From: Nonomuraea africana
GTDB taxonomy: Bacteria > Actinomycetota > Actinomycetes > Streptosporangiales > Streptosporangiaceae
DNA: 64,000 nucleotides
Assembly: GCF_014873535.1 (NCBI RefSeq)
Contig: NZ_JADBEF010000001.1
Span: forward strand, 6,820,001 to 6,884,000
Reading direction: 5' to 3'
The notes below the pieces were generated by a model that worked only from the letters and a program-made list of their open reading frames with translations, did not search any database and was not told the origin of the DNA. Of this stretch, positions 1 to 64,000 are shown one piece after another (within the stretch, counting starts at the first letter, position 1; the number at the start of each line of letters is the position of its first letter). Made by a program: the position numbers and the translations under genes.

Positions 1-31
1 AGATATAGAGCCTGACGAACCCAGGACCGGG

Positions 32-1255
32 ATGTTCCGGTCTCTCAGGGTTCACAACTACCGGCTGTTCGCGGCCGGCGGCATCGTCTCCAACCTCGGC
101 ACCTGGATGCAGCGCACCGCCCAGGACTGGCTGGTGCTCGACCTCACCCACGGCAGCGCGGCGGCCCTCGGAACCACGACCGCGCTGCAGTTCCTCCCGC
201 AGTTGCTGTTCGGCCTGTTCGGCGGCGTGCTCGCCGACCGCTACCCGAAGCGCCCCGTGCTCATCATCGCGCAGTCGCTCATGGCGATGCTGGCGGTGAC
301 CATGGGCGTCCTCACCGTCACCGGCTCGGCCGAGGTGTGGCACGTCTACACGATGGCCTTCGCGCTCGGCGTCATCTCCTGTGTGGAGGTGCCGACCCGG
401 CAGGCGTTCGTGGTCGAGATGGTCGGCAGGGAGGATCTGCCCAACGCCATCGCGCTCAACGCCTCGATCTTCAACCTGGCCCGCGTGGTCGGCCCCGCGC
501 TCGCCGGTGTGCTCATGTACGCCATCGGCACCGGACCGATCTTCCTGCTCAACGCGCTGACCTTCGGCGGCGTCATCTCCAGCCTGCTCCTCATGCGCAG
601 GTCCGAGCTGACCCCCGCCGAGCTCGTCCCCAGGGCGAAGGGCCAGCTGCGCGAGGGGCTGCGCTACGTCGTCGAACGCTCGGAGCTCCTGCTGCCGATC
701 CTGGTGATCGCGTTCATGGCGATGTTCACGCAGTCGTTCTCGATGTCGATCGCGCTCATGGCCCGCGAGGTCTTCGGTCAGGGCGCCTCGTCGTTCGGTG
801 TGGCCTCCAGCGCCTTCGCCGTCGGCGCGCTCGGCGGCGCCCTGCTGGCCGCCCGCCGCGCCAGGCCGAGCCGCAAGCTGCTCATCGCCGGCGCCATCGG
901 GTTCGGGCTGTTCCAGGTGGTGGTGGGCCTCGCCCCCTTCTACCCGGTCTACCTCCTGCTGCTCGCCCCCACCGGCATCGCGTTGATCACGGTCAACACG
1001 GCCGCCAACTCGCTGGTCCAGATGTCCACCTCGCCCGAGATGCGGGGCCGGGTCATGGGCATCTACGTGCTGGTCTTCACCGGCGGCGCCCCGATCGGCG
1101 CGCCGCTGATCGGCTGGATCTCCGACCTGGGCGGTCCGCGCGTGGGCGTCATGATCGGCGGGCTGCTCACGCTCGTGGGCACCGGCCTGGCCATCCTGCT
1201 CACCCGCATGATCGGCGCCCGCCGCACCCGCCGCCTGGCCGTCGCCACCGCCTGA
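32..1255 (+). CDS. MFS transporter (drug/siderophore exporter-like)
   Basis: Major facilitator superfamily permease of about 407 residues with roughly twelve hydrophobic segments in the inner membrane. It belongs to the MFS group that starts with a conserved FRSL..NYRLF segment followed by GTWMQRTAQDWLV, typical of proton-driven efflux carriers in actinobacteria. The loop between helices 2 and 3 carries the family signature (GGVLADRYPKR). The chosen ATG has AGGA five bases upstream. However, the reading frame is open back to base 2 with no stop, and relatives usually have 15-30 residues before FRSL, so the true start may lie before the window. The substrate cannot be read from the sequence. 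The next gene on this strand (RNA phosphodiesterase) is separated by a short repeat and is probably independent. Confidence 0.85.
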   Translation: MFRSLRVHNYRLFAAGGIVSNLGTWMQRTAQDWLVLDLTHGSAAALGTTTALQFLPQLLFGLFGGVLADRYPKRPVLIIAQSLMAMLAVTMGVLTVTGSAEVWHVYTMAFALGVISCVEVPTRQAFVVEMVGREDLPNAIALNASIFNLARVVGPALAGVLMYAIGTGPIFLLNALTFGGVISSLLLMRRSELTPAELVPRAKGQLREGLRYVVERSELLLPILVIAFMAMFTQSFSMSIALMAREVFGQGASSFGVASSAFAVGALGGALLAARRARPSRKLLIAGAIGFGLFQVVVGLAPFYPVYLLLLAPTGIALITVNTAANSLVQMSTSPEMRGRVMGIYVLVFTGGAPIGAPLIGWISDLGGPRVGVMIGGLLTLVGTGLAILLTRMIGARRTRRLAVATA

Positions 1256-1271
1256 CGCCCCTCCGGCCCGC

Positions 1272-1355
1272 GCCTCCACACCCCGCGGGCCGAGGGGCCC
1301 GCTCCTCCACACCCGCGGGCCGCTGATGGACCCGGCCTCCACACCCGCGGGCCGA
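1272..1355. repeat. three-copy 32-bp tandem repeat, GC hairpin type
   Basis: A roughly 20-bp core (CCTCCACACCCGCGGGCCG, first copy with one extra C) begins at 1272, 1304 and 1336, a spacing of 32 bp. The core contains CCCGCGGGCC followed by GGGCCC and can fold into GC hairpins. It fills the gap between the MFS gene and thpR, where it may act as a terminator. A similar motif recurs near 42.3 kb. Confidence 0.75.
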
Positions 1356-1386
1356 AGGGCCCTCGGCACTCGGGGACAATCGACCC

Positions 1387-1932
1387 GTGAGACTGTTCGC
1401 CGCGATCCTGCCGCCGCCCGAGATCCTCGACGAGGTGGCCGCCGCGCTGGCCCCGCGTATCCGGGTGGTGGAGGGCCTGCGCTGGGTCGATCGCTCCACC
1501 TGGCACCTCACGCTCGCCTTCTACGGCGAGGTCGCCGACCGCTCCCTGCCCGACCTCGAGGTACGGCTGGCCCGCGCCGCCGCCCGTCACCCCGTCAAGC
1601 GCCTGGCCTTCGCGGGCGCGGGCGCCTTCGCCAAACGGGTCTTCTGGGTCGGCATCACGGGCGACCCCCTCGTCCGGCTGGCCGACTCGGCCGCCGCGGC
1701 GGGGCGTCGCGCGGGAGCCGTACAGACTGACGAGAAGCGCTTCCACGCCCACCTCACGCTCGCCCGCGCCAGGCACCCCACGGACCTCCGCCCGTTGGTG
1801 GAGGCCCTGTCGTCCTTCGCGGGGTCACCGTGGTGGGCCGATTCGATCCACCTCATGCGCAGCCATCCGGGCTCGGCGGTGAGGTACGAGTCACTCGGAC
1901 ATTGGGCGCTCGCACCCGCCGAGCGGAGCTAG
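1387..1932 (+). CDS. thpR: RNA 2',3'-cyclic phosphodiesterase (LigT/ThpR, 2H family)
   Basis: A 181-residue member of the 2H phosphoesterase superfamily. Both catalytic HxTx signatures are present: H40-L-T42 in the STWHLTLAF segment and H122-L-T124 in FHAHLTLAR. This spacing and the total length are normal for bacterial ThpR, which hydrolyses 2',3'-cyclic phosphate ends of RNA to 2'-phosphates in the cytoplasm. The N-terminus (MRLFAAI.PP) is the canonical start of the family, so the GTG at 1387 is well supported. No operon partner is evident; a tiny hydrophobic ORF follows 10 bases downstream. Confidence 0.93.
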   Translation: MRLFAAILPPPEILDEVAAALAPRIRVVEGLRWVDRSTWHLTLAFYGEVADRSLPDLEVRLARAAARHPVKRLAFAGAGAFAKRVFWVGITGDPLVRLADSAAAAGRRAGAVQTDEKRFHAHLTLARARHPTDLRPLVEALSSFAGSPWWADSIHLMRSHPGSAVRYESLGHWALAPAERS

Positions 1933-1942
1933 GCTGCACGGC

Positions 1943-2026
1943 GTGGACCGTCCTCGCTTCTGGCTTCTCCCGACCGTGCTCGGCTTGCTCCTGCTGATCG
2001 TCGTCGTCGGCTCCGTGCTGACCTGA
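1943..2026 (+). CDS. possible 27-residue single-span membrane peptide
   Basis: A GTG-started ORF encodes VDRPRFWLLPTVLG followed by a run of Leu/Ile/Val and ends SVLT. It is a short charged head plus one hydrophobic helix of about 17 residues. It lies just after thpR and ends five bases before the stop of the convergent ATPase gene. The amphipathic layout suggests a real small membrane protein, but there is no strong ribosome-binding site and no homology evidence. Function unknown. Confidence 0.35.
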   Translation: MDRPRFWLLPTVLGLLLLIVVVGSVLT

Positions 2027-2030
2027 TCGG

Positions 2031-5000
2031 CTAGGACAGATCGGCCTCGGCCAGCAGCAGCGGAACGTCTCCCGGGTTGCGCAGGAGGGCCGCGACGGCG
2101 AGGCGGTCGTTCCACTGACCCGTCGCCCACGCCAGGCCGCGCGCCAGGCCGTCGACGCCGTCGCAGTGGACCATGCCGTCGAAGTAGCGCCAGGCGCACG
2201 GCACCCCATCGACCAGTAGCTTCTCGTGCTCCACGTAGCGCGTGGGCGCCGTGGGCAGCAGCGATCTGACCTCCTGCGGCACCGGACGCTCGACCCCCGT
2301 GGAGGTCACCGCGCCCGGGACCAGCTCTCCCGTGAGCGGCAGATCGAGCAGCTCCGACAGGGCCTCGGCCAGGTCGAAGGGGGCCAGGATCAGCGGCCTG
2401 TCGGTCACCAGCTGCAGCAGGTCGGGCGCCTCGACCACGACCGCGTCGTCGGCCGAGGCGACCACGATCTCGCCGCCGAGCACCGCCCGCACCGAGGTGG
2501 GCGGCGCCACCCGCGACGGGTCGACGGCGGCCAGCGCCATCCACAGCGCGCGCAACTGCGCGCGGTCGACGGTCAGCGACGGGTCCGCCAGTAGCTCCAG
2601 GAGCTCCTCAGGGCCCCCGTGGGAGGCCAGCAGGTCGGTCAGCGTGGTGCGGACGCCCAGCATGGCCAGCGCCGCGTGGTCGAGCCCCTCGGGCGCCTCG
2701 TCGTACAGGCCGGTCAGCAGCGGGTCGGCGCCGGGCAGGCGCAGCTCCAGCGGACGCCGCCCGTCGAGGACCGGGTGGGTGGACAGCCACCACGCGGTGT
2801 AGGAGGGCACCTCCTGACCGTCGACGCGCAGCGGCAGCAGCGCGCTCCTCAGCGGCGGCCTGGTGATCAGAGCGAGCGCGGCGGGCCAGTCGGCCACCAG
2901 CTCCAGGTCACGGATGGCGGTGAACTCGGGCGCGACGGGAGGCAGCTCGAAGGCGGGCAGCGACTCGAGCCACGCGTCCTCCTCATCGAGGTCGTGGTCG
3001 CAGGAGTCGAGGTCGAGCAGCACGTCGGCGTCGTTGACCACGGCGAACCCGTCGAGCACGCCGACCGCCGTCAGCACCCGGGGGTCGTAGGAGGAGTCGG
3101 CCACGCCGAAGCCCGAGTCGTCGACGAGCAACCCGGCCAGCGCGCCGCCGGGCAGCAGCAGCTCACCGGCTGGGTAGAGCGAGCCGTCGGCGCCGCGCAG
3201 CGCCAGCTCCGACAGCCACGGCTCCTCGCCTGCCGTCAGCCCCGCCGCGTCGACCAGGGAGAGCACGGCCCTCGCCACCGCGTCGGGATCGTCGCTGTCG
3301 AGCGACTGCGCCACGGCGTTCTTGGTGAGGGGGTCGTCGAGGACGGCGCGCGGCGTGGCCTCGAAGGCGCCGAGGCGCAGGAGCAGCGGGTGCGCCGCGT
3401 CGGGATGGACGATGCGCAGCCCGAGCGGAGCCAGATCGAGCGGCGTGGTCAGCACCAGGGTGCCGCGCGGCCCGCGCACCAGGCGGCCGTCGGCCAGCGG
3501 CACGGGCAGCGCCCCCAGCGCCTCGGGGTCGTCGGCGGGCAGCACGTCGTAGAGCGAGCGCCACCAGGCGGGGTCGCGGCCCTCGATGGCCTCGCCCGAC
3601 AGCTGGTCGACCACCTCGGCCAGCTCCACCCTGCGCACGCCCAGCGAGGCCATGGCGGGGTGCCTGGCCGGCCAGCCGGCGGGCAGCAGACCGGGGACGA
3701 TCGAGGCGAGCACCGCCAGCAGCTCTCCCGAGCCGTTGACGACCGACGCCTCCCTGCCGGAGACCACCCAGCCGTCGCCCGAGGGCTCGCGCACGGGATG
3801 TTCGACCTGCCAGGCGGCGTCGGGGTCGTAGAGCGCCGCATCCGCGAACGAGGGCGACTGCACCACGGGCGGCGGCGCCGACAACGCGGGCAGCAGCGGG
3901 ACGTCGGGCAGCAGGCGCAGGATGGCGCGCCGGATGCGGGCGTCGAGCTCGCCCTTGCCCATCAGCGCGGGCACCAGGTCGAGCAGCCTGGGCGTGCGCG
4001 GCAGCTCCTCCAGCAGCCGCACGTAGGCCTCGGCCACGCGCGAGATCAGGAAGTCGGTCAGTGGGCCCCGCGCGACGTGCCGCCGGTCGGTGGCCATCGG
4101 GAACGAGGCGATGAGCAGCGCGGGCAGGTCGAGCGGCTCGTCGGAGGGGGTGGGCGCGTGCACCACCTGCGGCACGGGCAACGGCCCCTCCTGCTCGGGC
4201 ACCGCCCAGCGCACCGACCAGTAGGGCCTGGATCGCTCCTCGGTCGGCCGGTCGGCGAAGTACGCGGCGACCTCGTCGGCCGAGAACTCCCCCGACATGG
4301 AGACCACGTGCCACCCGGACGGCTCGACCCTGCGGGTGACCCCGTCGACCACGATCTCGATGGCGGTCAGCGCGGGCATGCCGAGCAGCAGCGCGGGGGA
4401 GGTCTCCGCGAGCATCCGCCGCACGGCCTCGAGGGCCGAGGGACGCAGCGGGAGCCGTACGAGGGTCTCGAAACCGTCGGGGACCTCGACGGAGTCGGGG
4501 AACGGCAGCCGCAGCAGCGGCACGTGCCCCTCGCGGGTGTCGAGCTCGCCCGCGAGGGCGGGCTCGGCGGCCACCAGCGCCGTCGTCTCCTCACGTGACC
4601 AGCGGACCGCCCCCGTGGAGCGCGATCCGATCGAGGGGGCGTCGCACACCGAGACCACCGCCGCGAAGCCCACGCCGAAGCGGCCGGCCGCGCCCACGTG
4701 GCCGCGCTTGGCCGACACCCGCAGCGTGGACAGGCCCTCGACCCCGGCCGCGTCGAGCGGCGCGCCGGTGTTGGCCGCCGTCAGCACGCCGTCGCGCAGC
4801 TCCAGGCGCAGCAGGCCGGGCACGCCCGCGCGCAGGGCGGCGTCGGCGGCGTTCTGCGCCAGCTCGACGATCAGGCGGTCGCGGTAGCCGCCGAGGGCGA
4901 AGTCCTCCTCGGCGTTGGCGTCCTCACGAAAGCGCGCTGGCGAGGCCTTCCAAGCCGTGAGGACGGCGGCGCGCATCCGGTCAGTGCCAAAGGTGTCCAC
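2031..5000 (-). CDS. sacsin/Hsp90-type ATPase domain protein, about 989 aa
   Basis: Very long cytoplasmic protein whose N-terminal 200 residues look like a GHKL (Hsp90/histidine-kinase type) ATP-binding fold. The N-box segment LIVELAQNAADA is followed by the G1 box LTAANTGAPLDAAGV and the G2 box GRFGVGFAAVV, as in the sacsin N-terminal ATPase-like family of actinobacteria. The remaining 750 residues are Leu/Asp/Pro-rich with no motif I recognise. The frame is open upstream to 5057, but a GTG at 5000 (VDTFGTDRMRAAV) has AGGAG at a good distance (5010-5014) and is preferred. A chaperone-like role is suggested by the fold only. It is convergent with the 27-residue ORF and sits just downstream of the DUF3027 gene on the same strand. 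Confidence 0.8.
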   Translation of the reverse strand: MDTFGTDRMRAAVLTAWKASPARFREDANAEEDFALGGYRDRLIVELAQNAADAALRAGVPGLLRLELRDGVLTAANTGAPLDAAGVEGLSTLRVSAKRGHVGAAGRFGVGFAAVVSVCDAPSIGSRSTGAVRWSREETTALVAAEPALAGELDTREGHVPLLRLPFPDSVEVPDGFETLVRLPLRPSALEAVRRMLAETSPALLLGMPALTAIEIVVDGVTRRVEPSGWHVVSMSGEFSADEVAAYFADRPTEERSRPYWSVRWAVPEQEGPLPVPQVVHAPTPSDEPLDLPALLIASFPMATDRRHVARGPLTDFLISRVAEAYVRLLEELPRTPRLLDLVPALMGKGELDARIRRAILRLLPDVPLLPALSAPPPVVQSPSFADAALYDPDAAWQVEHPVREPSGDGWVVSGREASVVNGSGELLAVLASIVPGLLPAGWPARHPAMASLGVRRVELAEVVDQLSGEAIEGRDPAWWRSLYDVLPADDPEALGALPVPLADGRLVRGPRGTLVLTTPLDLAPLGLRIVHPDAAHPLLLRLGAFEATPRAVLDDPLTKNAVAQSLDSDDPDAVARAVLSLVDAAGLTAGEEPWLSELALRGADGSLYPAGELLLPGGALAGLLVDDSGFGVADSSYDPRVLTAVGVLDGFAVVNDADVLLDLDSCDHDLDEEDAWLESLPAFELPPVAPEFTAIRDLELVADWPAALALITRPPLRSALLPLRVDGQEVPSYTAWWLSTHPVLDGRRPLELRLPGADPLLTGLYDEAPEGLDHAALAMLGVRTTLTDLLASHGGPEELLELLADPSLTVDRAQLRALWMALAAVDPSRVAPPTSVRAVLGGEIVVASADDAVVVEAPDLLQLVTDRPLILAPFDLAEALSELLDLPLTGELVPGAVTSTGVERPVPQEVRSLLPTAPTRYVEHEKLLVDGVPCAWRYFDGMVHCDGVDGLARGLAWATGQWNDRLAVAALLRNPGDVPLLLAEADLS

Positions 5001-5073
5001 GGGGCAAACTCCTAAACGAGAGAGGGGCCACCGAAGGCTAGCGCTCCGCGCCGACAATACGGATCGGCGCGGA

Positions 5074-5874
5074 TCAGGAGTGGCCGAGCTCCTCCGAGGC
5101 CGACTCGTCGACCGAACCCTGCTCGTCCTCGATCAGGTCGTAGCCGAGGTCGTCGAGGATCGGCGTGGCCTGCTCCACGGGCGGCGGCATGACGGCGGCC
5201 TCGGAATGGGCGCCGCAGCCGTGGTCGGCGGCCACGACCTTGCCGTCGTCCGGCGCGTACTCGTTGGCGCACACGCCGAACTCTCCGCGCAGGCCGCCCG
5301 CGAGCGGCCAGAAGAAGCCACAGGTGGAGCACTGCGCAGGGGCGGCGTGCGCGATCGGCGTGTGCGGGCCCGACGCGCCCGAGTGCCAGCGCTTGGCGGC
5401 GCGGTCCCTGCCGATGGCCGACAGGACCCTGGCCCTGCCCAGGCCGTACTCGAAAATCATCTGGTGGTCGATCTCGGGGTCGGCGCCGGTGAAGCCGGGG
5501 ACGAGCCTGTCGTCGTCTTCCGCGGTCGGCAGCAGGTCGCCGACGCCCAGGTCACCGGGGAGCAGCCGCTCGCTCCACGGCAGCCATTCGGGGGCCAGCA
5601 GGGCTCCCGGGCCCGGCAGCAGCACGGCCTCGCTGACCGTGACGTTCTTCGCGCGGGAGGCGCGGGTCACGGTGACGGCCCAGCGCCAGCCGCGGTAGGC
5701 GCGGTCGAGGCAGGCGAAGTAATGGGTGACGATCCGGTCGCCCTGGCCCTCGAATCCGAGGTGCTCTCCCGGCTCTCCGGGGCTGGCGAGCTCCCGCGCG
5801 GCCTCCCTCGCGAGGTCGACTGCGGCGACACAGGCCTGGTCGGGCGCGGCGACGCGGGTCCTGGTCCTGGTCAT
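5074..5874 (-). CDS. DUF3027 domain protein
   Basis: Protein of about 266 residues with the DUF3027 architecture seen only in actinobacteria: an N-terminal helical part (DQACVAAVDLAREAA), a conserved core (GDRIVTHYFACLDRAYRGWRW, then P.W.PWSERL.PGDLGVGD), and a Cys-containing C-terminal part (QCSTCGFFWPLAG, then FGVCANEYAPDDGKVV.DHGCGAHSE) that resembles a zinc site. The biochemical role is unknown. Two starts are possible, 5922 and 5874; 5874 (MTRTRTRVAAPDQ) fits the family start better. It is divergent from the MFS gene at 5969, and the short interval must hold both promoters. Confidence 0.85.
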   Translation of the reverse strand: MTRTRTRVAAPDQACVAAVDLAREAARELASPGEPGEHLGFEGQGDRIVTHYFACLDRAYRGWRWAVTVTRASRAKNVTVSEAVLLPGPGALLAPEWLPWSERLLPGDLGVGDLLPTAEDDDRLVPGFTGADPEIDHQMIFEYGLGRARVLSAIGRDRAAKRWHSGASGPHTPIAHAAPAQCSTCGFFWPLAGGLRGEFGVCANEYAPDDGKVVAADHGCGAHSEAAVMPPPVEQATPILDDLGYDLIEDEQGSVDESASEELGHS

Positions 5875-5968
5875 CGGCGCGCCCTCGCCGAAAGGTGCTG
5901 TTCGCTCACACTCCATTCTCACCCATGACGGGACGTGCGAGCACCCATGTCAGGTAAGACTGGTTAGC

Positions 5969-7426
5969 GTGGATCGTGTGTGGACGCTAGCGAGACGGGT
6001 GGGACACGTGTTGGCCGAAGCCGGCCGCGCGTCCATTCGTGCAGGCCGCAGGACGGCGCGCGGCACCCGGCGCGTGGGTCTGGCCACCGCGAGCGGCGCC
6101 CAGCGGGTGGGGCACGCCACGCGCCGGCTTACGCACGCCCACGGCGCCGACCGCACCGGCCTCGGCAGGTTGATCGAGCTGACGGCCGCCAACAGCGCGG
6201 GCGACTCCCTCGTCACCCTGGCCCTGGCCGGCACGATCTTCTTCGGCCTGCCGGTCAACGAGGCACGCGGTCAGGTGGCGCTCTACCTGGTGATCACGAT
6301 GATCCCGTTCGCGGTGGTCGCGCCGTTCGTCGGTCCTGTGCTCGACAGGTTCAGATCGGGCCGCCGCTACGTGATGGCGGGCACGCTGTTCGCCAGGGGC
6401 CTGCTGTGCTTCGCCATGGCCGCGGCCGTGGGTCCGGGCGACGTGCTGACGCTCTTCGCGGGCGCGCTGGGCGTGCTCGTGCTGTCGAAGGCCTACCACG
6501 TCTCCCGCGCCGCGATCATGCCGAGCGTGCTGCCCGCCGACATCACGCTGGTCAGCGCCAACGCGAGGGTGGCGCTGTTCTCCCTGGTCGCGGCGGGCAT
6601 CGCGGTGCCCGCGGCGGCCGGCCTCACCGCCTGGCTCGGCGCGGCGTGGGTGCTGCGCATCGCGATGGTGGTCTTCCTGGTCCTGGGCGTCTTCGCGGTA
6701 CGGCTGCCGCGCCACGTCGACTCCCCCGACCTCGACGAGGAGGAGGGCGGCGAGAGGGCGCGCTGGCGGACGCTGCTCAACGTCGGCCCCGCCGTCACCG
6801 AGGCCATGCGGGCCAACGCCGCGATTCGCTTCTTCTCCGGCTTCCTGCTGTTCTACCTGCTCTTCCTCGTGCAGGACGAGCACCTCAAGGACCTGCCCGC
6901 GACCACCACCATCGCGCTCCTCGCCGCCGCGGCGGGCCTCGGCGGCCTGGCGGGCGCGGCGGTGGCCAACTGGGCGCGCAACCACTCGCCCCAGCTCATC
7001 GTGCTGCTCACGCTGGCGGTGACCACGGTGACGGCGGGTGTCACGGCCTTCCTGTTCGGCCTGTGGGCCGCCGTCGCGGTGGCGCTGGTGGCCGCCTTCG
7101 CGCAGGAGCTCGGCAAGCTGGCGCTCGACGCGATCGTGCAGCGCGAGATCGGCGAGGAGGTGCGCTCGTCCACGTTCGGCGTGGTCGAGGCGCTCCTGCA
7201 GCTGGCCTGGGTGTTCGGCGGGCTGATCGGCCTGCTGGTGTCGGACTGGTCGGCCGGCCCCGGCGGGCTCACCGGGCTCACGGTCGTGCTGGCCCTCGCC
7301 CTCGGCTGGCTGGTGGTGCGCAGGAGGGTGCGGGTCAGGGCGCGTGCGGCCAAGGTGAGCGCCTCGACCGCGGCGAAGGACCCCACCGCCACCACCAAAC
7401 CGCTGACCAACCCGCACAGCGGGTGA
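5969..7426 (+). CDS. MFS transporter
   Basis: Integral membrane permease of about 485 residues. It has an unusual Arg/Gly/His-rich N-terminal tail of some 60 residues (repeats of RTARG, RVGLA, RVGHA) before the first membrane segment, then ten to twelve hydrophobic helices ending in a basic, Thr/Lys-rich tail. The GTG at 5969 is in frame, but the Shine-Dalgarno is weak and 5978 is an alternative; the frame is open much further upstream without a convincing start. The DUF3027 - MFS - cold-shock arrangement is a recurring actinobacterial neighbourhood, as I recall. Substrate unknown. Its TGA directly abuts the stop of the convergent cold-shock gene. Confidence 0.8.
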   Translation: MDRVWTLARRVGHVLAEAGRASIRAGRRTARGTRRVGLATASGAQRVGHATRRLTHAHGADRTGLGRLIELTAANSAGDSLVTLALAGTIFFGLPVNEARGQVALYLVITMIPFAVVAPFVGPVLDRFRSGRRYVMAGTLFARGLLCFAMAAAVGPGDVLTLFAGALGVLVLSKAYHVSRAAIMPSVLPADITLVSANARVALFSLVAAGIAVPAAAGLTAWLGAAWVLRIAMVVFLVLGVFAVRLPRHVDSPDLDEEEGGERARWRTLLNVGPAVTEAMRANAAIRFFSGFLLFYLLFLVQDEHLKDLPATTTIALLAAAAGLGGLAGAAVANWARNHSPQLIVLLTLAVTTVTAGVTAFLFGLWAAVAVALVAAFAQELGKLALDAIVQREIGEEVRSSTFGVVEALLQLAWVFGGLIGLLVSDWSAGPGGLTGLTVVLALALGWLVVRRRVRVRARAAKVSASTAAKDPTATTKPLTNPHSG

Positions 7427-7822
7427 TCAGTCGAGGTCGTCGGCCACCGCGCGCAGCACCTGGGCGATCTTCTTGGAGTGCGCGGCGTCGGGGTGCTTGC
7501 CCCGCTGGTACGACTCGGAGATGGTGTCGAGCAGCTTGATGAGGTCCTCGACGATCACGACCATCTCGTCGGGCTTCTTCCGCTTGCCCTTCGGCTTGAC
7601 CGTCTTCGCCAGGGTCGGGGGCTGCTCGAGAATGCGCACCGACAGCGCCTGCTGCCCCCTCCGGCCCTCGGCCACGCCGAACTCGACCTTTTGTCCGGGC
7701 TTTAGCGGCTCCGCGCCAGTGGGAAGCGCGGAGGAATGGACGAAGACCTCACCGCCGTCGTCGCGGGTGAGGAAGCCGAAACCCTTGTCGGCGTCGTACC
7801 ACTTGACCTTGCCACTCGGCAC
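7427..7822 (-). CDS. cold-shock-domain protein with C-terminal extension
   Basis: 131 residues. Residues 1-68 form a cold-shock domain with the RNP1-like motif DKGFGFLTRDD and RNP2-like EVFVHSSAL, which bind single-stranded nucleic acid. The next 60 residues (KPKGKRKKPDEMVVIVEDLIKLL then a helical tail) are an extension not found in classical 67-residue CspA proteins. The long form is known in actinobacteria near DUF3027. The start is firm because MPSGKVKWYDADKG is the canonical opening. It probably acts as an RNA chaperone; the extension may mediate dimerisation or protein contacts (inference). Confidence 0.9.
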   Translation of the reverse strand: MPSGKVKWYDADKGFGFLTRDDGGEVFVHSSALPTGAEPLKPGQKVEFGVAEGRRGQQALSVRILEQPPTLAKTVKPKGKRKKPDEMVVIVEDLIKLLDTISESYQRGKHPDAAHSKKIAQVLRAVADDLD

Positions 7823-7910
7823 AGGGGGGACCTCGTTCGTACTGTCGGGAAAGATGAATGGAAGTAGGTTATGCCCAGCGGGCCCGGAGAGCGACCGGGT
7901 AAATGCGGGT

Positions 7911-8513
7911 TTAATTCCAGTCGGCGAACCAGGCGGCGAACTCGGTCAGATCCGACAGCGCCACATCGGCTCCGTGATCACGCAGCTCTCCCACGGTGTA
8001 GGGGCCCGTCGCGACCGTCACGCTGACGGCGCCTCCGGCTCGCGCCGCCTCGATGTCCGCGACGTGGTCTCCAACATAGGCCGCCGCGCCGAAACTGGCG
8101 AGCGCCCCGCCCTTGTCCGCGCCGAACACCGATCCGACGACCTCGTCCACGTCGAAGCCGAGCAGGTCGACCGTCCTTCTCGCGTCGTGGACGTTCTTCC
8201 CCGTCACGACGATCACCCGGCCGCCCGCCGCGCGCACGGCCTTGATCGCCGCGTGCGCGCCGTCCATGGCGATGTGCAGCGGGAGGGCGGTGGCGGGATA
8301 GAGCTCCCTGAAGAGCGCCGCGGCGGCGGGGACGTCGCCTGCGGGGAGCCAGTTGGCCAGCTCCACCTCGAGCGGAGGGCCGAGCCTGCTGATCACCGCC
8401 GCGCTGTCGATGACCACGCCCAGCCGTACGGCCAGCTCGTCATAGACGGCCGCGATACCCGTTCTGGTGTCGGCCAACGTCATATCGAGGTCAAACCCCA
8501 CTGATTTCCCCAC
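7911..8513 (-). CDS. HAD-family phosphatase (subfamily IA)
   Basis: 200-residue haloacid-dehalogenase superfamily hydrolase. Motif I is FDLDMTLADT with the nucleophile D8 and acid D10, motif II is VIVVTGK, and motif III/IV is YVGDHVADIEAA. A helical cap lies between motifs I and II, as in phosphoglycolate-phosphatase-like members. The likely substrate is a small phosphate ester, but specificity cannot be inferred. Translation starts at a GTG whose upstream region has no strong Shine-Dalgarno. It is divergently transcribed from the small membrane protein at 8589. Confidence 0.87.
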   Translation of the reverse strand: MGKSVGFDLDMTLADTRTGIAAVYDELAVRLGVVIDSAAVISRLGPPLEVELANWLPAGDVPAAAALFRELYPATALPLHIAMDGAHAAIKAVRAAGGRVIVVTGKNVHDARRTVDLLGFDVDEVVGSVFGADKGGALASFGAAAYVGDHVADIEAARAGGAVSVTVATGPYTVGELRDHGADVALSDLTEFAAWFADWN

Positions 8514-8588
8514 CCGTGAAGAGTAACGGTCCCTGGTATGGGAGCGTTGAAGTGGGAAGAAAGGAATTACTTATCCGAGGGAGCGGCC

Positions 8589-8927
8589 ATGGCTGAAACC
8601 CGACCGCATCGGCCCGCCGTCCGGACCGCGCCGACCGTCTGGCAGCGCGCGGCCGCCATCGCCGTGTGGGCCGTCAAGGTCTTCACGCGGAGCGTCGCGC
8701 TCGTCATGGCGCTATACATCGCCTTCAGGATCTTCCCCGCGAACCCCGCCAACGCGCTCGTCCAGTTCGTGGAGTCGGTGGCCACCACGCTGTCGCTCGG
8801 CCTGTCCGACCTGTTCAGGCTGGCCGACGCGCGCTGGCAGGTCCTGGTCAACTACGGCCTGGCCGCGGTGGTGTGGCTCGCCCTCGGCTCGGCTGTGGCG
8901 AGCCTCATCCGGCGCGTGTCGCCGTAA
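8589..8927 (+). CDS. small membrane protein of unknown function
   Basis: 112 residues with two clear hydrophobic spans: AAAIAVWAVKVFTRSVALVMALYIAF near residues 22-47 and YGLAAVVWLALGSAVASLI near 90-108. A soluble amphipathic stretch joins them. The ATG at 8589 follows GAGGGAG at a good distance and is preferred over the upstream GTG/ATG codons of the open frame. I do not recognise a family. It precedes the TetR gene, and the first half of the palindromic operator pair lies only 16 bases after its stop, so co-regulation with the regulator is not obvious. Confidence 0.7.
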   Translation: MAETRPHRPAVRTAPTVWQRAAAIAVWAVKVFTRSVALVMALYIAFRIFPANPANALVQFVESVATTLSLGLSDLFRLADARWQVLVNYGLAAVVWLALGSAVASLIRRVSP

Positions 8928-8942
8928 CGACTATGGTCCTTA

Positions 8943-9031
8943 CTAATGAGAAACGTGCCAATCGGACCACCGCCGGGTCCCTGACCGGCACGTAGGCGTT
9001 GCGGCGGTCTGATGAGCACGTTTCTCATTAG
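8943..9031 (+). promoter_or_regulatory. paired TetR operator half-elements (16-bp perfect inverted repeat)
   Basis: CTAATGAGAAACGTGC at 8943-8958 is repeated as its exact reverse complement at 9016-9031, with centres 73 bp apart (close to seven helical turns). The downstream copy ends 20 bases before the ATG of the TetR gene and touches its Shine-Dalgarno (GGAGG at 9034-9038). This is the expected layout for an autorepressed regulator whose dimers bind two sites. The assignment to this TetR protein is inferred from position. Confidence 0.65.
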
Positions 9032-9051
9032 ATGGAGGTACTAAGAACGAC

Positions 9052-9669
9052 ATGACCAGATCCACGCGCGAGCGGATCGTCGACGAGGCCCTGAGACTGT
9101 TCGCGGAGCGGGGCTACTCCGCCACCTCGGTGGCCGAGATCGAGGCCGCCGCCGGGCTCTCCCCTGGTGCGGGAGGCCTCTACCGGCACTTCAAGTCGAA
9201 GTACGAGGTGCTCGCCGCCGCGATGCACGAGCACGCCGCGCGCACCCGCATCCAGGTGGCCGACAGCCTGGCCGAGCTCAGCAGCATGGAGGCCTCGGCC
9301 GACCTCGAGGAGCGCCTGTCCCTGGTGTGCCGCGCCGGCCTCGCGAAGGTGCGCGAGGAGAGCGAGCTGACCAGGGTGTTCTTCCGCGACCTCAGCCAGT
9401 TCCCCGAACTGGTCGCGGTCGTGCGCGAGGGCCTGCTGCAGCCGATGTTCGACGCGATCACCGGCTGGTTCCGCGCCCAGCCCGAGTACGCCGAGGTCGA
9501 CCTCGACTGGACCGGAATCGGCGCGGTCCTCGGCGGCGCGGTCGTGCACTACCGGCTGTTCCAGGAGACCGTGGGCGAGACCCCTGGCCATGCCGAGAAG
9601 GACCAGTTCGTGGCCGCGTGGGTACGGCTGGCCGTCGGCCTGCTGCCCGCCCCCGCGCCGGTCAGCTGA
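9052..9669 (+). CDS. TetR/AcrR family transcriptional regulator
   Basis: 205 residues. The N-terminal helix-turn-helix is canonical: RERIVDEALRLFAERGYSATSVAEIEAAAGLS then LYRHFKSKYEVL. The C-terminal ligand domain is of the group with a conserved TRVFFRDLSQFPEL segment. Translation starts at an ATG with GGAGG upstream. It probably represses itself through the inverted repeat at 8943-9031. The ligand and wider regulon are unknown. Its last 8 bases overlap the end of the convergent membrane protein gene. Confidence 0.92.
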   Translation: MTRSTRERIVDEALRLFAERGYSATSVAEIEAAAGLSPGAGGLYRHFKSKYEVLAAAMHEHAARTRIQVADSLAELSSMEASADLEERLSLVCRAGLAKVREESELTRVFFRDLSQFPELVAVVREGLLQPMFDAITGWFRAQPEYAEVDLDWTGIGAVLGGAVVHYRLFQETVGETPGHAEKDQFVAAWVRLAVGLLPAPAPVS

Positions 9670-10495
9670 GATCCCACAGGCGATAGGCGAGCCAGACCAC
9701 GCCCAGACCAGTGAAGATCATGAACATGACCCCGCTGACCTCGTAGAACTGGGTCACGAACGCGGCGAAGCCCTGCTCGCCGCCGACCCGCAGCGCGCCG
9801 ACCACCACCCCGCCGACGCCGTAGCCGAACATCGGCGCGCCGAGGCCGATCATCCGGTCCCTGAAGGACCAGCTGTCGCTCGCCAGGACGACCGCGGCCC
9901 CGACCGCCCAGACGATCACCGGCACCTGGAAGATCGCCACGGTCGGGAGGCTGATCGGCACCAGCAGCGCGGCCAGCAGGAGCAGCCCCATCGCGAGGAC
10001 CTCGCGCGGATGACCCTTCACCACGGTCCTGGCGTCCCTGCCCTGCGTGGCCATCGGGTTGGCGCCCGCCATCGCCGCCCGGCGCAGCCCGGCGAACGGC
10101 AGGCCGCGCTCGGTCCTCCTGGTCAGCCTCGCCCGCGCCTCGCGGATCCCGCGCTCGACACCGTGCGGGACGTCGTCGACGACGCGGGGGAAGACGGCGG
10201 TGTCGCTCTCGGCGGGCCGTACCTCGGGTTCGGCCTGGATCTTCGGCACCGCGCCGTCGGAGGTGAGCCGGCGGGCCTCGCGCTCCACGAGCGCCGCCGG
10301 ATCACCGAACCTGGCCAGCACCCTGGCCACGACCTTGGGGTCCTCGCTGCCGGCGCGCTCCGACTCGATGCGGGCCCGCAGCCGCTGGACGAAGTCGAGC
10401 CGGTGGTCCTGGCGCAGCACGCCGTGAGCGGCGTCGGCCGCCTTGCTGACGTAGTCGAGGACGAGCTGGTCGGCCCGTTCAATCACGCAAGCCAT
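9662..10495 (-). CDS. membrane protein with permease-prefix-like N-terminal domain
   Basis: About 277 residues. The first 90 residues (IERADQLVLDYVSKAADAAHG, then a helical RLDFVQRLRARIE and VLARFGDPAALVEREARRL) resemble the small helical domain that precedes many actinobacterial permeases and DUF1700-type proteins. About 100 polar residues follow, then four C-terminal hydrophobic helices from near residue 170. The start could be the ATG at 10495, the GTG at 10486 or the far ATG at 10528; none has a strong Shine-Dalgarno. It is divergent from the helicase-associated gene starting at 10528. Function unknown. Confidence 0.65.
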   Translation of the reverse strand: MACVIERADQLVLDYVSKAADAAHGVLRQDHRLDFVQRLRARIESERAGSEDPKVVARVLARFGDPAALVEREARRLTSDGAVPKIQAEPEVRPAESDTAVFPRVVDDVPHGVERGIREARARLTRRTERGLPFAGLRRAAMAGANPMATQGRDARTVVKGHPREVLAMGLLLLAALLVPISLPTVAIFQVPVIVWAVGAAVVLASDSWSFRDRMIGLGAPMFGYGVGGVVVGALRVGGEQGFAAFVTQFYEVSGVMFMIFTGLGVVWLAYRLWDLS

Positions 10496-10527
10496 GCTGC
10501 CCGAATCCGCAGGAACATACCATTGCA

Positions 10528-12849
10528 ATGATGGAGTTCACCCAGTGGATCAGGGAGCGCACCGACGAGCAGCTGGGCGCGCTCGTGTCCGCGCGCCCCG
10601 AGCTGATCACGCCGGTCCCCGCCCACCTGGAAGGGCTGGCCGCGCGGGCAGGCAGCCCTTCGGCGATCGGCCGCGCCCTCGACCGGCTCGACAGGTTCGC
10701 GCTGGCCGTGGTCGAGACGCTCGCCGTCCAGCCGGGTGAGCTCGCCAGGGAGTCCCTCCACAGGCTGCTCGCCATGGCCACGGGCGGCGACGACGTCCCT
10801 CTGGACGACACGCTGGAGCGCCTGCGCGCGCTCGCCCTGGTCTACGGCCCCGACGACGCCCTGGCCCTCGCGCCCGGAGTCCGCAAGGTGCTGGACGACC
10901 CCGCGGGGCTCGGCCCTCCCGTCGCGGAGGTGTTCAGGCACCACCCGCCCGAGCAGCTGGAGGAGATCGCCGACGACATCGCCCCCGGCACCCAGGGCAG
11001 CGCCAAGGAACGGCTCCAGGTCGCGCTCGCCGAGCCCGCCAAGCTGGTCGAGGAGATCTCGCCGCCGGCCAGGAAGGCGCTGGACGAGCTGGCGTGGGGG
11101 CCGCCGAGCGGCAGGGTGCCCAACGCCCGCAGGGCCGTCCGCCTGGCCACCGCCCGTTCGCCGATCGAGGAGCTGCTCGCCCGCGGCCTGCTCGCGGCCA
11201 CCGGCGAGGAGAGCGTGTCACTGCCCCGCGAGGTCGGCCTCTACCTGCGCGACGGCCGCGTCCACCGCGACCTGTCCCCCGTGCCGCCGCCGCTCGAAGG
11301 CTCCGAGCGTCCCGGGACACTCGCCGGCAGGACGGCGGCGGGCCAGGCCTTCACGTTCGTACGGGCGGTCGAGGAGCTGTGCGAGAGGTGGAGCCTCGAC
11401 GCTCCCGGCGTGCTGCGCACGGGCGGCCTCGGCGTACGCGACCTCAAGCGCACCGCCACCCAGCTCGACCTGCCCGAATGGGCCGCCGCGCTGGTCATCG
11501 AGGTGGCGCACGCGGCGGGTCTGGTCGCCGCGGGCGGCACCGTCGACGGCGAGTGGCTGCCCACCGCCGCCTACGACAGCTGGCGCATCAGGCCGACGGA
11601 GGACCGCTGGGTCACCCTGGCCGTGACCTGGCTGCACACCGACAGGGTGCCGGGCATCGTGGGCGAACGCGACGAGCGCGACCGCCTGCTCAACGCGCTC
11701 CATTCCGATCTGCGCCGCTCCTCCGCCCCCGAGGTACGGCAGGCGACGCTGCGCGTGCTCGCCACCGCCCCGGGTCTCGCGCCGTCCCGCGAGTCGGTGC
11801 TGCGGCGGCTGGCGTGGGAGCAGCCCAGGCGGCGCGGGGCGCTGCGCGAGCAGCTGACCGACTTCACCCTGCGCGAGGCCGAGCAGCTGGGCTTCACCGG
11901 GCTGGGCGTGCTGTCGGCGCACGGCCGCGCGCTGCTGACCGGTTCGAAGGAGGCCGCCGCCGTCCTCGCGCCCTTGCTGCCCGAACCCGTCGACCACGTG
12001 CTGCTGCAGGCCGACCTCACCGCCGTCGCGCCGGGACCGCTCACCAGCGACCTGGCGCGCTGGCTGACGCTCGCCGCCGACGTGGAGTCCACCGGCGGCG
12101 CGACCGTCTACCGGTTCGGCGAGAGCTCCATCAGGCGCGCGCTCGACGCGGGGCAGGGGGCGGACGAGCTGCTGTCCATGCTGTCCCGCCACTCCGCCAC
12201 CCCTGTGCCGCAGCCGCTGTCGTACCTGGTGGCCGACGTGGCGCGCAGGCACGGCAGGATGCGCGTCGGCACGGCCAGCGCGTACATCCGCAGTGATGAC
12301 CCGTCCATGCTCGACCAGCTCATGGCCGACCGCCGCTCGAACGCGCTGCGGCTCAGGCGCCTGGCGCCCACGGTCATCGCCTCGCGCACCTCCAGGGCGA
12401 CGCTGGTCGACTCGCTGAGGGCGATGGGGTTCGCGCCCGTCGCCGAGTCCCTCGACGGGGACGTCATCGTCACCCAGCTCGACGCCAGGCGGACCGAGGG
12501 GGTGCCTGTCGCCAGGACCGTCTCGTCCTTCAACGGGCTCGCCCCGGACGTGGTGGCGGCCGCCGTACGGGCCATGCGGGCGGGTGAGGCGCGACGCAGC
12601 CCGGTCGACGCGCCGGACGGCGCGGTGCCCCGCGGCCCCGCCACGGCCACCATCTCCACCCTGCAGGAGGCGATCAGGCAGGGGGTGCGGGTGTGGATCG
12701 GCTACCTCGACTCCCAGGGCAACGCCACCAGCCGCATCCTGGAGCCGGCCCGCATGGAGGGCGGCTACCTGACGGCCTACGACGAGACCCGCGCCGCCGT
12801 CCACCGCTTCGCCCTCCACCGCATCACCGGCGTCGCCAACCTCTCCTGA
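10528..12849 (+). CDS. helicase-associated protein (XPB/Ssl2 N-terminal-like domain, WYL-like C-terminus)
   Basis: 773-residue cytoplasmic protein with many leucine-rich helices and no Walker motifs of its own. It belongs to the actinobacterial 'helicase-associated / XPB N-terminal domain' family encoded near the XPB-type helicase, here 2.2 kb downstream. The last 70 residues (VRVWIGYLDSQGNATSRILEPARM then ALHRITGV) resemble a WYL domain, which usually senses nucleic-acid ligands. It may act with the helicase in DNA repair; that is inference from co-location and family name. ATG-ATG start with AGGAA upstream. Confidence 0.8.
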   Translation: MMEFTQWIRERTDEQLGALVSARPELITPVPAHLEGLAARAGSPSAIGRALDRLDRFALAVVETLAVQPGELARESLHRLLAMATGGDDVPLDDTLERLRALALVYGPDDALALAPGVRKVLDDPAGLGPPVAEVFRHHPPEQLEEIADDIAPGTQGSAKERLQVALAEPAKLVEEISPPARKALDELAWGPPSGRVPNARRAVRLATARSPIEELLARGLLAATGEESVSLPREVGLYLRDGRVHRDLSPVPPPLEGSERPGTLAGRTAAGQAFTFVRAVEELCERWSLDAPGVLRTGGLGVRDLKRTATQLDLPEWAAALVIEVAHAAGLVAAGGTVDGEWLPTAAYDSWRIRPTEDRWVTLAVTWLHTDRVPGIVGERDERDRLLNALHSDLRRSSAPEVRQATLRVLATAPGLAPSRESVLRRLAWEQPRRRGALREQLTDFTLREAEQLGFTGLGVLSAHGRALLTGSKEAAAVLAPLLPEPVDHVLLQADLTAVAPGPLTSDLARWLTLAADVESTGGATVYRFGESSIRRALDAGQGADELLSMLSRHSATPVPQPLSYLVADVARRHGRMRVGTASAYIRSDDPSMLDQLMADRRSNALRLRRLAPTVIASRTSRATLVDSLRAMGFAPVAESLDGDVIVTQLDARRTEGVPVARTVSSFNGLAPDVVAAAVRAMRAGEARRSPVDAPDGAVPRGPATATISTLQEAIRQGVRVWIGYLDSQGNATSRILEPARMEGGYLTAYDETRAAVHRFALHRITGVANLS

Positions 12850-12859
12850 ACGACCTCCG

Positions 12860-12951
12860 GAGAGACGGCGGCCGGCGTCTTTCGGATTCCCCGACCAACA
12901 CCTGCGCCCTCACACCGAGCCTCCGAGAGACGGCGGCCGGCGTCTTTCGGA
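12860..12951. repeat. duplicated terminator-like hairpin downstream of the helicase-associated gene
   Basis: A 27-bp sequence beginning GAGAGACGGCGGCCGG and ending CTTTCGGA occurs at 12860-12886 and again at 12925-12951. Each copy folds into a stem pairing GAGAGACG with CGTCTTTC around a GC loop. A third partial inverted match (CCGAAAGAC) is at 12993-13001. There is no T-tract, so any termination would be of the GC-hairpin kind common in actinomycetes. Confidence 0.6.
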
Positions 12952-13025
12952 AGCGGGGCAAGGGACCCCGGCCCCGCGCCAACTGGCCGTACCCGAAAGA
13001 CAGGCTGTGGTTGACTCGGGCGCGC

Positions 13026-14510
13026 GTGCGGATCACCGTGAGAGGTGTGACGGAACAAACGCTTGGACGCCTGGCCGAGGAGTCGTGGAACCGGTTCGAC
13101 GATCACGAGTCGGTCTTCTACGAAGGCGAGTGGCATCGCAGCCACACCCTCGCCCAGCGGGCCAGACGCGTGACCGGCGGACTGATCGAGGCCGGGGTCG
13201 GCCCAGGCGACAGGGTGGCCGTGATGATGGCCACGAGCCCCGACGTCGCCGTCGTCTACCAGGCGGTCTGGGCGGCGGGCGCCGTGGTGGTCCCCGTGGT
13301 CTTCCTGGTCGGCGTGGACGAGCTGCGCCACATCCTCGGCGACAGCGGCGCCGCCGCGCTCGTCACCTCCCCCGAGCTGCTGGACATCGTGCGGGCCGCC
13401 GACCCGCGTATCCCGATATATGTGGACACGGGGGAGCTTGCGGGCGCCGACGAGCACGGACCGCTCCCGCGAGACCCCTCCGACCTGGCCGCCGTCATGT
13501 ACACCGGCGGCACCACCGGCAGGGCGAAGGGCGTCATGCTCAGCCACGGAGGTCTCTGGCAGGTCGCCAAGGACGCCTTCCAGCTGTCCTACCAGCCCGG
13601 CGTCACCAGGGCGATCGTGCCCGTCCCCCTCTCCCACGCGTACGGCCTCATCGTCACCATCGCGGGGATGCACGCCCCCGAGCCCCAGCAGGCCGTCCTG
13701 ATGCGCTGGTTCGACCCCAAGGCCTTCCTGACGCTGGCCGCCGAGCAGCGCGTCCAGTACGGCACCGTGGTCCCCTCGATGATCCAGATGCTGCTCGCCG
13801 AGCCACTGGAGGACACCCCGCTGCCCGAGCTGCGCCACCTCACCTGCGGCGCGGCCCCGCTCGGCCGCGACGTGCTGAGGGAGTTCGAACGGCGGATGCC
13901 GGGCGTGCAGATCCTGGAGGGGTACGGCCTGACCGAGACCAGCGCCGTCACCACCTTCAACCCGCCGGGCAGGCGCAAGCCGGGCAGCGTCGGCCTGCCG
14001 CTCCCCGGCTACACGATCACGATCAGGGACGACGACGGCGAGGAGGTCGAGACGGGCGACATCGGCGAGATCTGCGTCGCGGGCCGCTCGCTGATGCTCG
14101 GCTACTGGGGCGGGCTCGACTCCCCCCTCGTGGACGGCGAGCTGCGCACGGGCGACATCGGCTGCCTGGACGACGACGGCTACCTCTACGTCGTCGACAG
14201 GAAAAAGGACCTGGTGATCAGGGGCGGCTTCAACGTCTTCCCGCGCGACGTGGAGGACGCGCTGAACGTCCATCCCGCCGTCGCCGTGTCAGGGGTGGTC
14301 GGCCGGCCCGACCCCGTGCACGGCGAGGAGGTCGTCGCCTTCGTCCAGCTGCGCCCCCACGCCACCGCCACCGAGGAGGAGTTGATCTCCTGGGCGCGTG
14401 ACCGGGTGGGCAGGGTGAAATATCCGAGAGAGATCCACTTCACCGCCCACATCCCCCTGACCAGCGTGCTCAAGCTCGACAGGAAGGCGCTGCGCGCCCG
14501 CCTTTCCTAG
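13026..14510 (+). CDS. AMP-dependent acyl-CoA synthetase/ligase
   Basis: ANL-superfamily enzyme of about 494 residues that adenylates a carboxylic acid and forms the CoA thioester. The P-loop motif A3 is MYTGGTTGRAKGV near residue 158, the A5 motif is EGYGLTETSA, the A7 motif ELRTGDIGCLDDDGYLYVVDRKKD, and the A10 lysine lies in LTSVLKLDRKALR near the end. Length is typical for short fatty or aryl acid CoA ligases. The frame is open upstream into the previous gene, and GTG codons at 13026, 13038 and 13047 are all possible starts, none with a strong Shine-Dalgarno. Substrate unknown; neighbours give no pathway. Confidence 0.87.
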   Translation: MRITVRGVTEQTLGRLAEESWNRFDDHESVFYEGEWHRSHTLAQRARRVTGGLIEAGVGPGDRVAVMMATSPDVAVVYQAVWAAGAVVVPVVFLVGVDELRHILGDSGAAALVTSPELLDIVRAADPRIPIYVDTGELAGADEHGPLPRDPSDLAAVMYTGGTTGRAKGVMLSHGGLWQVAKDAFQLSYQPGVTRAIVPVPLSHAYGLIVTIAGMHAPEPQQAVLMRWFDPKAFLTLAAEQRVQYGTVVPSMIQMLLAEPLEDTPLPELRHLTCGAAPLGRDVLREFERRMPGVQILEGYGLTETSAVTTFNPPGRRKPGSVGLPLPGYTITIRDDDGEEVETGDIGEICVAGRSLMLGYWGGLDSPLVDGELRTGDIGCLDDDGYLYVVDRKKDLVIRGGFNVFPRDVEDALNVHPAVAVSGVVGRPDPVHGEEVVAFVQLRPHATATEEELISWARDRVGRVKYPREIHFTAHIPLTSVLKLDRKALRARLS

Positions 14511-14578
14511 CGTCCGGCGGAACTGTCACCCGTTTTCGTGATAATTGTTGTTATGTCAGAAAACGAAAAGGTGACTCA

Positions 14579-14998
14579 GTGAGCAGCGGCTACACCCCAG
14601 AGAACCCGGGCGACAACCAGGGCCCCTACGGCCAGCAGCAGCCGTACGGCTCGCCGTACGGCCACGGTTCCGGCGAGCAGCCCTACGGCGCGCCGTACGG
14701 CCAGCAGCCCCCGCCCGGCTACGGCTACGGCTACCCGCCGCCCCAGCAGGGGCCGCGCACGCACGCCATCGTCGCGCTGGTCATCAGCATCGTGCTCGCG
14801 CTCAGCTGCTACATCACCCCTGGCGGCATCGCCGGTGCGATCATGTCGGGCATCGCGCTCGGCCAGGTCGACACGCAGCCCGACAAGGCGCGCAACCTGC
14901 TCAAGTGGACCTGGATCAGCATCGGCATCAACGTCGCGCTGGTCATCGTGGGCTTCGGCGTGATCATCGCGCTGGGAGTATCGGGGAATCTGGACTAA
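14579..14998 (+). CDS. DUF4190-type membrane protein with PYG-rich head
   Basis: 139 residues. The first 58 are Pro/Tyr/Gly/Gln-rich with repeated PYG and PYGQQ units. They are followed by two hydrophobic helices (IVALVISIVLALSCYITPGGIAGAIMSGIALG and ISIGINVALVIVGFGVIIALGV) typical of DUF4190. Such low-complexity heads face the cytoplasm and may mediate condensate or protein contacts (inference). GTG start with AAAGGTGA directly upstream. Possibly co-transcribed with the helicase gene 57 bases downstream. Confidence 0.85.
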   Translation: MSSGYTPENPGDNQGPYGQQQPYGSPYGHGSGEQPYGAPYGQQPPPGYGYGYPPPQQGPRTHAIVALVISIVLALSCYITPGGIAGAIMSGIALGQVDTQPDKARNLLKWTWISIGINVALVIVGFGVIIALGVSGNLD

Positions 14999-15055
14999 CT
15001 GTCGGTCCGCGGGTGTTGGATATGCGGTAGCAGTACCGATCCCCGGGGGAAGCCT

Positions 15056-16696
15056 GTGAACGACGGTCCGCTGATCGTCCAGTCCGACAAGACCTTGCTG
15101 CTCGAGGTCGACCACGAGCGGGCCGACGAGTGTCGCAAGTCGATCGCGCCCTTCGCCGAGCTGGAGCGCGCGCCCGAGCACGTCCACACCTATCGCGTCA
15201 CGCCGCTCGCGCTGTGGAACGCGCGCGCCGCCGGCCATGACGCCGAGCAGGTCATCGACGCGCTGATCGGGTTCAGCCGCTATCCGGTGCCGCACGCGCT
15301 GCTGGTCGACGTGGCCGAGACGATGGCCCGCTACGGCAGGCTGCGCCTGGAGAAGGACCCCTTGCACGGCCTGGTCCTGGCCTCCACCGACCGGGCGGTG
15401 CTCGAAGAGGTGCTGCGCTCGAAGAAGATCCAGCCGATGCTGGGCGAGCGCATCGGCGCCGACTCCGTCGCCGTCCATCCGAGCGAGCGCGGCAACATCA
15501 AGCAGGCGCTGCTCAAGCTGGGCTGGCCGGCCGAAGACCTCGCGGGCTACGTCGACGGCGAGGCCCACCCCATCAAGCTGCTGCAGGACGGCTGGTCGCT
15601 GCGCCCCTACCAGCAGGAGGCCGCCGACGCCTTCTGGCACGGCGGCTCCGGCGTGGTCGTGCTGCCCTGTGGCGCGGGCAAGACCATCGTCGGCGCCGCC
15701 GCGATGGCCAGGGCCGAGGCCACCACGCTGATCATGGTCACCAACACGGTGAGCGCCCACCAGTGGAAGCAGGAGCTGCTCAAGCGCACCACGCTGACCG
15801 AGGACGAGATCGGCGAGTACTCCGGCACCAAGAAGGAGATCCGTCCCGTCACCATCGCCACCTATCAGGTGATGACGACCAAGCGGAAGGGCGTCTACGC
15901 CCACCTCGAGCTGTTCGACGCGCGCGACTGGGGCCTGATCGTCTACGACGAGGTGCACCTGCTGCCCGCGCCGATCTTCAGGATGACCGCCGACCTGCAG
16001 GCCCGCCGCAGGGTGGGGCTGACGGCGACGCTGGTGCGCGAGGACGGCAGGGAGGGTGACGTGTTCTCCCTCATCGGCCCGAAGCGCTACGACGCGCCGT
16101 GGAAGGAGATGGAGAACCAGGGCTGGATCGCGCCCGCCGACTGCGTCGAGGTGCGGGTCACGCTCTCCGACGAGGAGCGCCTGGCCTACGCGATGGCCGA
16201 GTCCGAGGAGCGCTACCGGTTCGCCGCGACCACGCCGTCCAAGACGCACGTGACCGAGGCGCTGGTGCGGCGGCATCTCGGCGAGCAGGTGCTGGTCATC
16301 GGCCAGTACATCGACCAGCTCGACGAGCTGGCCGACCACCTCAACGCCCCCGTGATCAAGGGCGAGACCCGCATCAAGGAGCGGGAGCGGCTCTTCCAGG
16401 CCTTCCGCGACAAGGAGCTGCAGGTCCTGGTGGTCTCCAAGGTCGCCAACTTCTCCATCGACCTGCCCGAGGCGGCCGTCGCCATCCAGGTGTCGGGCAC
16501 GTTCGGCTCACGTCAGGAGGAGGCGCAGCGGCTCGGCCGCGTGCTGCGGCCCAAGGCCGACGGCGGTGGCGCGCGCTTCTACACGGTGGTCAGCCGCGAC
16601 ACGGTCGACCAGGAGTTCGCGGCCCATCGCCAGCGGTTCCTGGCCGAGCAGGGTTACGCCTACCAGATCATCGACGCCGACGACGTCCACCAGTGA
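15056..16696 (+). CDS. XPB-type DNA repair helicase
   Basis: 546-residue superfamily 2 helicase of the ERCC3/XPB family. An N-terminal damage-recognition-like domain (residues 1-160) is followed by motif I PCGAGKT near residue 203, motif II DEVH near 297, motif III LTATLVRED, and motif VI QRLGRVLRPK near 490. Bacterial XPB homologues of this length are frequent in actinobacteria and unwind DNA 3' to 5', probably in excision repair. GTG start preceded by GGGGGA. A strong GC hairpin three bases after the stop probably ends the transcript. The helicase-associated protein at 10.5-12.8 kb is a likely partner. Confidence 0.93.
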   Translation: MNDGPLIVQSDKTLLLEVDHERADECRKSIAPFAELERAPEHVHTYRVTPLALWNARAAGHDAEQVIDALIGFSRYPVPHALLVDVAETMARYGRLRLEKDPLHGLVLASTDRAVLEEVLRSKKIQPMLGERIGADSVAVHPSERGNIKQALLKLGWPAEDLAGYVDGEAHPIKLLQDGWSLRPYQQEAADAFWHGGSGVVVLPCGAGKTIVGAAAMARAEATTLIMVTNTVSAHQWKQELLKRTTLTEDEIGEYSGTKKEIRPVTIATYQVMTTKRKGVYAHLELFDARDWGLIVYDEVHLLPAPIFRMTADLQARRRVGLTATLVREDGREGDVFSLIGPKRYDAPWKEMENQGWIAPADCVEVRVTLSDEERLAYAMAESEERYRFAATTPSKTHVTEALVRRHLGEQVLVIGQYIDQLDELADHLNAPVIKGETRIKERERLFQAFRDKELQVLVVSKVANFSIDLPEAAVAIQVSGTFGSRQEEAQRLGRVLRPKADGGGARFYTVVSRDTVDQEFAAHRQRFLAEQGYAYQIIDADDVHQ

Positions 16697-16699
16697 AAG

Positions 16700-16727
16700 G
16701 GCTCGCGCGAAGGGTCTCGCGCGAGCC
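16700..16727 (+). terminator. GC-rich hairpin terminator after XPB gene
   Basis: Perfect 11-bp inverted repeat GGCTCGCGCGA / TCGCGCGAGCC with a 6-nt loop, three bases after the helicase stop codon. No T-tract follows directly. A weaker stem with TTTTT lies at about 16844-16862. Confidence 0.65.
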
Positions 16728-16878
16728 GCGCTCCTAGGTCCACGAAACTCCGCGGGCCTTCGACAATCGGACCACCCCCTACCGGCGACACCTGTCGCGA
16801 TGCGACATACCCCCATGATCCGCCGAATCAACGAGACATGCCCGGATTTTTCGGGTTTTTGAGCAGTTATCGTGCTGA

Positions 16879-17181
16879 CTATTGGGCGAGCAGCCCGCCG
16901 AAGAACAGCACCCCCGCCGCGACCAGCCACGCCGCCACCGCACCCCCCATCAGCGCCCAGAACCTGAGCGGGAGCAGCCACGCCCCCACGGTGAGGCAGG
17001 CCGCCAGCACCGCGAACAGCCCCGACACGGTGGAGACGGTGTCGAGGCGCTGCGCGCACGCGACCGAGGTCTCCCCGTCTGTGCAGAACGCCTCGAGCCC
17101 CCAGCCGGCGAAGACCGACAGCCCCCACAGGGCGGCCAGCAGGAGGCTCGCGACGGTCGGGATGACCGGGGAGATCCGCAC
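16879..17181 (-). CDS. small three-helix membrane protein
   Basis: 100 residues with three hydrophobic spans: residues 7-26 after MRISPVIPT, a middle span near 50-70, and a C-terminal span near 75-98. Two cysteines (FCTDGETSVACAQRL) sit in the loop after the first span and could form an extracytoplasmic disulfide. The GTG start has a strong GGAGGGG eight bases upstream, which supports a real gene. It is divergent from the HelD-like gene. Function unknown. Confidence 0.65.
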   Translation of the reverse strand: MRISPVIPTVASLLLAALWGLSVFAGWGLEAFCTDGETSVACAQRLDTVSTVSGLFAVLAACLTVGAWLLPLRFWALMGGAVAAWLVAAGVLFFGGLLAQ

Positions 17182-17255
17182 GCTGCCCCTCCGTTAATCA
17201 ATATGAAGCCGCCGACCTCGCCGGTAAGCTAGTCGATTCGCTGCCTTGTTTATCA

Positions 17256-17277
17256 CCTCCGTCAACGAATGGGGAGG
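17256..17277 (+). promoter_or_regulatory. possible Shine-Dalgarno-sequestering hairpin
   Basis: CCTCC at 17256-17260 can pair with GGAGG at 17273-17277, which is the Shine-Dalgarno of the HelD-like gene (ATG at 17287). The loop is 12 nt. The stem is only five GC pairs; a role in translation control is a hypothesis. Confidence 0.3.
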
Positions 17278-17286
17278 CGCTTTCGC

Positions 17287-19311
17287 ATGCCCGGACACCA
17301 GTTGGCCCCCGACATACCAACCGACGTGCTCGCCGCCGAGCGAGCTCATCTCTCCGCGTCCCGCGCGGCGCTGAGGGCGATGCGCAAGCACGCCGAGTCG
17401 CTCTCCTCCGACGCCGCCGGCGACTGGGTCTCGCAGCAGATCCTGCAGTCACTGCTCGACCAGCGCGTGGCCGCGCTCGCCGACCACCCTGACACTCCGC
17501 TGTTCTTCGGCCGCCTCGACCGCGCCCCCGAGGGGAGCCGGGAGACCGGCGACGAGCTGCCCGCCACCATCTACGTCGGCCGCCGCCACGTCCACGACGG
17601 CGGCAGCCGCGCGCTGGTCATCGACTGGCGCGCCCCTGTCTCCCGCGCCTTCTACCAGGCCAGCCCGTCCGACCCCATGGGCCTCGTACGGCGGCGCCGC
17701 TTCGGCTACCACGGCGGCGACCTGACCGCCTTCGAGGACGAGCCCCTGGCCGACGGTGGAGACGCCTCCCCAGCGGCCCCTTCGAAGATCCTCACCGAGG
17801 AGATCGAGCGCCCCCGCACGGGCCCGATGCGCGACATCGTCGCCACCATCCAGCCCGACCAGGACGAGATCGTCCGCTCGGCGCTGACCCAGACCGTCTG
17901 CGTCCAGGGCGCCCCCGGCACCGGGAAGACCGCCGTCGGCCTGCACCGCGCCGCCTACCTGCTGTTCACCCACCGGGAGAAGCTCGCCCGCGCCGGCGTC
18001 ATGATCGTCGGGCCGAACAAGGCGTTCCTGTCCTACATCTCCTCCGTCCTGCCCGCGCTCGGCGAGGTCAAGGTCGACCAGACCACCGTCGCGGAGCTGC
18101 TCGGCGCCTCCGACCTGCCGGAAGATCCTCGGGTCGCGGCCGTCAAGGGCGACGCCCGCATGGCAGGGGTGCTGGAGCGGGCGCTCTGGCTGCACATCGT
18201 GAAGCCCACCGAGGGCCTCGTCTACACCAAGGGCGTCCACCGCTTCAGGGTGGCCGACTACGAGGTGCGCGAGATGGTCGCCTCGCTGCGCGGCACCACC
18301 AGGTACGGCCCCGGCCGCGCCGCCCTCGCCCAGCGCCTGGCCCACCAGGTCCTGGTGCGCATGGAACAGCGCGGCGACTCCCCCGACGACAGGGTGCAGG
18401 ACGCAGTGGCCCGGTCGAAGCCGGTCAAGCAGCTGGTCGAGTCGGTGTGGCCCAAGCTGACCCCCGCCCAGGTGTTGTTCCGCCTGCTGTCGGACCCGGA
18501 GTTCCTGTCCGCCGCCGCCAGGTCCGACCTGTCGCGGGAGGAGCAGGAGCTGCTGCTCTGGAGCAAGCCCTACCGCTCGTGGAAGTCCGCCAAGTGGTCC
18601 GCGGCCGACGCCGCGCTGCTCGACGAGCTGGCCGACCTGATCGAGCGCACGCCCTCCCTCGGCCACCTGGTCGTGGACGAGGCGCAGGACCTGTCGGAGA
18701 TGCAGCTGCGCGCTCTGGGCAGGCGCTGCCGCAACGGCTCCGCCACGGTCCTCGGCGACCTCGCCCAGGGCACCACCCCGTGGTCCACCCGCTCGTGGAC
18801 GACCGTGCTCCGGCACCTCGGCCAGGACTCGGGCGAGGTCACCGAGCTGACGCTCGGCTTCCGCGTCCCCCGGGAGGTGCTCGACTACGCCGCCCGGCTG
18901 CTCCCCTCGATCGCCCCCGGCCTCGCCGCCCCGCGCTCGCTGCGTCCCGGCCTCGGCTCCTTGACCGTACGGCGGGACGGCCAGGTCCTCGAAGCGGTCC
19001 ACGAGGCGCTCGCCAGGGAGGGCTCGATCGGCGTCATCGTCCCCGACTCCATGGTCGAGACGGTGTCCAAGGAGCTCGCCGGCCTGCCGCACGCCGTCCT
19101 CGGCCCCGACTCCACCGGGGAGCACCGCCTGCTGGTCATCCCCGCCACGCTGGCCAAGGGTCTGGAGTACGACCACGTGATCGTGGTCGAGCCGTCCGAC
19201 ATCGTCGAGGCCGAGCCCCGCGGGCTGGCCCGTCTCTACGTGGTGCTGACCCGCGCGGTGTCGTCCCTCACCGTCCTGCACGCCAAGCCGCTGCCCGCCC
19301 AGCTGGCATAG
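17287..19311 (+). CDS. HelD/HelR-like RNA polymerase recycling ATPase
   Basis: 674-residue superfamily 1 (UvrD/Rep-like) ATPase. The helical N-terminal arm (LAAERAHLSASRAALRAMRKHAESL) is followed by a segment typical of HelD proteins (YVGRRHVHDGG, IDWRAPVSRAFY). The Walker A QGAPGTGKTAVGLHR lies near residue 208, Walker B VVDEAQDLSEMQ near 461, and motifs IV-VI are in the last 180 residues. HelD proteins bind RNA polymerase and release stalled enzyme from DNA. The related HelR type also protects against rifamycins, which I cannot distinguish here from sequence alone. The ATG at 17287 with GGGGAGG upstream is preferred over 17269. Confidence 0.85.
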   Translation: MPGHQLAPDIPTDVLAAERAHLSASRAALRAMRKHAESLSSDAAGDWVSQQILQSLLDQRVAALADHPDTPLFFGRLDRAPEGSRETGDELPATIYVGRRHVHDGGSRALVIDWRAPVSRAFYQASPSDPMGLVRRRRFGYHGGDLTAFEDEPLADGGDASPAAPSKILTEEIERPRTGPMRDIVATIQPDQDEIVRSALTQTVCVQGAPGTGKTAVGLHRAAYLLFTHREKLARAGVMIVGPNKAFLSYISSVLPALGEVKVDQTTVAELLGASDLPEDPRVAAVKGDARMAGVLERALWLHIVKPTEGLVYTKGVHRFRVADYEVREMVASLRGTTRYGPGRAALAQRLAHQVLVRMEQRGDSPDDRVQDAVARSKPVKQLVESVWPKLTPAQVLFRLLSDPEFLSAAARSDLSREEQELLLWSKPYRSWKSAKWSAADAALLDELADLIERTPSLGHLVVDEAQDLSEMQLRALGRRCRNGSATVLGDLAQGTTPWSTRSWTTVLRHLGQDSGEVTELTLGFRVPREVLDYAARLLPSIAPGLAAPRSLRPGLGSLTVRRDGQVLEAVHEALAREGSIGVIVPDSMVETVSKELAGLPHAVLGPDSTGEHRLLVIPATLAKGLEYDHVIVVEPSDIVEAEPRGLARLYVVLTRAVSSLTVLHAKPLPAQLA

Positions 19312-19375
19312 AGCTCCACCGGCCCCGGGGCCCATCCCGGGCTCCCACGACCCTGCTCTGGTAGCTTCGCGGGCC

Positions 19376-19804
19376 ATGGGCAGGTCTGAGGTGAAAGTAC
19401 GGTTCGGCGGAGCGGACGACATCCCTGCCGTCCTGGCCTTCTGGCTGGAGGCGGCCGAGGGCACCGACCGCCACGACTCGGCCGACAAGGTCGTGGCGCT
19501 GGTCGACCGCGATCCTGAGGCGCTCCTGCTCGCCGAGGACGACGGCCACCTGGTCGGCACCCTCATCGCGGGCTGGGACGGCTGGCGGGCGCACCTCTAC
19601 CGCCTGGCCGTCCACCCCGCGCACCGGCGCAGGGGCATCGCGACCGCGCTGCTCGCCGCCGCCGAGGAGCGCTTCGCCGCCTTCGGGGCCTTCAGGGCCG
19701 ACGCGATGGTGCTCGACGACAACACGTCGGCCCACCACGTGTGGCGCGCCGCGGGCTACTCCCGTCAGCCGCAGTGGGGCCGCTGGGTCAAGCCGCTGAC
19801 CTGA
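19376..19804 (+). CDS. GNAT family N-acetyltransferase
   Basis: 142 residues with the GNAT fold: beta-1 VRFGGADDIPAVLAFW at the start, motif A LAVHPAHRRRGIATALLAAAEERF near residues 80-103 containing the acetyl-CoA pyrophosphate-binding R/Q-x-x-G-x-G/A turn, and motif B YSRQPQWGRWVK at the end. The acceptor substrate is unknown. The ATG at 19376 has no clear Shine-Dalgarno; the GTG at 19391 is an alternative. Convergent with groEL. Confidence 0.88.
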   Translation: MGRSEVKVRFGGADDIPAVLAFWLEAAEGTDRHDSADKVVALVDRDPEALLLAEDDGHLVGTLIAGWDGWRAHLYRLAVHPAHRRRGIATALLAAAEERFAAFGAFRADAMVLDDNTSAHHVWRAAGYSRQPQWGRWVKPLT

Positions 19805-19842
19805 CGCGTCACGCCGGCAGGTCCGTCGTACCCAAAGAAAAA

Positions 19843-19864
19843 GGGCGACCCCGAGGGGTCGCCC
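19843..19864 (-). terminator. rho-independent terminator of groEL
   Basis: Perfect 10-bp stem GGGCGACCCC / GGGGTCGCCC with a GA loop. On the minus strand it is followed by a T-rich run (complement of AAAGAAAAA at 19834-19842), so it terminates groEL. Confidence 0.85.
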
Positions 19865-19879
19865 TGATTCGTCGCGGAC

Positions 19880-21643
<1,764 letters not shown>

Positions 21644-21651
21644 CGAACTGT

Positions 21652-21678
21652 TTAGCACTCTACCCTGCCGAGTGCAAG
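21652..21678 (-). promoter_or_regulatory. CIRCE element 2 (HrcA operator)
   Basis: TTAGCACTC - nine bases - GAGTGCAAG. The left half is a perfect match to the consensus and the right half is off at two positions. It is 35 bp from the first element, centre to centre. Confidence 0.83.
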
Positions 21679-21838
21679 CGAGCGACACGCCTGCCCAGGT
21701 CAGTCATGACCAGAGTACGGCCACAGGCCCGATCGCCGGGTGCGGATCGGGCCTGCAGAGTCGACGAAAAGGACGTGGCAGATCCGCACGGACTGCGTTG
21801 CCGTGTGAGCTGCCGGTGCTTACCAGCGACGTGACGGA

Positions 21839-22039
21839 TCAGACCGCCCTGACCGACTCCGCCTGCGGACCCTTCTGGCCCTGGGTGATCTCGAACTCGA
21901 CCCGCTGGCCCTGCTCGAGTGACCGGTAGCCATCCATCATGATCGCTGAGTAATGGACGAATACATCCTTACCACCGTCTACCGCGATGAAGCCGTAGCC
22001 CTTGTCCGCGTTGAACCACTTGACGGTGCCCTGCGCCAC
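21839..22039 (-). CDS. CspA-family cold-shock protein
   Basis: 66-residue single cold-shock domain. It starts [20 protein letters not shown] (RNP1) and contains DVFVHYSAI (RNP2), followed by [17 protein letters not shown]. It is a full-length RNA chaperone of the CspA class. The leader upstream (to about 22230) is long, as in other cold-shock mRNAs, and holds AGAGGAG and GAAGTGG before the ATG. It is placed between groEL and the ThiS-like gene, the arrangement I recall from Streptomyces. Confidence 0.95.
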
Positions 22040-22247
22040 TTCCGACTCCTCTTACTGGGCTCCGGACCCCGCCCATTCCACTCGCGAGATCCGCGACCGG
22101 CATGACTTATGGGGAAATCAGCCGGACGATCGCCCTCGACCATACCTGTGGCAACCCGTAGAACAACAGAGTCAATCGAGCCGGGCATTCTTCCCGTCGC
22201 GAAAAAGGTAGTTAAACATTCCACTTTCGCGAGGCCGAACACCAAAA

Positions 22248-22278
22248 ACGCCCGCGGGGGGATAACCCCCGCGGGCGT
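22248..22278 (-). terminator. rho-independent terminator of the thrC-like/ThiS operon
   Basis: Perfect 13-bp inverted repeat ACGCCCGCGGGGG / CCCCCGCGGGCGT with a 5-nt loop. On the minus strand it is followed by TTTTTGG, so it ends the two-gene operon 19 bases after the ThiS-like stop. Confidence 0.9.
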
Positions 22279-22296
22279 CGTCGAGAAGGGAAAGCG

Positions 22297-22572
22297 TCAG
22301 CCGCCGGCCACCGCGGGGATGATGGAGATCTGCGCTCCGGCCGGGGTGGCGCTGTCGAGCCCGTCCACAAAACGGACGTCCTCTTCTCCCACATAAACGT
22401 TGACAAAACGGCGAATTTTGCCCGATTCATCCAGAATTCGCGCACCGATCCCCGGATAGTCGGCGTCGAGCTTCTGCAGCACCTCGCGAAGCGTGCCGCC
22501 TTCGCCGCTCACCTCCGCGTTGCCGCCGGTGTACGTGCGCAGAATGGTGGGAATCCGCACCGAAACGCTCAT
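22297..22572 (-). CDS. metO: ThiS/MoaD-like sulfur carrier protein (MetO/CysO-like)
   Basis: 91-residue ubiquitin-fold protein (MSVSVRIPTILRTYTGG start, middle GKIRRFVNVYVGEEDVRFVDGLD) ending in IIPAVAGG. The terminal Gly-Gly is the site that is adenylated and thiocarboxylated in this family. It lies 18 bases downstream of the thrC-like gene on the same transcript, behind a SAM riboswitch. A Shine-Dalgarno (GGAAAGG) precedes the ATG. It most likely hands sulfide to the partner PLP enzyme, as CysO does for CysM. From memory, a MetM/MetO pair with this gene order has been described in Streptomyces. The activating E1-like enzyme is not in the window. Confidence 0.88.
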   Translation of the reverse strand: MSVSVRIPTILRTYTGGNAEVSGEGGTLREVLQKLDADYPGIGARILDESGKIRRFVNVYVGEEDVRFVDGLDSATPAGAQISIIPAVAGG

Positions 22573-22589
22573 GACTTGTACCTTTCCTT

Positions 22590-23822
22590 TCAGACAGCCG
22601 CGCGGAACGCGTCGAGAGACGGCCGGATCACGGCCGTGGGACTGGCGTCCTCCGCGATCGCGTCGAGCGTCTTGAGCCCGTCGCCCGTGTTGAGCACGAC
22701 GGTCGTCAACGAAGGGTCGAGCTGCGCGGTCTCGACGAGCTTCTTCAGCACGCCGACCGTCACCCCGCCCGCGGTCTCCGCGAAGATGCCCTCCGTCGAG
22801 GCCAGCAGCTTGATGGCCGACACCACCTCGGCGTCGGTGACGTCCTCCACCGCCCCGCCCGTACGGCGCGCGATGTCGAGCACGTACGGCCCGTCGGCGG
22901 GGTTTCCGATGGCCAGCGACTTGGCGATGGTGTCCGGCTTGACCGGCTGGACCACGTCGTGCCCCGCCTTGAAGGCGGTGGAGACGGGAGAGCACCCCGC
23001 CGCCTGCGCTGCGAAGATCTTGTAGGGCTTGTCCTCCACGAGCCCGAGCGAGATGAGCTCCTTGAAGCCCTTGTCAATCTTCGTGAGCTGCGAGCCCGAG
23101 GCCACCGGGATGATGATCTGGTCGGGCAGCTCCCAGCCGAGCTGCTCGGCGATCTCGTAGGCCAGCGTCTTCGACCCCTCGGCGTAGTAGGGCCGCAGGT
23201 TGACGTTGACGAACCCCCACTTGTCGCCCAGCGGGTCGCCGATGAGCTCGGAGCAGAAGCGGTTGACCTCGTCGTAGGTGCCCTCGATGCCGACCAGCTT
23301 GCCGCCGAAGACCCGCGCCATGGCGATCTTGGCCTGCTCCAGGTCGGCCGGGATGAACACGCACGCCTCGAGGCCCGCGCGAGCCGCCGCGGCGGTCACC
23401 GCGCCCGCCAGGTTGCCCGTGGAGGAGCACGACAGGGTGTGGAAGCCGAAGTTGCGCGCCGCCTCGACGGCGATGGCGACCACGCGGTCCTTGAAGGAGT
23501 GGGTGGGGTTGCCCGAGTCGTCCTTGACGTGCAGGTCGCGCAGCCCGAGAACCTTGCCCAGGTTGTCGGCCTTGACGAGCTTCGTCCAGCCGGGGTTCAT
23601 GTTCTGCTTGGACGTCACGTCCACGGGGACGGGCAGCAGCGAGCGGTACCGCCAGATGTTCGCGGGACCCGACGCGATGTCCTCGCGGGTGACGGAGCCG
23701 AAGGAGTAGGCCACTTCGAGCGGCCCGAAACACTCCAGACAGGCGAAGCTAGGGCCCAGGTCGTAGCGTGCGCCGCACTCGCGGCAGGACAGAGCGACAG
23801 CGGGGCCGAAATCAAGGGACAT
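22590..23822 (-). CDS. metM: threonine-synthase-like PLP enzyme, probable O-phosphohomoserine-dependent homocysteine synthase (MetM-like)
   Basis: 410-residue fold-type II PLP enzyme that automated annotation would call threonine synthase (thrC). An N-terminal zinc-ribbon-like segment (C13, C16, C28, C31 in LSCRECG...CLECFG) precedes the PLP-lysine motif NPTHSFKDR and the phosphate-binding loop SSTGNLAGA. The ATG at 23822 is chosen because its Shine-Dalgarno (GGGAAGG) abuts the riboswitch; the longer frame to 23867 would start inside the aptamer. The SAM riboswitch and the co-transcribed Gly-Gly sulfur carrier argue for homocysteine formation from O-phosphohomoserine. Genuine threonine synthase remains an alternative. 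The fold is secure; the reaction is inferred. Confidence 0.85.
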   Translation of the reverse strand: MSLDFGPAVALSCRECGARYDLGPSFACLECFGPLEVAYSFGSVTREDIASGPANIWRYRSLLPVPVDVTSKQNMNPGWTKLVKADNLGKVLGLRDLHVKDDSGNPTHSFKDRVVAIAVEAARNFGFHTLSCSSTGNLAGAVTAAAARAGLEACVFIPADLEQAKIAMARVFGGKLVGIEGTYDEVNRFCSELIGDPLGDKWGFVNVNLRPYYAEGSKTLAYEIAEQLGWELPDQIIIPVASGSQLTKIDKGFKELISLGLVEDKPYKIFAAQAAGCSPVSTAFKAGHDVVQPVKPDTIAKSLAIGNPADGPYVLDIARRTGGAVEDVTDAEVVSAIKLLASTEGIFAETAGGVTVGVLKKLVETAQLDPSLTTVVLNTGDGLKTLDAIAEDASPTAVIRPSLDAFRAAV

Positions 23823-23837
23823 GAAGCGAGGCCTTCC

Positions 23838-23973
23838 CTCATCTTCGTCTGCGACCACCTTGGTCACAGACCGGAATTGGCACCTGTCCCGGCCGGCCTC
23901 GTCACTTCACGAGCACAGTCCGGGAGGGTTGCCGGGGCTTCGCAGGGCCGGTCCCTCCACCCCTCTGGATGAG
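23838..23973 (-). promoter_or_regulatory. SAM riboswitch (SAM-I/S-box class), translational type
   Basis: On the minus strand the leader reads through the S-box core in order: AUCCAGAGGGGUGGAGGGAC, then GGCCC, GAAGCC, GGCAACC, a P3 hairpin (CUCGU/ACGAG), GGUGCCAAUUCC and a 10-bp P4 hairpin at 23847-23871 (GUCUG.GACCA / UGGUC.CAGAC). P1 is CUCAUC (23968-23973) with GAUGAG (23838-23843). The 3' strand of P1 touches the Shine-Dalgarno at 23832-23838, so SAM-stabilised P1 should occlude ribosome binding directly. Confidence 0.92.
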
Positions 23974-24034
23974 CAATATGAAGTTATGCGCCTCACCATA
24001 CCCGGCGATGCTCATGACACGAGCAGGCGTCTCG

Positions 24035-24595
24035 CTAGCTGAGACGATACGTATCACCCAGCGCGGCCTGAACGTACTTGCGCGCCTGGTGGATACGGGA
24101 CTTGGCGGTGCCGAGCGGGATGCCGAGCTGCTCGGCGACCTCGTTGTAGTCGAGCTGGACGATGTCGCGCAGCACCAGCGCCTGGGCCAGGTCGGGCTTG
24201 TCGGCCTCGAGCGCCTCCATGGCGTCGAGCAGGTCGAGCCGCGAGCCCGCGATGACGCTGACGCGCCGTACGTCGGGCTTCTGCACCGGCAGCTCCTCGG
24301 AGGTCTGCTCGGCGGCCCTGCGCTTCAGCGACCGGTAGGTGGTGCGCGCGCAGTTGGCGGTGACGATGTGGAGCCAGGTGCTGAACCTGGCCCTGCCCTC
24401 GAAGCGGCCGATGTTGCGGGCCACCGCGAGCAGGGTGTCCTGGCACGCCTCCTCGGCGTCCTGGTGGTAGGGGAGGATGCGCGCGCAGTGGCGCAGCACG
24501 TCGGGCTCGATGCGCTTCAGGAGCTCGCCCAGCGCGCGATGGTCGCCGCCCGCTGCGGAGCGGGCCAGTTCCTCGGTTAGCTCATCAAGGGCCAT
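24035..24595 (-). CDS. ECF-type RNA polymerase sigma factor
   Basis: 186 residues with sigma-70 regions 2 and 4 only. Region 2 contains CARILPYHQDAEEACQDTLLAVARNIGRFEGRARFSTWLHIVTANCA. Region 4 (DLAQALVLRDIVQLDYNEVAEQLGIPLGTAKSRIHQARKYV) holds the DNA-binding helix-turn-helix. No anti-sigma gene is adjacent, so control must be elsewhere or transcriptional. It is divergent from otsA with only 24 bases between them, so the two promoters overlap. Confidence 0.93.
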   Translation of the reverse strand: MALDELTEELARSAAGGDHRALGELLKRIEPDVLRHCARILPYHQDAEEACQDTLLAVARNIGRFEGRARFSTWLHIVTANCARTTYRSLKRRAAEQTSEELPVQKPDVRRVSVIAGSRLDLLDAMEALEADKPDLAQALVLRDIVQLDYNEVAEQLGIPLGTAKSRIHQARKYVQAALGDTYRLS

Positions 24596-24619
24596 AGCGA
24601 GATCCTATGGTCGGGCGTC

Positions 24620-26047
24620 ATGGTTGTTCACATGAACAGCGTCCTGGTGGCCTCCAACAGGGGTCCGGTCTCCTTCACTGTCTCCGACGGCGGCGAGCTG
24701 ACCATGAAACGCGGCGCGGGAGGCCTGGTGTCAGGGCTCTCCGGGGTGGCCAGAGAGGAGGGCGTGCTCTGGGTCTGCGCGGCGCTGTCCGACGGCGACC
24801 GCAGTGCCGTACGGCTGGCGCCCGGCGGCCGCCTCGACCAGGCCGGCTACGACACCGGCAAGCTGCGCATGCTCGACATCCCGCCCGCCACCTTCCACCG
24901 CGCCTACAACGCGGTGGCCAACTCCACGCTCTGGTTCGTCAACCACCTGCTGTACGACATCCCGAACGCGCCCCACTTCGACTCCAGGTTCGAGAGGGAG
25001 TGGGAGTCCTACCGCGACTACAACGGCGCGTTCGCGCTGGCGCTGGCGGAGGAGGCGAGCCACGGCGCGAGGGTGATGGTGCAGGACTACCACCTGACGC
25101 TCACCCCCGCCATGCTCCGCGCCGAGCGCCCCGACCTGCGCATCGCGCACTTCAGCCACACCCCGTGGGCGCCTCCCGAGTACTTCTCGTTACTGCCCGA
25201 CGAGGTCGCGAGGGAGGTGCTCGAGGGCATCCTGGGCGCCGACCACGCCGGATTCCTGACCGAGCGATGGGCCCGGGCGTTCATGGACTGCTGCGAGAGC
25301 CTGCTCGACGCCAAGGTCTCGAGCCGCACGGTCTCCCACGAGGGCCGCACCACCCGCATCGGGGTCCACGGGCTCGGCGTCGACGGCGAGACGCTGTGGA
25401 AACGGGCCTGCGAGCCCGACGTCGAGTCGCACATGGCCGCGCTCAGGGAGCAGGTGGGCGACCGCAGGCTGATCGTCCGCATCGACCGCACCGAGCTGTC
25501 GAAGAACATCGTCCGCGGCCTGATGGCCTACAGGGAGTTCCTCGCCGCGCATCCCGAGTGGCACGGGCGCGTGGTCCACCTCGCCTTCGCCTACCCCTCG
25601 CGGCACGACCTGCCCGAGTACCGCGAGTACACCGCGGCCGTGCAGCGCTGCGCCAAGGAGATCGAGGACGAGTACGCCACGGAGGACTGGGATCCGCTGA
25701 TCCTCAACGTCAACGACGACTACCCGCGCTCGCTGGCCGCCTACCGCCTGGCCGACGTGCTGCTGGTCAACCCCATCCGCGACGGCATGAACCTGGTCGC
25801 CAAGGAGGGCCCGATCCTGTCACCGCGCTGCGCGCTGGTGCTCTCGCGCGAGGCGGGCGCGGCGGCCGAGCTCGGCGCCGACGCGCTCGTCGTCAACCCC
25901 TACGACGTGTGCGAGACCGCGCGCGCCCTGCACGCCGGCCTGGAGATGCCGGAGGACGAGCGGCTACGGCGCGGCGCGCGGCTCAAGGCCGCCGCCACCG
26001 CGCTCCCTCCGCGGCGGTGGCTGGGCGAGCAACTTGCCAGCATCTAG
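24620..26047 (+). CDS. otsA: trehalose-6-phosphate synthase
   Basis: 475-residue GT20 glycosyltransferase making trehalose-6-phosphate from a nucleotide-glucose and glucose-6-phosphate. Family motifs are in order: VASNRGPVSF and GAGGLVSGLSG (N-terminal sugar-phosphate site), VQDYHLTLTPAMLR, HFSHTPWAPPEYF, RIDRTELSKNI, and VLLVNPIRDGMNLVAKEGPIL (nucleotide-sugar site). The ATG at 24620 and one at 24632 are both possible; there is no clear Shine-Dalgarno and the gene may be leaderless. The phosphatase partner otsB is 1.7 kb away on the other strand. The MFS gene overlaps its 3' end. Confidence 0.95.
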   Translation: MVVHMNSVLVASNRGPVSFTVSDGGELTMKRGAGGLVSGLSGVAREEGVLWVCAALSDGDRSAVRLAPGGRLDQAGYDTGKLRMLDIPPATFHRAYNAVANSTLWFVNHLLYDIPNAPHFDSRFEREWESYRDYNGAFALALAEEASHGARVMVQDYHLTLTPAMLRAERPDLRIAHFSHTPWAPPEYFSLLPDEVAREVLEGILGADHAGFLTERWARAFMDCCESLLDAKVSSRTVSHEGRTTRIGVHGLGVDGETLWKRACEPDVESHMAALREQVGDRRLIVRIDRTELSKNIVRGLMAYREFLAAHPEWHGRVVHLAFAYPSRHDLPEYREYTAAVQRCAKEIEDEYATEDWDPLILNVNDDYPRSLAAYRLADVLLVNPIRDGMNLVAKEGPILSPRCALVLSREAGAAAELGADALVVNPYDVCETARALHAGLEMPEDERLRRGARLKAAATALPPRRWLGEQLASI

Positions 26048-27179
26048 GGCGTTATCGCGAGACACCGTCACCTGGTTCATCTACCTCCAGATGAGCGTGT
26101 TCGCGACCTTCATCTACGGCCTCAGCGCCGCGCTCCCCCTGCTCCGCATCGACCTGCGCGTCTCGGCCGCCGTCGGCGCCCTGCACGGCACCGCCATGGC
26201 CGCCGCCACCATCGCCGCCGGCCTCTCCCTCCCCCTGCTCACCCGCGCGTACGGCAGGCGCGCCGTCCTGTGGATCGGCCTGGCCGGGCTGAACGCGGGC
26301 GTCATGCTCGTCATGCTGGCCTCGTCGCTTCCCTTCACGCTCACGGGCTTCGCGCTGGCCGGCGGCTTCGGCTCGGTCATGCTCTACACCGCGATGGCCG
26401 CCCTCAGCGACCACCACGGGCCCGCGGGACCCGCCGCGATCAGCGAGGCGAACGCGATCGCCGTCGTCATCGGCGTGGCCGCCACCTTCCTGCTCAGCCT
26501 GGCCGCCCAGTCGGCGCTCGGCTGGCGGGCGGCCCTGCTGTTCACCCCGGCCCTGACCGTCGTGCTGGTCGTCACGATGGGCAGGACCAGGCTGGGCGAG
26601 GGGCCCGCGGCGTCGGTCAGGGTCACCGGCAGGCCGGACTGGCGCTTCCACGTGGCGTGCGTGGTGCTGTTCTGCTGCGTGGCGATCGAGTTCTGCTTCA
26701 ACCTGTTCGGCGCCGAGGTGCTGGCCGGCCGTACCGGACTCGACGCCGCGACCGCCGCCACCGGGCTGACCGCCTTCATCGGCGGGCTCGCGATCGGCAG
26801 GTTCGCGGGCGCGCGGCTGGCGCTGCTCGTCTCGCCGGCGCGGCTCCTGGTGGGCGCGCTGTCGATGACGGCGGCCGGCTGGCTGCTGTTCTGGCTGAGC
26901 ACGCAACCGCTCGTCGCCTACACCGGGCTGGTCGTCTGCGGGCTCGGCGCGTCGATGCACTTCCCTCTCGCGCTGGCCGGGGTGATCGCCGCGTCGGGCG
27001 ACCGCCCCGGCCTCGCCGCCGCGGCCGCTCCCGTCTGGGCGGGTCTCGCGATGGGCGCGGGACCGTTCGTGCTCGGCGCCCTGGCCGACGGCTTCGGCAC
27101 GCACACCGCCTTCCTCATCGTCCCCACGCTGGTCGCGCTGGCCGTCGGCGGCGTGCTCAGCGCCAGGACGCGCGCTTGA
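26034..27179 (+). CDS. MFS transporter
   Basis: 381-residue permease with about twelve hydrophobic helices. The TTG start at 26034 overlaps the last 14 bases of otsA, which implies translational coupling; ATG at 26091 (MSVFATFIYGLS) is an alternative. A loop TRAYGRRAVLWIG is the degenerate MFS signature between helices 2 and 3. The cargo is not evident. Coupling with otsA suggests, but does not show, a sugar or osmolyte role. The 3' end overlaps the convergent secreted-protein gene by 23 bases. Confidence 0.85.
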   Translation: MPASRALSRDTVTWFIYLQMSVFATFIYGLSAALPLLRIDLRVSAAVGALHGTAMAAATIAAGLSLPLLTRAYGRRAVLWIGLAGLNAGVMLVMLASSLPFTLTGFALAGGFGSVMLYTAMAALSDHHGPAGPAAISEANAIAVVIGVAATFLLSLAAQSALGWRAALLFTPALTVVLVVTMGRTRLGEGPAASVRVTGRPDWRFHVACVVLFCCVAIEFCFNLFGAEVLAGRTGLDAATAATGLTAFIGGLAIGRFAGARLALLVSPARLLVGALSMTAAGWLLFWLSTQPLVAYTGLVVCGLGASMHFPLALAGVIAASGDRPGLAAAAAPVWAGLAMGAGPFVLGALADGFGTHTAFLIVPTLVALAVGGVLSARTRA

Positions 27180-27696
27180 GCATCGCCCCGAGGCCCGGTG
27201 TGGCCCACTCGTCGACGACGAGGATCTTCGACGTCGGCAGGTACCAGATCCGCTGCGGGTAGGTGACCTTGGTCGGCTTGCCCCGCTCGGTGTGACAGGT
27301 GACCTTCCACTGCCGGTAGTAGGCCTTGTGTCCGCTGCCGACCTGCCGCAGCCCGGAGACGCTCGGCTTCGAGGGCATCGGCGAGGAGAAGTAGCGCTTG
27401 TCGTGCGTGCACTGCATCACCCCGCTGCTCGGGTGGTACGGCTCGTCGACCCTGAACGGGTTGTTCTCCGAGGCGTACTTGATGCCCTCGGGACCGAGCA
27501 GCCAGAAGCCCCTGCACTCCATAGCGCGACGGTCGCAGCCTCCGGTGAGCACGTGGACGGCTCCCCAGTTGGTCTTCTTGACCTTCCACGAGGAGGGGAC
27601 CTGGATCGTCGCCCCGCGGATCGACACCGGCTCGGCGCCGGAGGAGGGGGCGCCCGTCAGCACGAGCGAGGCCGTCACGGCCAGCGTCATCAACAT
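27157..27696 (-). CDS. secreted protein of unknown function
   Basis: About 179 residues. The N-terminus MLMTLAVTASLVLTGAPSSGAEP is a Sec signal peptide with likely cleavage after SGA. The mature part has four cysteines (GGCDRRAMECRG, VMQCTHD, KVTCHTE) suggesting two disulfides, and ends in YLPTSKILVVDEWATPG. The ATG at 27696 is chosen because it opens the signal peptide. I do not recognise a family. Confidence 0.7.
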   Translation of the reverse strand: MLMTLAVTASLVLTGAPSSGAEPVSIRGATIQVPSSWKVKKTNWGAVHVLTGGCDRRAMECRGFWLLGPEGIKYASENNPFRVDEPYHPSSGVMQCTHDKRYFSSPMPSKPSVSGLRQVGSGHKAYYRQWKVTCHTERGKPTKVTYPQRIWYLPTSKILVVDEWATPGLGAMLKRASWR

Positions 27697-27706
27697 GACC
27701 GGGAGG

Positions 27707-28510
27707 TTAGCCCGCCCCGGTTGCAGACGAATCGCGGATGGCCGCGGCCAGCTCACCCAGCAGCGCCACGACCCCGTCAGGCCCGTCGACGACGAGGTCG
27801 GCGCGCTCGGCGAGCTCGGTCACCTCGGCCGAGCCGCTGCACACGGCCACCCCCGGCAGCCCGGAGGCGCGCACCGCGGCGAAGGCCGCCAGATCGCCCA
27901 GATCGTCGCCCACGAACATCACGGATCGGGCCGCCCGCTCGGCCAGGAACAGGTCGAGCGCGTGGCCCTTGTCCATGCCGGGCGGCCTCAGCTCGAGGAC
28001 CAGCCGGCCCGGCTCCACGACCAGGGAGTGCGCGGCCGCCAGCTTCGCCAGCGGCTCGCGCAGCCGTTCAAGGGCGCCCTGGGGGTCGGGGGCGCGCCTG
28101 GTGTGGACGGCCACCGCCCGCTGTTTGTCCTCGATCGTCACGCCGTCCATGCCGAGCCGCTGCAGCAGCAGCGGCAGCGCCGCCTCGGCGTGCAGGACGC
28201 CGGGGGGTGGCGGAGGCGCGCTCACCCTCCCGTTCTCCCACCGCTCGAACCCGTAGTGCCCGAGCACCACCAGGCCAGGGACCTTCTCCAGGCCTGGAGC
28301 GTACTTGACCGCGGTGGCCGCGGGCCTGCCCGTCACGATGACCACGGCCTTCACCAGGCTCCCCAGCTCGGCGAGCACACCGGGGGCAGCGGGATGGATC
28401 CTGGCGTCGTCGGGATCGGGCACGATCGGCGCCAGCGTGCCGTCGAAGTCGAGCCCGATCACCGCGCCGCCAGGATCGCGCACCATGGCGTGAATTGCTG
28501 GAATGTTCAT
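27707..28510 (-). CDS. otsB: trehalose-6-phosphate phosphatase
   Basis: 267-residue HAD-superfamily phosphatase of the trehalose-phosphatase group. Motif I is GLDFDGTLAPI with D21 and D23, motif II VIVTGRPA, and motif III/IV FVGDDLGDLAAFAAV. It contains the trehalose-phosphatase segments VVLGHYGFERW and LELRPPGMDKGHALDLFL. It dephosphorylates the OtsA product to trehalose. ATG at 28510. It lies opposite in strand to otsA and 25 bases downstream of the DUF3263 gene, probably in one transcript with it. Confidence 0.95.
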   Translation of the reverse strand: MNIPAIHAMVRDPGGAVIGLDFDGTLAPIVPDPDDARIHPAAPGVLAELGSLVKAVVIVTGRPAATAVKYAPGLEKVPGLVVLGHYGFERWENGRVSAPPPPPGVLHAEAALPLLLQRLGMDGVTIEDKQRAVAVHTRRAPDPQGALERLREPLAKLAAAHSLVVEPGRLVLELRPPGMDKGHALDLFLAERAARSVMFVGDDLGDLAAFAAVRASGLPGVAVCSGSAEVTELAERADLVVDGPDGVVALLGELAAAIRDSSATGAG

Positions 28511-28534
28511 CACGCGCCTGCCGTACCCAGGCTG

Positions 28535-28837
28535 TCAGGGGCGCATGCCCAGCTTGCGCGCCGCGCGCTCCCTCTGCCGGGTCGCCCGCAACCTGCGCAG
28601 GCGTTTGACCAGCATCGGGTCGTGCTCCATCGCCTCCGGACGATCGATGAGATCACCCAGCAACTGGTAGTAGCGGGTGGCGGAGAACCCGAAGGTCTCG
28701 CGGATGGCGTGCTCCTTGGCGCCCGCGTGACGCCACCACTGGCGCTCGAAGGCGAGGAGCTGAAGGTCGCGCTCGGACAGGGGCTTGCGCGGTGGTTCCT
28801 GGGCAGCACTGTCACCGCTGACCGGTGCAGTGTCCAT
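28535..28837 (-). CDS. DUF3263 domain protein
   Basis: 100 residues. The core (SERDLQLLAFERQWWRHAGAKEHAIRETFGFSATRYYQLLGDLIDRPEA, then DPMLVKRLRRLRATRQRERAARKL) matches the small actinobacterial DUF3263 family. It has a helix-turn-helix-like pattern reminiscent of sigma region 4 and a basic tail, consistent with DNA binding. The ATG at 28837 has a strong GAGGAGGAG. Probably in an operon with otsB. Role unknown. Confidence 0.88.
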   Translation of the reverse strand: MDTAPVSGDSAAQEPPRKPLSERDLQLLAFERQWWRHAGAKEHAIRETFGFSATRYYQLLGDLIDRPEAMEHDPMLVKRLRRLRATRQRERAARKLGMRP

Positions 28838-28929
28838 GGTCTCCTCCTCGGTCGGCGCGGCCCGTGGCCCATCGTAATGTGCCACGTGCGGGTGTTCACG
28901 ACGGTTGCGGAGACGTACAGTCGCCAAGT

Positions 28930-29736
28930 GTGAGCCCTGTCATCACACTTCTCACCGACTACGGACTCGAAGACGGATACGTGGCCGCCTGCCACGGAGT
29001 GATCGCCGGGATCGCGCCGCAGGCGCGCGTGATCGACGTGTGCCATCTGGTGCCCTCGGGGGACGTCCGCAGGGGCGCGGCGATTCTCGCGCAGACCATC
29101 CCTTACCTGCCCGCGGGCGTGCACATCGGGATCGTCGACCCCGGCGCGGGCGGCGCCCGCCGCGCGGTGGCGGTCGAGGCCGGCGACCGGATCTTCATCG
29201 GGCCCGACAACGGCCTGCTCTCCTGGGCGATCGGCGCCAGCGGCGGCGCCGTGGCCGCCTACGAGATCGCCAACGCCGAGCTGTGCCTCAGCCCCATCTC
29301 GCCGACCTTCCACGGCCGCGACGTCTTCTCCCCCGTGGCGGCGCACCTGTGCACGGGGCGCAAGCCGGCGGAGGTCGGGCCCGAGATCTCGCTCGACAGG
29401 CTGGTCTCCCTGCCCTCGCCCGCCTCGCACCTGCGCGAGGGGGCGGTGGAGGGCGAGGTGGTCTCGGTGGACCGCTTCGGCAACACCCAGCTGTCCATCC
29501 CCGCGGGCGACCTTGCGGCGCTCGGGGTCCGCGTGGGGGACACGCTGGGGGTGTGGCTCGGGCGCAGGCAGCTGGCCCTTCCCTTCCGCGAGTCGTTCGC
29601 CGCGGTGGCGCCCGGGGACCTGGTGGCGTTCACGGACTCGGCCGGGCTGATCGCGCTGGCGGTCAACTCTGGCGACGCCGCCCAACGACTCGGCCTGCCC
29701 CCAGGCGCCCACGTCCGCCTCTCCGCCCTCCCCTGA
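28930..29736 (+). CDS. SAM hydroxide adenosyltransferase (DUF62 family)
   Basis: 268-residue member of the fluorinase/chlorinase/DUF62 superfamily. The N-terminal domain has ITLLTDYGLEDGYV, the SAM-binding VDPGAGGARRAVAVE and SPTFHGRDVFSPVAAHL; the C-terminal beta-barrel has VVSVDRFGNTQLSI. DUF62 members of this type hydrolyse SAM to adenosine and methionine with water as nucleophile; Asp, Arg and His of the proposed triad are all available. Fluorinase is excluded by overall similarity to the common housekeeping form, though I could not align it. The GTG at 28930 gives the canonical start. Confidence 0.9.
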   Translation: MSPVITLLTDYGLEDGYVAACHGVIAGIAPQARVIDVCHLVPSGDVRRGAAILAQTIPYLPAGVHIGIVDPGAGGARRAVAVEAGDRIFIGPDNGLLSWAIGASGGAVAAYEIANAELCLSPISPTFHGRDVFSPVAAHLCTGRKPAEVGPEISLDRLVSLPSPASHLREGAVEGEVVSVDRFGNTQLSIPAGDLAALGVRVGDTLGVWLGRRQLALPFRESFAAVAPGDLVAFTDSAGLIALAVNSGDAAQRLGLPPGAHVRLSALP

Positions 29737-29753
29737 CCCCCTTTTCGGACGGA

Positions 29754-29823
29754 CGAACGATCGCACGGGGCTGAGGTTCTTCAGCGGGCGAAGGATTGCA
29801 CGGGGCTGAGGTTCTTCAGCGAG
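29754..29823. repeat. two-copy 35-bp tandem repeat
   Basis: Two adjacent 35-bp units (29754-29788 and 29789-29823) differ at three positions or so; each contains GCACGGGGCTGAGGTTCTTC followed by AGCG. They occupy the first part of the 311-base gap between the SAM hydrolase and the secreted-protein gene. The remainder of that gap (29824-30047) is G-rich and without a gene; it must hold the promoter for 30048. Confidence 0.75.
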
Positions 29824-30047
29824 TGGAGGACCCCATGGGGTTGGGGGTTTAGGGCGCGGGGGGTTTCGGGAGGCGGGTTCCCAGGAGCTGCCGAATCTTG
29901 GGACAAACGGGGTGGTGGTGGTTGAAGGGGTGAAAGTGTCGACTACTCCACGTATCGGGCTGTTTACCGAACCGTCGGATTGAATCATCGCCCGCGTGCC
30001 AGAATGCACGGCGAAGCGTCCCTCTCCCCCCTTTCTCCGAGGTCGAC

Positions 30048-30614
30048 GTGATCCGACTGTCCATCGTCCTGATTCCGATCATGACCATGATCTGGCCACC
30101 GGCCGAGCCGCCCGTCGCCGAGCGGTGGCGGATGTGGCCCGCCGCCGAGGTCTTCCCCGCCCGGCTCCCCGGCACCACCCCCTCCGGCGCCCGCACCACC
30201 TACGTCCTGGTCGGCATCGCGCCCGAGTCGCCGTGCGCCGCCGCCTTCCAGGACGGCGTCCGCCTGCCCGGCTGCCGCACCGCCCTGCGCGCCACCTACA
30301 CCGAGAGCACCCAGACCTTCGTCGCCACCGCGGGCATCGCCGTCCTCACCGGCCCTCCCCCCGCCGAGCGCAACCGTGACCCGCGGCCGGTCACGGTGCG
30401 GCCCTACCCCGTCCAGGGCGGTCCCGCCGAGCTGTTCGGGCAGCGCCAGTACATCGCCGGTGCGAGGGAGAGCGCGCGCGAGCGCTACGTGGTGCTCACC
30501 GCCGCCGGGTACACCGACGGCCGGCCGTACACCGAGGGACAGGCGGCCCCGCCGCGCCTGCGCGGCATGGCGGAGCAGCTCGCCAGGGCGCTGCACGGGC
30601 GGCTCACCGGATGA
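30048..30614 (+). CDS. secreted or membrane-anchored protein of unknown function
   Basis: 188 residues. The N-terminal MIRLSIVLIPIMTMIWPP is a short hydrophobic signal. The mature part is Pro/Arg/Ala-rich with two cysteines (SPCAAAF and PGCRTAL). GTG start. It overlaps the subtilase gene by 4 bases (stop TGA inside GATGAGG), which indicates translational coupling. By position it may be a partner or substrate of the protease. No family recognised. Confidence 0.7.
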   Translation: MIRLSIVLIPIMTMIWPPAEPPVAERWRMWPAAEVFPARLPGTTPSGARTTYVLVGIAPESPCAAAFQDGVRLPGCRTALRATYTESTQTFVATAGIAVLTGPPPAERNRDPRPVTVRPYPVQGGPAELFGQRQYIAGARESARERYVVLTAAGYTDGRPYTEGQAAPPRLRGMAEQLARALHGRLTG

Positions 30615-31741
30615 GGGCGGTGTTCACCGGGCTGCTGGCGGTCCTGCTGGTCATGAGCGCGCCCACGGCCGCCGACGACGTGGCCGCGACCGCCCGCGAA
30701 CGGCAGTGGCAGCTCGCGCCGCTCGACATGGCGCAGGCGTGGCGCGTCAGCAAGGGCCGCGGCGTGACGGTGGCGGTCCTCGACACCGGCGTCGACGCCC
30801 GCCATCCCGACCTCGTCGGCGCCGTCGTCAAGGGCCCCGACCTGACGGGACAGACGGGCAAGGACCGCTGGGGGCACCACGGCACCGCGATGGCCAGCCT
30901 CATCGCCGGTCGCGGGCACGGCAGGAACAGAGCCGAGGGGATCATCGGCATCGCACCCGAGTCCACCGTGCTGTCGGTGCGGGTCACGCTGGAGAACGAC
31001 GATCCGCGCCGCGAGCAGCAGCGCACGCGAACCCGCGGCCGCGACTCGCTGGCGAGGGGGATCCGCTACGCCGTCGACCACGGCGCGAAGGTGATCAGCA
31101 TGTCGCTCGGCGGCGGGAGCGGCACGTGGGAGGGCTCGGCGGCCGAGGAGGAGGCGGTGCAGTACGCCCTGGCGGGCGGCGCCGTGCTGGTCGCCTCGGC
31201 GGGCAACGACGGCGACGGGCCCAACAAGAAGAACTTCCCCGCCGCCTACCCCGGCGTGATCGCCGTCGGTGCCGTGGACAGGAAGCTGAAGGTGGCCGGC
31301 TTCTCCAACCGCCAGGAGTACCTGTCGGTGGTCGCGCCCGGCAGCCAGATCGTCAGCGCCGACGGCTCCGACTCCTACGTGATCGGCGACGGCACCAGCT
31401 CGGCCGCCGCGATGGTGGCGGGCATCGCGGCGCTCATCAGGTCCGCCTACCCGGGCCTGACGCCCTTGCAGGTACGGCGGGCGATCGAGGCCAGCGCGGG
31501 ACGGAAGGGGCACAGCAGGTCCTACGGCCACGGGGTGGTGAACGCGGCCCTCGCCCTCGACGCCGCCGAGCGGCTGGCCAGCAGGGCGCCGGCCAAGACG
31601 CAGGACGGCGCCCCCTACTTCGGCGGCGGCCCGGCGGCGGCCACCTCCGACTCCAGGCTGGCCGTGATCGTGGCCCTGCTCGCGCTCGCGACGGCGATGG
31701 CGGCCAGGGTCGTGGTGCTCAGCGTGCGCGGCAGACGCTAG
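30611..31741 (+). CDS. mycosin-like S8 subtilisin-type serine protease, membrane anchored
   Basis: 376-residue S8 peptidase. A signal peptide (residues 1-21) precedes the catalytic domain with Asp58 (VLDTGVD), His90 (HHGTAMAS), Asn199 (ASAGNDG) and Ser263 (GDGTSSAAAMVAG). A C-terminal membrane helix (AVIVALLALATAMAARVVVL) and a short basic tail anchor it, the layout of MycP proteases of type VII secretion. Unlike true ESX loci, no EccB/C/D/E or WXG100 genes are nearby. ATG start overlaps the upstream gene by 4 bases. It may process exported proteins at the cell surface. Confidence 0.9.
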   Translation: MRAVFTGLLAVLLVMSAPTAADDVAATARERQWQLAPLDMAQAWRVSKGRGVTVAVLDTGVDARHPDLVGAVVKGPDLTGQTGKDRWGHHGTAMASLIAGRGHGRNRAEGIIGIAPESTVLSVRVTLENDDPRREQQRTRTRGRDSLARGIRYAVDHGAKVISMSLGGGSGTWEGSAAEEEAVQYALAGGAVLVASAGNDGDGPNKKNFPAAYPGVIAVGAVDRKLKVAGFSNRQEYLSVVAPGSQIVSADGSDSYVIGDGTSSAAAMVAGIAALIRSAYPGLTPLQVRRAIEASAGRKGHSRSYGHGVVNAALALDAAERLASRAPAKTQDGAPYFGGGPAAATSDSRLAVIVALLALATAMAARVVVLSVRGRR

Positions 31742-31747
31742 GAACCT

Positions 31748-31761
31748 AGCAAGCGCTTGTG
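31748..31761 (+). promoter_or_regulatory. palindromic operator candidate (KstR2/FadR-like TetR site)
   Basis: AGCAAGCGCTTGTG contains the perfect 10-bp palindrome CAAGCGCTTG. It resembles the KstR2-type consensus AnCAAGnnCTTGnT at all but the last base. It lies 14 bases upstream of the DUF35 protein start, right after the protease stop, as expected for a repressor site of the DUF35/thiolase operon. Confidence 0.5.
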
Positions 31762-31775
31762 TGATACTGCCTTCT

Positions 31776-32159
31776 ATGATCCCCGGCTGGTTCGACGGCA
31801 CCCATCTGATCGGCACCCGCTGCACCACCTGCCAGGCCGTCTTCTTCCCCCCGCACCAGGGCTTCTGCCGCGACCCGCGCTGCGAGGGCGAGGAGCTCGT
31901 GCCGCAGCGGCTGTCCAGGCGCGGCACCGTGTGGTCCTACACCAACGCCTGCTATCCGCCGCCCGCGCCGTTCCTGGCCGCCGAGCCGTACGAGCCGGTG
32001 ACGCTGGCGGCCGTGGAGCTGGCGCGCGAGCGCATCGTCGTCCTCGGCCAGGTCAAGGACCTGGCCGTCGAGGACCTGCGAGTCGGCATGGAGCTGGAGC
32101 TCACCGAGGGCACGCTCGCCGACGGGCCGAGGGTGTGGATGTGGGGGTTGCCGCGATGA
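31776..32159 (+). CDS. Zn-ribbon/OB-fold protein (DUF35 family)
   Basis: 127 residues. An N-terminal zinc ribbon is formed by four cysteines (RCTTCQAVFFPPHQGFCRDPRC), followed by a C-terminal OB-fold (GTVWSYT.ACYPP, then ITLAAVELA..RIVVLGQVKDL). DUF35 proteins work with thiolase-like partners; in actinobacterial steroid degradation they form acyl-CoA hydratases or aldolases with Ltp2-type thiolases. The ATG at 31776 is preferred to an upstream GTG at 31761, which is inside the operator. It overlaps the thiolase by 4 bases (ATGA), indicating a two-gene operon and a likely complex. Confidence 0.88.
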   Translation: MIPGWFDGTHLIGTRCTTCQAVFFPPHQGFCRDPRCEGEELVPQRLSRRGTVWSYTNACYPPPAPFLAAEPYEPVTLAAVELARERIVVLGQVKDLAVEDLRVGMELELTEGTLADGPRVWMWGLPR

Positions 32160-33331
32160 GCGTGGTCGTGATCGGCGCGGGCATGCACCCGTGGGGCAAG
32201 CAGGGCAGGCCGTTCCACGAGTACGGCGTGGCCGCGGCCAGGGCCGCGCTCGCCGACGCCGGCGTCACCTGGCCGGACGTGCAGTTCGTGGTGGGTGCCG
32301 ACACCATCAGGAACGGCTACCCCGGCTTCGTCGCCGGCGCGACCTACGCCCGCGCACTGGGCTGGTCGGGCGCGCGCGTCGCCTCCTGCTACGCGGCCTG
32401 CGCCTCCGGCGCCCAGGCCGTCGAGCTGGCCCGCACCAGGATCCTCGCGGGGCTCTGCGACGTGGCGCTGGTGATCGGCGCCGACTCGACCCCCAAGGGC
32501 TTCTTCACCCCCGTCGGAGGCGACCGGCCCGACGATCCCGACTGGCTGCGCTTCCGCCTCCTCGGCGCCACGAATCCGGCCTACTTCGCGCTCTACGCGC
32601 GCAGGCGCATGGCCCTGTACGGCTCGACGCCCGAGGACTTCGCCGCCGTCAAGGTCAAGAACGCGCTCGCCGGATCGCTCAACCCCCACGCCCGCTACCG
32701 CACGCGCGTCACCGCCGAGCAGGTGCTCGCCTCGCCGATGGTCGCCGATCCGCTGCGGCTCATGGACATCTGCGCGACGTCGGACGGCGGCGCCGCCGTG
32801 GTCCTCGCCTCCGCCGCCTACGCGCGCAGGCTGGGGGTCCGCTCTCCCATCAGGCTCGCCGCGATCTCCACGGTCACCCCGACCTTCCCCAAGGCCGTCC
32901 TGGACCTGCCCGACTTCGCCACCGACCCGCCCGTGCGGGACAGCGTGCCCTTCCGCACCGCCCTCGCGCGCGCCGCCTACGAGGAGGCGGGCCTCGGGCC
33001 CGAGGACCTGTCCTTCGCCGAGGTGTACGACCTGTCCACGGCCCTCGAGCTCGACTGGATGGAGGATCTCGGCCTGTGCGAGCGGGGCGAGGCCGACAAG
33101 CTGCTCAGATCCGGCGACAGCGCGCTCGGCGGCCGGATCCCCATCAATCCTTCGGGCGGTCTGGCCTCCTTCGGCGAGGCCATCCCCGCACAGGCCATCG
33201 CCCAGGTCTGCGAGCTGACGTGGCAGCTGCGCGGCGAGGCGGGCGCCCGCCAGGTCGAAGGCGCCCTGGTCGGCATCGCGGTCAACCAGGGCCTGTTCGG
33301 CCACGGCTCCGCGGTCGTCGCCACGCGTTGA
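32156..33331 (+). CDS. thiolase-like protein (SCP2/Ltp2-type thiolase or aldolase)
   Basis: 391-residue member of the thiolase superfamily. The start (MSVVVIGAGMHPWGKQGRPFHEYGVAA) and the nucleophile region SCYAACASGAQA are those of sterol-carrier/Ltp2-like proteins, and PSGGLASFGEAIPAQAIAQVCELTWQLRG is the C-terminal Gly-rich motif. Paired with a DUF35 protein it may be a retro-aldolase on steroid or branched acyl-CoA rather than a beta-ketothiolase. The ATG overlaps the preceding stop. A bidirectional hairpin terminator follows directly. Confidence 0.87.
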   Translation: MSVVVIGAGMHPWGKQGRPFHEYGVAAARAALADAGVTWPDVQFVVGADTIRNGYPGFVAGATYARALGWSGARVASCYAACASGAQAVELARTRILAGLCDVALVIGADSTPKGFFTPVGGDRPDDPDWLRFRLLGATNPAYFALYARRRMALYGSTPEDFAAVKVKNALAGSLNPHARYRTRVTAEQVLASPMVADPLRLMDICATSDGGAAVVLASAAYARRLGVRSPIRLAAISTVTPTFPKAVLDLPDFATDPPVRDSVPFRTALARAAYEEAGLGPEDLSFAEVYDLSTALELDWMEDLGLCERGEADKLLRSGDSALGGRIPINPSGGLASFGEAIPAQAIAQVCELTWQLRGEAGARQVEGALVGIAVNQGLFGHGSAVVATR

Positions 33332-33363
33332 AAGGGTGAGCCCTCGTCCGAGGGCCCACCCTT
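33332..33363. terminator. bidirectional hairpin terminator
   Basis: Stem AAGGGTG / CACCCTT plus GCCCTC / GAGGGC with one internal mismatch and a 4-nt loop. It fills the gap between the convergent thiolase and oppF genes, ending both. Confidence 0.8.
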
Positions 33364-33369
33364 CCTCCA

Positions 33370-34386
33370 TCAGTTGACGTGCACCACGTCGTGCGTCTCG
33401 GCGAAGTGGCACGCGCTCGCGTGCGCCGTACCCGGCCTGATCTGGAGCAGGGGCTCCTGCTCCGCGCAGATCTCCTGCGCCTTCCAGCACCTGGTGCGGA
33501 AGCGGCAGCCGGAGGGCGGGTTGGCCGGCGAGGGCGGGTCACCCTGCAGGATGATCCGCTCGCGCTGCTCGCGCCCCTCGGGGTCGGGCACCGGCACGGC
33601 CGACAGCAACGCCTGGGTGTAGGGATGGGCCGGCCGGTCGTAGATCTCGGCGTCCTTGCCGAGCTCGACGAACTTGCCCAGGTACATCACCGCGACCCGG
33701 TCGGAGATGTGGCGCACCACCGACAGGTCGTGGGCGATGAAGATGTAGGCCAGGTCGAACTCGCTCTGCAGCCGCTCCAGCAGGTTGATGACCTGCGCCT
33801 GGATCGACACGTCCAGCGCCGAGACGGGCTCGTCGCAGACGATGACCTCCGGCTGGAGCGCCAGCCCCCTGGCGATGCCGATGCGCTGGCGCTGGCCGCC
33901 GGAGAACTGGTGCGGGTAGCGGTTGATGTGGTCGGGGTTGAGACCGACCACCTCCAGCAGCTCCTGCACCTTCCTGCGCCGGTCGCCCTTCGGCGCGACC
34001 TCCGTGTGGATGTCGTACGGCTCGCCGACGATGTCGCCGACGGTCATCCTGGGGTTCAGCGAGGTGTAGGGATCCTGCATCACCATCTGGATGTTGCGGC
34101 GCATGCGCTTGAGCTCGGCGCCCCTGGCGTTGGCGATCTCTCGCCCGTTGACCTTGACCGAGCCCGAGGTCGGCCGCTCCAGCGCCATCAGCAGCTTGGC
34201 CAGCGTCGACTTGCCGCAGCCCGACTCCCCGACGATGCCCAGGGTCTCGCCCCTGTTCAGGTCGAACGAGACGCCGTCGACGGCCTTGATCGCGCCGATC
34301 TGCCTCTTGAGCACGACACCGTGCGTCAGCGGGAAGTGCTTGACCAGGTCGCGGACCTCGAGGATGCGGTCAGCCGCGGCTGCCAT
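33370..34386 (-). CDS. oppF: oligopeptide ABC transporter ATP-binding protein OppF
   Basis: 338-residue ATPase. Walker A is [14 protein letters not shown], the signature is [20 protein letters not shown] and Walker B is [12 protein letters not shown]. The C-terminal oligopeptide-transporter domain carries cysteines ([23 protein letters not shown]) that are reported to bind an Fe-S cluster in Opp/Dpp ATPases. It overlaps oppD by 17 bases, so the pair is coupled. Last gene of the minus-strand opp operon; supplies ATP for peptide import with OppD. Confidence 0.96.
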
Positions 34387-35410
34387 CGAGGACCTCCCTC
34401 CAGTAGTGGCAGGCGCTGCCGCGCACGCCGCTGATCTCGTAGAGCGGGGGGACGTCCGTCACGCAGTTGTCCTGCCGGTAGGGACACCGGGGATGGAACG
34501 CGCAGCCGGTCGGCATGTCGAGCAGGTTGGGCGGCAGGCCCTTGATCGCGTACAGCTCCTGGCCCTTGTGGTCGACCCTGGGGATCGAGTCCAGCAGGCC
34601 CTTGGAGTACGGGTGCGCGGGAGCCTTGTAGATGTCGTGCACGGGGGCGTTCTCGACGATCCGCCCCGCGTACATGACCGAGATCTTGTCGGCGACGTCG
34701 GCGACCACGCCGAGGTCGTGAGTGATCAGGATCAGGCCCATGTTGCTCTCGCGCTGGAGCTCCGCCAGGAGCTCCATGATCTGGGCCTGCACGGTCACGT
34801 CGAGCGCGGTGGTCGGCTCGTCGGCGATCAGCACCTCGGGGTCCAGCGCGATCGACATCGCGATCATGATGCGCTGGCGCATGCCGCCGGAGAACTGGTG
34901 CGGGTAGTCGTTCACGCGCTGCCGCGCGGCCGGGATGCGGACCTTGTCCATCAGCTCGACGGCCTTCTTCATGCCGTCGCGCTTGCTCATCCCGCGGTGC
35001 ACCCTGAACATCTCGCTGATCTGCCAGCCCACGGTGAAGACCGGGTTGAGCGCGGAGAGCGCGTCCTGGAAGATCATCGCGATCCGCTCGCCACGGACCT
35101 GGGTCCTGCCCTCCTCCGACAGCTGGAGCAGGTCGGTGCCGTGGAAGCGGATCTCCCCCTTGGGGATCACCGCGGGCGGCATGTCGAGGATGCCCATGAT
35201 CGCCTGAGCCGTCACGGACTTGCCCGAGCCCGACTCACCGAGGACGGCGAGCGTCTCACCGGCGCTCAGCGAGTAGCTGACGCCGTTGACCGCACTGACG
35301 ACGCCCGCCCTGGTGTGGAACTCCACGTGCAGGTTGTCGACAGCGAGCAGCGGCTCGTTGCCCAGCCCTCCCTCGGCGGGCAGAACGTCCGTTGCTGACC
35401 TCTTCTTCAT
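34370..35410 (-). CDS. oppD: oligopeptide ABC transporter ATP-binding protein OppD
   Basis: 346-residue ATPase. Walker [16 protein letters not shown]-loop, signature [20 protein letters not shown] and Walker [13 protein letters not shown] are present. The C-terminal cysteine block reads [22 protein letters not shown]. The ATG at 35410 has a strong Shine-Dalgarno (GAGAGGGGGG) and starts MKKRSATDV; the longer open frame has none. Sixteen bases separate it from oppC upstream. Confidence 0.96.
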
Positions 35411-35426
35411 CGCGATTCCCCCCTCT

Positions 35427-36344
35427 CTATCGCAGCTTCGGGTCGAGTGCGTCTCGTACGGCATCGCCGATCATGACGAAGCTCAGGACCGTGATGCTCA
35501 GGAAGACCGCCGGGAAGATCAGCGGCTCCGGCGCCATGAGGAACCGGTTGCGCGCGTCGGCGATCATCAGACCCCACGAGATGTTGGGCGACTGGATGCC
35601 GACGCCGAGGAACGACAGCGCGGCCTCACCGGCGATGAACACGCCCAGGTTCATCGTGCAGACCACGATGACGGGGGCGATGGCGTTCGGCAGGATGTGC
35701 CGCACCGAGATCCGGAACGGGCTCGCCCCGAGAGCGCGCGCCGCCGTCACGTAGTCCTGGTTCTTGGCGGTGATGACGGCCGCGCGCATGATGCGCAGCA
35801 CCATCGGCCAGGCCAGGATGGACAGCGCGATCACGACCGTCCACACGCCCGCCCGGTCCCTGCCGACGACCGACAGCAGGAGGAGCGCGCCGAGGATCGA
35901 GGGGATGGCGAAGAAGATCTCGGCCACCCTGGAGAGGAGCACGTCCACCCAGCGTCCGTAGAACCCGGCGATCAGCCCGAGCACGCCACCGACCAGACCG
36001 GTCGCCAGCGAGGTCAGCAGGCCGACGAGGATCGAGATCCGGGCGCCGTGGATGACCCGTGAGTAGGTGTCGCAGCCCTGGTTGTCGATGCCGAACCAGT
36101 GCGCCGAGCTGATGCCCTGCCTGGCGTCGACCAGATTGCAGGCCTGAGGGCTCTGCGGCGCGAACACACCAGGCATGATCGCCAGGAGGACCAGCAGGAT
36201 GGCGATGGCCGTGCCGACCAGGAACACCTTATTCCTGCGCAGGTCGTACCAGGCGTCCGACCACAGGCTGTTCGGCTTCTTCTCCTTCTGCTTCCTGCGC
36301 GGGTGGGCCTTCGGCTCCTGCACCGCGGTGTTCAGCTCACTCAT
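35427..36344 (-). CDS. oppC: oligopeptide ABC transporter permease OppC
   Basis: 305-residue inner-membrane permease with about six hydrophobic spans. It has a long charged N-terminal tail (KAHPRRKQKEKKPNSLW), a first helix VFLVGTAIAILLVLL, an extracytoplasmic loop with two cysteines (QACNLVD and NQGCDTYS), and the EAA-type coupling motif RALGASPFRISVRHILPNAIAPVI. It overlaps oppB by 8 bases. Forms the channel with OppB. Confidence 0.95.
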   Translation of the reverse strand: MSELNTAVQEPKAHPRRKQKEKKPNSLWSDAWYDLRRNKVFLVGTAIAILLVLLAIMPGVFAPQSPQACNLVDARQGISSAHWFGIDNQGCDTYSRVIHGARISILVGLLTSLATGLVGGVLGLIAGFYGRWVDVLLSRVAEIFFAIPSILGALLLLSVVGRDRAGVWTVVIALSILAWPMVLRIMRAAVITAKNQDYVTAARALGASPFRISVRHILPNAIAPVIVVCTMNLGVFIAGEAALSFLGVGIQSPNISWGLMIADARNRFLMAPEPLIFPAVFLSITVLSFVMIGDAVRDALDPKLR

Positions 36345-37278
36345 AACGGATCCTGGGGTCTAGGACGGCGTACAGCAGGTCGACGATGAGGTTCGCGAGC
36401 AGGTAGACCAGGACGAGAACCGTGACCACCCCGACGACGACGGCGTTCTCGCGCCTTGCCACCGACTGGAAGAGCTGCTGGCCGATCCCGTTCAGGTTGA
36501 AGATCGCTTCGGTGATCACCGCGCCGCCCATCAGCGTGCCGAGGTCGGCGCCCAGATAGGTGACCAGGGGGATCAGCGAGTTGCGCAACGCGTGCCTGCC
36601 GAGGACCCTGCTGCGCGGCATGCCCTTGGCGACAGCCGTACGGATGTAGTCGGCTCTCAGCGTCTCCATCAGGCTGGTCCTGGTGAGCCGCATCAGGTAG
36701 GCGATCGACGTGCCCGCCAGCACGAAGCCGGGCACGAGGAAGCTGCGCCACCCCGCCTCGGTTCCCGAGATCGGGAAGAAGTCGATGCCGAGTTCGGTCT
36801 TGAGCTTGACGCCGAGGACGAGCTGCAGGACGAAGCCGCTCACGAGGGTGGGCACCGAGACCAGGAGCAGGGTGAGCGCGAGGACGGCGTGGTCCTGCCA
36901 GCGCCCGCGACGCAGCGCGGCGTACAGGCCGAGGCCGAGACCGACGATCGCCTCGATGATCAGGGCGGTCACCGCGAGCTGGATGGTGACCTCGAACTTG
37001 CCCGCGAACAGGTCGGCGACCTGCACGCCCTGGAAGGTCTCGCCGAAGTCGCCGACGAAGACACCCGAGATGTAGTTCCAGTACTGCACGATCAGCGGAT
37101 CGTTGAGTCCGTACTGCTCACGCAGCTGCGCCGCGAGCACGGGGTCGATTCTGCGTTCACCGCCCAGGATCGTCACGGGATCGCCGGGTAGAGCGTAGAC
37201 GGTGCAGAAGATGAGGAAGGTGGAACCCAAGAGAACAGGAATCGCCTGGAGCAGGCGCCTGATCACATAGCGGCCCAT
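36337..37278 (-). CDS. oppB: oligopeptide ABC transporter permease OppB
   Basis: 313-residue permease starting MGRYVIRRLLQAIPVLLG, the canonical start of the OppB/DppB family, with about six hydrophobic spans and the EAA-type loop AVAKGMPRSRVLGRHALRNSLIPLVTYLG. The cysteine-poor first loop (GDPVTILGGERRIDPVLAAQLREQYGL) is typical. It is separated from oppA by two strong hairpins and then continues to oppC, oppD and oppF. Confidence 0.95.
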   Translation of the reverse strand: MGRYVIRRLLQAIPVLLGSTFLIFCTVYALPGDPVTILGGERRIDPVLAAQLREQYGLNDPLIVQYWNYISGVFVGDFGETFQGVQVADLFAGKFEVTIQLAVTALIIEAIVGLGLGLYAALRRGRWQDHAVLALTLLLVSVPTLVSGFVLQLVLGVKLKTELGIDFFPISGTEAGWRSFLVPGFVLAGTSIAYLMRLTRTSLMETLRADYIRTAVAKGMPRSRVLGRHALRNSLIPLVTYLGADLGTLMGGAVITEAIFNLNGIGQQLFQSVARRENAVVVGVVTVLVLVYLLANLIVDLLYAVLDPRIRYE

Positions 37279-37300
37279 GAAGTCTCCCGATCATTGCGAA

Positions 37301-37379
37301 GGGCAGCCCGGCAACCTCCGGGCTGCCCCTCTGTTGTTCAGGGCCCCTCGGGCCGGCGCCTGGTGGGAGCCGGCCCGAG
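37301..37379 (-). terminator. two strong hairpins between oppA and oppB (attenuator/mRNA stabiliser)
   Basis: Hairpin one: GGGCAGCCCGG (37301-37311) with CCGGGCTGCCC (37318-37328), 11 bp and 6-nt loop. Hairpin two: CTCGGGCCGGC (37347-37357) with GCCGGCCCGAG (37369-37379), 11 bp. Neither has a T-tract. In opp/mal operons such elements let the binding protein be made in excess over the membrane parts. Confidence 0.75.
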
Positions 37380-37393
37380 AGCGCGGGTCATGG

Positions 37394-39061
37394 TCAGGAA
37401 ACCCGCTCGACCTTGGCGAGGTCGATCCGCTCGAACGGGTCGATGGTCACGTTCTTCACCCTCTGCGAGTAACCACCGTTGGTCTGGTAGAAGTACACCG
37501 GGATGTACGGCATGTCCTTCACCAGCATGTCGCCGGCCTGCTGGTAGATCTTGACGCCTTCCTCGTCGCTCTTCGCCGAGTCGCCCTTCTCGAGCAGCGC
37601 GTCGAAGTCCTTGTTGGAGTAGCGACCGTGGTTGGAGCTGCCGCCGGTGCCGAAGATCGGACGGAGGTAGTTCTCGATGGACGGGTAGTCCATGATCCAC
37701 GCCATGCGGAAGGCGCCGGCGACCTTGCCCTTGTCCAGCTCGTCCAGGATGGACGCGAAGGACTCGAAGGAGTCGACCTTCACCTCGACGCCCAGGTTCT
37801 GGCGCAGGTTGTTGGCGGTCGCCTCGATCCACTCCTTGTGTCCGCCGTCACCGTTGTAGGAGAGGCTGATGGGGCCCTTGCCGCCACCGTTCTTCTCCCA
37901 CAGCTCCTTGGCCTTCGCGGGGTCGTAGACGCAGGCGGTGCAGGCGCCCTTGCGGTAGCCGGCGACGATCGGGCTGACGAAGTCGTCGGCCGGGACACGG
38001 GTGCCGGAGAAGACCTGCTCGGTGATGGTCTTCCTGTCGATCGCCATCGAGACGGCCTTGCGGAGCTCGACGTTCTTCGCCCACTCCTCGCCGTTCTTGG
38101 TGTTGAAGCCGAGGTAGCCCACACCGGAGGACGGCTGCTCGATGTAGCGGTCACCCAGCTCCTGCTTGGCCGTGGCGATGGCCTCGGGCGGCAGCTGGTC
38201 CATGATGTCCAGGTTGCCGGCGCGCAGCTCGTTCCACGAGGTGCCCTTGTCGCTGGAGATCTTGAACTCGACCGAGTCGATCTTCGCCTTGCCCTCCACG
38301 AACTCGTCGTAACGGACCATGGAGATGGTCGTGTCCGTCGCGAGCTTGAAGGGCTTGGCCATCTTGAAGGGACCGTTGCCGATCGGGTTCTCGCCGAACT
38401 CCTTCTTGATGCCGCCGTTGCCGTCGAAGGCGACCGACGGCATCGGCATGAAGGTGGTGTAGCCGAGCATCGTCTTGAAGCCGGAGTAGGGGCGCGCCAG
38501 CGTGACGGTGAAGGTCTTGTCGTCGACGACCTTGAGACCCGCGAGGGTCTTGGCCTTGGGCTCGGGGGCCTTCTGCGGGCCCTCCTCGCCGTCGGGGTCG
38601 ACGGGGGCGACGTCCGCGTAGCCCTCGACGGCGTTGAAGAAGTGGCCGCCTTCCTGGGCGTTCGGGCCGTAGGCCGCGGCGTTCCACGCGTCCACGTAGC
38701 TCTTGGCCGTGACGGCCTCACCGTTGTGGAACTTGTAGCCGTCCTTCAGCTTGATCGTCCATACTTTGGACTCTGCGTCGGGTTCGATGGACTCAGCGCC
38801 ACGAAGGATGACATTCTTATCCTTGTCGTAGTCGACGAGACCGACGAACAGCGCGTTGAGCACCTCGGCGCCGCTGGTGTCGTTGGTGTTGGTGGGGCTC
38901 AGCTCGTGCTGGGGCTTGGCGATGTCGACCCGGACCGGCTGGGTAGAGCTACCGCCCCCTTCGTTGGTGGCCGTCCCACCGCCGCCTCCACCACACGCGG
39001 CGACTGCGACGGCCAGCAGCGCGGTACCGGCGACGATCCGTGCGCCCTTAGTAACACGCAT
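37394..39061 (-). CDS. oppA: oligopeptide ABC transporter substrate-binding lipoprotein OppA
   Basis: 555-residue family 5 solute-binding lipoprotein. The signal peptide ends in a lipobox (LLAVAVAAC) at Cys23, followed by a Gly-rich linker, then the conserved SBP_bac_5 segments (NTSG-like, AEVLNALFVGLVDYD, WTIKLKDGYKFHNGEAVTAKSYVDAWN). It is anchored on the outer face of the membrane and delivers peptides to OppBC. ATG with strong GGGAGGAAA upstream. It leads the operon and precedes two hairpins. Confidence 0.96.
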   Translation of the reverse strand: MRVTKGARIVAGTALLAVAVAACGGGGGGTATNEGGGSSTQPVRVDIAKPQHELSPTNTNDTSGAEVLNALFVGLVDYDKDKNVILRGAESIEPDAESKVWTIKLKDGYKFHNGEAVTAKSYVDAWNAAAYGPNAQEGGHFFNAVEGYADVAPVDPDGEEGPQKAPEPKAKTLAGLKVVDDKTFTVTLARPYSGFKTMLGYTTFMPMPSVAFDGNGGIKKEFGENPIGNGPFKMAKPFKLATDTTISMVRYDEFVEGKAKIDSVEFKISSDKGTSWNELRAGNLDIMDQLPPEAIATAKQELGDRYIEQPSSGVGYLGFNTKNGEEWAKNVELRKAVSMAIDRKTITEQVFSGTRVPADDFVSPIVAGYRKGACTACVYDPAKAKELWEKNGGGKGPISLSYNGDGGHKEWIEATANNLRQNLGVEVKVDSFESFASILDELDKGKVAGAFRMAWIMDYPSIENYLRPIFGTGGSSNHGRYSNKDFDALLEKGDSAKSDEEGVKIYQQAGDMLVKDMPYIPVYFYQTNGGYSQRVKNVTIDPFERIDLAKVERVS

Positions 39062-39539
39062 CAGTAGATTTTCCTCCCTCTACAGGTGGGCGTAAGCGCT
39101 GAGCTGCGAAGTCCTAGGCAGCCTGACGGAGGGTTCCTGGTCTGTCCCCCGGGTTTGGCTGACATGGTCAAACCAGCCCACGCCCTGCCAGTCGATCGCG
39201 ACTATCCCTCACTACTTGCCACCAGCGAGTCTCTGGCACATTGCAGTTCGGTCACACGTGTGTATGCCCGGCGTCACACCCGTTCTCAGCCTCATTCCAG
39301 TCGCCACATAGAGGAGGAAAACCGGTCAAACGGGCATAAGCACGGCGCCAAACATCGAGTAAAAATACACCGCAGCAGACAGTGCTCACGCCGTCCCCAC
39401 ATCGCCACCGCTCCTGGGCTACCGTTGACCAAGTCTTGGGCGGCGCCTGGAACCCGTCTTCCCAAGGCGACGTCCAAGTGTCTGCGGCAAACCGTCGCGC
39501 GAGGCATCTCACCGATCTGGATCCAATAGAGTCCATGCC
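39062..39539. other. 478-base intergenic region between divergent opp operon and exporter genes
   Basis: No gene is supported here. The region must contain both promoters. A 10-bp palindrome CACACGTGTG lies at 39253-39262 and is a possible operator for either side. The DNA is somewhat AT-richer than the coding sequence, consistent with regulation. ORFs crossing it have Arg/His-rich, gene-unlike composition. Confidence 0.6.
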
Positions 39540-40460
39540 ATGAGCCAGCCGGAATCCGCTGTCGCGGACGCCCAGGCGGGCGGCCGCAGCGGGCAGGAGC
39601 CGCTGAGCAAGCTCGCCAAGCGATACGGGCTTCGCCGTGCCATCGCACGGCCGAGGTTCCCCGCCTACCTGCGCCAGTTGTGGGAGCGGCGACACTTCAT
39701 CCTGACCTACGCGACCTCGCGTAATGTCTCGAAGTACAGCAACTCGGCCCTCGGCCAGCTGTGGCAGGTGCTGACCCCGCTGCTGAACGCCGCCATCTAC
39801 TACGTGATGTTCGGCCTCATCCTCGGCGGACAGGGCAACATCGAGCACTACCCCGCCTTCCTGTTGACGGGAATGTTCGTCTTCACCTACACGCAGCGAT
39901 CGGTGACGGCGGGCGCCAAGTCGATCTCCGGCAACCTCTCGCTGATCAGAGCGCTCCACTTCCCCCGAGCCGCGCTACCGCTGGCGTACGCGATCCAGGA
40001 GCTCCAGCAGCTGGCCATCTCCATGGGCATTCTCATGGTGCTCGTCGTCGTCTCGACTGGAGCGCTCCCCACCTGGTTCTGGCTGATGATCCCCGTCGTG
40101 CTCCTGCTGCAGACGATGTTCAACGTGGGGGCCAGTCTCGCCATGGCTCGCATCGGCTCCTCGATGCGCGACATGAACCAGCTGCTGCCCTTCATCATGC
40201 GCACCTGGCTCTACGCCTCGGGCGTCTTCTTCTCCATCCAGGAGAAGGTGGTCGAGACGCTGCACATGCCGCAGTGGGTGGCCAACATCATGTACGCCAA
40301 CCCCGCGGCCTCCTACATCGAGTTCATGCGGGACATCCTGATCCCTGACCACCCTGTACCCACGTGGGCTTGGGTGAGCTGCGTATTCTGGGCGGTGTTC
40401 GCACTCGCCTTCGGCTTCTGGTACTTCTGGCGTGCCGAGGAGAGATACGGCCGTGGCTGA
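39540..40460 (+). CDS. ABC-2 type polysaccharide/teichoic acid exporter permease (TagG-like)
   Basis: 306-residue permease with about six helices after a 60-residue polar head. The family segment YSNSALGQLWQVLTPLLNAAIYYVMFGLIL (residues 67-96) and the C-terminal motif IMYANPAASYIEFMRDIL are typical for polysaccharide ABC-2 exporters (TagG, Wzm). It exports a lipid-linked polymer with the ATPase encoded by the next gene, which overlaps by 8 bases. No glycosyltransferase lies beside it in the window. The exact polymer is unknown. Confidence 0.93.
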   Translation: MSQPESAVADAQAGGRSGQEPLSKLAKRYGLRRAIARPRFPAYLRQLWERRHFILTYATSRNVSKYSNSALGQLWQVLTPLLNAAIYYVMFGLILGGQGNIEHYPAFLLTGMFVFTYTQRSVTAGAKSISGNLSLIRALHFPRAALPLAYAIQELQQLAISMGILMVLVVVSTGALPTWFWLMIPVVLLLQTMFNVGASLAMARIGSSMRDMNQLLPFIMRTWLYASGVFFSIQEKVVETLHMPQWVANIMYANPAASYIEFMRDILIPDHPVPTWAWVSCVFWAVFALAFGFWYFWRAEERYGRG

Positions 40461-41304
40461 GTTGACCGAGGAGCTGTCCCAAGTGAAGGCTGAGGAGCCC
40501 GGGGTCCCGCCCAAGGACGTCAGGGTCCACCCCAACCCGGAGCCCCCGGCTCCCACGACGGGAACACCGACCGTCATCGTCGACGACCTCCACATCGTCT
40601 ACCGCGTCTACGGCGCTGCCAGCGACCACGAGAAGGGCAACGCCGTACACGCCCTCACGCGCCTGCTGAAGCGCCAGGGGCGACCCCAGATGAAAGAGGT
40701 CCACGCGGTCAAGGGCGTGACCTTCGTGGCCTACCACGGCGACGCCATCGGCATCGTGGGCCGCAACGGCTCGGGCAAGTCCACGCTCCTGCGGGCCATC
40801 GCGGGGCTGCTGCCGCCGCACTCCGGCTCGGTCTACACCGACGGCCAGCCGTCGCTCCTGGGCGTCAACGCGGCCCTCATGCGCGAGCTCACGGGCGAGC
40901 GCAACATCGTCCTCGGCTGCTACGCCATGGGCATGACGCCCGCCCAGGTCAAGGAGAAGTACGACGAGATCGTCGACTTCTCCGGCATCGGCGAGTTCGT
41001 CCAGCTGCCCATGTCCACCTACTCCTCGGGCATGGGCGCCCGCCTGCGCTTCGCCATCTCCTCGGCCAAGACGCACGACGTGCTGCTGATCGACGAGGCG
41101 CTCGCCACCGGCGACAGGGAGTTCCGCAAGAAGAGCGAGCAGCGGATCAAGCAGATCCGCGAGTCCGCCGGCACCGTCTTCCTCGTCGCGCACGACCTCA
41201 GGGTGATCGAGGAGACCTGCAACAGGGTCATCTGGCTGCACAAGGGCAAGATCAAGATGGACGGTGACCCCAAAGAGGTCATCGCCGCCTACAACAAGGG
41301 CTGA
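40453..41304 (+). CDS. polysaccharide ABC exporter ATP-binding protein (TagH/Wzt-like)
   Basis: 283-residue ATPase. Walker A is GRNGSGKSTLL near residue 103, the signature YSSGMGARLRFAIS is the form used by polysaccharide exporters, and Walker B is DVLLIDEALATGD. The 40-residue polar N-terminal segment precedes the ATPase core, and there is no long C-terminal sugar-binding domain as in some Wzt proteins. The GTG at 40453 has GAGGAGA upstream and overlaps the permease end. It energises export by the TagG-like permease. Confidence 0.92.
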   Translation: MAELTEELSQVKAEEPGVPPKDVRVHPNPEPPAPTTGTPTVIVDDLHIVYRVYGAASDHEKGNAVHALTRLLKRQGRPQMKEVHAVKGVTFVAYHGDAIGIVGRNGSGKSTLLRAIAGLLPPHSGSVYTDGQPSLLGVNAALMRELTGERNIVLGCYAMGMTPAQVKEKYDEIVDFSGIGEFVQLPMSTYSSGMGARLRFAISSAKTHDVLLIDEALATGDREFRKKSEQRIKQIRESAGTVFLVAHDLRVIEETCNRVIWLHKGKIKMDGDPKEVIAAYNKG

Positions 41305-41313
41305 CACGCGCCT

Positions 41314-41330
41314 GCGGCGATCACCGCCGC
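41314..41330 (+). terminator. hairpin after exporter ATPase gene
   Basis: GCGGCG / CGCCGC stem with a 5-nt loop, ten bases after the ATPase stop. GC-only stem without a T-tract; a moderate terminator candidate. Confidence 0.45.
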
Positions 41331-41388
41331 GGCGCCGCCGGGTGGAAGATGGGAAGCGGACAACCCATGGATCCACCGGAGGTGCATC

Positions 41389-41910
41389 TTGCCCGCAAGG
41401 CCACCTATCCCCTACGACTTCCTGCCCGAAGTCCCCGCCCTGACCGTCGAGAGCGACGACATCCGTGACGGAGAGCGCCTGCCCGAGGCCCACGTCTTCG
41501 ACGACTGGGGCATGAAGGGCCAGAACCTCTCGCCCCACCTGCGCTGGTCGGGCGCCCCTGAGAGCACCAGGAGCTACGCGGTCACCTGCTACGACCCCGA
41601 CGCCCCCACCGGCAGCGGCTTCTGGCACTGGGTGCTGTTCGACATCCCCGCCGACGTCACCGAGCTGCCCACGGGCGCCGGCACGGCCGACGCCAAGGTG
41701 GGCAAGCACGCCCGCAACGACTTCTCCGTCAAGGCGTACGGCGGAGCCGCCCCGCCGCCCGGCCTCCCGCACCGCTACCTGTTCGCCGTGCACGCCCTCG
41801 GCGTCGACTCGCTGGGGCTCGACACCGACGCGCCACCGGCGGTGGTCGGCTTCAACATCACCGCGAACACGCTGGCCAGAGGCTTTATCGCACCTGTGTA
41901 CGAGACCTGA
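41389..41910 (+). CDS. YbhB/YbcL family Raf-kinase-inhibitor-like (PEBP) protein
   Basis: 173-residue phosphatidylethanolamine-binding-protein fold. Hallmarks are the CR1-like segment GQNLSPHLRWSGAPESTRSYAVTCYDPDAPTGSGFWHWVLFDIP (residues 45-88) and the CR2-like GGAAPPPGLPHRYLFAVHAL. The ligand-pocket residues D, P, H of DPDAP and HW are present. The function in bacteria is not established. The start is a TTG at 41389 preceded by GGAGGTG, and no ATG/GTG with a better site exists nearby. Confidence 0.9.
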   Translation: MPARPPIPYDFLPEVPALTVESDDIRDGERLPEAHVFDDWGMKGQNLSPHLRWSGAPESTRSYAVTCYDPDAPTGSGFWHWVLFDIPADVTELPTGAGTADAKVGKHARNDFSVKAYGGAAPPPGLPHRYLFAVHALGVDSLGLDTDAPPAVVGFNITANTLARGFIAPVYET

Positions 41911-41930
41911 GTGTCTGGAGGGGCAAACGA

Positions 41931-41976
41931 CTGACGCCGCTCTCGTCGTTCCGCTATGATTCGAACGTTAATTCGA
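41931..41976 (+). promoter_or_regulatory. sigma-A-type promoter overlapped by LexA (SOS) box
   Basis: CTGACG (41931-41936), 18-bp spacer, TATGAT (41955-41960). Directly after it comes TCGAACGTTAATTCGA (41961-41976), which matches the actinobacterial LexA box TCGAAC-N4-GTTCGA at 11 of 12 defined positions. The box covers the expected transcription start, the standard place for repression. GAGGA at 41980-41984 is the Shine-Dalgarno of the small gene at 41990. Confidence 0.7.
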
Positions 41977-41989
41977 TCTGAGGAACGTG

Positions 41990-42163
41990 ATGGAGTGGGG
42001 GCGCGCGATGCGAGAGCTGTCGACCGCGATTGACCACTTGGCCATCGAGGACCCTTCCGAGATTCCCAGGGCCGAGCTGGCCGAGCAACTCATCGAGCTG
42101 CACTGGCAGATGGCCAGGCTGCAGGCTCAGATCGCCCGTCGCACGGGCGTCCGCATCACCTGA
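41990..42163 (+). CDS. 57-residue SOS-type gene, DUF222/13E12-like N-terminal fragment
   Basis: Short ORF reading MEWGRAMRELSTAIDHLA, then EDPSEIPRAELAEQLIELHWQMARLQAQIARR and ending GVRIT. The sequence resembles only the first helical part of the DUF222 (13E12-repeat HNH endonuclease) family, whose N-termini read like LDPAELPxxxLxExLxxLxxxxxxLEA. The HNH part is absent; 42164 onward is hairpin-rich repeat DNA. A strong Shine-Dalgarno (GAGGA, five bases before ATG) and the promoter/LexA box argue the gene is used. It may be a decayed DUF222 gene or a genuine short SOS protein. In mycobacteria several 13E12 genes are LexA targets. Confidence 0.6.
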   Translation: MEWGRAMRELSTAIDHLAIEDPSEIPRAELAEQLIELHWQMARLQAQIARRTGVRIT

Positions 42164-42215
42164 CCCGCATCCGCCCCTCCACCGCCGCTGCCGGCCGCGC
42201 CCGGCTCGCAGCCGT

Positions 42216-42357
42216 CTGTCCACCGCCACGTGGGCCGAGCCGGCCCACCTGTCCGTCCACACCGCGAGTGGAGCCCGGCCCGCACCTGTCCACCGCGGAC
42301 CGAGCCAGGCCCGCAGTGGATCTTCCACCGTCCCGCGGGCCGAGCGCGGCCCGCGGA
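42216..42357. repeat. array of four hairpin modules
   Basis: Four degenerate modules of 33-37 bp. Each begins with a tCCAC block and contains a GGCC/GGCCC inverted pair, for example GTGGGCCgagccGGCCCAC in the first and CCGCGGGCCgagcGCGGCCCGCGG in the last. The 13-base CCCGCGGGCCGAG of the last module also occurs at 1282-1294 in the first repeat of this window. Confidence 0.55.
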
Positions 42358-42377
42358 CCAGCAGCGGCGCACATGGC

Positions 42378-42412
42378 GAAACCGGTGGCCCGATCCGGGC
42401 CACCGGTTTCGT
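42378..42412. terminator. strong 16-bp perfect inverted repeat
   Basis: CGAAACCGGTGGCCCG (42378-42393), a 3-base loop ATC, then its exact complement CGGGCCACCGGTTTCG (42397-42412). It is the strongest hairpin in the gene-free region and probably terminates the small SOS gene transcript 215 bases upstream. Confidence 0.75.
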
Positions 42413-42852
42413 GGAGCCAACCCTGACGACCGCGTCGCGGAGAAGAGCGGCGGCCATCCGGTGAGCCGACCGGCTGGCGGTCCGTCCCGTGAGCGCGTGG
42501 CCCACGCCCGCCAGCCGTTCGGTGCCGGCTGCCGCCGTTTCTCCCTCCAGCCCCTGATCACCGCGCCCGTTCGACGTGCCGTCCCATCCTCGTCGAACGG
42601 TTCATGGTGTCACGGGCGCCGTGGCGGTGCGGAAGAGGCGCTTCCGGAGAGCGACCCTCCAGCTGGCCCCGGCCACGCACCTGCTCAGGCGCTCGGCCGG
42701 GCTTGCCGTACGGTGTCACGCCCGCCGGCACCGGCTGTGACGCGCGGTTCCGGCCCTACCGGCACCGGGGAGGACATGCCCGCGGTCAGGTGTGTTGGGC
42801 GCGACCCCCGCCAGGGGAGGCATCGCGCGGAGGGCACCACGACGCGCTGCTG

Positions 42853-43662
42853 TCAGTGCTGGGCGGCGAGGTCGTTCGTCTGAGCGATCGACTCGGCCAC
42901 CGCGCCCTGCGTCTCGCCGACCGAGTTGACGCTCCTGTGGGTGTTGTTGTCGACGACGTCGGTGGCGGCATCGACGAGCGGGGCGATCTCGTCGAGCGTG
43001 GCGGCGCTCACGACACCGGGCAGCGAGTCAGCGATCGGCGCGGCCTGGGAGGGCATCGCCTCGCGGATCAGGGGCGCCAGCTCGGGCGCACCCATCCTTG
43101 GAGCGACGCGGGCGTCGTTCTCGACGGCGCCGCCCGCGGTGTCGCTCTGGCTCGTCAGCCCTTCACGCGCCGGGGCCATGCCGGTCTCGCTGGAGGTGGT
43201 GTCGCCCAGGCTCCGCAGGATGCTGTCGATGAACGGCTCGTCCTCCGCTGTCGCGGCTCCATGCACGTCCTGCCGGGCCTTGTCCAGCGCGGCTTCGTAC
43301 AGGTCCTTCGGGGAGATGTTCAGCGCCTTGTCTATGAGGCGATCGACCTCGTCGTAGGGGCCGCTGCTGTCGTGGACGCGCGACACCGTCGCCGCTTCCT
43401 GGCCGTTGAGCAGCACGCCCGTGGCCGCGGGAGCGGCACCGGTGGCCAGCGCCTCCCTGTCGATCGTGCTCGTCGCCACCGAAGCCCGCCCCGTGAACGG
43501 CGGGAGACTGCGGAACCCTGCCGTCTGCCCCGTGACGGAGAGGGATTCGACGACGCCGTGCCCGTTGACGCGGATGGAGTTGTCGGCCTGCGCGGGCACG
43601 GCCACAGCCGCGGCGAGCCCGCAAACGGCGACGGCTACCGCCGCCTTGATAATACGCTTCAT
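42853..43662 (-). CDS. secreted protein of unknown function
   Basis: About 269 residues. A Sec signal peptide (MKRIIKAAVAVAVCGLAAAVAVPAQA) is followed by a mature chain rich in Ala, Asp, Ser and Thr, without cysteines. It has acidic stretches (YDEVDRLIDKALN, EDEPFIDSILRSLGD) and helical segments ending ESIAQTNDLAAQH. The ATG at 43662 with AAGG upstream is chosen because it opens the signal peptide. No family recognised. Its upstream DNA has a direct repeat GATTCGCGATTCGC, a possible regulatory site. Confidence 0.7.
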   Translation of the reverse strand: MKRIIKAAVAVAVCGLAAAVAVPAQADNSIRVNGHGVVESLSVTGQTAGFRSLPPFTGRASVATSTIDREALATGAAPAATGVLLNGQEAATVSRVHDSSGPYDEVDRLIDKALNISPKDLYEAALDKARQDVHGAATAEDEPFIDSILRSLGDTTSSETGMAPAREGLTSQSDTAGGAVENDARVAPRMGAPELAPLIREAMPSQAAPIADSLPGVVSAATLDEIAPLVDAATDVVDNNTHRSVNSVGETQGAVAESIAQTNDLAAQH

Positions 43663-44039
43663 GATTGCCTTCCCGGCTCTTTTTCGATTCACATTGTTCG
43701 TTATGCGAATCGCGAATCGAAGTCCCCGAAAGCCGGCGTGCGCGCTATGGGCGCCACAGGGAGCGCGCGCCGTCCGGCTGAGCTACCGACGCAGTTCTAT
43801 CACCACCGCGAGCGGCCGGGAACGCCGATAAACCCGAACCCCACCCTGGCTGGGGCCCCAACAGCGGATCAAGAAGGCGGCTGACAAGTCCGGATATAGG
43901 GAGGGCTGATTTCGGATATTCCCCCGACGTCTTACCAGTCGATCAAAGGAGTCCCACCGGCCCGTTACAACGGCTCGGGAAACAAATGCCACGGGCCGGG
44001 GGGTCAGATTTTTCCGTAGCGGGATATTGGCTTGACCGC
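43663..44039. other. 377-base intergenic region between secreted protein and radical SAM gene
   Basis: No gene is supported. It must contain the promoter of the secreted-protein gene near 43690-43740 and the 3' untranslated part of the radical SAM gene. A minus-strand ORF of 112 codons here has Arg/Ser-rich composition and is not believed. A CCCCA...TGGGG hairpin lies near 43841. Confidence 0.5.
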
Positions 44040-45362
44040 TCAGGCCGGCAGCAGAGCTTCCTGCGCGACCGCCTCCCACGGGAATCGATCGGCGAAGGCG
44101 GGACGGAGATCGGTCAGCCACACGGCCTGCGGGTCGTAATGAGCGAAGAACGGCTTACCGACCAGTGAGGGATCACGAGCCTGGATGAGGTGGAGGACGA
44201 AGACTTTCTGTCCCGCGATCTCGGTGACCCCGTCGACGCAGACCTTTCCTGGGGTCGCCGACATCGAAGGGCCCCGCACCGTACGGCAGAGCCCCGACAC
44301 CGACGCGTACGCGTCCCTGAAGACCTCGTACGCCTGGGCGAGCGGCACCGCGAAGTAGTCCTGCGGCCCCGTGTCCCGCTCGACGAACATGTAGTAGGGG
44401 ATCATCCCCATCCCGAGCTGCCGCCGCCACATCGACGACCACACCCCGGGATCGTCGTTGATCGACCTGATCAGCGGCGCCTGGGTGCGGATGGTCGCCC
44501 CCGAGGAGATGATGCGCGAGACCGCCTGCGACACCAGCGGGGAGTCCAGCTCGCGCGGGTGGGAGAAGTGGGCCATGAACGCCAGGTTCTTGCCCGCCGC
44601 CTTCACCTGCTCGAACAGCCGCAGCGTGTCGTCGGCGTCGGGGTCGGTGGTGAAGCGCTGCGGCCAGTAGGCCAGCGACTTGGTGCCGATGCGGATGGAC
44701 TCCAGCTGCTCGATCTCCAGCAGCGGCTCGACGTAGCGCCTGAGCACGGACTCACCCATGATCATGGGATCGCCTCCGGTCAGCAGCACGCTGGTGACCT
44801 CGGGGTGCGCACGCAGGTAGGCCAGCAGCTGGCCGACGTCGTCGGAGGCGAACTTCAGGTCGGCGTCGCCCACGAACTGCGCCCACCTGAAGCAGTAGGT
44901 GCAGTAGGCGTGGCATGTCTGACCCTGCTTGGGAAAGAAGAGGACCGTCTCGGGATACTTGTGCTGCATGCCGGGCACGGGCTCCATGTCGATGCGCGGC
45001 ACGTTGAGCGAGAGCTGTCCCGCCGGATGCGGGTTGAGTTTCATCCGGACCCTGTTGGCCTCGGCCTGGATCTCCGCGTTGGGCGCCTCCGCCTTCAGGA
45101 GATCGGCCAGCCTGTCCACGTCCGGGGCGGGCAGCATGTCCGCCTGCGGGAAGACCAGGCGGTATATGGGATCGTCGGGCGCGGCCGACCAGTCGATGAG
45201 TTCATCCACGACGTAGGCGTTGGTCCGAAAGGGCAGTACGGTCGCCACCGCCCGCACCTTCAGCCGCTGCGCCTCGTCCAGCTCCGTACGCCGCAACAGC
45301 TCGTCGAGGTGCTTGGAGGTGTACGCCTTGAAGCGCCGTGTTCCCGCTTGGTTCAAGATCAC
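44040..45362 (-). CDS. KamA-like radical SAM aminomutase-family protein
   Basis: 440-residue enzyme of the lysine 2,3-aminomutase family. The [4Fe-4S] radical-SAM triad CxxxCxxC is C150-H-A-Y-C154-T-Y-C157, followed by GGDP (LLTGGDPMIMG), the SAM-binding motif. SATPGKV near residue 390 is where the PLP lysine sits in the family. The usual C-terminal zinc-binding cysteines are missing, so the substrate may differ from lysine. The GTG at 45362 has AAAGG upstream; upstream in-frame codons have no site. Flanked by unrelated genes; no pathway can be inferred. Confidence 0.85.
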   Translation of the reverse strand: MILNQAGTRRFKAYTSKHLDELLRRTELDEAQRLKVRAVATVLPFRTNAYVVDELIDWSAAPDDPIYRLVFPQADMLPAPDVDRLADLLKAEAPNAEIQAEANRVRMKLNPHPAGQLSLNVPRIDMEPVPGMQHKYPETVLFFPKQGQTCHAYCTYCFRWAQFVGDADLKFASDDVGQLLAYLRAHPEVTSVLLTGGDPMIMGESVLRRYVEPLLEIEQLESIRIGTKSLAYWPQRFTTDPDADDTLRLFEQVKAAGKNLAFMAHFSHPRELDSPLVSQAVSRIISSGATIRTQAPLIRSINDDPGVWSSMWRRQLGMGMIPYYMFVERDTGPQDYFAVPLAQAYEVFRDAYASVSGLCRTVRGPSMSATPGKVCVDGVTEIAGQKVFVLHLIQARDPSLVGKPFFAHYDPQAVWLTDLRPAFADRFPWEAVAQEALLPA

Positions 45363-45537
45363 TAGGCCTTTCCCGTCTTTTTTGTTCGATCGGATGTAAA
45401 CCTCGTGGCCCTGTCGTGCGTCTAGGGTCCTTATACCCGGACGCGGCCCAGACCACTTCTGGTTCCGTCGCAGCCCAAGTTTCTGTCGAGACTCGACCAC
45501 TCGCGACATATCGCGAATGCGCATACACTGGCGGACT

Positions 45538-46095
45538 GTGACCGACGACGCAGTTCTGCGAGCCTCCGACGCCGACCGCGACCGTGTGGCGGCCGTGCTC
45601 GGGGAGGCCCTCTCCACGGGCAGACTGACCAGCGTCGAGCACGCCGACCGGCTGGAAGCCGCCTACTCGGCCAAGACCGTCGGCGAGCTCGTCCCCATCA
45701 CCCACGACCTTCCCGACATCTCGGCAAGCTCTCGGCCTGCCCTGGTCGACCAGCAGACCGTCAGCGCGGTCTTCAGCAAGGTCATCAGAAAGGGGCGGTG
45801 GGTCGCCTCTCGCCACACCACACTGACCGCGGCCTACGGCGCGCTCATCGTCGACCTGTCCGAGGCCGTGCTTCCCGGCAGGGAGATCACCCTGACCGTC
45901 AACGCCTACGCCGCCAAGCTCATCATCCGCGTCCCCGACGACGCCGAGGTCATCGACGAGGTGGCCGCGCTGTTCGCCAAGCGCCAGGTCTCCGGCGGCG
46001 CGGGCAGCGGCGGGCCGGTGATCAGGGTCGTCGGAAAGGTGACCTGTGGAAAGGTCGTCGTGGCCCGCGGGGTCACTGACTGGAACCTCGCATAA
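45538..46095 (+). CDS. DUF1707 domain protein, leaderless
   Basis: 185 residues. The DUF1707 domain at the start (VLRASDADRDRVAAVLGEALSTGRLTSVEHADRLEAAYSAKTVGEL) is an actinobacterial regulatory/SHOCT-like module, followed by a beta-rich C-terminal region (LIVDLSEAVLPGREITLTVNAYAAKLIIRVPDDAEV) like that of DUF2154-type cell-wall-active proteins. It lacks transmembrane helices. GTG at 45538 lies 10 bases after a TACACT (-10-like) element with no Shine-Dalgarno, so the mRNA is probably leaderless. Confidence 0.85.
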   Translation: MTDDAVLRASDADRDRVAAVLGEALSTGRLTSVEHADRLEAAYSAKTVGELVPITHDLPDISASSRPALVDQQTVSAVFSKVIRKGRWVASRHTTLTAAYGALIVDLSEAVLPGREITLTVNAYAAKLIIRVPDDAEVIDEVAALFAKRQVSGGAGSGGPVIRVVGKVTCGKVVVARGVTDWNLA

Positions 46096-46114
46096 CAACC
46101 ATACGATTCGAACT

Positions 46115-47137
46115 GTGCCAGAGTCCGAACCGCCGATAGCGCTTGACGCCATGGGCGGCGACCATGCGCCGCACGAGATCGTGGCCGGTGCCGTCCAGGC
46201 GGTCAGAGAGCACGGCCTGTCGATCGTCCTGGTCGGCTCGCCACGCGTGCTCTACGAGTCGCTGGCCGACCACGACGCCACCTCCGAGATCCCGATCGTC
46301 AGGGCCGAGGAGGCGCTGGCCATGGACGAGGGCGCGCTGTCCAGCCTGCGCCGCCCCCGCTCCAGCATCGCCGTCGCCTGCCATCTGCTCAGGCGGGGCG
46401 ACGCCTCGGCCGTGGTCTCGGCCGGCTCCACCGGCGGGGTCGTCGCCACGGGCAAACTCAGGCTGAAGGCGCAGCAGTCGGTGCTCAGGCCCGCGCTCGC
46501 CGTCGCCCTGCCCACCAGGCCCAGGCCCACCATCCTGCTCGACGCGGGCGCGAACGCCGAGGTCAAGCCGGAAATGCTGGTGCAGTTCGCACATCTCGGC
46601 TCCGCCTACGCCGAGACCGCCTACGCCATGGACGCCCCCCGCGTCGGCCTGCTCACCATCGGCGCCGAGCCCGAGAAGGGCAACAAGCTCGCGAAGCGCG
46701 CCCACGAGCTGCTGAAGGCCACGCACGGCATCACCTTCATCGGCAACGTCGAGGGCCACGACCTGCTCTCGGGCGCGGCGGACGTCATCGTGACCGACGG
46801 CTTCACCGGCAACGTCGCGCTCAAGACGATGGAGGGCGCGGTCCGCTACGCCTTCACCGAACTGAGCGAGTCCATCAGCGCCAGCCCGATGGCGAGGATG
46901 GGCGCGCTCATGCAACGCGGCCGGCTCAGGGACCTCTCCCGAAGGCTCGACTCCGAGGCGTACGGCGGAGCGGCCCTCCTCGGCCTCAACGGCACGGTCG
47001 TCATCGCGCACGGAGCGGCCAAGGCCGCCTCCATCAGCGCGGCGTGCCAGCTGGCCGCCACCCTCTCGCGCAGGGGCATCGTCGCCAGGATCGGCGAACG
47101 CCTCGCCACCGGCCATCGCCCCCACCGGCTCTGGTGA
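46115..47137 (+). CDS. plsX: phosphate acyltransferase PlsX
   Basis: 340-residue PlsX, which makes acyl-phosphate from acyl-ACP for phospholipid synthesis. The start reads LDAMGGDHAPHEIVAGA, and the core has conserved AGSTGGVVATGK-like glycine motifs, LLTIGAEPEKGNKLAK and IVTDGFTGNVALK. The GTG at 46115 with no strong Shine-Dalgarno is the only start compatible with the family N-terminus; the frame is open upstream over the DUF1707 gene. Confidence 0.95.
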   Translation: MPESEPPIALDAMGGDHAPHEIVAGAVQAVREHGLSIVLVGSPRVLYESLADHDATSEIPIVRAEEALAMDEGALSSLRRPRSSIAVACHLLRRGDASAVVSAGSTGGVVATGKLRLKAQQSVLRPALAVALPTRPRPTILLDAGANAEVKPEMLVQFAHLGSAYAETAYAMDAPRVGLLTIGAEPEKGNKLAKRAHELLKATHGITFIGNVEGHDLLSGAADVIVTDGFTGNVALKTMEGAVRYAFTELSESISASPMARMGALMQRGRLRDLSRRLDSEAYGGAALLGLNGTVVIAHGAAKAASISAACQLAATLSRRGIVARIGERLATGHRPHRLW

Positions 47138-47193
47138 TCACCACCCATCGCGGCAATCAGCGCCGCAGTCGGGCTCACCGGTACCCTTAGAGC

Positions 47194-48921
47194 ATGACCG
47201 ACCCGCAGATAGTGCTCACCGAGCGCGTCCAGCAGGCGCTGGCGAACGCGTTCGGTTCCGAGTACGCCGACGCAGACCCGCTGATCAGGCCCTCCCAGTT
47301 CGCCGACTTCCAGGCGAACGTCGCGATGAGCCTGGGCAAGCGCCTGCGACGAGCCCCGCGGGAGGTCGCCCAGGCCATCGCCGACCAGCTCGGCGACTTC
47401 CCGGGCACGGTCGAGGTCAGCGGCCCCGGCTTCCTCAACATCACGCTCGACTCCGGCTGGATCACCGCCGAGGCCACCGAGATGCTCGCCGACCCCCGCA
47501 CGGGCATCGGCACGGCCACCCCGCCGCAGCGCGTGGTGATCGACTACTCCGCCCCGAACGCGGCCAAGGAGATGCACGTCGGCCACCTGCGCACCACGAT
47601 CGTGGGCGACGCCATGGCGCGCATCTACGAGCACCTGGGCAGCACCGTCGTGCGCCAGAACCACTTGGGCGACTGGGGCACGCCGTTCGGCATGCTCATC
47701 GAGCACCTGCTCGACATCGGCGAGGCGGCCGCGGTCGAGCAGCTCGAGGCCGGCCAGGGCACCGAGTACTACCAGGCCGCCCGCGCCAAGTTCGACAGCG
47801 ACGAGGCGTTCAAGACGCGCTCCCGCCAGCGGGTCACCACGCTCCAGTCGGGCGATCCTGAGACCATCCGGCTCTGGCACGTCTTCATGGACGCCACGAT
47901 CCGCTACTTCGACAAGGTCTACGAGATGCTCGGCGTCACGCTCACCGACGCCGACATCGCGGGCGAGAGCATGTACAACTCGATGCTCGAGAAGACCTGC
48001 GACGACCTCGAGGCGCAGGGCGTCGCGGTGCTCAGCGAGGGCGCGCTCTGCCTGTTCCCGCCGGGTTTCACCGGCTCGGACGACAAGCCGCTCCCCCTGA
48101 TCATCCGCAAGAGCGACGGCGGCTACGGCTACGCCTCCACCGACATGGCGGCGATCCGCTACCGCGTCGACGACCTCAAGGCCGACCGCATTCTCTACGT
48201 GGTCGGAGCCGACCAGGCGCTCCACTTCCGCATGGTGTTCGCCGCCGCCAGGCAGGCGGGGTGGCTGCCCGACTCGGTCTCCGCCGAGCACGTCCAGATC
48301 GGCATGATGCTGGGCAAGGACGGCCGCCGCTTCAAGACCCGCTCAGGCGAGTCGGTCAAGCTCATGGACCTGCTCCAGGAGGCGGTCGACCGCGCCGGCA
48401 CGGCCATCGCCGAACGCGGGTACGACGAGGAGACCAGAGCCGAGATCGCCCACGCGGTGGGCATGGGCGCGGTCAAGTACGCCGACCTGTCGATCAGCCA
48501 CGACAGCGAGTACGTCTTCGACTTCGACCGCATGCTCAACTTCTCGGGCAACACCGGCCCGTACATGCAGTACGCCACGGCCCGGATCCGCTCCATCTTC
48601 CGCAAGGCCGGGGTCGAGCCTGCCGCCGCGCAGGGTCCGATCATCCTCGGCGTGCCGGCCGAGCGCGCTCTCGCCCTGCACCTGCTCGGGTTCGGCGCGG
48701 TCGTCGACCAGGTCGCCGATCTCGTCGAGCCGCACAGATTGTGCGCCTTCCTCTTCGAGACCGCCAGCCTCTTCAGCACCTTCTACGAGGAGTGCCCAGT
48801 GCTCATGGAGGGCGTCGACGCCGAGACGCGTGCCTCCAGGCTCGCCCTGTGCGCGCTGACCCTGCGCGTGCTGGAAACCGGTCTCGACCTCCTGGGAGTC
48901 CCCGTTCCCGACCGCATGTAA
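47194..48921 (+). CDS. argS: arginyl-tRNA synthetase
   Basis: 575-residue class I aminoacyl-tRNA synthetase. An N-terminal Add1 domain leads to the HIGH motif (HVGHLRTTIVGD), the catalytic Rossmann fold (NHLGDWGTPFG), the KMSKS-equivalent LGKDGRRFKTRSG (Arg-specific form), and the C-terminal DALR anticodon-binding domain (NTGPYMQYATARIRS, then LETGLDLLGVPVPDRM). Length is typical for bacterial ArgS. ATG start. Confidence 0.97.
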   Translation: MTDPQIVLTERVQQALANAFGSEYADADPLIRPSQFADFQANVAMSLGKRLRRAPREVAQAIADQLGDFPGTVEVSGPGFLNITLDSGWITAEATEMLADPRTGIGTATPPQRVVIDYSAPNAAKEMHVGHLRTTIVGDAMARIYEHLGSTVVRQNHLGDWGTPFGMLIEHLLDIGEAAAVEQLEAGQGTEYYQAARAKFDSDEAFKTRSRQRVTTLQSGDPETIRLWHVFMDATIRYFDKVYEMLGVTLTDADIAGESMYNSMLEKTCDDLEAQGVAVLSEGALCLFPPGFTGSDDKPLPLIIRKSDGGYGYASTDMAAIRYRVDDLKADRILYVVGADQALHFRMVFAAARQAGWLPDSVSAEHVQIGMMLGKDGRRFKTRSGESVKLMDLLQEAVDRAGTAIAERGYDEETRAEIAHAVGMGAVKYADLSISHDSEYVFDFDRMLNFSGNTGPYMQYATARIRSIFRKAGVEPAAAQGPIILGVPAERALALHLLGFGAVVDQVADLVEPHRLCAFLFETASLFSTFYEECPVLMEGVDAETRASRLALCALTLRVLETGLDLLGVPVPDRM

Positions 48922-48982
48922 GGGATGGGCGCGCCTCCACCTGGTTGGCGCGCCCCCCGGCTAGGCTTTACGCGGTCATGAA

Positions 48983-50344
48983 GTGAGGCCGACATTGGGG
49001 GAGTTCTCGACCTTGGCAACGGATCTGAGCGCGAGCCCCCCAGCCACGACTGAGCTCCACCGCTACGCCGAGGCTCTGCTCGCCAACCTCGCCGCCAACG
49101 GCTCGGCGCCCCCAGCGGCACCCGCCTTTCGGGACATTCCCGGCTTCTGGCTGCCGCCTGCCGTCCAGGCGCTCGTCGCGATCCTCAGGGGCGACGACCC
49201 CCTCGAGCCGCTGACCACGGCCGCCAACCGCGACCAGCGCAACACCGCCCTGTTCCTGTGCCTGGCCCTGGCCGTGGCCGGCCACGGTGACCGCATCCAC
49301 GCCTCCTGGCTGGGCACCGCCTTCGGCGAGCTGTCCATGGAGCTGCCCGTCAACCACGGCCAGCGTGCGCTGTGGCTGGCCGCCGCCAGGGGCGCGTACG
49401 GCCCGGCCGGCAAGATCTTCGTCCTTCGCAAGCTCGACGCGCTGTCCATCCCCGCGCACGCCGACACCGAGCAGTGGCTCCAGGCCCTCGCCCCAGGCGA
49501 GCCGTCCGTCGTGGTGCCCACCGCCCTCGTCGACTTCCCCGAACTGGCCGAGATCCCCGAACTGGCCAAGCCCGCCCAGGCCGCCGCCCGCCTGTCCAGG
49601 CTGCGCGCCCGGTGCGCCGAGATCACCATGACCAGGCAGGCCGAGCACGACTCCCGCACGCCGCTCACCAACTCGGCCGCCACGCCCGCCACGGCCTGGG
49701 CGGAGGAGGAGCCGCTGGCCGTCCTCCGTTCGCTGGTCGGCCTCGGCGGGCCCGCGGGACCGATGGGCTCGCTCATCGGTCACCTGCTCGACGACCTGCG
49801 CCCGGGCTCGGACCCTTACCTGGCCGCGATCGCGCTCCACGTCGCCGCGCCGATCCTGCGCGAGGTCGCCGCGGAACTGGAAGCCGACACCCGGCTCACT
49901 CCGCCCGACTCGATCACCGTGCCGGTGCTCGGCCACCGCCTGGTGCTACTGCCAGAGGGGCCTGACGCCGAGTCGATGGCCGCCGCCGAGCGCGCCATCA
50001 TCACCGACGGGGTCCCCGACCGCCGCCTGCCGTGGCTCGCCTACCTGCTCATGGCCCTGGCCGGCACCCTGGTGATCCTCGCGGTCGTGGCCTGGTGGCC
50101 GCTCGCCGTCGTGGGGGTGGCCGCCGCCGGCCTGGGTGGCTGGCAACTCTGGCGACACCAGCAGGCGCGACGTTCCGACGCGGCTTACGTGGAGACGCGG
50201 CTCGCGGAGCTCAAGGACCTCGCGGATGGCGCGGTCTGGGCCCTGCACGCGTACGCCCGTGAGGCCGACGACCGGGCCAAGCAGGCCGCCGAGGACTCCG
50301 CCGGGCTCATCCGCCTCCTCCGCCGCGGCCCCAGAGCCGCCTAG
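48983..50344 (+). CDS. hypothetical protein with two C-terminal membrane helices
   Basis: 453 residues from GTG at 48983, or 443 from TTG at 49013, which has GGGGGAG upstream and may be the real start. A long Ala/Leu/Pro-rich soluble part (residues 1-350) with TPR-like helices precedes a double hydrophobic stretch (WLAYLLMALAGTLVILAVVAWWPLAVVGVAAAGLGGW) and a polar helical tail. Topology is therefore a large cytoplasmic or extracytoplasmic domain with a C-terminal anchor. I do not recognise a family. Confidence 0.65.
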   Translation: MRPTLGEFSTLATDLSASPPATTELHRYAEALLANLAANGSAPPAAPAFRDIPGFWLPPAVQALVAILRGDDPLEPLTTAANRDQRNTALFLCLALAVAGHGDRIHASWLGTAFGELSMELPVNHGQRALWLAAARGAYGPAGKIFVLRKLDALSIPAHADTEQWLQALAPGEPSVVVPTALVDFPELAEIPELAKPAQAAARLSRLRARCAEITMTRQAEHDSRTPLTNSAATPATAWAEEEPLAVLRSLVGLGGPAGPMGSLIGHLLDDLRPGSDPYLAAIALHVAAPILREVAAELEADTRLTPPDSITVPVLGHRLVLLPEGPDAESMAAAERAIITDGVPDRRLPWLAYLLMALAGTLVILAVVAWWPLAVVGVAAAGLGGWQLWRHQQARRSDAAYVETRLAELKDLADGAVWALHAYAREADDRAKQAAEDSAGLIRLLRRGPRAA

Positions 50345-50802
50345 CCCGACCTTCCACCGAGCCTCGCACACCAGACCCCGCCTTCAGACCTCGCCCAGCA
50401 GGCCCGTCTTCAGCCTTGCGCAGCAGGCCCCGTCTTAGGCATGGCGCGGCAGACCCCACTCTCGGGCTTCGCGGCACTACAGACCTTGCGCAGCACTTCG
50501 GGCTTCACGCTGCACTTCGGGCTTCACGCTGCACTTCGGGCCTTCGCGGCAGGCTCCCGTCTTCGGGCCTCGGCCCAGTGGGCGCCGTCTTCGGTCCAGC
50601 AGGCCCCGTCTTCCGGCCTTGTGGGCAGTGGCCCCTCGCAAGCCTAAGGTCGGCGAGCGGGGGCCGTCGAAAGAACAGTCGCCATGACGCGCGGCAGTGC
50701 TCCAGCAGGCGCGCCATCACGCATACGTTCGTCCGCCCGGCGGCACGCCCAGCGGACGCACCAGACCAGCCCCCCAGCCGGTCCGGCGCACGCTCACAGA
50801 GC
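50345..50802. other. 458-base minisatellite-like spacer
   Basis: No gene. The region is built from degenerate repeats of motifs like CGTCTTCGGCC and CAGCAGGCCC. The clearest is a 19-bp tandem unit GCACTTCGGGCTTCACGCT at 50493-50511 and 50512-50530 with a partial third copy to 50541. From 50642 to 50802 nothing is recognised; the sepF terminator should be there. Confidence 0.6.
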
Positions 50803-51183
50803 TCAGGTGCTCTCGATCTCCACATGCGCGGGCGCGAGCAGGAACACCCGATCCGCGATGCGTTCGATCCGCCCGTCGCACCCGTAAGCCAGTCCGGCCG
50901 CGAAGTCGACCATCCTGGTGGCCTCCGGCATGGGCATGCCGGTGACGTCCATGATGACCGTCTGCCCCTCGCGGAAGTGCTGGCCGATCATCGGCGCGTC
51001 GTTGTACTTCAGTGGCTGGACCATCACGATCCGCGACGACTCGACGGTGGCCCGCCACCGCTTCGCGGCACGCTCCGACGCCGGCACGTACTCATCTTCG
51101 TACTGCTCGTCTTCGTAGCCGTCGTCGTATTGATCGATCCCGCCCAGGCCAAGGTAGCTCACCACCTTGCGCACTGCCCCCAT
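50803..51183 (-). CDS. sepF: SepF-like cell division protein
   Basis: 126 residues. It begins with an amphipathic membrane-binding helix (MGAVRKVVSYLGLGG), followed by an acidic linker (DDGYEDEQYEDEY) and the DUF552/SepF core (SRIVMVQPLKYNDAPMIGQHFREGQTVIMDVTGMPMPEATRMVDFAAGL). SepF tethers FtsZ to the membrane. It is far from any division cluster in the window, so it is probably one of several SepF-like paralogues found in filamentous actinobacteria. Confidence 0.9.
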   Translation of the reverse strand: MGAVRKVVSYLGLGGIDQYDDGYEDEQYEDEYVPASERAAKRWRATVESSRIVMVQPLKYNDAPMIGQHFREGQTVIMDVTGMPMPEATRMVDFAAGLAYGCDGRIERIADRVFLLAPAHVEIEST

Positions 51184-51349
51184 CGGCTTGTCCTTTCCTC
51201 AGGAACTCACCGTAATCGGCACGTCCCTACACATTGGACGGTAACCGACGCCTCGGCGTTCGCCATGCGACACGCCCAACACATATTCCATTTTGTACGG
51301 CAAGCGTCCCGGTTTCGACTGGATATCTGCCGCCTATATCATCGATCTC

Positions 51350-52129
51350 ATGCGCCTGTTCACCGTCGATGCCTTCACCGACACAGCATTCCACGGTAAT
51401 CCTGCCGCTGTCTGCCTCCTGAACGCAGGCGCTTCCGACACCTGGATGCAGTCTCTGGCCACCGAGATGGGCCTGTCGGAGACCGCGTTCCTGCTCGGTA
51501 ATTCGCTGCGCTGGTTCACTCCGGCGGTCGAAGTATCGCTGAGCGGACACGCGACGCTGGCCACGGCCCATGTGCTCTATTCCACAGGAGCGGCCACCGG
51601 AACGCTCCAATTCACGACGAAGAGTGGAATCCTCACCGTGAATCGATCCGACGACGGACTGATCACGATGGATTTCCCAGCCAAAGAAGTGACTCCTGCC
51701 ACAGTTCCCGACGGACTCGAAAAGGCACTTGGAGCTGCGGTGGTAAGCGTGAACCGCAGCCAGCTCGACCTGCTGGTGGAGCTCGAATCCGAGGAGAGCG
51801 TGCGCTCCCTTCGCCCCGACATCCCCGCCCTCGAGGCCGTCGACGCGAGGGGCGTCATCGTCACCGCCGCGGCCTCCTCCGCCACCCCCGCCGACTACGT
51901 CTCGCGCTTCTTCGCGCCTCGTGTGGGTGTGCCCGAGGACCCGGTCACCGGTTCGGCTCACTGCGCACTCGCCCCGTTCTGGTCGGCCAGGCTCGGCCGC
52001 GACTCTCTCCTCGGCGCCCAGCTGTCGGCAAGGGGCGGCATGGTCCACACCACCCTCCGCGGCGACCGAGTCGACCTGGCCGGCCGCGCAGTGACCATCC
52101 TCGAAGCCACCCTGCACCTCGACACCTAG
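51350..52129 (+). CDS. PhzF-family isomerase/epimerase
   Basis: 259 residues starting MRLFTVDAFTDTAFHGNPAAVCLL, the diagnostic opening of the PhzF family, with catalytic-type Glu44 in MGLSETAFL, SGHATLATAH, and the C-terminal GVPEDPVTGSAHCALAPFW. Members catalyse isomerisations with a diaminopimelate-epimerase-like fold; the substrate is unknown. The ATG at 51350 is 12 bases after TATATC, so the gene may be leaderless; the long open frame before it is not used. Confidence 0.92.
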   Translation: MRLFTVDAFTDTAFHGNPAAVCLLNAGASDTWMQSLATEMGLSETAFLLGNSLRWFTPAVEVSLSGHATLATAHVLYSTGAATGTLQFTTKSGILTVNRSDDGLITMDFPAKEVTPATVPDGLEKALGAAVVSVNRSQLDLLVELESEESVRSLRPDIPALEAVDARGVIVTAAASSATPADYVSRFFAPRVGVPEDPVTGSAHCALAPFWSARLGRDSLLGAQLSARGGMVHTTLRGDRVDLAGRAVTILEATLHLDT

Positions 52130-52308
52130 ACCGCCGCACCTCTCTCCAGCGTCCTCCACCGGCACCTCAGCGATCCTCCGCATTCGTCAGCCTGCGGCCT
52201 GCCACAGATCTCCCAAGCCTGCGGTCTCATGCCGCAGACCTTCCAGTCGTCAGCGGTCGAAGCCCCATAACGAGGTAGAGGTCGCCCGAAGTGCACCGCG
52301 CATGTCGT

Positions 52309-53001
52309 CTAGCCCGTCAGCGGACCGGCCAGCACCCCACCACCAGCCTCCACATCGCCCTCCCATACGAACGCCTCGTCGACCATCGGCCTCCGCCCCC
52401 ACAGCATCAACAAGAGGTGCTCCGCGGTACCGGACACTTTGGCGACCGGCGCGCCGGGCCCATACGTCCACGACGCCCCCGTGTCGGTCGCGTCGAGTCG
52501 CACAGCGGAGCCGGGCGGCCGCGCCCGTCCCCGCACGACCTGTCGTGGCGCCATCGTGTCCACCACCTCAGCCACCCCCTCCCCCGCCAGCTCCGGCGGG
52601 AGGACGCTTGCCGTACCCAGAGCATGTTCGGCATCCCACCGGTGCAGCAACGCCTCCAGACACCGGCGCCGCTGCCAGAACCCCACCGTGCCCGGCGGAT
52701 GAAACGTCCACGCCTCCACCGACGGGTCAGCATCCAACGCCTCCAGCAAGGTCGCCGACGCGCGATCGAACCACCGCAGCAACCCCGCACGATCTCTCGG
52801 CGCCGCCGCAGCCACGTAGTCGCCCCGCTTCTCCATCACCGCCACAGCGGCCCACAGATTGGACCCACCCAGATGCTCGGCGAGATCGCGCAAGGTCCAG
52901 TCGCCGCAGTGCTCGATCGGCGCCTCCAGATCGGCATCCAGACAGGCCCGAAACGCCATCAGCTCCTGACCCAGATGGGCGAGAAGATCTCGAGAATCCA
53001 T
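52309..53001 (-). CDS. maleylpyruvate isomerase-like mycothiol-dependent family protein
   Basis: 230 residues. The N-terminal MDMPI/DinB-like domain (MDSRDLLAHLGQELMAFRACLDADLEAPIEHCGDWTLRDLAEHLGGSNLWAAVAV) has the His/Asp pattern for a metal site, and the C-terminal domain starts near residue 150. Such enzymes work with mycothiol, the actinobacterial thiol. ATG at 53001 gives the family start; the longer open frame is unlikely. Substrate unknown. Confidence 0.87.
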   Translation of the reverse strand: MDSRDLLAHLGQELMAFRACLDADLEAPIEHCGDWTLRDLAEHLGGSNLWAAVAVMEKRGDYVAAAAPRDRAGLLRWFDRASATLLEALDADPSVEAWTFHPPGTVGFWQRRRCLEALLHRWDAEHALGTASVLPPELAGEGVAEVVDTMAPRQVVRGRARPPGSAVRLDATDTGASWTYGPGAPVAKVSGTAEHLLLMLWGRRPMVDEAFVWEGDVEAGGGVLAGPLTG

Positions 53002-53508
53002 GCCAGGCAACCTAACCAAGCCCTCTGACAGTCTTGCGATCATGCCCCTTCTCCATCGCCAAGGCCGGCCGCAAGCCGAAGGCCGCGCGGGAAGCGATGA
53101 CCTCCGCCTGGAGTCGCTGCTCTCCACCATGGGCACACCCGAATGCGTCGGCAGCGCGGCGCTCGGGCTGATGGTGGCCCGCGACCTCACTTCGACGTCG
53201 CCTGCGTCCGGCTGGACGACGTCACCAAGGAGCTGATGGCTCAGCTCGGCGCCCGGCTCGCCGTCCATCCTCGGGTACGGCAGGTGCAGTGCCGCCCTCG
53301 GGTACGGCAGGTGCAACCGCCCTCGGGGTACGGCAGGTGCAGCACCGCGACGACACCGGCGACTGGAACGCCGTCCCGCCTATCCGGACGGCCTGGTATC
53401 TAGGGGTGGCGTCTCGCGTCAGGCTTTGCGGCCCTGGTCGGCCAGCCCGGCGTTCCTCACTTTTCGCGCGATGACGAGCACATGGCAGAACCCCCGACAA
53501 CGAGAAAA
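53002..53508. other. gene-free region with a three-copy direct repeat and possible gene remnant
   Basis: A 20-base block CCTCGGGTACGGCAGGTGCA occurs at 53269-53288, 53296-53315 and 53321-53341 (third with one extra G). Before it, a frame with HFDVACVRLDDVTKELMAQLGARLAVHPRVRQV reads like the start or inside of a real protein that runs into the repeat and is then lost. I cannot name a family. It may be a decayed gene damaged by repeat expansion. Confidence 0.45.
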
Positions 53509-53534
53509 GGGGCCCCACCAGACGGTGGAACCCC
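53509..53534 (-). terminator. rho-independent terminator of the rRNA operon
   Basis: On the minus strand an 11-bp stem GGGGUUCCACC / GGUGGGGCCCC (two G-U wobbles) with loop GUCU is followed by UUUUCU. It lies about 24 bases after the 5S gene. Confidence 0.85.
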
Positions 53535-53557
53535 AAATCCCATAATGTAAAGATTGC

Positions 53558-53674
53558 GCGGCGGCGACCTACTCTCCCACACCCTCCCGAGTGCAGTACC
53601 ATCGGCGCTGCAGAGCTTAACTTCCGGGTTCGGAATGTAACCGGGTGTTTCCCCTGCGCTATAACCGCCGCAAC
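53558..53674 (-). rRNA. rrf: 5S ribosomal RNA
   Basis: About 117 nt. The minus strand carries the 5S core CCGAACCCGGAAGUUAAGCU and a closing stem between GCGGCGGUU and the 3' end. It is the last gene of the rrn operon, 60 bases after the 23S gene. Ends are estimated to within a few bases. Confidence 0.93.
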
Positions 53675-53734
53675 CCCATGAGACAGTGCTTGTTGTCTCA
53701 GAATTGCGTAGTGGACGCGAGCAAGAATGCTTTG

Positions 53735-58690
<4,956 letters not shown>

Positions 58691-58857
58691 ATGTTTGAGA
58701 ATTTCTCCCGGCTGAAACATGAATGTTCCAACCAAAGGAATCCGTCCAATGGACGGGGTTGTGCATCATGCACTGGCTTTTAACACACTGTTGAGTTCTC
58801 AAGAAACGGACGCGTTCACCGTCACCCACCCGGTGGCACTCGCTTCGTTATGTCTCA

Positions 58858-58887
58858 ATCTTAGCATCTTGCCCGATTTGGTGTCAA
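58858..58887 (-). promoter_or_regulatory. rRNA operon promoter
   Basis: On the minus strand TTGACA (58882-58887), 18-bp spacer, TAAGAT (58858-58863). It is preceded by an AT-rich UP-like stretch (CGAAATTTTAGCC). About 170 bases upstream of the 16S 5' end. The rest of 58691-59111 is leader on this side and the promoter of the oligopeptidase gene on the other; no other gene is seen. Confidence 0.8.
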
Positions 58888-59111
58888 ACCGGTCAGACTG
58901 GCTAAAATTTCGACCACCCCGCTTCCGGGGCAACCCCTCTAACTTACCAGCCTTCCGATCGATCCGCGAACCGATCTTCAGAACCGCTGCGCCAGGGGGG
59001 AGTGCCGACTTCCTGCGGGTCCGCCACCAGATGGTTGCGCCGCACCCCGTCGGCTTCTAAAGATTAGCAGCGCCACAGAGCACTCGAGACGCGAAACGTA
59101 GACTCGGCGAG

Positions 59112-61175
59112 GTGAGCAGCCACATCCCGCCTCTGGCGAAGAAGGTACCGAGCGAGCGCACCCATCACGGCGACACCGTGATCGACGAATACGCGTGGCT
59201 CACCAACAAGGAAGACCCTGACACGATCGCCTATCTCCAGCAGGAGAACGAATATCTCAAGCAGGAGACCGGCCACCTGGCGGAGCTCCAGGAGCAGGTG
59301 TTCCAGGAGATCAAGGGCCGTACGCAGGAGACCGACCTGTCCGTCCCCAGCCGCAAGGGCGACTGGTGGTACTTCTCGCGCACCCAGGAGGGCAAGCAGT
59401 ACGGCATCTCCTGTCGTGTCCCGGCCGACGGCGACACCCCGCCGATCGTCACCACCGACGTCACGCTCCCAGGGGAGCAGGTGCTGCTCGACGGCAACGA
59501 GCTGGCGGGCGACAGCGACTTCTTCTCGATCGGCACCAGCGCCGTCACTCCCGACGGCAAGCTCCTCGCCTACTCCACCGACTACAAGGGCGACGAGCGC
59601 TTTACGCTGACCTTCAAGGACCTGGAGACGGGCGAGCGGCTCGCCGACGAGATCACCGGCGTCTTCTACGGCGGCGCCTGGTCGGCCGACGGCACCACGT
59701 TCTTCTACACCAGGATGGACGACGCATGGCGGCCCTTCCAGGTCTACCGGCACACCCTCGGCAGCCCCGCCGAGGAGGACGTGCTCGTCTACGAGGAGAG
59801 CGACGAGCGCTTCTGGATCGGCATCGGCCTCACCCGCAGCGAGAAGTACCTCGTCCTGGGCGCCGGAAGCAAGATCACCAGCGAGGTCCGCATCCTTGAC
59901 GCGAACAACCCGACCGGTGAGTTCCAGGTCGTCCGCCCGCGCGTCACCGGCGTCGAGTACGGCATCGAGCACGCCGGCGACCACTTCTTCGTCCTCCACA
60001 ACGAGAACGCGGAGAACTTCGAGCTCGCCACCGCCCCGCTCGACTCCCCCGGCACCTGGACCCCGCTCGTCGCGCACCGCGAGGACACCAGGCTGCTGGA
60101 GATCGACGCGTTCGCCTCCCACGCGGTCGTCCACTTCCGCCGCGAAGGCCTGACCGGCATCCGCATCCTGCCGTACCCGCTGCAGGACGCCGAGCCCTAT
60201 GAAATCGACTTCCCCGAGCCCCTTTATGACGTCAGCCCCGCCGGCAACCCCGAGTTCACCACCGAGCGGCTTCGGCTGGGCTACACCAGCATGGTCACCC
60301 CGCCGAGCGTCTACGACTACGACCTCGAGACCAGGCAGCTGATCCTGCTGAAGCAGCGCCCCGTGCTCGGCGGCTACGACCCGGGCGACTACGAGCAGTT
60401 CCGCGAGTGGGCGACCGCCGAGGACGGCACCAGGGTGCCGATCTCGATCGTGAAGAGGAAGGACGCGGGCAAGCCCGCCCCCACCCTCCTGTACGGCTAC
60501 GGCAGCTACGAGACCTCCATGGACCCGAGCTTCTCCGTGGCCAGGCTCAGCCTGCTCGACCGCGGTTTCGCCTTCGCCATCGCGCACGTGCGGGGCGGCG
60601 GCGAGATGGGCCGCAGGTGGTACGAGGAGGGCAAGCTCACCAGGAAGAAGAACACCTTCACCGACTTCGTCGCCGCCGCCAGGCATCTCAGGGCGACGGG
60701 CTGGAGCGAGCGGATCATCGCCAGGGGCGGCTCGGCCGGCGGCCTGCTGATGGGCGCGGTCGCCAACCTCGCGCCCGAGGAGTTCGCGGGCGTGGTGGCC
60801 GAGGTGCCGTTCGTCGACGCGCTCAACACCATTCTCGATCCGACGCTCCCGCTGACCGTCATCGAATGGGACGAGTGGGGCGACCCGCTGCACAACGCCG
60901 ACGTCTACGCCTACATGAAGGAGTACTCCCCCTACGAGAACGTCGAGGCCAAGGCGTATCCGCCGATCCTGGCGATCACCAGCCTGAACGACACGAGGGT
61001 CCTCTACCACGAGCCCGCCAAGTGGGTGGCACGGCTGCGGGCCACCGCGCACGGCGGCCCGTTCCTGCTGAAGACGGAGATGGGCGCGGGGCACGGCGGA
61101 CGCAGCGGACGCTACGACGCTTGGAAGGAAGAGGCGTTCGCGCTGTCCTGGATCATCGAGAGAGGGACGAAGTGA
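59112..61175 (+). CDS. prolyl oligopeptidase family protein (oligopeptidase B-like, S9A)
   Basis: 687-residue serine oligopeptidase. The N-terminal beta-propeller (PLAKKVPSERTHHGDTVIDEYAWL, GDWWYFSRTQEGKQYGISC) precedes an alpha/beta-hydrolase domain with nucleophile Ser541 in RGGSAGGLLMGA, an acidic residue near SLNDTRV and catalytic His near GAGHGGRSGRY (about residue 660). It cleaves short peptides after basic or prolyl residues; the motif set suggests oligopeptidase B. Cytoplasmic, no signal peptide. GTG start; overlaps the next gene by 4 bases. Confidence 0.93.
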   Translation: MSSHIPPLAKKVPSERTHHGDTVIDEYAWLTNKEDPDTIAYLQQENEYLKQETGHLAELQEQVFQEIKGRTQETDLSVPSRKGDWWYFSRTQEGKQYGISCRVPADGDTPPIVTTDVTLPGEQVLLDGNELAGDSDFFSIGTSAVTPDGKLLAYSTDYKGDERFTLTFKDLETGERLADEITGVFYGGAWSADGTTFFYTRMDDAWRPFQVYRHTLGSPAEEDVLVYEESDERFWIGIGLTRSEKYLVLGAGSKITSEVRILDANNPTGEFQVVRPRVTGVEYGIEHAGDHFFVLHNENAENFELATAPLDSPGTWTPLVAHREDTRLLEIDAFASHAVVHFRREGLTGIRILPYPLQDAEPYEIDFPEPLYDVSPAGNPEFTTERLRLGYTSMVTPPSVYDYDLETRQLILLKQRPVLGGYDPGDYEQFREWATAEDGTRVPISIVKRKDAGKPAPTLLYGYGSYETSMDPSFSVARLSLLDRGFAFAIAHVRGGGEMGRRWYEEGKLTRKKNTFTDFVAAARHLRATGWSERIIARGGSAGGLLMGAVANLAPEEFAGVVAEVPFVDALNTILDPTLPLTVIEWDEWGDPLHNADVYAYMKEYSPYENVEAKAYPPILAITSLNDTRVLYHEPAKWVARLRATAHGGPFLLKTEMGAGHGGRSGRYDAWKEEAFALSWIIERGTK

Positions 61176-62167
61176 GCTACATCGCGGCGGCCGACCGCTA
61201 CGAGAAGATGCCGTACGTGCGCAGCGGGCGGAGCGGGCTCAAGCTCCCGCAGGTCTCCCTCGGCCTGTGGCACAACTTCGGCGACGACCGGCCGATCGAG
61301 AACTCGCGGAGGATCCTGCGCGCCGCCTTCGACCGCGGCGTCACCCACTTCGACCTGGCCAACAACTACGGCGTGCCGTACGGCTCGGCGGAACGGAACT
61401 TCGGCGCCATCTTCGCGCAGGACTTCAGGCCCTACCGCGACGAGCTGATCATCTCGACCAAGGCCGGGTACGACATGTGGCCCGGGCCGTACGGGGAGTG
61501 GGGATCGAGGAAGTACGTCCTGGCCAGCCTCGACCAGTCGCTCCAGCGGATGGGCCTGGAGTACGTGGACGTCTTCTACAGCCACCGTCCCGACCCCGAG
61601 ACACCGCTGGAGGAGACGATGGGCGCGCTGGACCACGCGGTGCGCTCGGGCAAGGCGCTGTACGCGGGCGTCTCCAACTACTCGGCCGAGCAGACCGCGC
61701 AGGCGTCCAGGATCATGCGTGAGCTCGGCACGCCGCTCCTCATCCACCAGCCGTCCTACTCGATGATCAACAGGTGGATCGAGAACGGGCTGCTGGACAC
61801 GCTGGAGGAGGAGGGCATCGGCTGCATCGTGTACTCGCCGCTCGCCCAGGGATTGCTGACCGACCGCTACCTGGGCGGCGTGCCCGCCGACTCGCGGGCG
61901 GCGACGAGCAGGTTCCTCTCCGCGGACCGGATCGACACGAACCTGGCCCGCGACCTCAACGAGATCGCGGCGTCCCGGGGGCAGAAACTTGCCCAGATGG
62001 CGCTGTCGTGGGTGCTCAGGGACCCGAGGGTGACCAGCGTGCTGATCGGCGCGAGCAGCGTCGAGCAGCTGGAGGTCAACCTGGCCGCCGTGGAGGGCCC
62101 CGTCTTCACCGAGGACGAACTCGAGCAGATCGACAAGATCACGACGGGGACGACGTCGTCCGCGTGA
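61172..62167 (+). CDS. aldo/keto reductase (L-glyceraldehyde-3-phosphate reductase-like)
   Basis: 331-residue NADPH-dependent reductase. Catalytic Asp/Tyr/Lys/His tetrad: FDLANNYG (D, Y), STKAGYDMW (K), FYSHRPD (H). NADP-binding residues lie in SPLAQGLLTDRY and VLIGASSVEQL. The MPYVRSGRSGLKLPQVSLGLWHNFGD start is that of YghZ/Gpr-type AKRs. The GTG at 61172 overlaps the preceding TGA (GTGA), so it is translationally coupled with the oligopeptidase. Substrate likely a small aldehyde or glyceraldehyde-3-phosphate. Confidence 0.93.
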   Translation: MSYIAAADRYEKMPYVRSGRSGLKLPQVSLGLWHNFGDDRPIENSRRILRAAFDRGVTHFDLANNYGVPYGSAERNFGAIFAQDFRPYRDELIISTKAGYDMWPGPYGEWGSRKYVLASLDQSLQRMGLEYVDVFYSHRPDPETPLEETMGALDHAVRSGKALYAGVSNYSAEQTAQASRIMRELGTPLLIHQPSYSMINRWIENGLLDTLEEEGIGCIVYSPLAQGLLTDRYLGGVPADSRAATSRFLSADRIDTNLARDLNEIAASRGQKLAQMALSWVLRDPRVTSVLIGASSVEQLEVNLAAVEGPVFTEDELEQIDKITTGTTSSA

Positions 62168-62170
62168 CGC

Positions 62171-64000
62171 TCACAGGGCCTCGTGCCGCTGGAGGTAGGC
62201 GAAGGAGGCCCAGCCGGGCAGCACCGGCAGCCAGAAGGTGAGCAGCCGGTAGAGGAGCACCGAGGAGGTCGCGAACTCGGCCGGCACTCCGGCGACCGTG
62301 AGCCCGAGGGCCAGCGACGCCTCGACCGCGCCCAGACCGCCAGGTGTGGGCGCGGCCGAGCCGATCGCGTTGGCCGTGAGGAAGACCACCGCGACCGTCG
62401 TGAAGCCAGTCTCGCCGCCGAAGGCCCGCACGCACGCGTAGAGGCAGAACGTGAAGGCCAGCGAGAGGCAGAGGATCCCGCCGAAGCCTTCGGCGATCTT
62501 GCGCGGCGACTGGAGGACGTCGAGCAGGCGCGGCACGACGTTGGCGAAGAGCGACCTCAGCCGCTTGGTGACCATGCGGCGCACCGGCGGCACGCCCAGC
62601 AGGATCACGATGAGCACCGCCACGGCGAGCACCGCGACGAGCAGCCCGCGCGAGGGTGCGAACGACGTGGTCGTGCTCGATCCGGTGATGTAGGCGAACA
62701 CCAGCAGCAGCGCGATGTGGCTGGCCAGCCCGATGACCTGGGAGGCGCCGATGCTGGCCACGGCCAGCGCGGGCGGCACGCCGCGCTTTTGCAGGTAGCG
62801 GGTGTTGATCGCGACGCCGCCCACCGCCGGCGGGGTCACCAGCTTCACGAACGACGAGGCGAACTGCACCAGCACCGTACGGCCCAGCGGCAACGGCTCG
62901 GGCACGAAGCCTCTGATCATGAGCGCCGCGGCGACGAAGCTGAACCCCGAGGCGGCCAGCGCGAGCACGCCCCATCCCCACTCGGCCGTGGTGATGACCT
63001 TGAGCAGGTCGACCCGGCTGAGCTGCGAGAGCAGGAAGTAGGCGGCCAGCGTGCTGGCGATGATGGTGACGAGCGTGCGCGGTCTGAACCGCTCGAGGCG
63101 TACCTCCTCGACCTCGGCCTGCGGGGTCAGCGCCTCGATCTGCTCGCGGATCGCGGCCAGCAGTTCCTTGTTCTTCGACAGCGCCGCCCTGGTCTCCCTG
63201 GTCAGCGCGATGCGCTGGAGCAGGGGCAGCGCGCCGCCGAGCGCGTCGGGGCCGAGCACGCCCGCCGCGGCCCTGACCGAGCGCTCGGCGCCGACCCGCA
63301 GCGCCAGGTAGGTGAGCAGCTGCGCGATGTCGATGCGCAGCAGCAGGTCGCCCGCCGCCACCTCGCCGCTGCGCGGGTCGGCGAGGACGACACGGCCCTC
63401 GCGGTCGACGTGGATGCTGTCGCCGGTCAGCCGCCTGTGAGCCAGGCGCTGCATCTGCAGCAGCAGCACCTGCTCCCAGATCTGGGCGAGCAGGTCGTCG
63501 CTGATCTCGCTGTCTTTGAGCTGGTCGAGGGCGCGCGTCTCGAGGTGCTCGTAGGCCAGGAGCGCGGCCTCGGTGCCGATCTCGCTGGTGCCGAGCAGGC
63601 GCGGGGTGTTGGCGCCCGCAGCCTGGGTGGCGTAGGCCATGAGCGCCTCGCGCTCCAGCTCCGCGCGCAGCGAGCGGATCGCCCGCCGCCTGGTCTCGGA
63701 GTGGAGCCTGATCCGCCGCCACAGCCGGTACGGCAGGCCGGCCACCTGCCGGTCGCGGTCGAGCACGGTGACGTCGAGGCTGGAACCGTCGGACAGGCCG
63801 ACGGCGTAGCGGCGGCTGCCCTGGTGGTCGTCGTCGATGCGCCGGGCGGAGACCGGCGAGAAGGACAGCTTGCGCAGCGCCGCGATGACGGCGTTGCCCG
63901 GCGGGCGCGTGTTGGGGCTGCCGACGCCGTACAGCGTGCCGTAGCCGACGGCCATGCCGAACAGGACGGTCACGATCGCGCTCGGCAGCGTGATCTGCTT
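62171..64000 (-). CDS. flippase-like (UPF0104/LPG synthase TM) protein with degenerate kinase-like domain, 5' end outside window
   Basis: At least 609 codons; the frame stays open to the window edge (KQITLPSAIVTVLFGMAVG) and the GTG at 63973 is probably internal. Residues after the first helix form a kinase-like segment (LERE.L, LAYEHLET, then HRRLTGDSIHVDREGRVVLADPRSGE) recalling the APH/RIO HxD-LxxxN-D-D pattern with catalytic residues changed. Seven or so membrane helices follow with the UPF0104 signature FVKLVTPPAVGGVAINTRYLQKRGVPP and APTPGGLGAVEASL. Membrane protein; lipid or polymer transport is inferred from the family. Confidence 0.85.
   Translation of the reverse strand, partial: KQITLPSAIVTVLFGMAVGYGTLYGVGSPNTRPPGNAVIAALRKLSFSPVSARRIDDDHQGSRRYAVGLSDGSSLDVTVLDRDRQVAGLPYRLWRRIRLHSETRRRAIRSLRAELEREALMAYATQAAGANTPRLLGTSEIGTEAALLAYEHLETRALDQLKDSEISDDLLAQIWEQVLLLQMQRLAHRRLTGDSIHVDREGRVVLADPRSGEVAAGDLLLRIDIAQLLTYLALRVGAERSVRAAAGVLGPDALGGALPLLQRIALTRETRAALSKNKELLAAIREQIEALTPQAEVEEVRLERFRPRTLVTIIASTLAAYFLLSQLSRVDLLKVITTAEWGWGVLALAASGFSFVAAALMIRGFVPEPLPLGRTVLVQFASSFVKLVTPPAVGGVAINTRYLQKRGVPPALAVASIGASQVIGLASHIALLLVFAYITGSSTTTSFAPSRGLLVAVLAVAVLIVILLGVPPVRRMVTKRLRSLFANVVPRLLDVLQSPRKIAEGFGGILCLSLAFTFCLYACVRAFGGETGFTTVAVVFLTANAIGSAAPTPGGLGAVEASLALGLTVAGVPAEFATSSVLLYRLLTFWLPVLPGWASFAYLQRHEAL

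Follow-up and report, generated by a model that had tools for sequence, protein, structure and literature searches.

We analysed a 64,000 nt stretch of the Nonomuraea africana genome (contig NZ_JADBEF010000001.1, positions 6,820,001 to 6,884,000; hereafter the window). Its minus strand carries a SAM-I riboswitch aptamer followed by a gene for a threonine-synthase-like enzyme, here called metM, a gene for a small sulfur carrier, here called metO, and a terminator-like hairpin. In the direction of transcription the locus and its neighbours read as follows.

24035..24595, minus strand: ECF-type sigma factor gene (Pfam Sigma70_r2 and r4_2), upstream, outside the pathway
23836..23975, minus strand: complete SAM-I (S-box) riboswitch aptamer (RF00162 match)
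23838..23843, minus strand: GATGAG, the 3' strand of P1 in the aptamer, leading straight into the ribosome-binding region; proposed platform for translational control
22590..23822, minus strand: metM, PLP-dependent thrC-like enzyme, 410 aa (PALP and TIGR00260 matches)
22297..22572, minus strand: metO, ThiS/CysO-like sulfur carrier, 91 aa, Gly-Gly end (PF02597 match)
22247..22279, minus strand: intrinsic terminator-like hairpin with T tail (pairing and fold score)
21839..22039, minus strand: cold-shock protein gene, downstream neighbour outside the pathway (ORF, stop codon included)

The start of metM was placed at ATG 23822, 13 nt from the aptamer, because the first listed start of the reading frame (GTG 23867) falls inside the aptamer and because the ATG context was conserved across 19 aligned leaders. 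The gap between metM and metO measured 17 nt rather than the 18 bases given in a preliminary description of this DNA. That description also had the gene pair ending at a strong terminator. The hairpin has 14 pairs, 12 of them G-C, and its fold z-score was -4.66 with 0 of 200 shuffles equally good, but a simple terminator pattern was found once against a mean of 1.4 in shuffles. As the simple pattern was not above chance, the fold score is the better evidence for a terminator. A sigma-70 promoter scan found no promoter. The cold-shock gene and groEL (window positions 19880-22039) lie 3' of metO on the same strand and have no obvious role in methionine metabolism; this arrangement recurred among the best 80 of 582 named loci, for the cold-shock gene in 72 of 72 testable loci and for groEL in 71 of 71 testable relatives. 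A link between the ECF sigma factor gene and the operon was considered and dropped, as this gene was the same-strand upstream neighbour in only 27 of 78 testable loci. Elsewhere on the minus strand of the window (53556-58690) the 16S, 23S and 5S rRNA genes form one run, and no tRNA genes were found within the 64 kb.

The whole window was searched with cmscan and RF00162 was matched at 72.5 bits (gathering threshold 44.4, E 4.9e-15) over model positions 1-108 of 108. This full-length match, together with the core motifs found on the minus strand, confirmed the earlier proposal of a complete SAM-I core in the leader of the thrC-like gene. At E 0.001 the metM leader was the single match in the 9.69 Mb genome. 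Helix P1 is formed by CUCAUC and GAUGAG, and its 3' strand continues into GGAAGG and then the AUG, which starts 15 nt after the P1 strand. This spacing was compared across a class-wide set of 148 genomes (at least 90% complete, drawn evenly), 106 of which carry metM. The sequence AGATGAG ended 8-20 nt ahead of an in-frame start in 102 of the 106 class loci, the remaining 4 not showing the exact AGATGAG, and 15-20 nt ahead in 79 of 80 named loci (the best 80 of 582).

In the free fold of the leader GAUGAGG lay in a hairpin with GAAGG in its loop (unpaired 0.97-1.00), and the A and U of the AUG were open with the G paired (0.03 unpaired). Enforcing P1 moved the ensemble energy from -87.1 to -84.6, a cost of 2.5 kcal/mol. 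Under this constraint the three G of GAAGG had unpaired values of 0.00-0.06, the two A had values of 0.41 and 0.99. The start codon now had its A paired. Folding was performed without pseudoknot or ligand, and the aptamer did not appear in the unconstrained fold. The P1/ribosome-binding-site layout and these predicted folds favour translational control, in which SAM would act as the off signal. A transcription-terminator platform was dropped, as the P1 strand ends so shortly before the start codon in the 102 class loci. No covariation was found in P1 among the 19 aligned leaders; the 5' strand was invariant and the 3' strand differed in one leader (L068, A to G).

MetM matched PALP at 225.5 bits and the NCBIfam thrC model TIGR00260 at 275.1 bits, above the cut-off of 167.1, so that automatic naming as threonine synthase is expected. 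TIGR00260 does not separate MetM from ThrC. The protein matched the solved ThrC chain 2d1f at 156.7 bits and is 35% identical to the canonical ThrC of its own genome. Two motifs, NPTGSFKDR around the PLP lysine and a GN(A/L)GN loop, were taken as marks of ThrC from this canonical protein, which carries ANPTGSFKDR and GNAGN, and from four solved bacterial ThrC chains, in all of which NPTGSFKDR was also aligned. The window MetM passes TIGR00260 and lacks the canonical motifs, reading NPTHSFKDR at the lysine. Among the 106 class MetM proteins 95 carried NPTHSFKDR, 11 carried NPTNSFKDR, and neither NPTGSFKDR nor the GN(A/L)GN loop was found in any. An N-terminal CxxC...CxxC pair, zinc-ribbon-like, is present in the window MetM and was found within the first 60 residues in 106 of 106 class proteins. 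The lysine-motif change, the missing loop and the CxxC pair are candidate marks that may tell MetM from ThrC. The closest named records were from Nonomuraea, with MetM 88-91% identical among the matches listed, and Streptomyces orthologues, accompanied by the same RNA and an adjacent carrier, were 77-80% identical to the window protein.

The carrier encoded by metO ends in PAVAGG and matched PF02597 at 51.5 bits, in agreement with the ThiS-like protein ending in GG that had been described directly after the thrC-like gene. Its nearest solved chain was 3dwg_C (90.1 bits, full length), which we take to be mycobacterial CysO. MetO loci in other genomes were found by tblastn; a scan for ORFs ending in GG missed many carriers. 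The two genes adjoined each other in 80 of 80 named loci (the best 80 of 582) and in 79 of 104 class loci, two of the 106 running off their stretch, and some pairs overlapped by 4 nt. No adjacent metO was seen at the other 25 of the 104 (L134, L135, L143-L145, L147, L152, L159, L174, L189, L198-L212), and each of their genomes carries a CysO/MetO-like carrier elsewhere.

The rest of the genome was searched for threonine, methionine and cysteine genes. A second, canonical ThrC was found at C1:9295932 (463.9 bits to 2d1f). The preliminary description had suggested looking for a second thrC next to hom/thrB; a GHMP-kinase gene, read as thrB, follows the canonical thrC, but no hom gene was identified beside it. 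The best match in the genome to the MetX model TIGR01392 scored 162 bits, short of all MetX cut-offs among the families listed for it. The same protein, an alpha/beta hydrolase (L022:3892-4902) that could be misnamed MetX, fits subfamily PRK07581 at 541 bits (cut-off 332). No protein from the 148 class genomes or 14 controls reached the TIGR01392 cut-off of 500 bits, and the absence of MetX is called from the score gap (162 bits as compared to 314-448 bits in 85 positives) and from membership in PRK07581. Abhydrolase_1 (PF00561) was tried as a MetX probe and gave 115 matches in this genome with no discrimination, and TIGR01392 was used instead.

MetA had no match in the genome. Five of ten Cys_Met_Meta_PP matches were typed against the best 25 families listed for each. 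One passed PRK07811, cystathionine gamma-synthase, at 675.8 bits, the other four passed no curated cut-off, and no cut-off for MetY or MetZ was passed by any of the five. Since no source of acyl-homoserine was found, the PRK07811 protein completes no pathway. Judged from the families searched, no standard homocysteine route would be left in the genome if MetM were set aside.

Cysteine genes were also present. In L021, genes for a cysteine synthase (364 bits) and a Prok-JAB peptidase (108.4 bits) flank that of a CysO-like carrier. The peptidase matched nothing in NCBIfam at 1e-20 and is called Mec-like from its gene context. Whereas this CysO shares its locus with the cysteine synthase and the Mec-like peptidase, the window carrier adjoins metM. 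From L025:4217-7445 onwards, an Aminotran_5 gene (433 bits; class-V aminotransferase/cysteine-desulfurase-like), a MetB-like gene (386 bits, PF01053) and a gene judged by eye to be homocysteine-methyltransferase-like are possibly a separate sulfur cluster.

Across the class set MetM was detected in 106 of 148 genomes (E 1e-80), MetX in 85 (E 1e-60) and RF00162 in 111, with 115 matches under tightened Infernal filters, at the cost of some weak matches. Every one of the 106 class metM genes was preceded on its own strand by a SAM-I aptamer no more than 500 nt away, an aptamer also lay upstream of metM in 80 of 80 named loci (the best 80 of 582), and 106 of the 115 class matches sat at metM. The nine matches away from metM were in G002, G021, G027, G029, G048, G056, G071, G100 and G132; three were below gathering and that in G071 was at a contig end. 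This near-exclusive pairing makes the RNA a useful marker of the pathway. Both metM and metX were present in 47 genomes, metM only in 59, metX only in 38 and neither in 4. MetX was thus found in 38 of 42 genomes without metM and was absent from 59 of 106 with it (Fisher p 1.1e-7, uncorrected for kinship). A CysO/MetO-like carrier was detected in all 106 metM genomes as compared to 24 of the 42 others, and a Mec-like peptidase in all 106 as compared to 21 of 42. These class-wide counts over 148 genomes of riboswitch, P1 spacing, peptidase and carrier are what the present analysis adds.

The MetM/MetO pair with a SAM riboswitch is already known, and N. africana is a further example with good class-wide support. 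According to the available text of PMC12172450, which cites Hasebe et al. 2024 (AEM 90:e01247-24), Streptomyces albulus MetM is a homocysteine synthase encoded with metO and an upstream SAM riboswitch, which bears out the statement in the preliminary description that such a pair had been reported in Streptomyces. By the account in PMC12172450 the S. albulus system resembles the locus in the window in having a thrC-like homocysteine synthase acting on O-phospho-L-homoserine, a MetO carrier and the upstream riboswitch; it differs in genus, and the window MetO ends in Gly-Gly whereas many Streptomyces MetO end in Gly-Gly-Cys. Table 3 of PMC8079986, in the part of the article available, lists (SAM)-SLIV_16930-SLIV_16925 in Streptomyces lividans TK24 (2021) under a heading of RNA-seq validation (21/22 elements). 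This unit is like the locus in the window in having an RF00162 leader followed by two genes and unlike it in being filed as 'threonine biosynthesis'; by analogy SLIV_16930-SLIV_16925 would be metM and metO. The riboswitch-gated form in this genome had been singled out as worth confirming; in these sources a SAM riboswitch was already on record ahead of metM for S. albulus and ahead of a two-gene unit for S. lividans. The filing and the TIGR00260 score fit the warning that such genes are mis-annotated as thrC. The portions available of PMC3766115 and PMC12452182 make no mention of metM, and the literature search turned up no other account of MetM.

Taking these results together, we consider it highly probable that metM and metO form an operon under a SAM-I riboswitch that makes homocysteine from O-phosphohomoserine. 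The riboswitch match, the operon, the separate ThrC, the lack of a MetX or MetA match and the class-wide linkage were each computed here and support a methionine rather than a threonine operon, as had been proposed. For the substrate, sulfur donor, loading and release in N. africana, as for the sense of the switch, we infer the following scheme. When SAM is plentiful the ligand would stabilise P1 and, with the 3' strand of this helix leading into the ribosome-binding site, translation would be turned off. MetM, a thrC paralogue, would convert O-phospho-L-homoserine to a PLP-bound vinylglycine-type intermediate and would add sulfur where ThrC adds water, so that homocysteine and not threonine would be formed. 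MetO would donate this sulfur as its C-terminal thiocarboxylate, with a MoeZ-type E1-rhodanese as the probable loading enzyme. Release of the product from MetO would probably fall to a Mec-like JAB peptidase, by analogy with the mycobacterial cysteine route of CysO, CysM and Mec.

That route, in which a phosphorylated amino acid and a protein thiocarboxylate meet on a PLP enzyme (PMC3227635, as far as its text was available), was the template here for how sulfur would be delivered and the product released. The window carrier is closest to its CysO; the window enzyme differs in being of ThrC type and not CysM type, and a JAB-cysO-cysteine synthase cluster is present in the genome besides. PMC1779556, in the part available, describes operons in actinobacteria that combine ThiS/MoaD, JAB and cysteine synthase genes, and puts forward that fused carrier domains are released by JAB peptidases. 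The carrier and peptidase counts given above place both proteins in every metM genome. In Wolinella, HcyS and HcyD work with MetY to make homocysteine via a protein thiocarboxylate and a JAMM peptidase from O-acetylhomoserine; protein-thiocarboxylate homocysteine synthesis is common to this system and the one proposed for N. africana, and the O-acetylhomoserine substrate and MetY-type enzyme differ.

Several observations count against the favoured explanation. MetX is also present in 47 of the 106 metM genomes, 4 genomes have neither, 25 of 104 metM loci have no adjacent carrier and MetM passes the NCBIfam threonine-synthase cut-off. The 25 loci bear on whether MetM could be a homocysteine synthase for which MetO is not the obligate donor, with free sulfide or borrowed CysO being used and MetO being auxiliary or redundant. 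The finding of a CysO/MetO-like carrier in all 106 metM genomes would allow such borrowing, and in the study of a cyanobacterial relative sodium sulfide was tried in testing for MetM-like activity (PMC12172450, available text). However, metO adjoins metM in all 80 named and most class loci, at some with a 4 nt overlap, and a Mec-like peptidase accompanies metM in every genome, leaving a non-obligate MetO possible but doubtful.

The TIGR00260 score would also fit a second threonine synthase, or a dual threonine/homocysteine synthase, whose SAM control would be incidental. The main caution for the MetM reading is of this kind: a relative from a cyanobacterium, which shares 51.6% identity with S. 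albulus MetM and is encoded next to a metO-like gene, worked as a threonine synthase in vitro and raised no methionine in cells (PMC12172450, available text). Against this, a canonical ThrC is encoded elsewhere in the N. africana genome, both ThrC motifs are missing from all 106 class MetM proteins, and a threonine-synthase role would leave the genome without a homocysteine route on the families searched. SAM control at 106 of 106 loci and a carrier alongside at 79 of 104 fit methionine, and we regard a second or dual-function threonine synthase as improbable. Still less probable, to the point of being very hard to sustain, is a PALP enzyme that makes a different sulfur amino acid, either cysteine from O-phosphoserine or cysteate. 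It draws on the closeness of the carrier to CysO among solved chains and on the cysteate synthase and cysteine synthases among the weak family matches of MetM, but the score was 44.5 bits as cysteate synthase versus 275.1 as ThrC, the genome has its JAB peptidase-cysO-cysteine synthase cluster at another place and SAM control points to methionine. If MetM is the homocysteine synthase of the operon, there is a genome-wide reason to rename the protein that NCBIfam calls threonine synthase, here and in 106 of 148 class genomes, and metabolic models that leave such actinomycetes without a homocysteine route could be fixed.

The C-terminal tails of the carriers varied. MetO ended in Gly-Gly, as in the window where no extra cysteine follows, at 47 of 80 named and 63 of 79 class loci, and in Gly-Gly-Cys at 29 of 80 (L029-L108 set) and 14 of 79 (L109-L213 set), plus one Cys-Ala; pooling both sets and counting Cys-Ala, a cysteine followed Gly-Gly in 44 of 159. 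A quick tree of 184 MetM proteins called for at least 18 state changes between the two ends, counted by a fast method with 5 rows of other tails left out and Cys-Ala counted as Cys. CysO copies were compared in 60 genomes among the matches listed (L214-L273; 52 with metM, 8 without). A tail followed Gly-Gly in 41 of the 60, and only 2 of these were a lone cysteine; the CysO of N. africana (L021:5723-5998) has a Ser-Arg tail. The varied CysO tails suggest a pro-form that would be trimmed by a peptidase. An encoded cysteine after the Gly-Gly of MetO, with CysO tails mostly of other kinds, may be a new observation.

From the lone cysteine tails, the 18 or more changes, the CysO tails and the Mec-like peptidase in every metM genome, we tentatively suggest that the carriers are often pro-proteins, with a single Cys after Gly-Gly as the pro-form of MetO. 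One enzyme might then serve both MetO/CysO maturation and product release, linking methionine and cysteine supply, and lineages without metO might feed MetM from CysO. A fresh Gly-Gly-Cys MetO would be of the same chemical kind as the carrier-cysteine adduct cleaved by Mec. How the carriers mature is a simple, testable question that the tails raise. Of the 43 lone cysteine codons 42 were TGC and one was TGT, and 37 of the tails read GGC TGC TGA, which could come from GGC TGA by one three-base duplication. The lone cysteines are therefore not proof of selection, and this mutation path may explain them.
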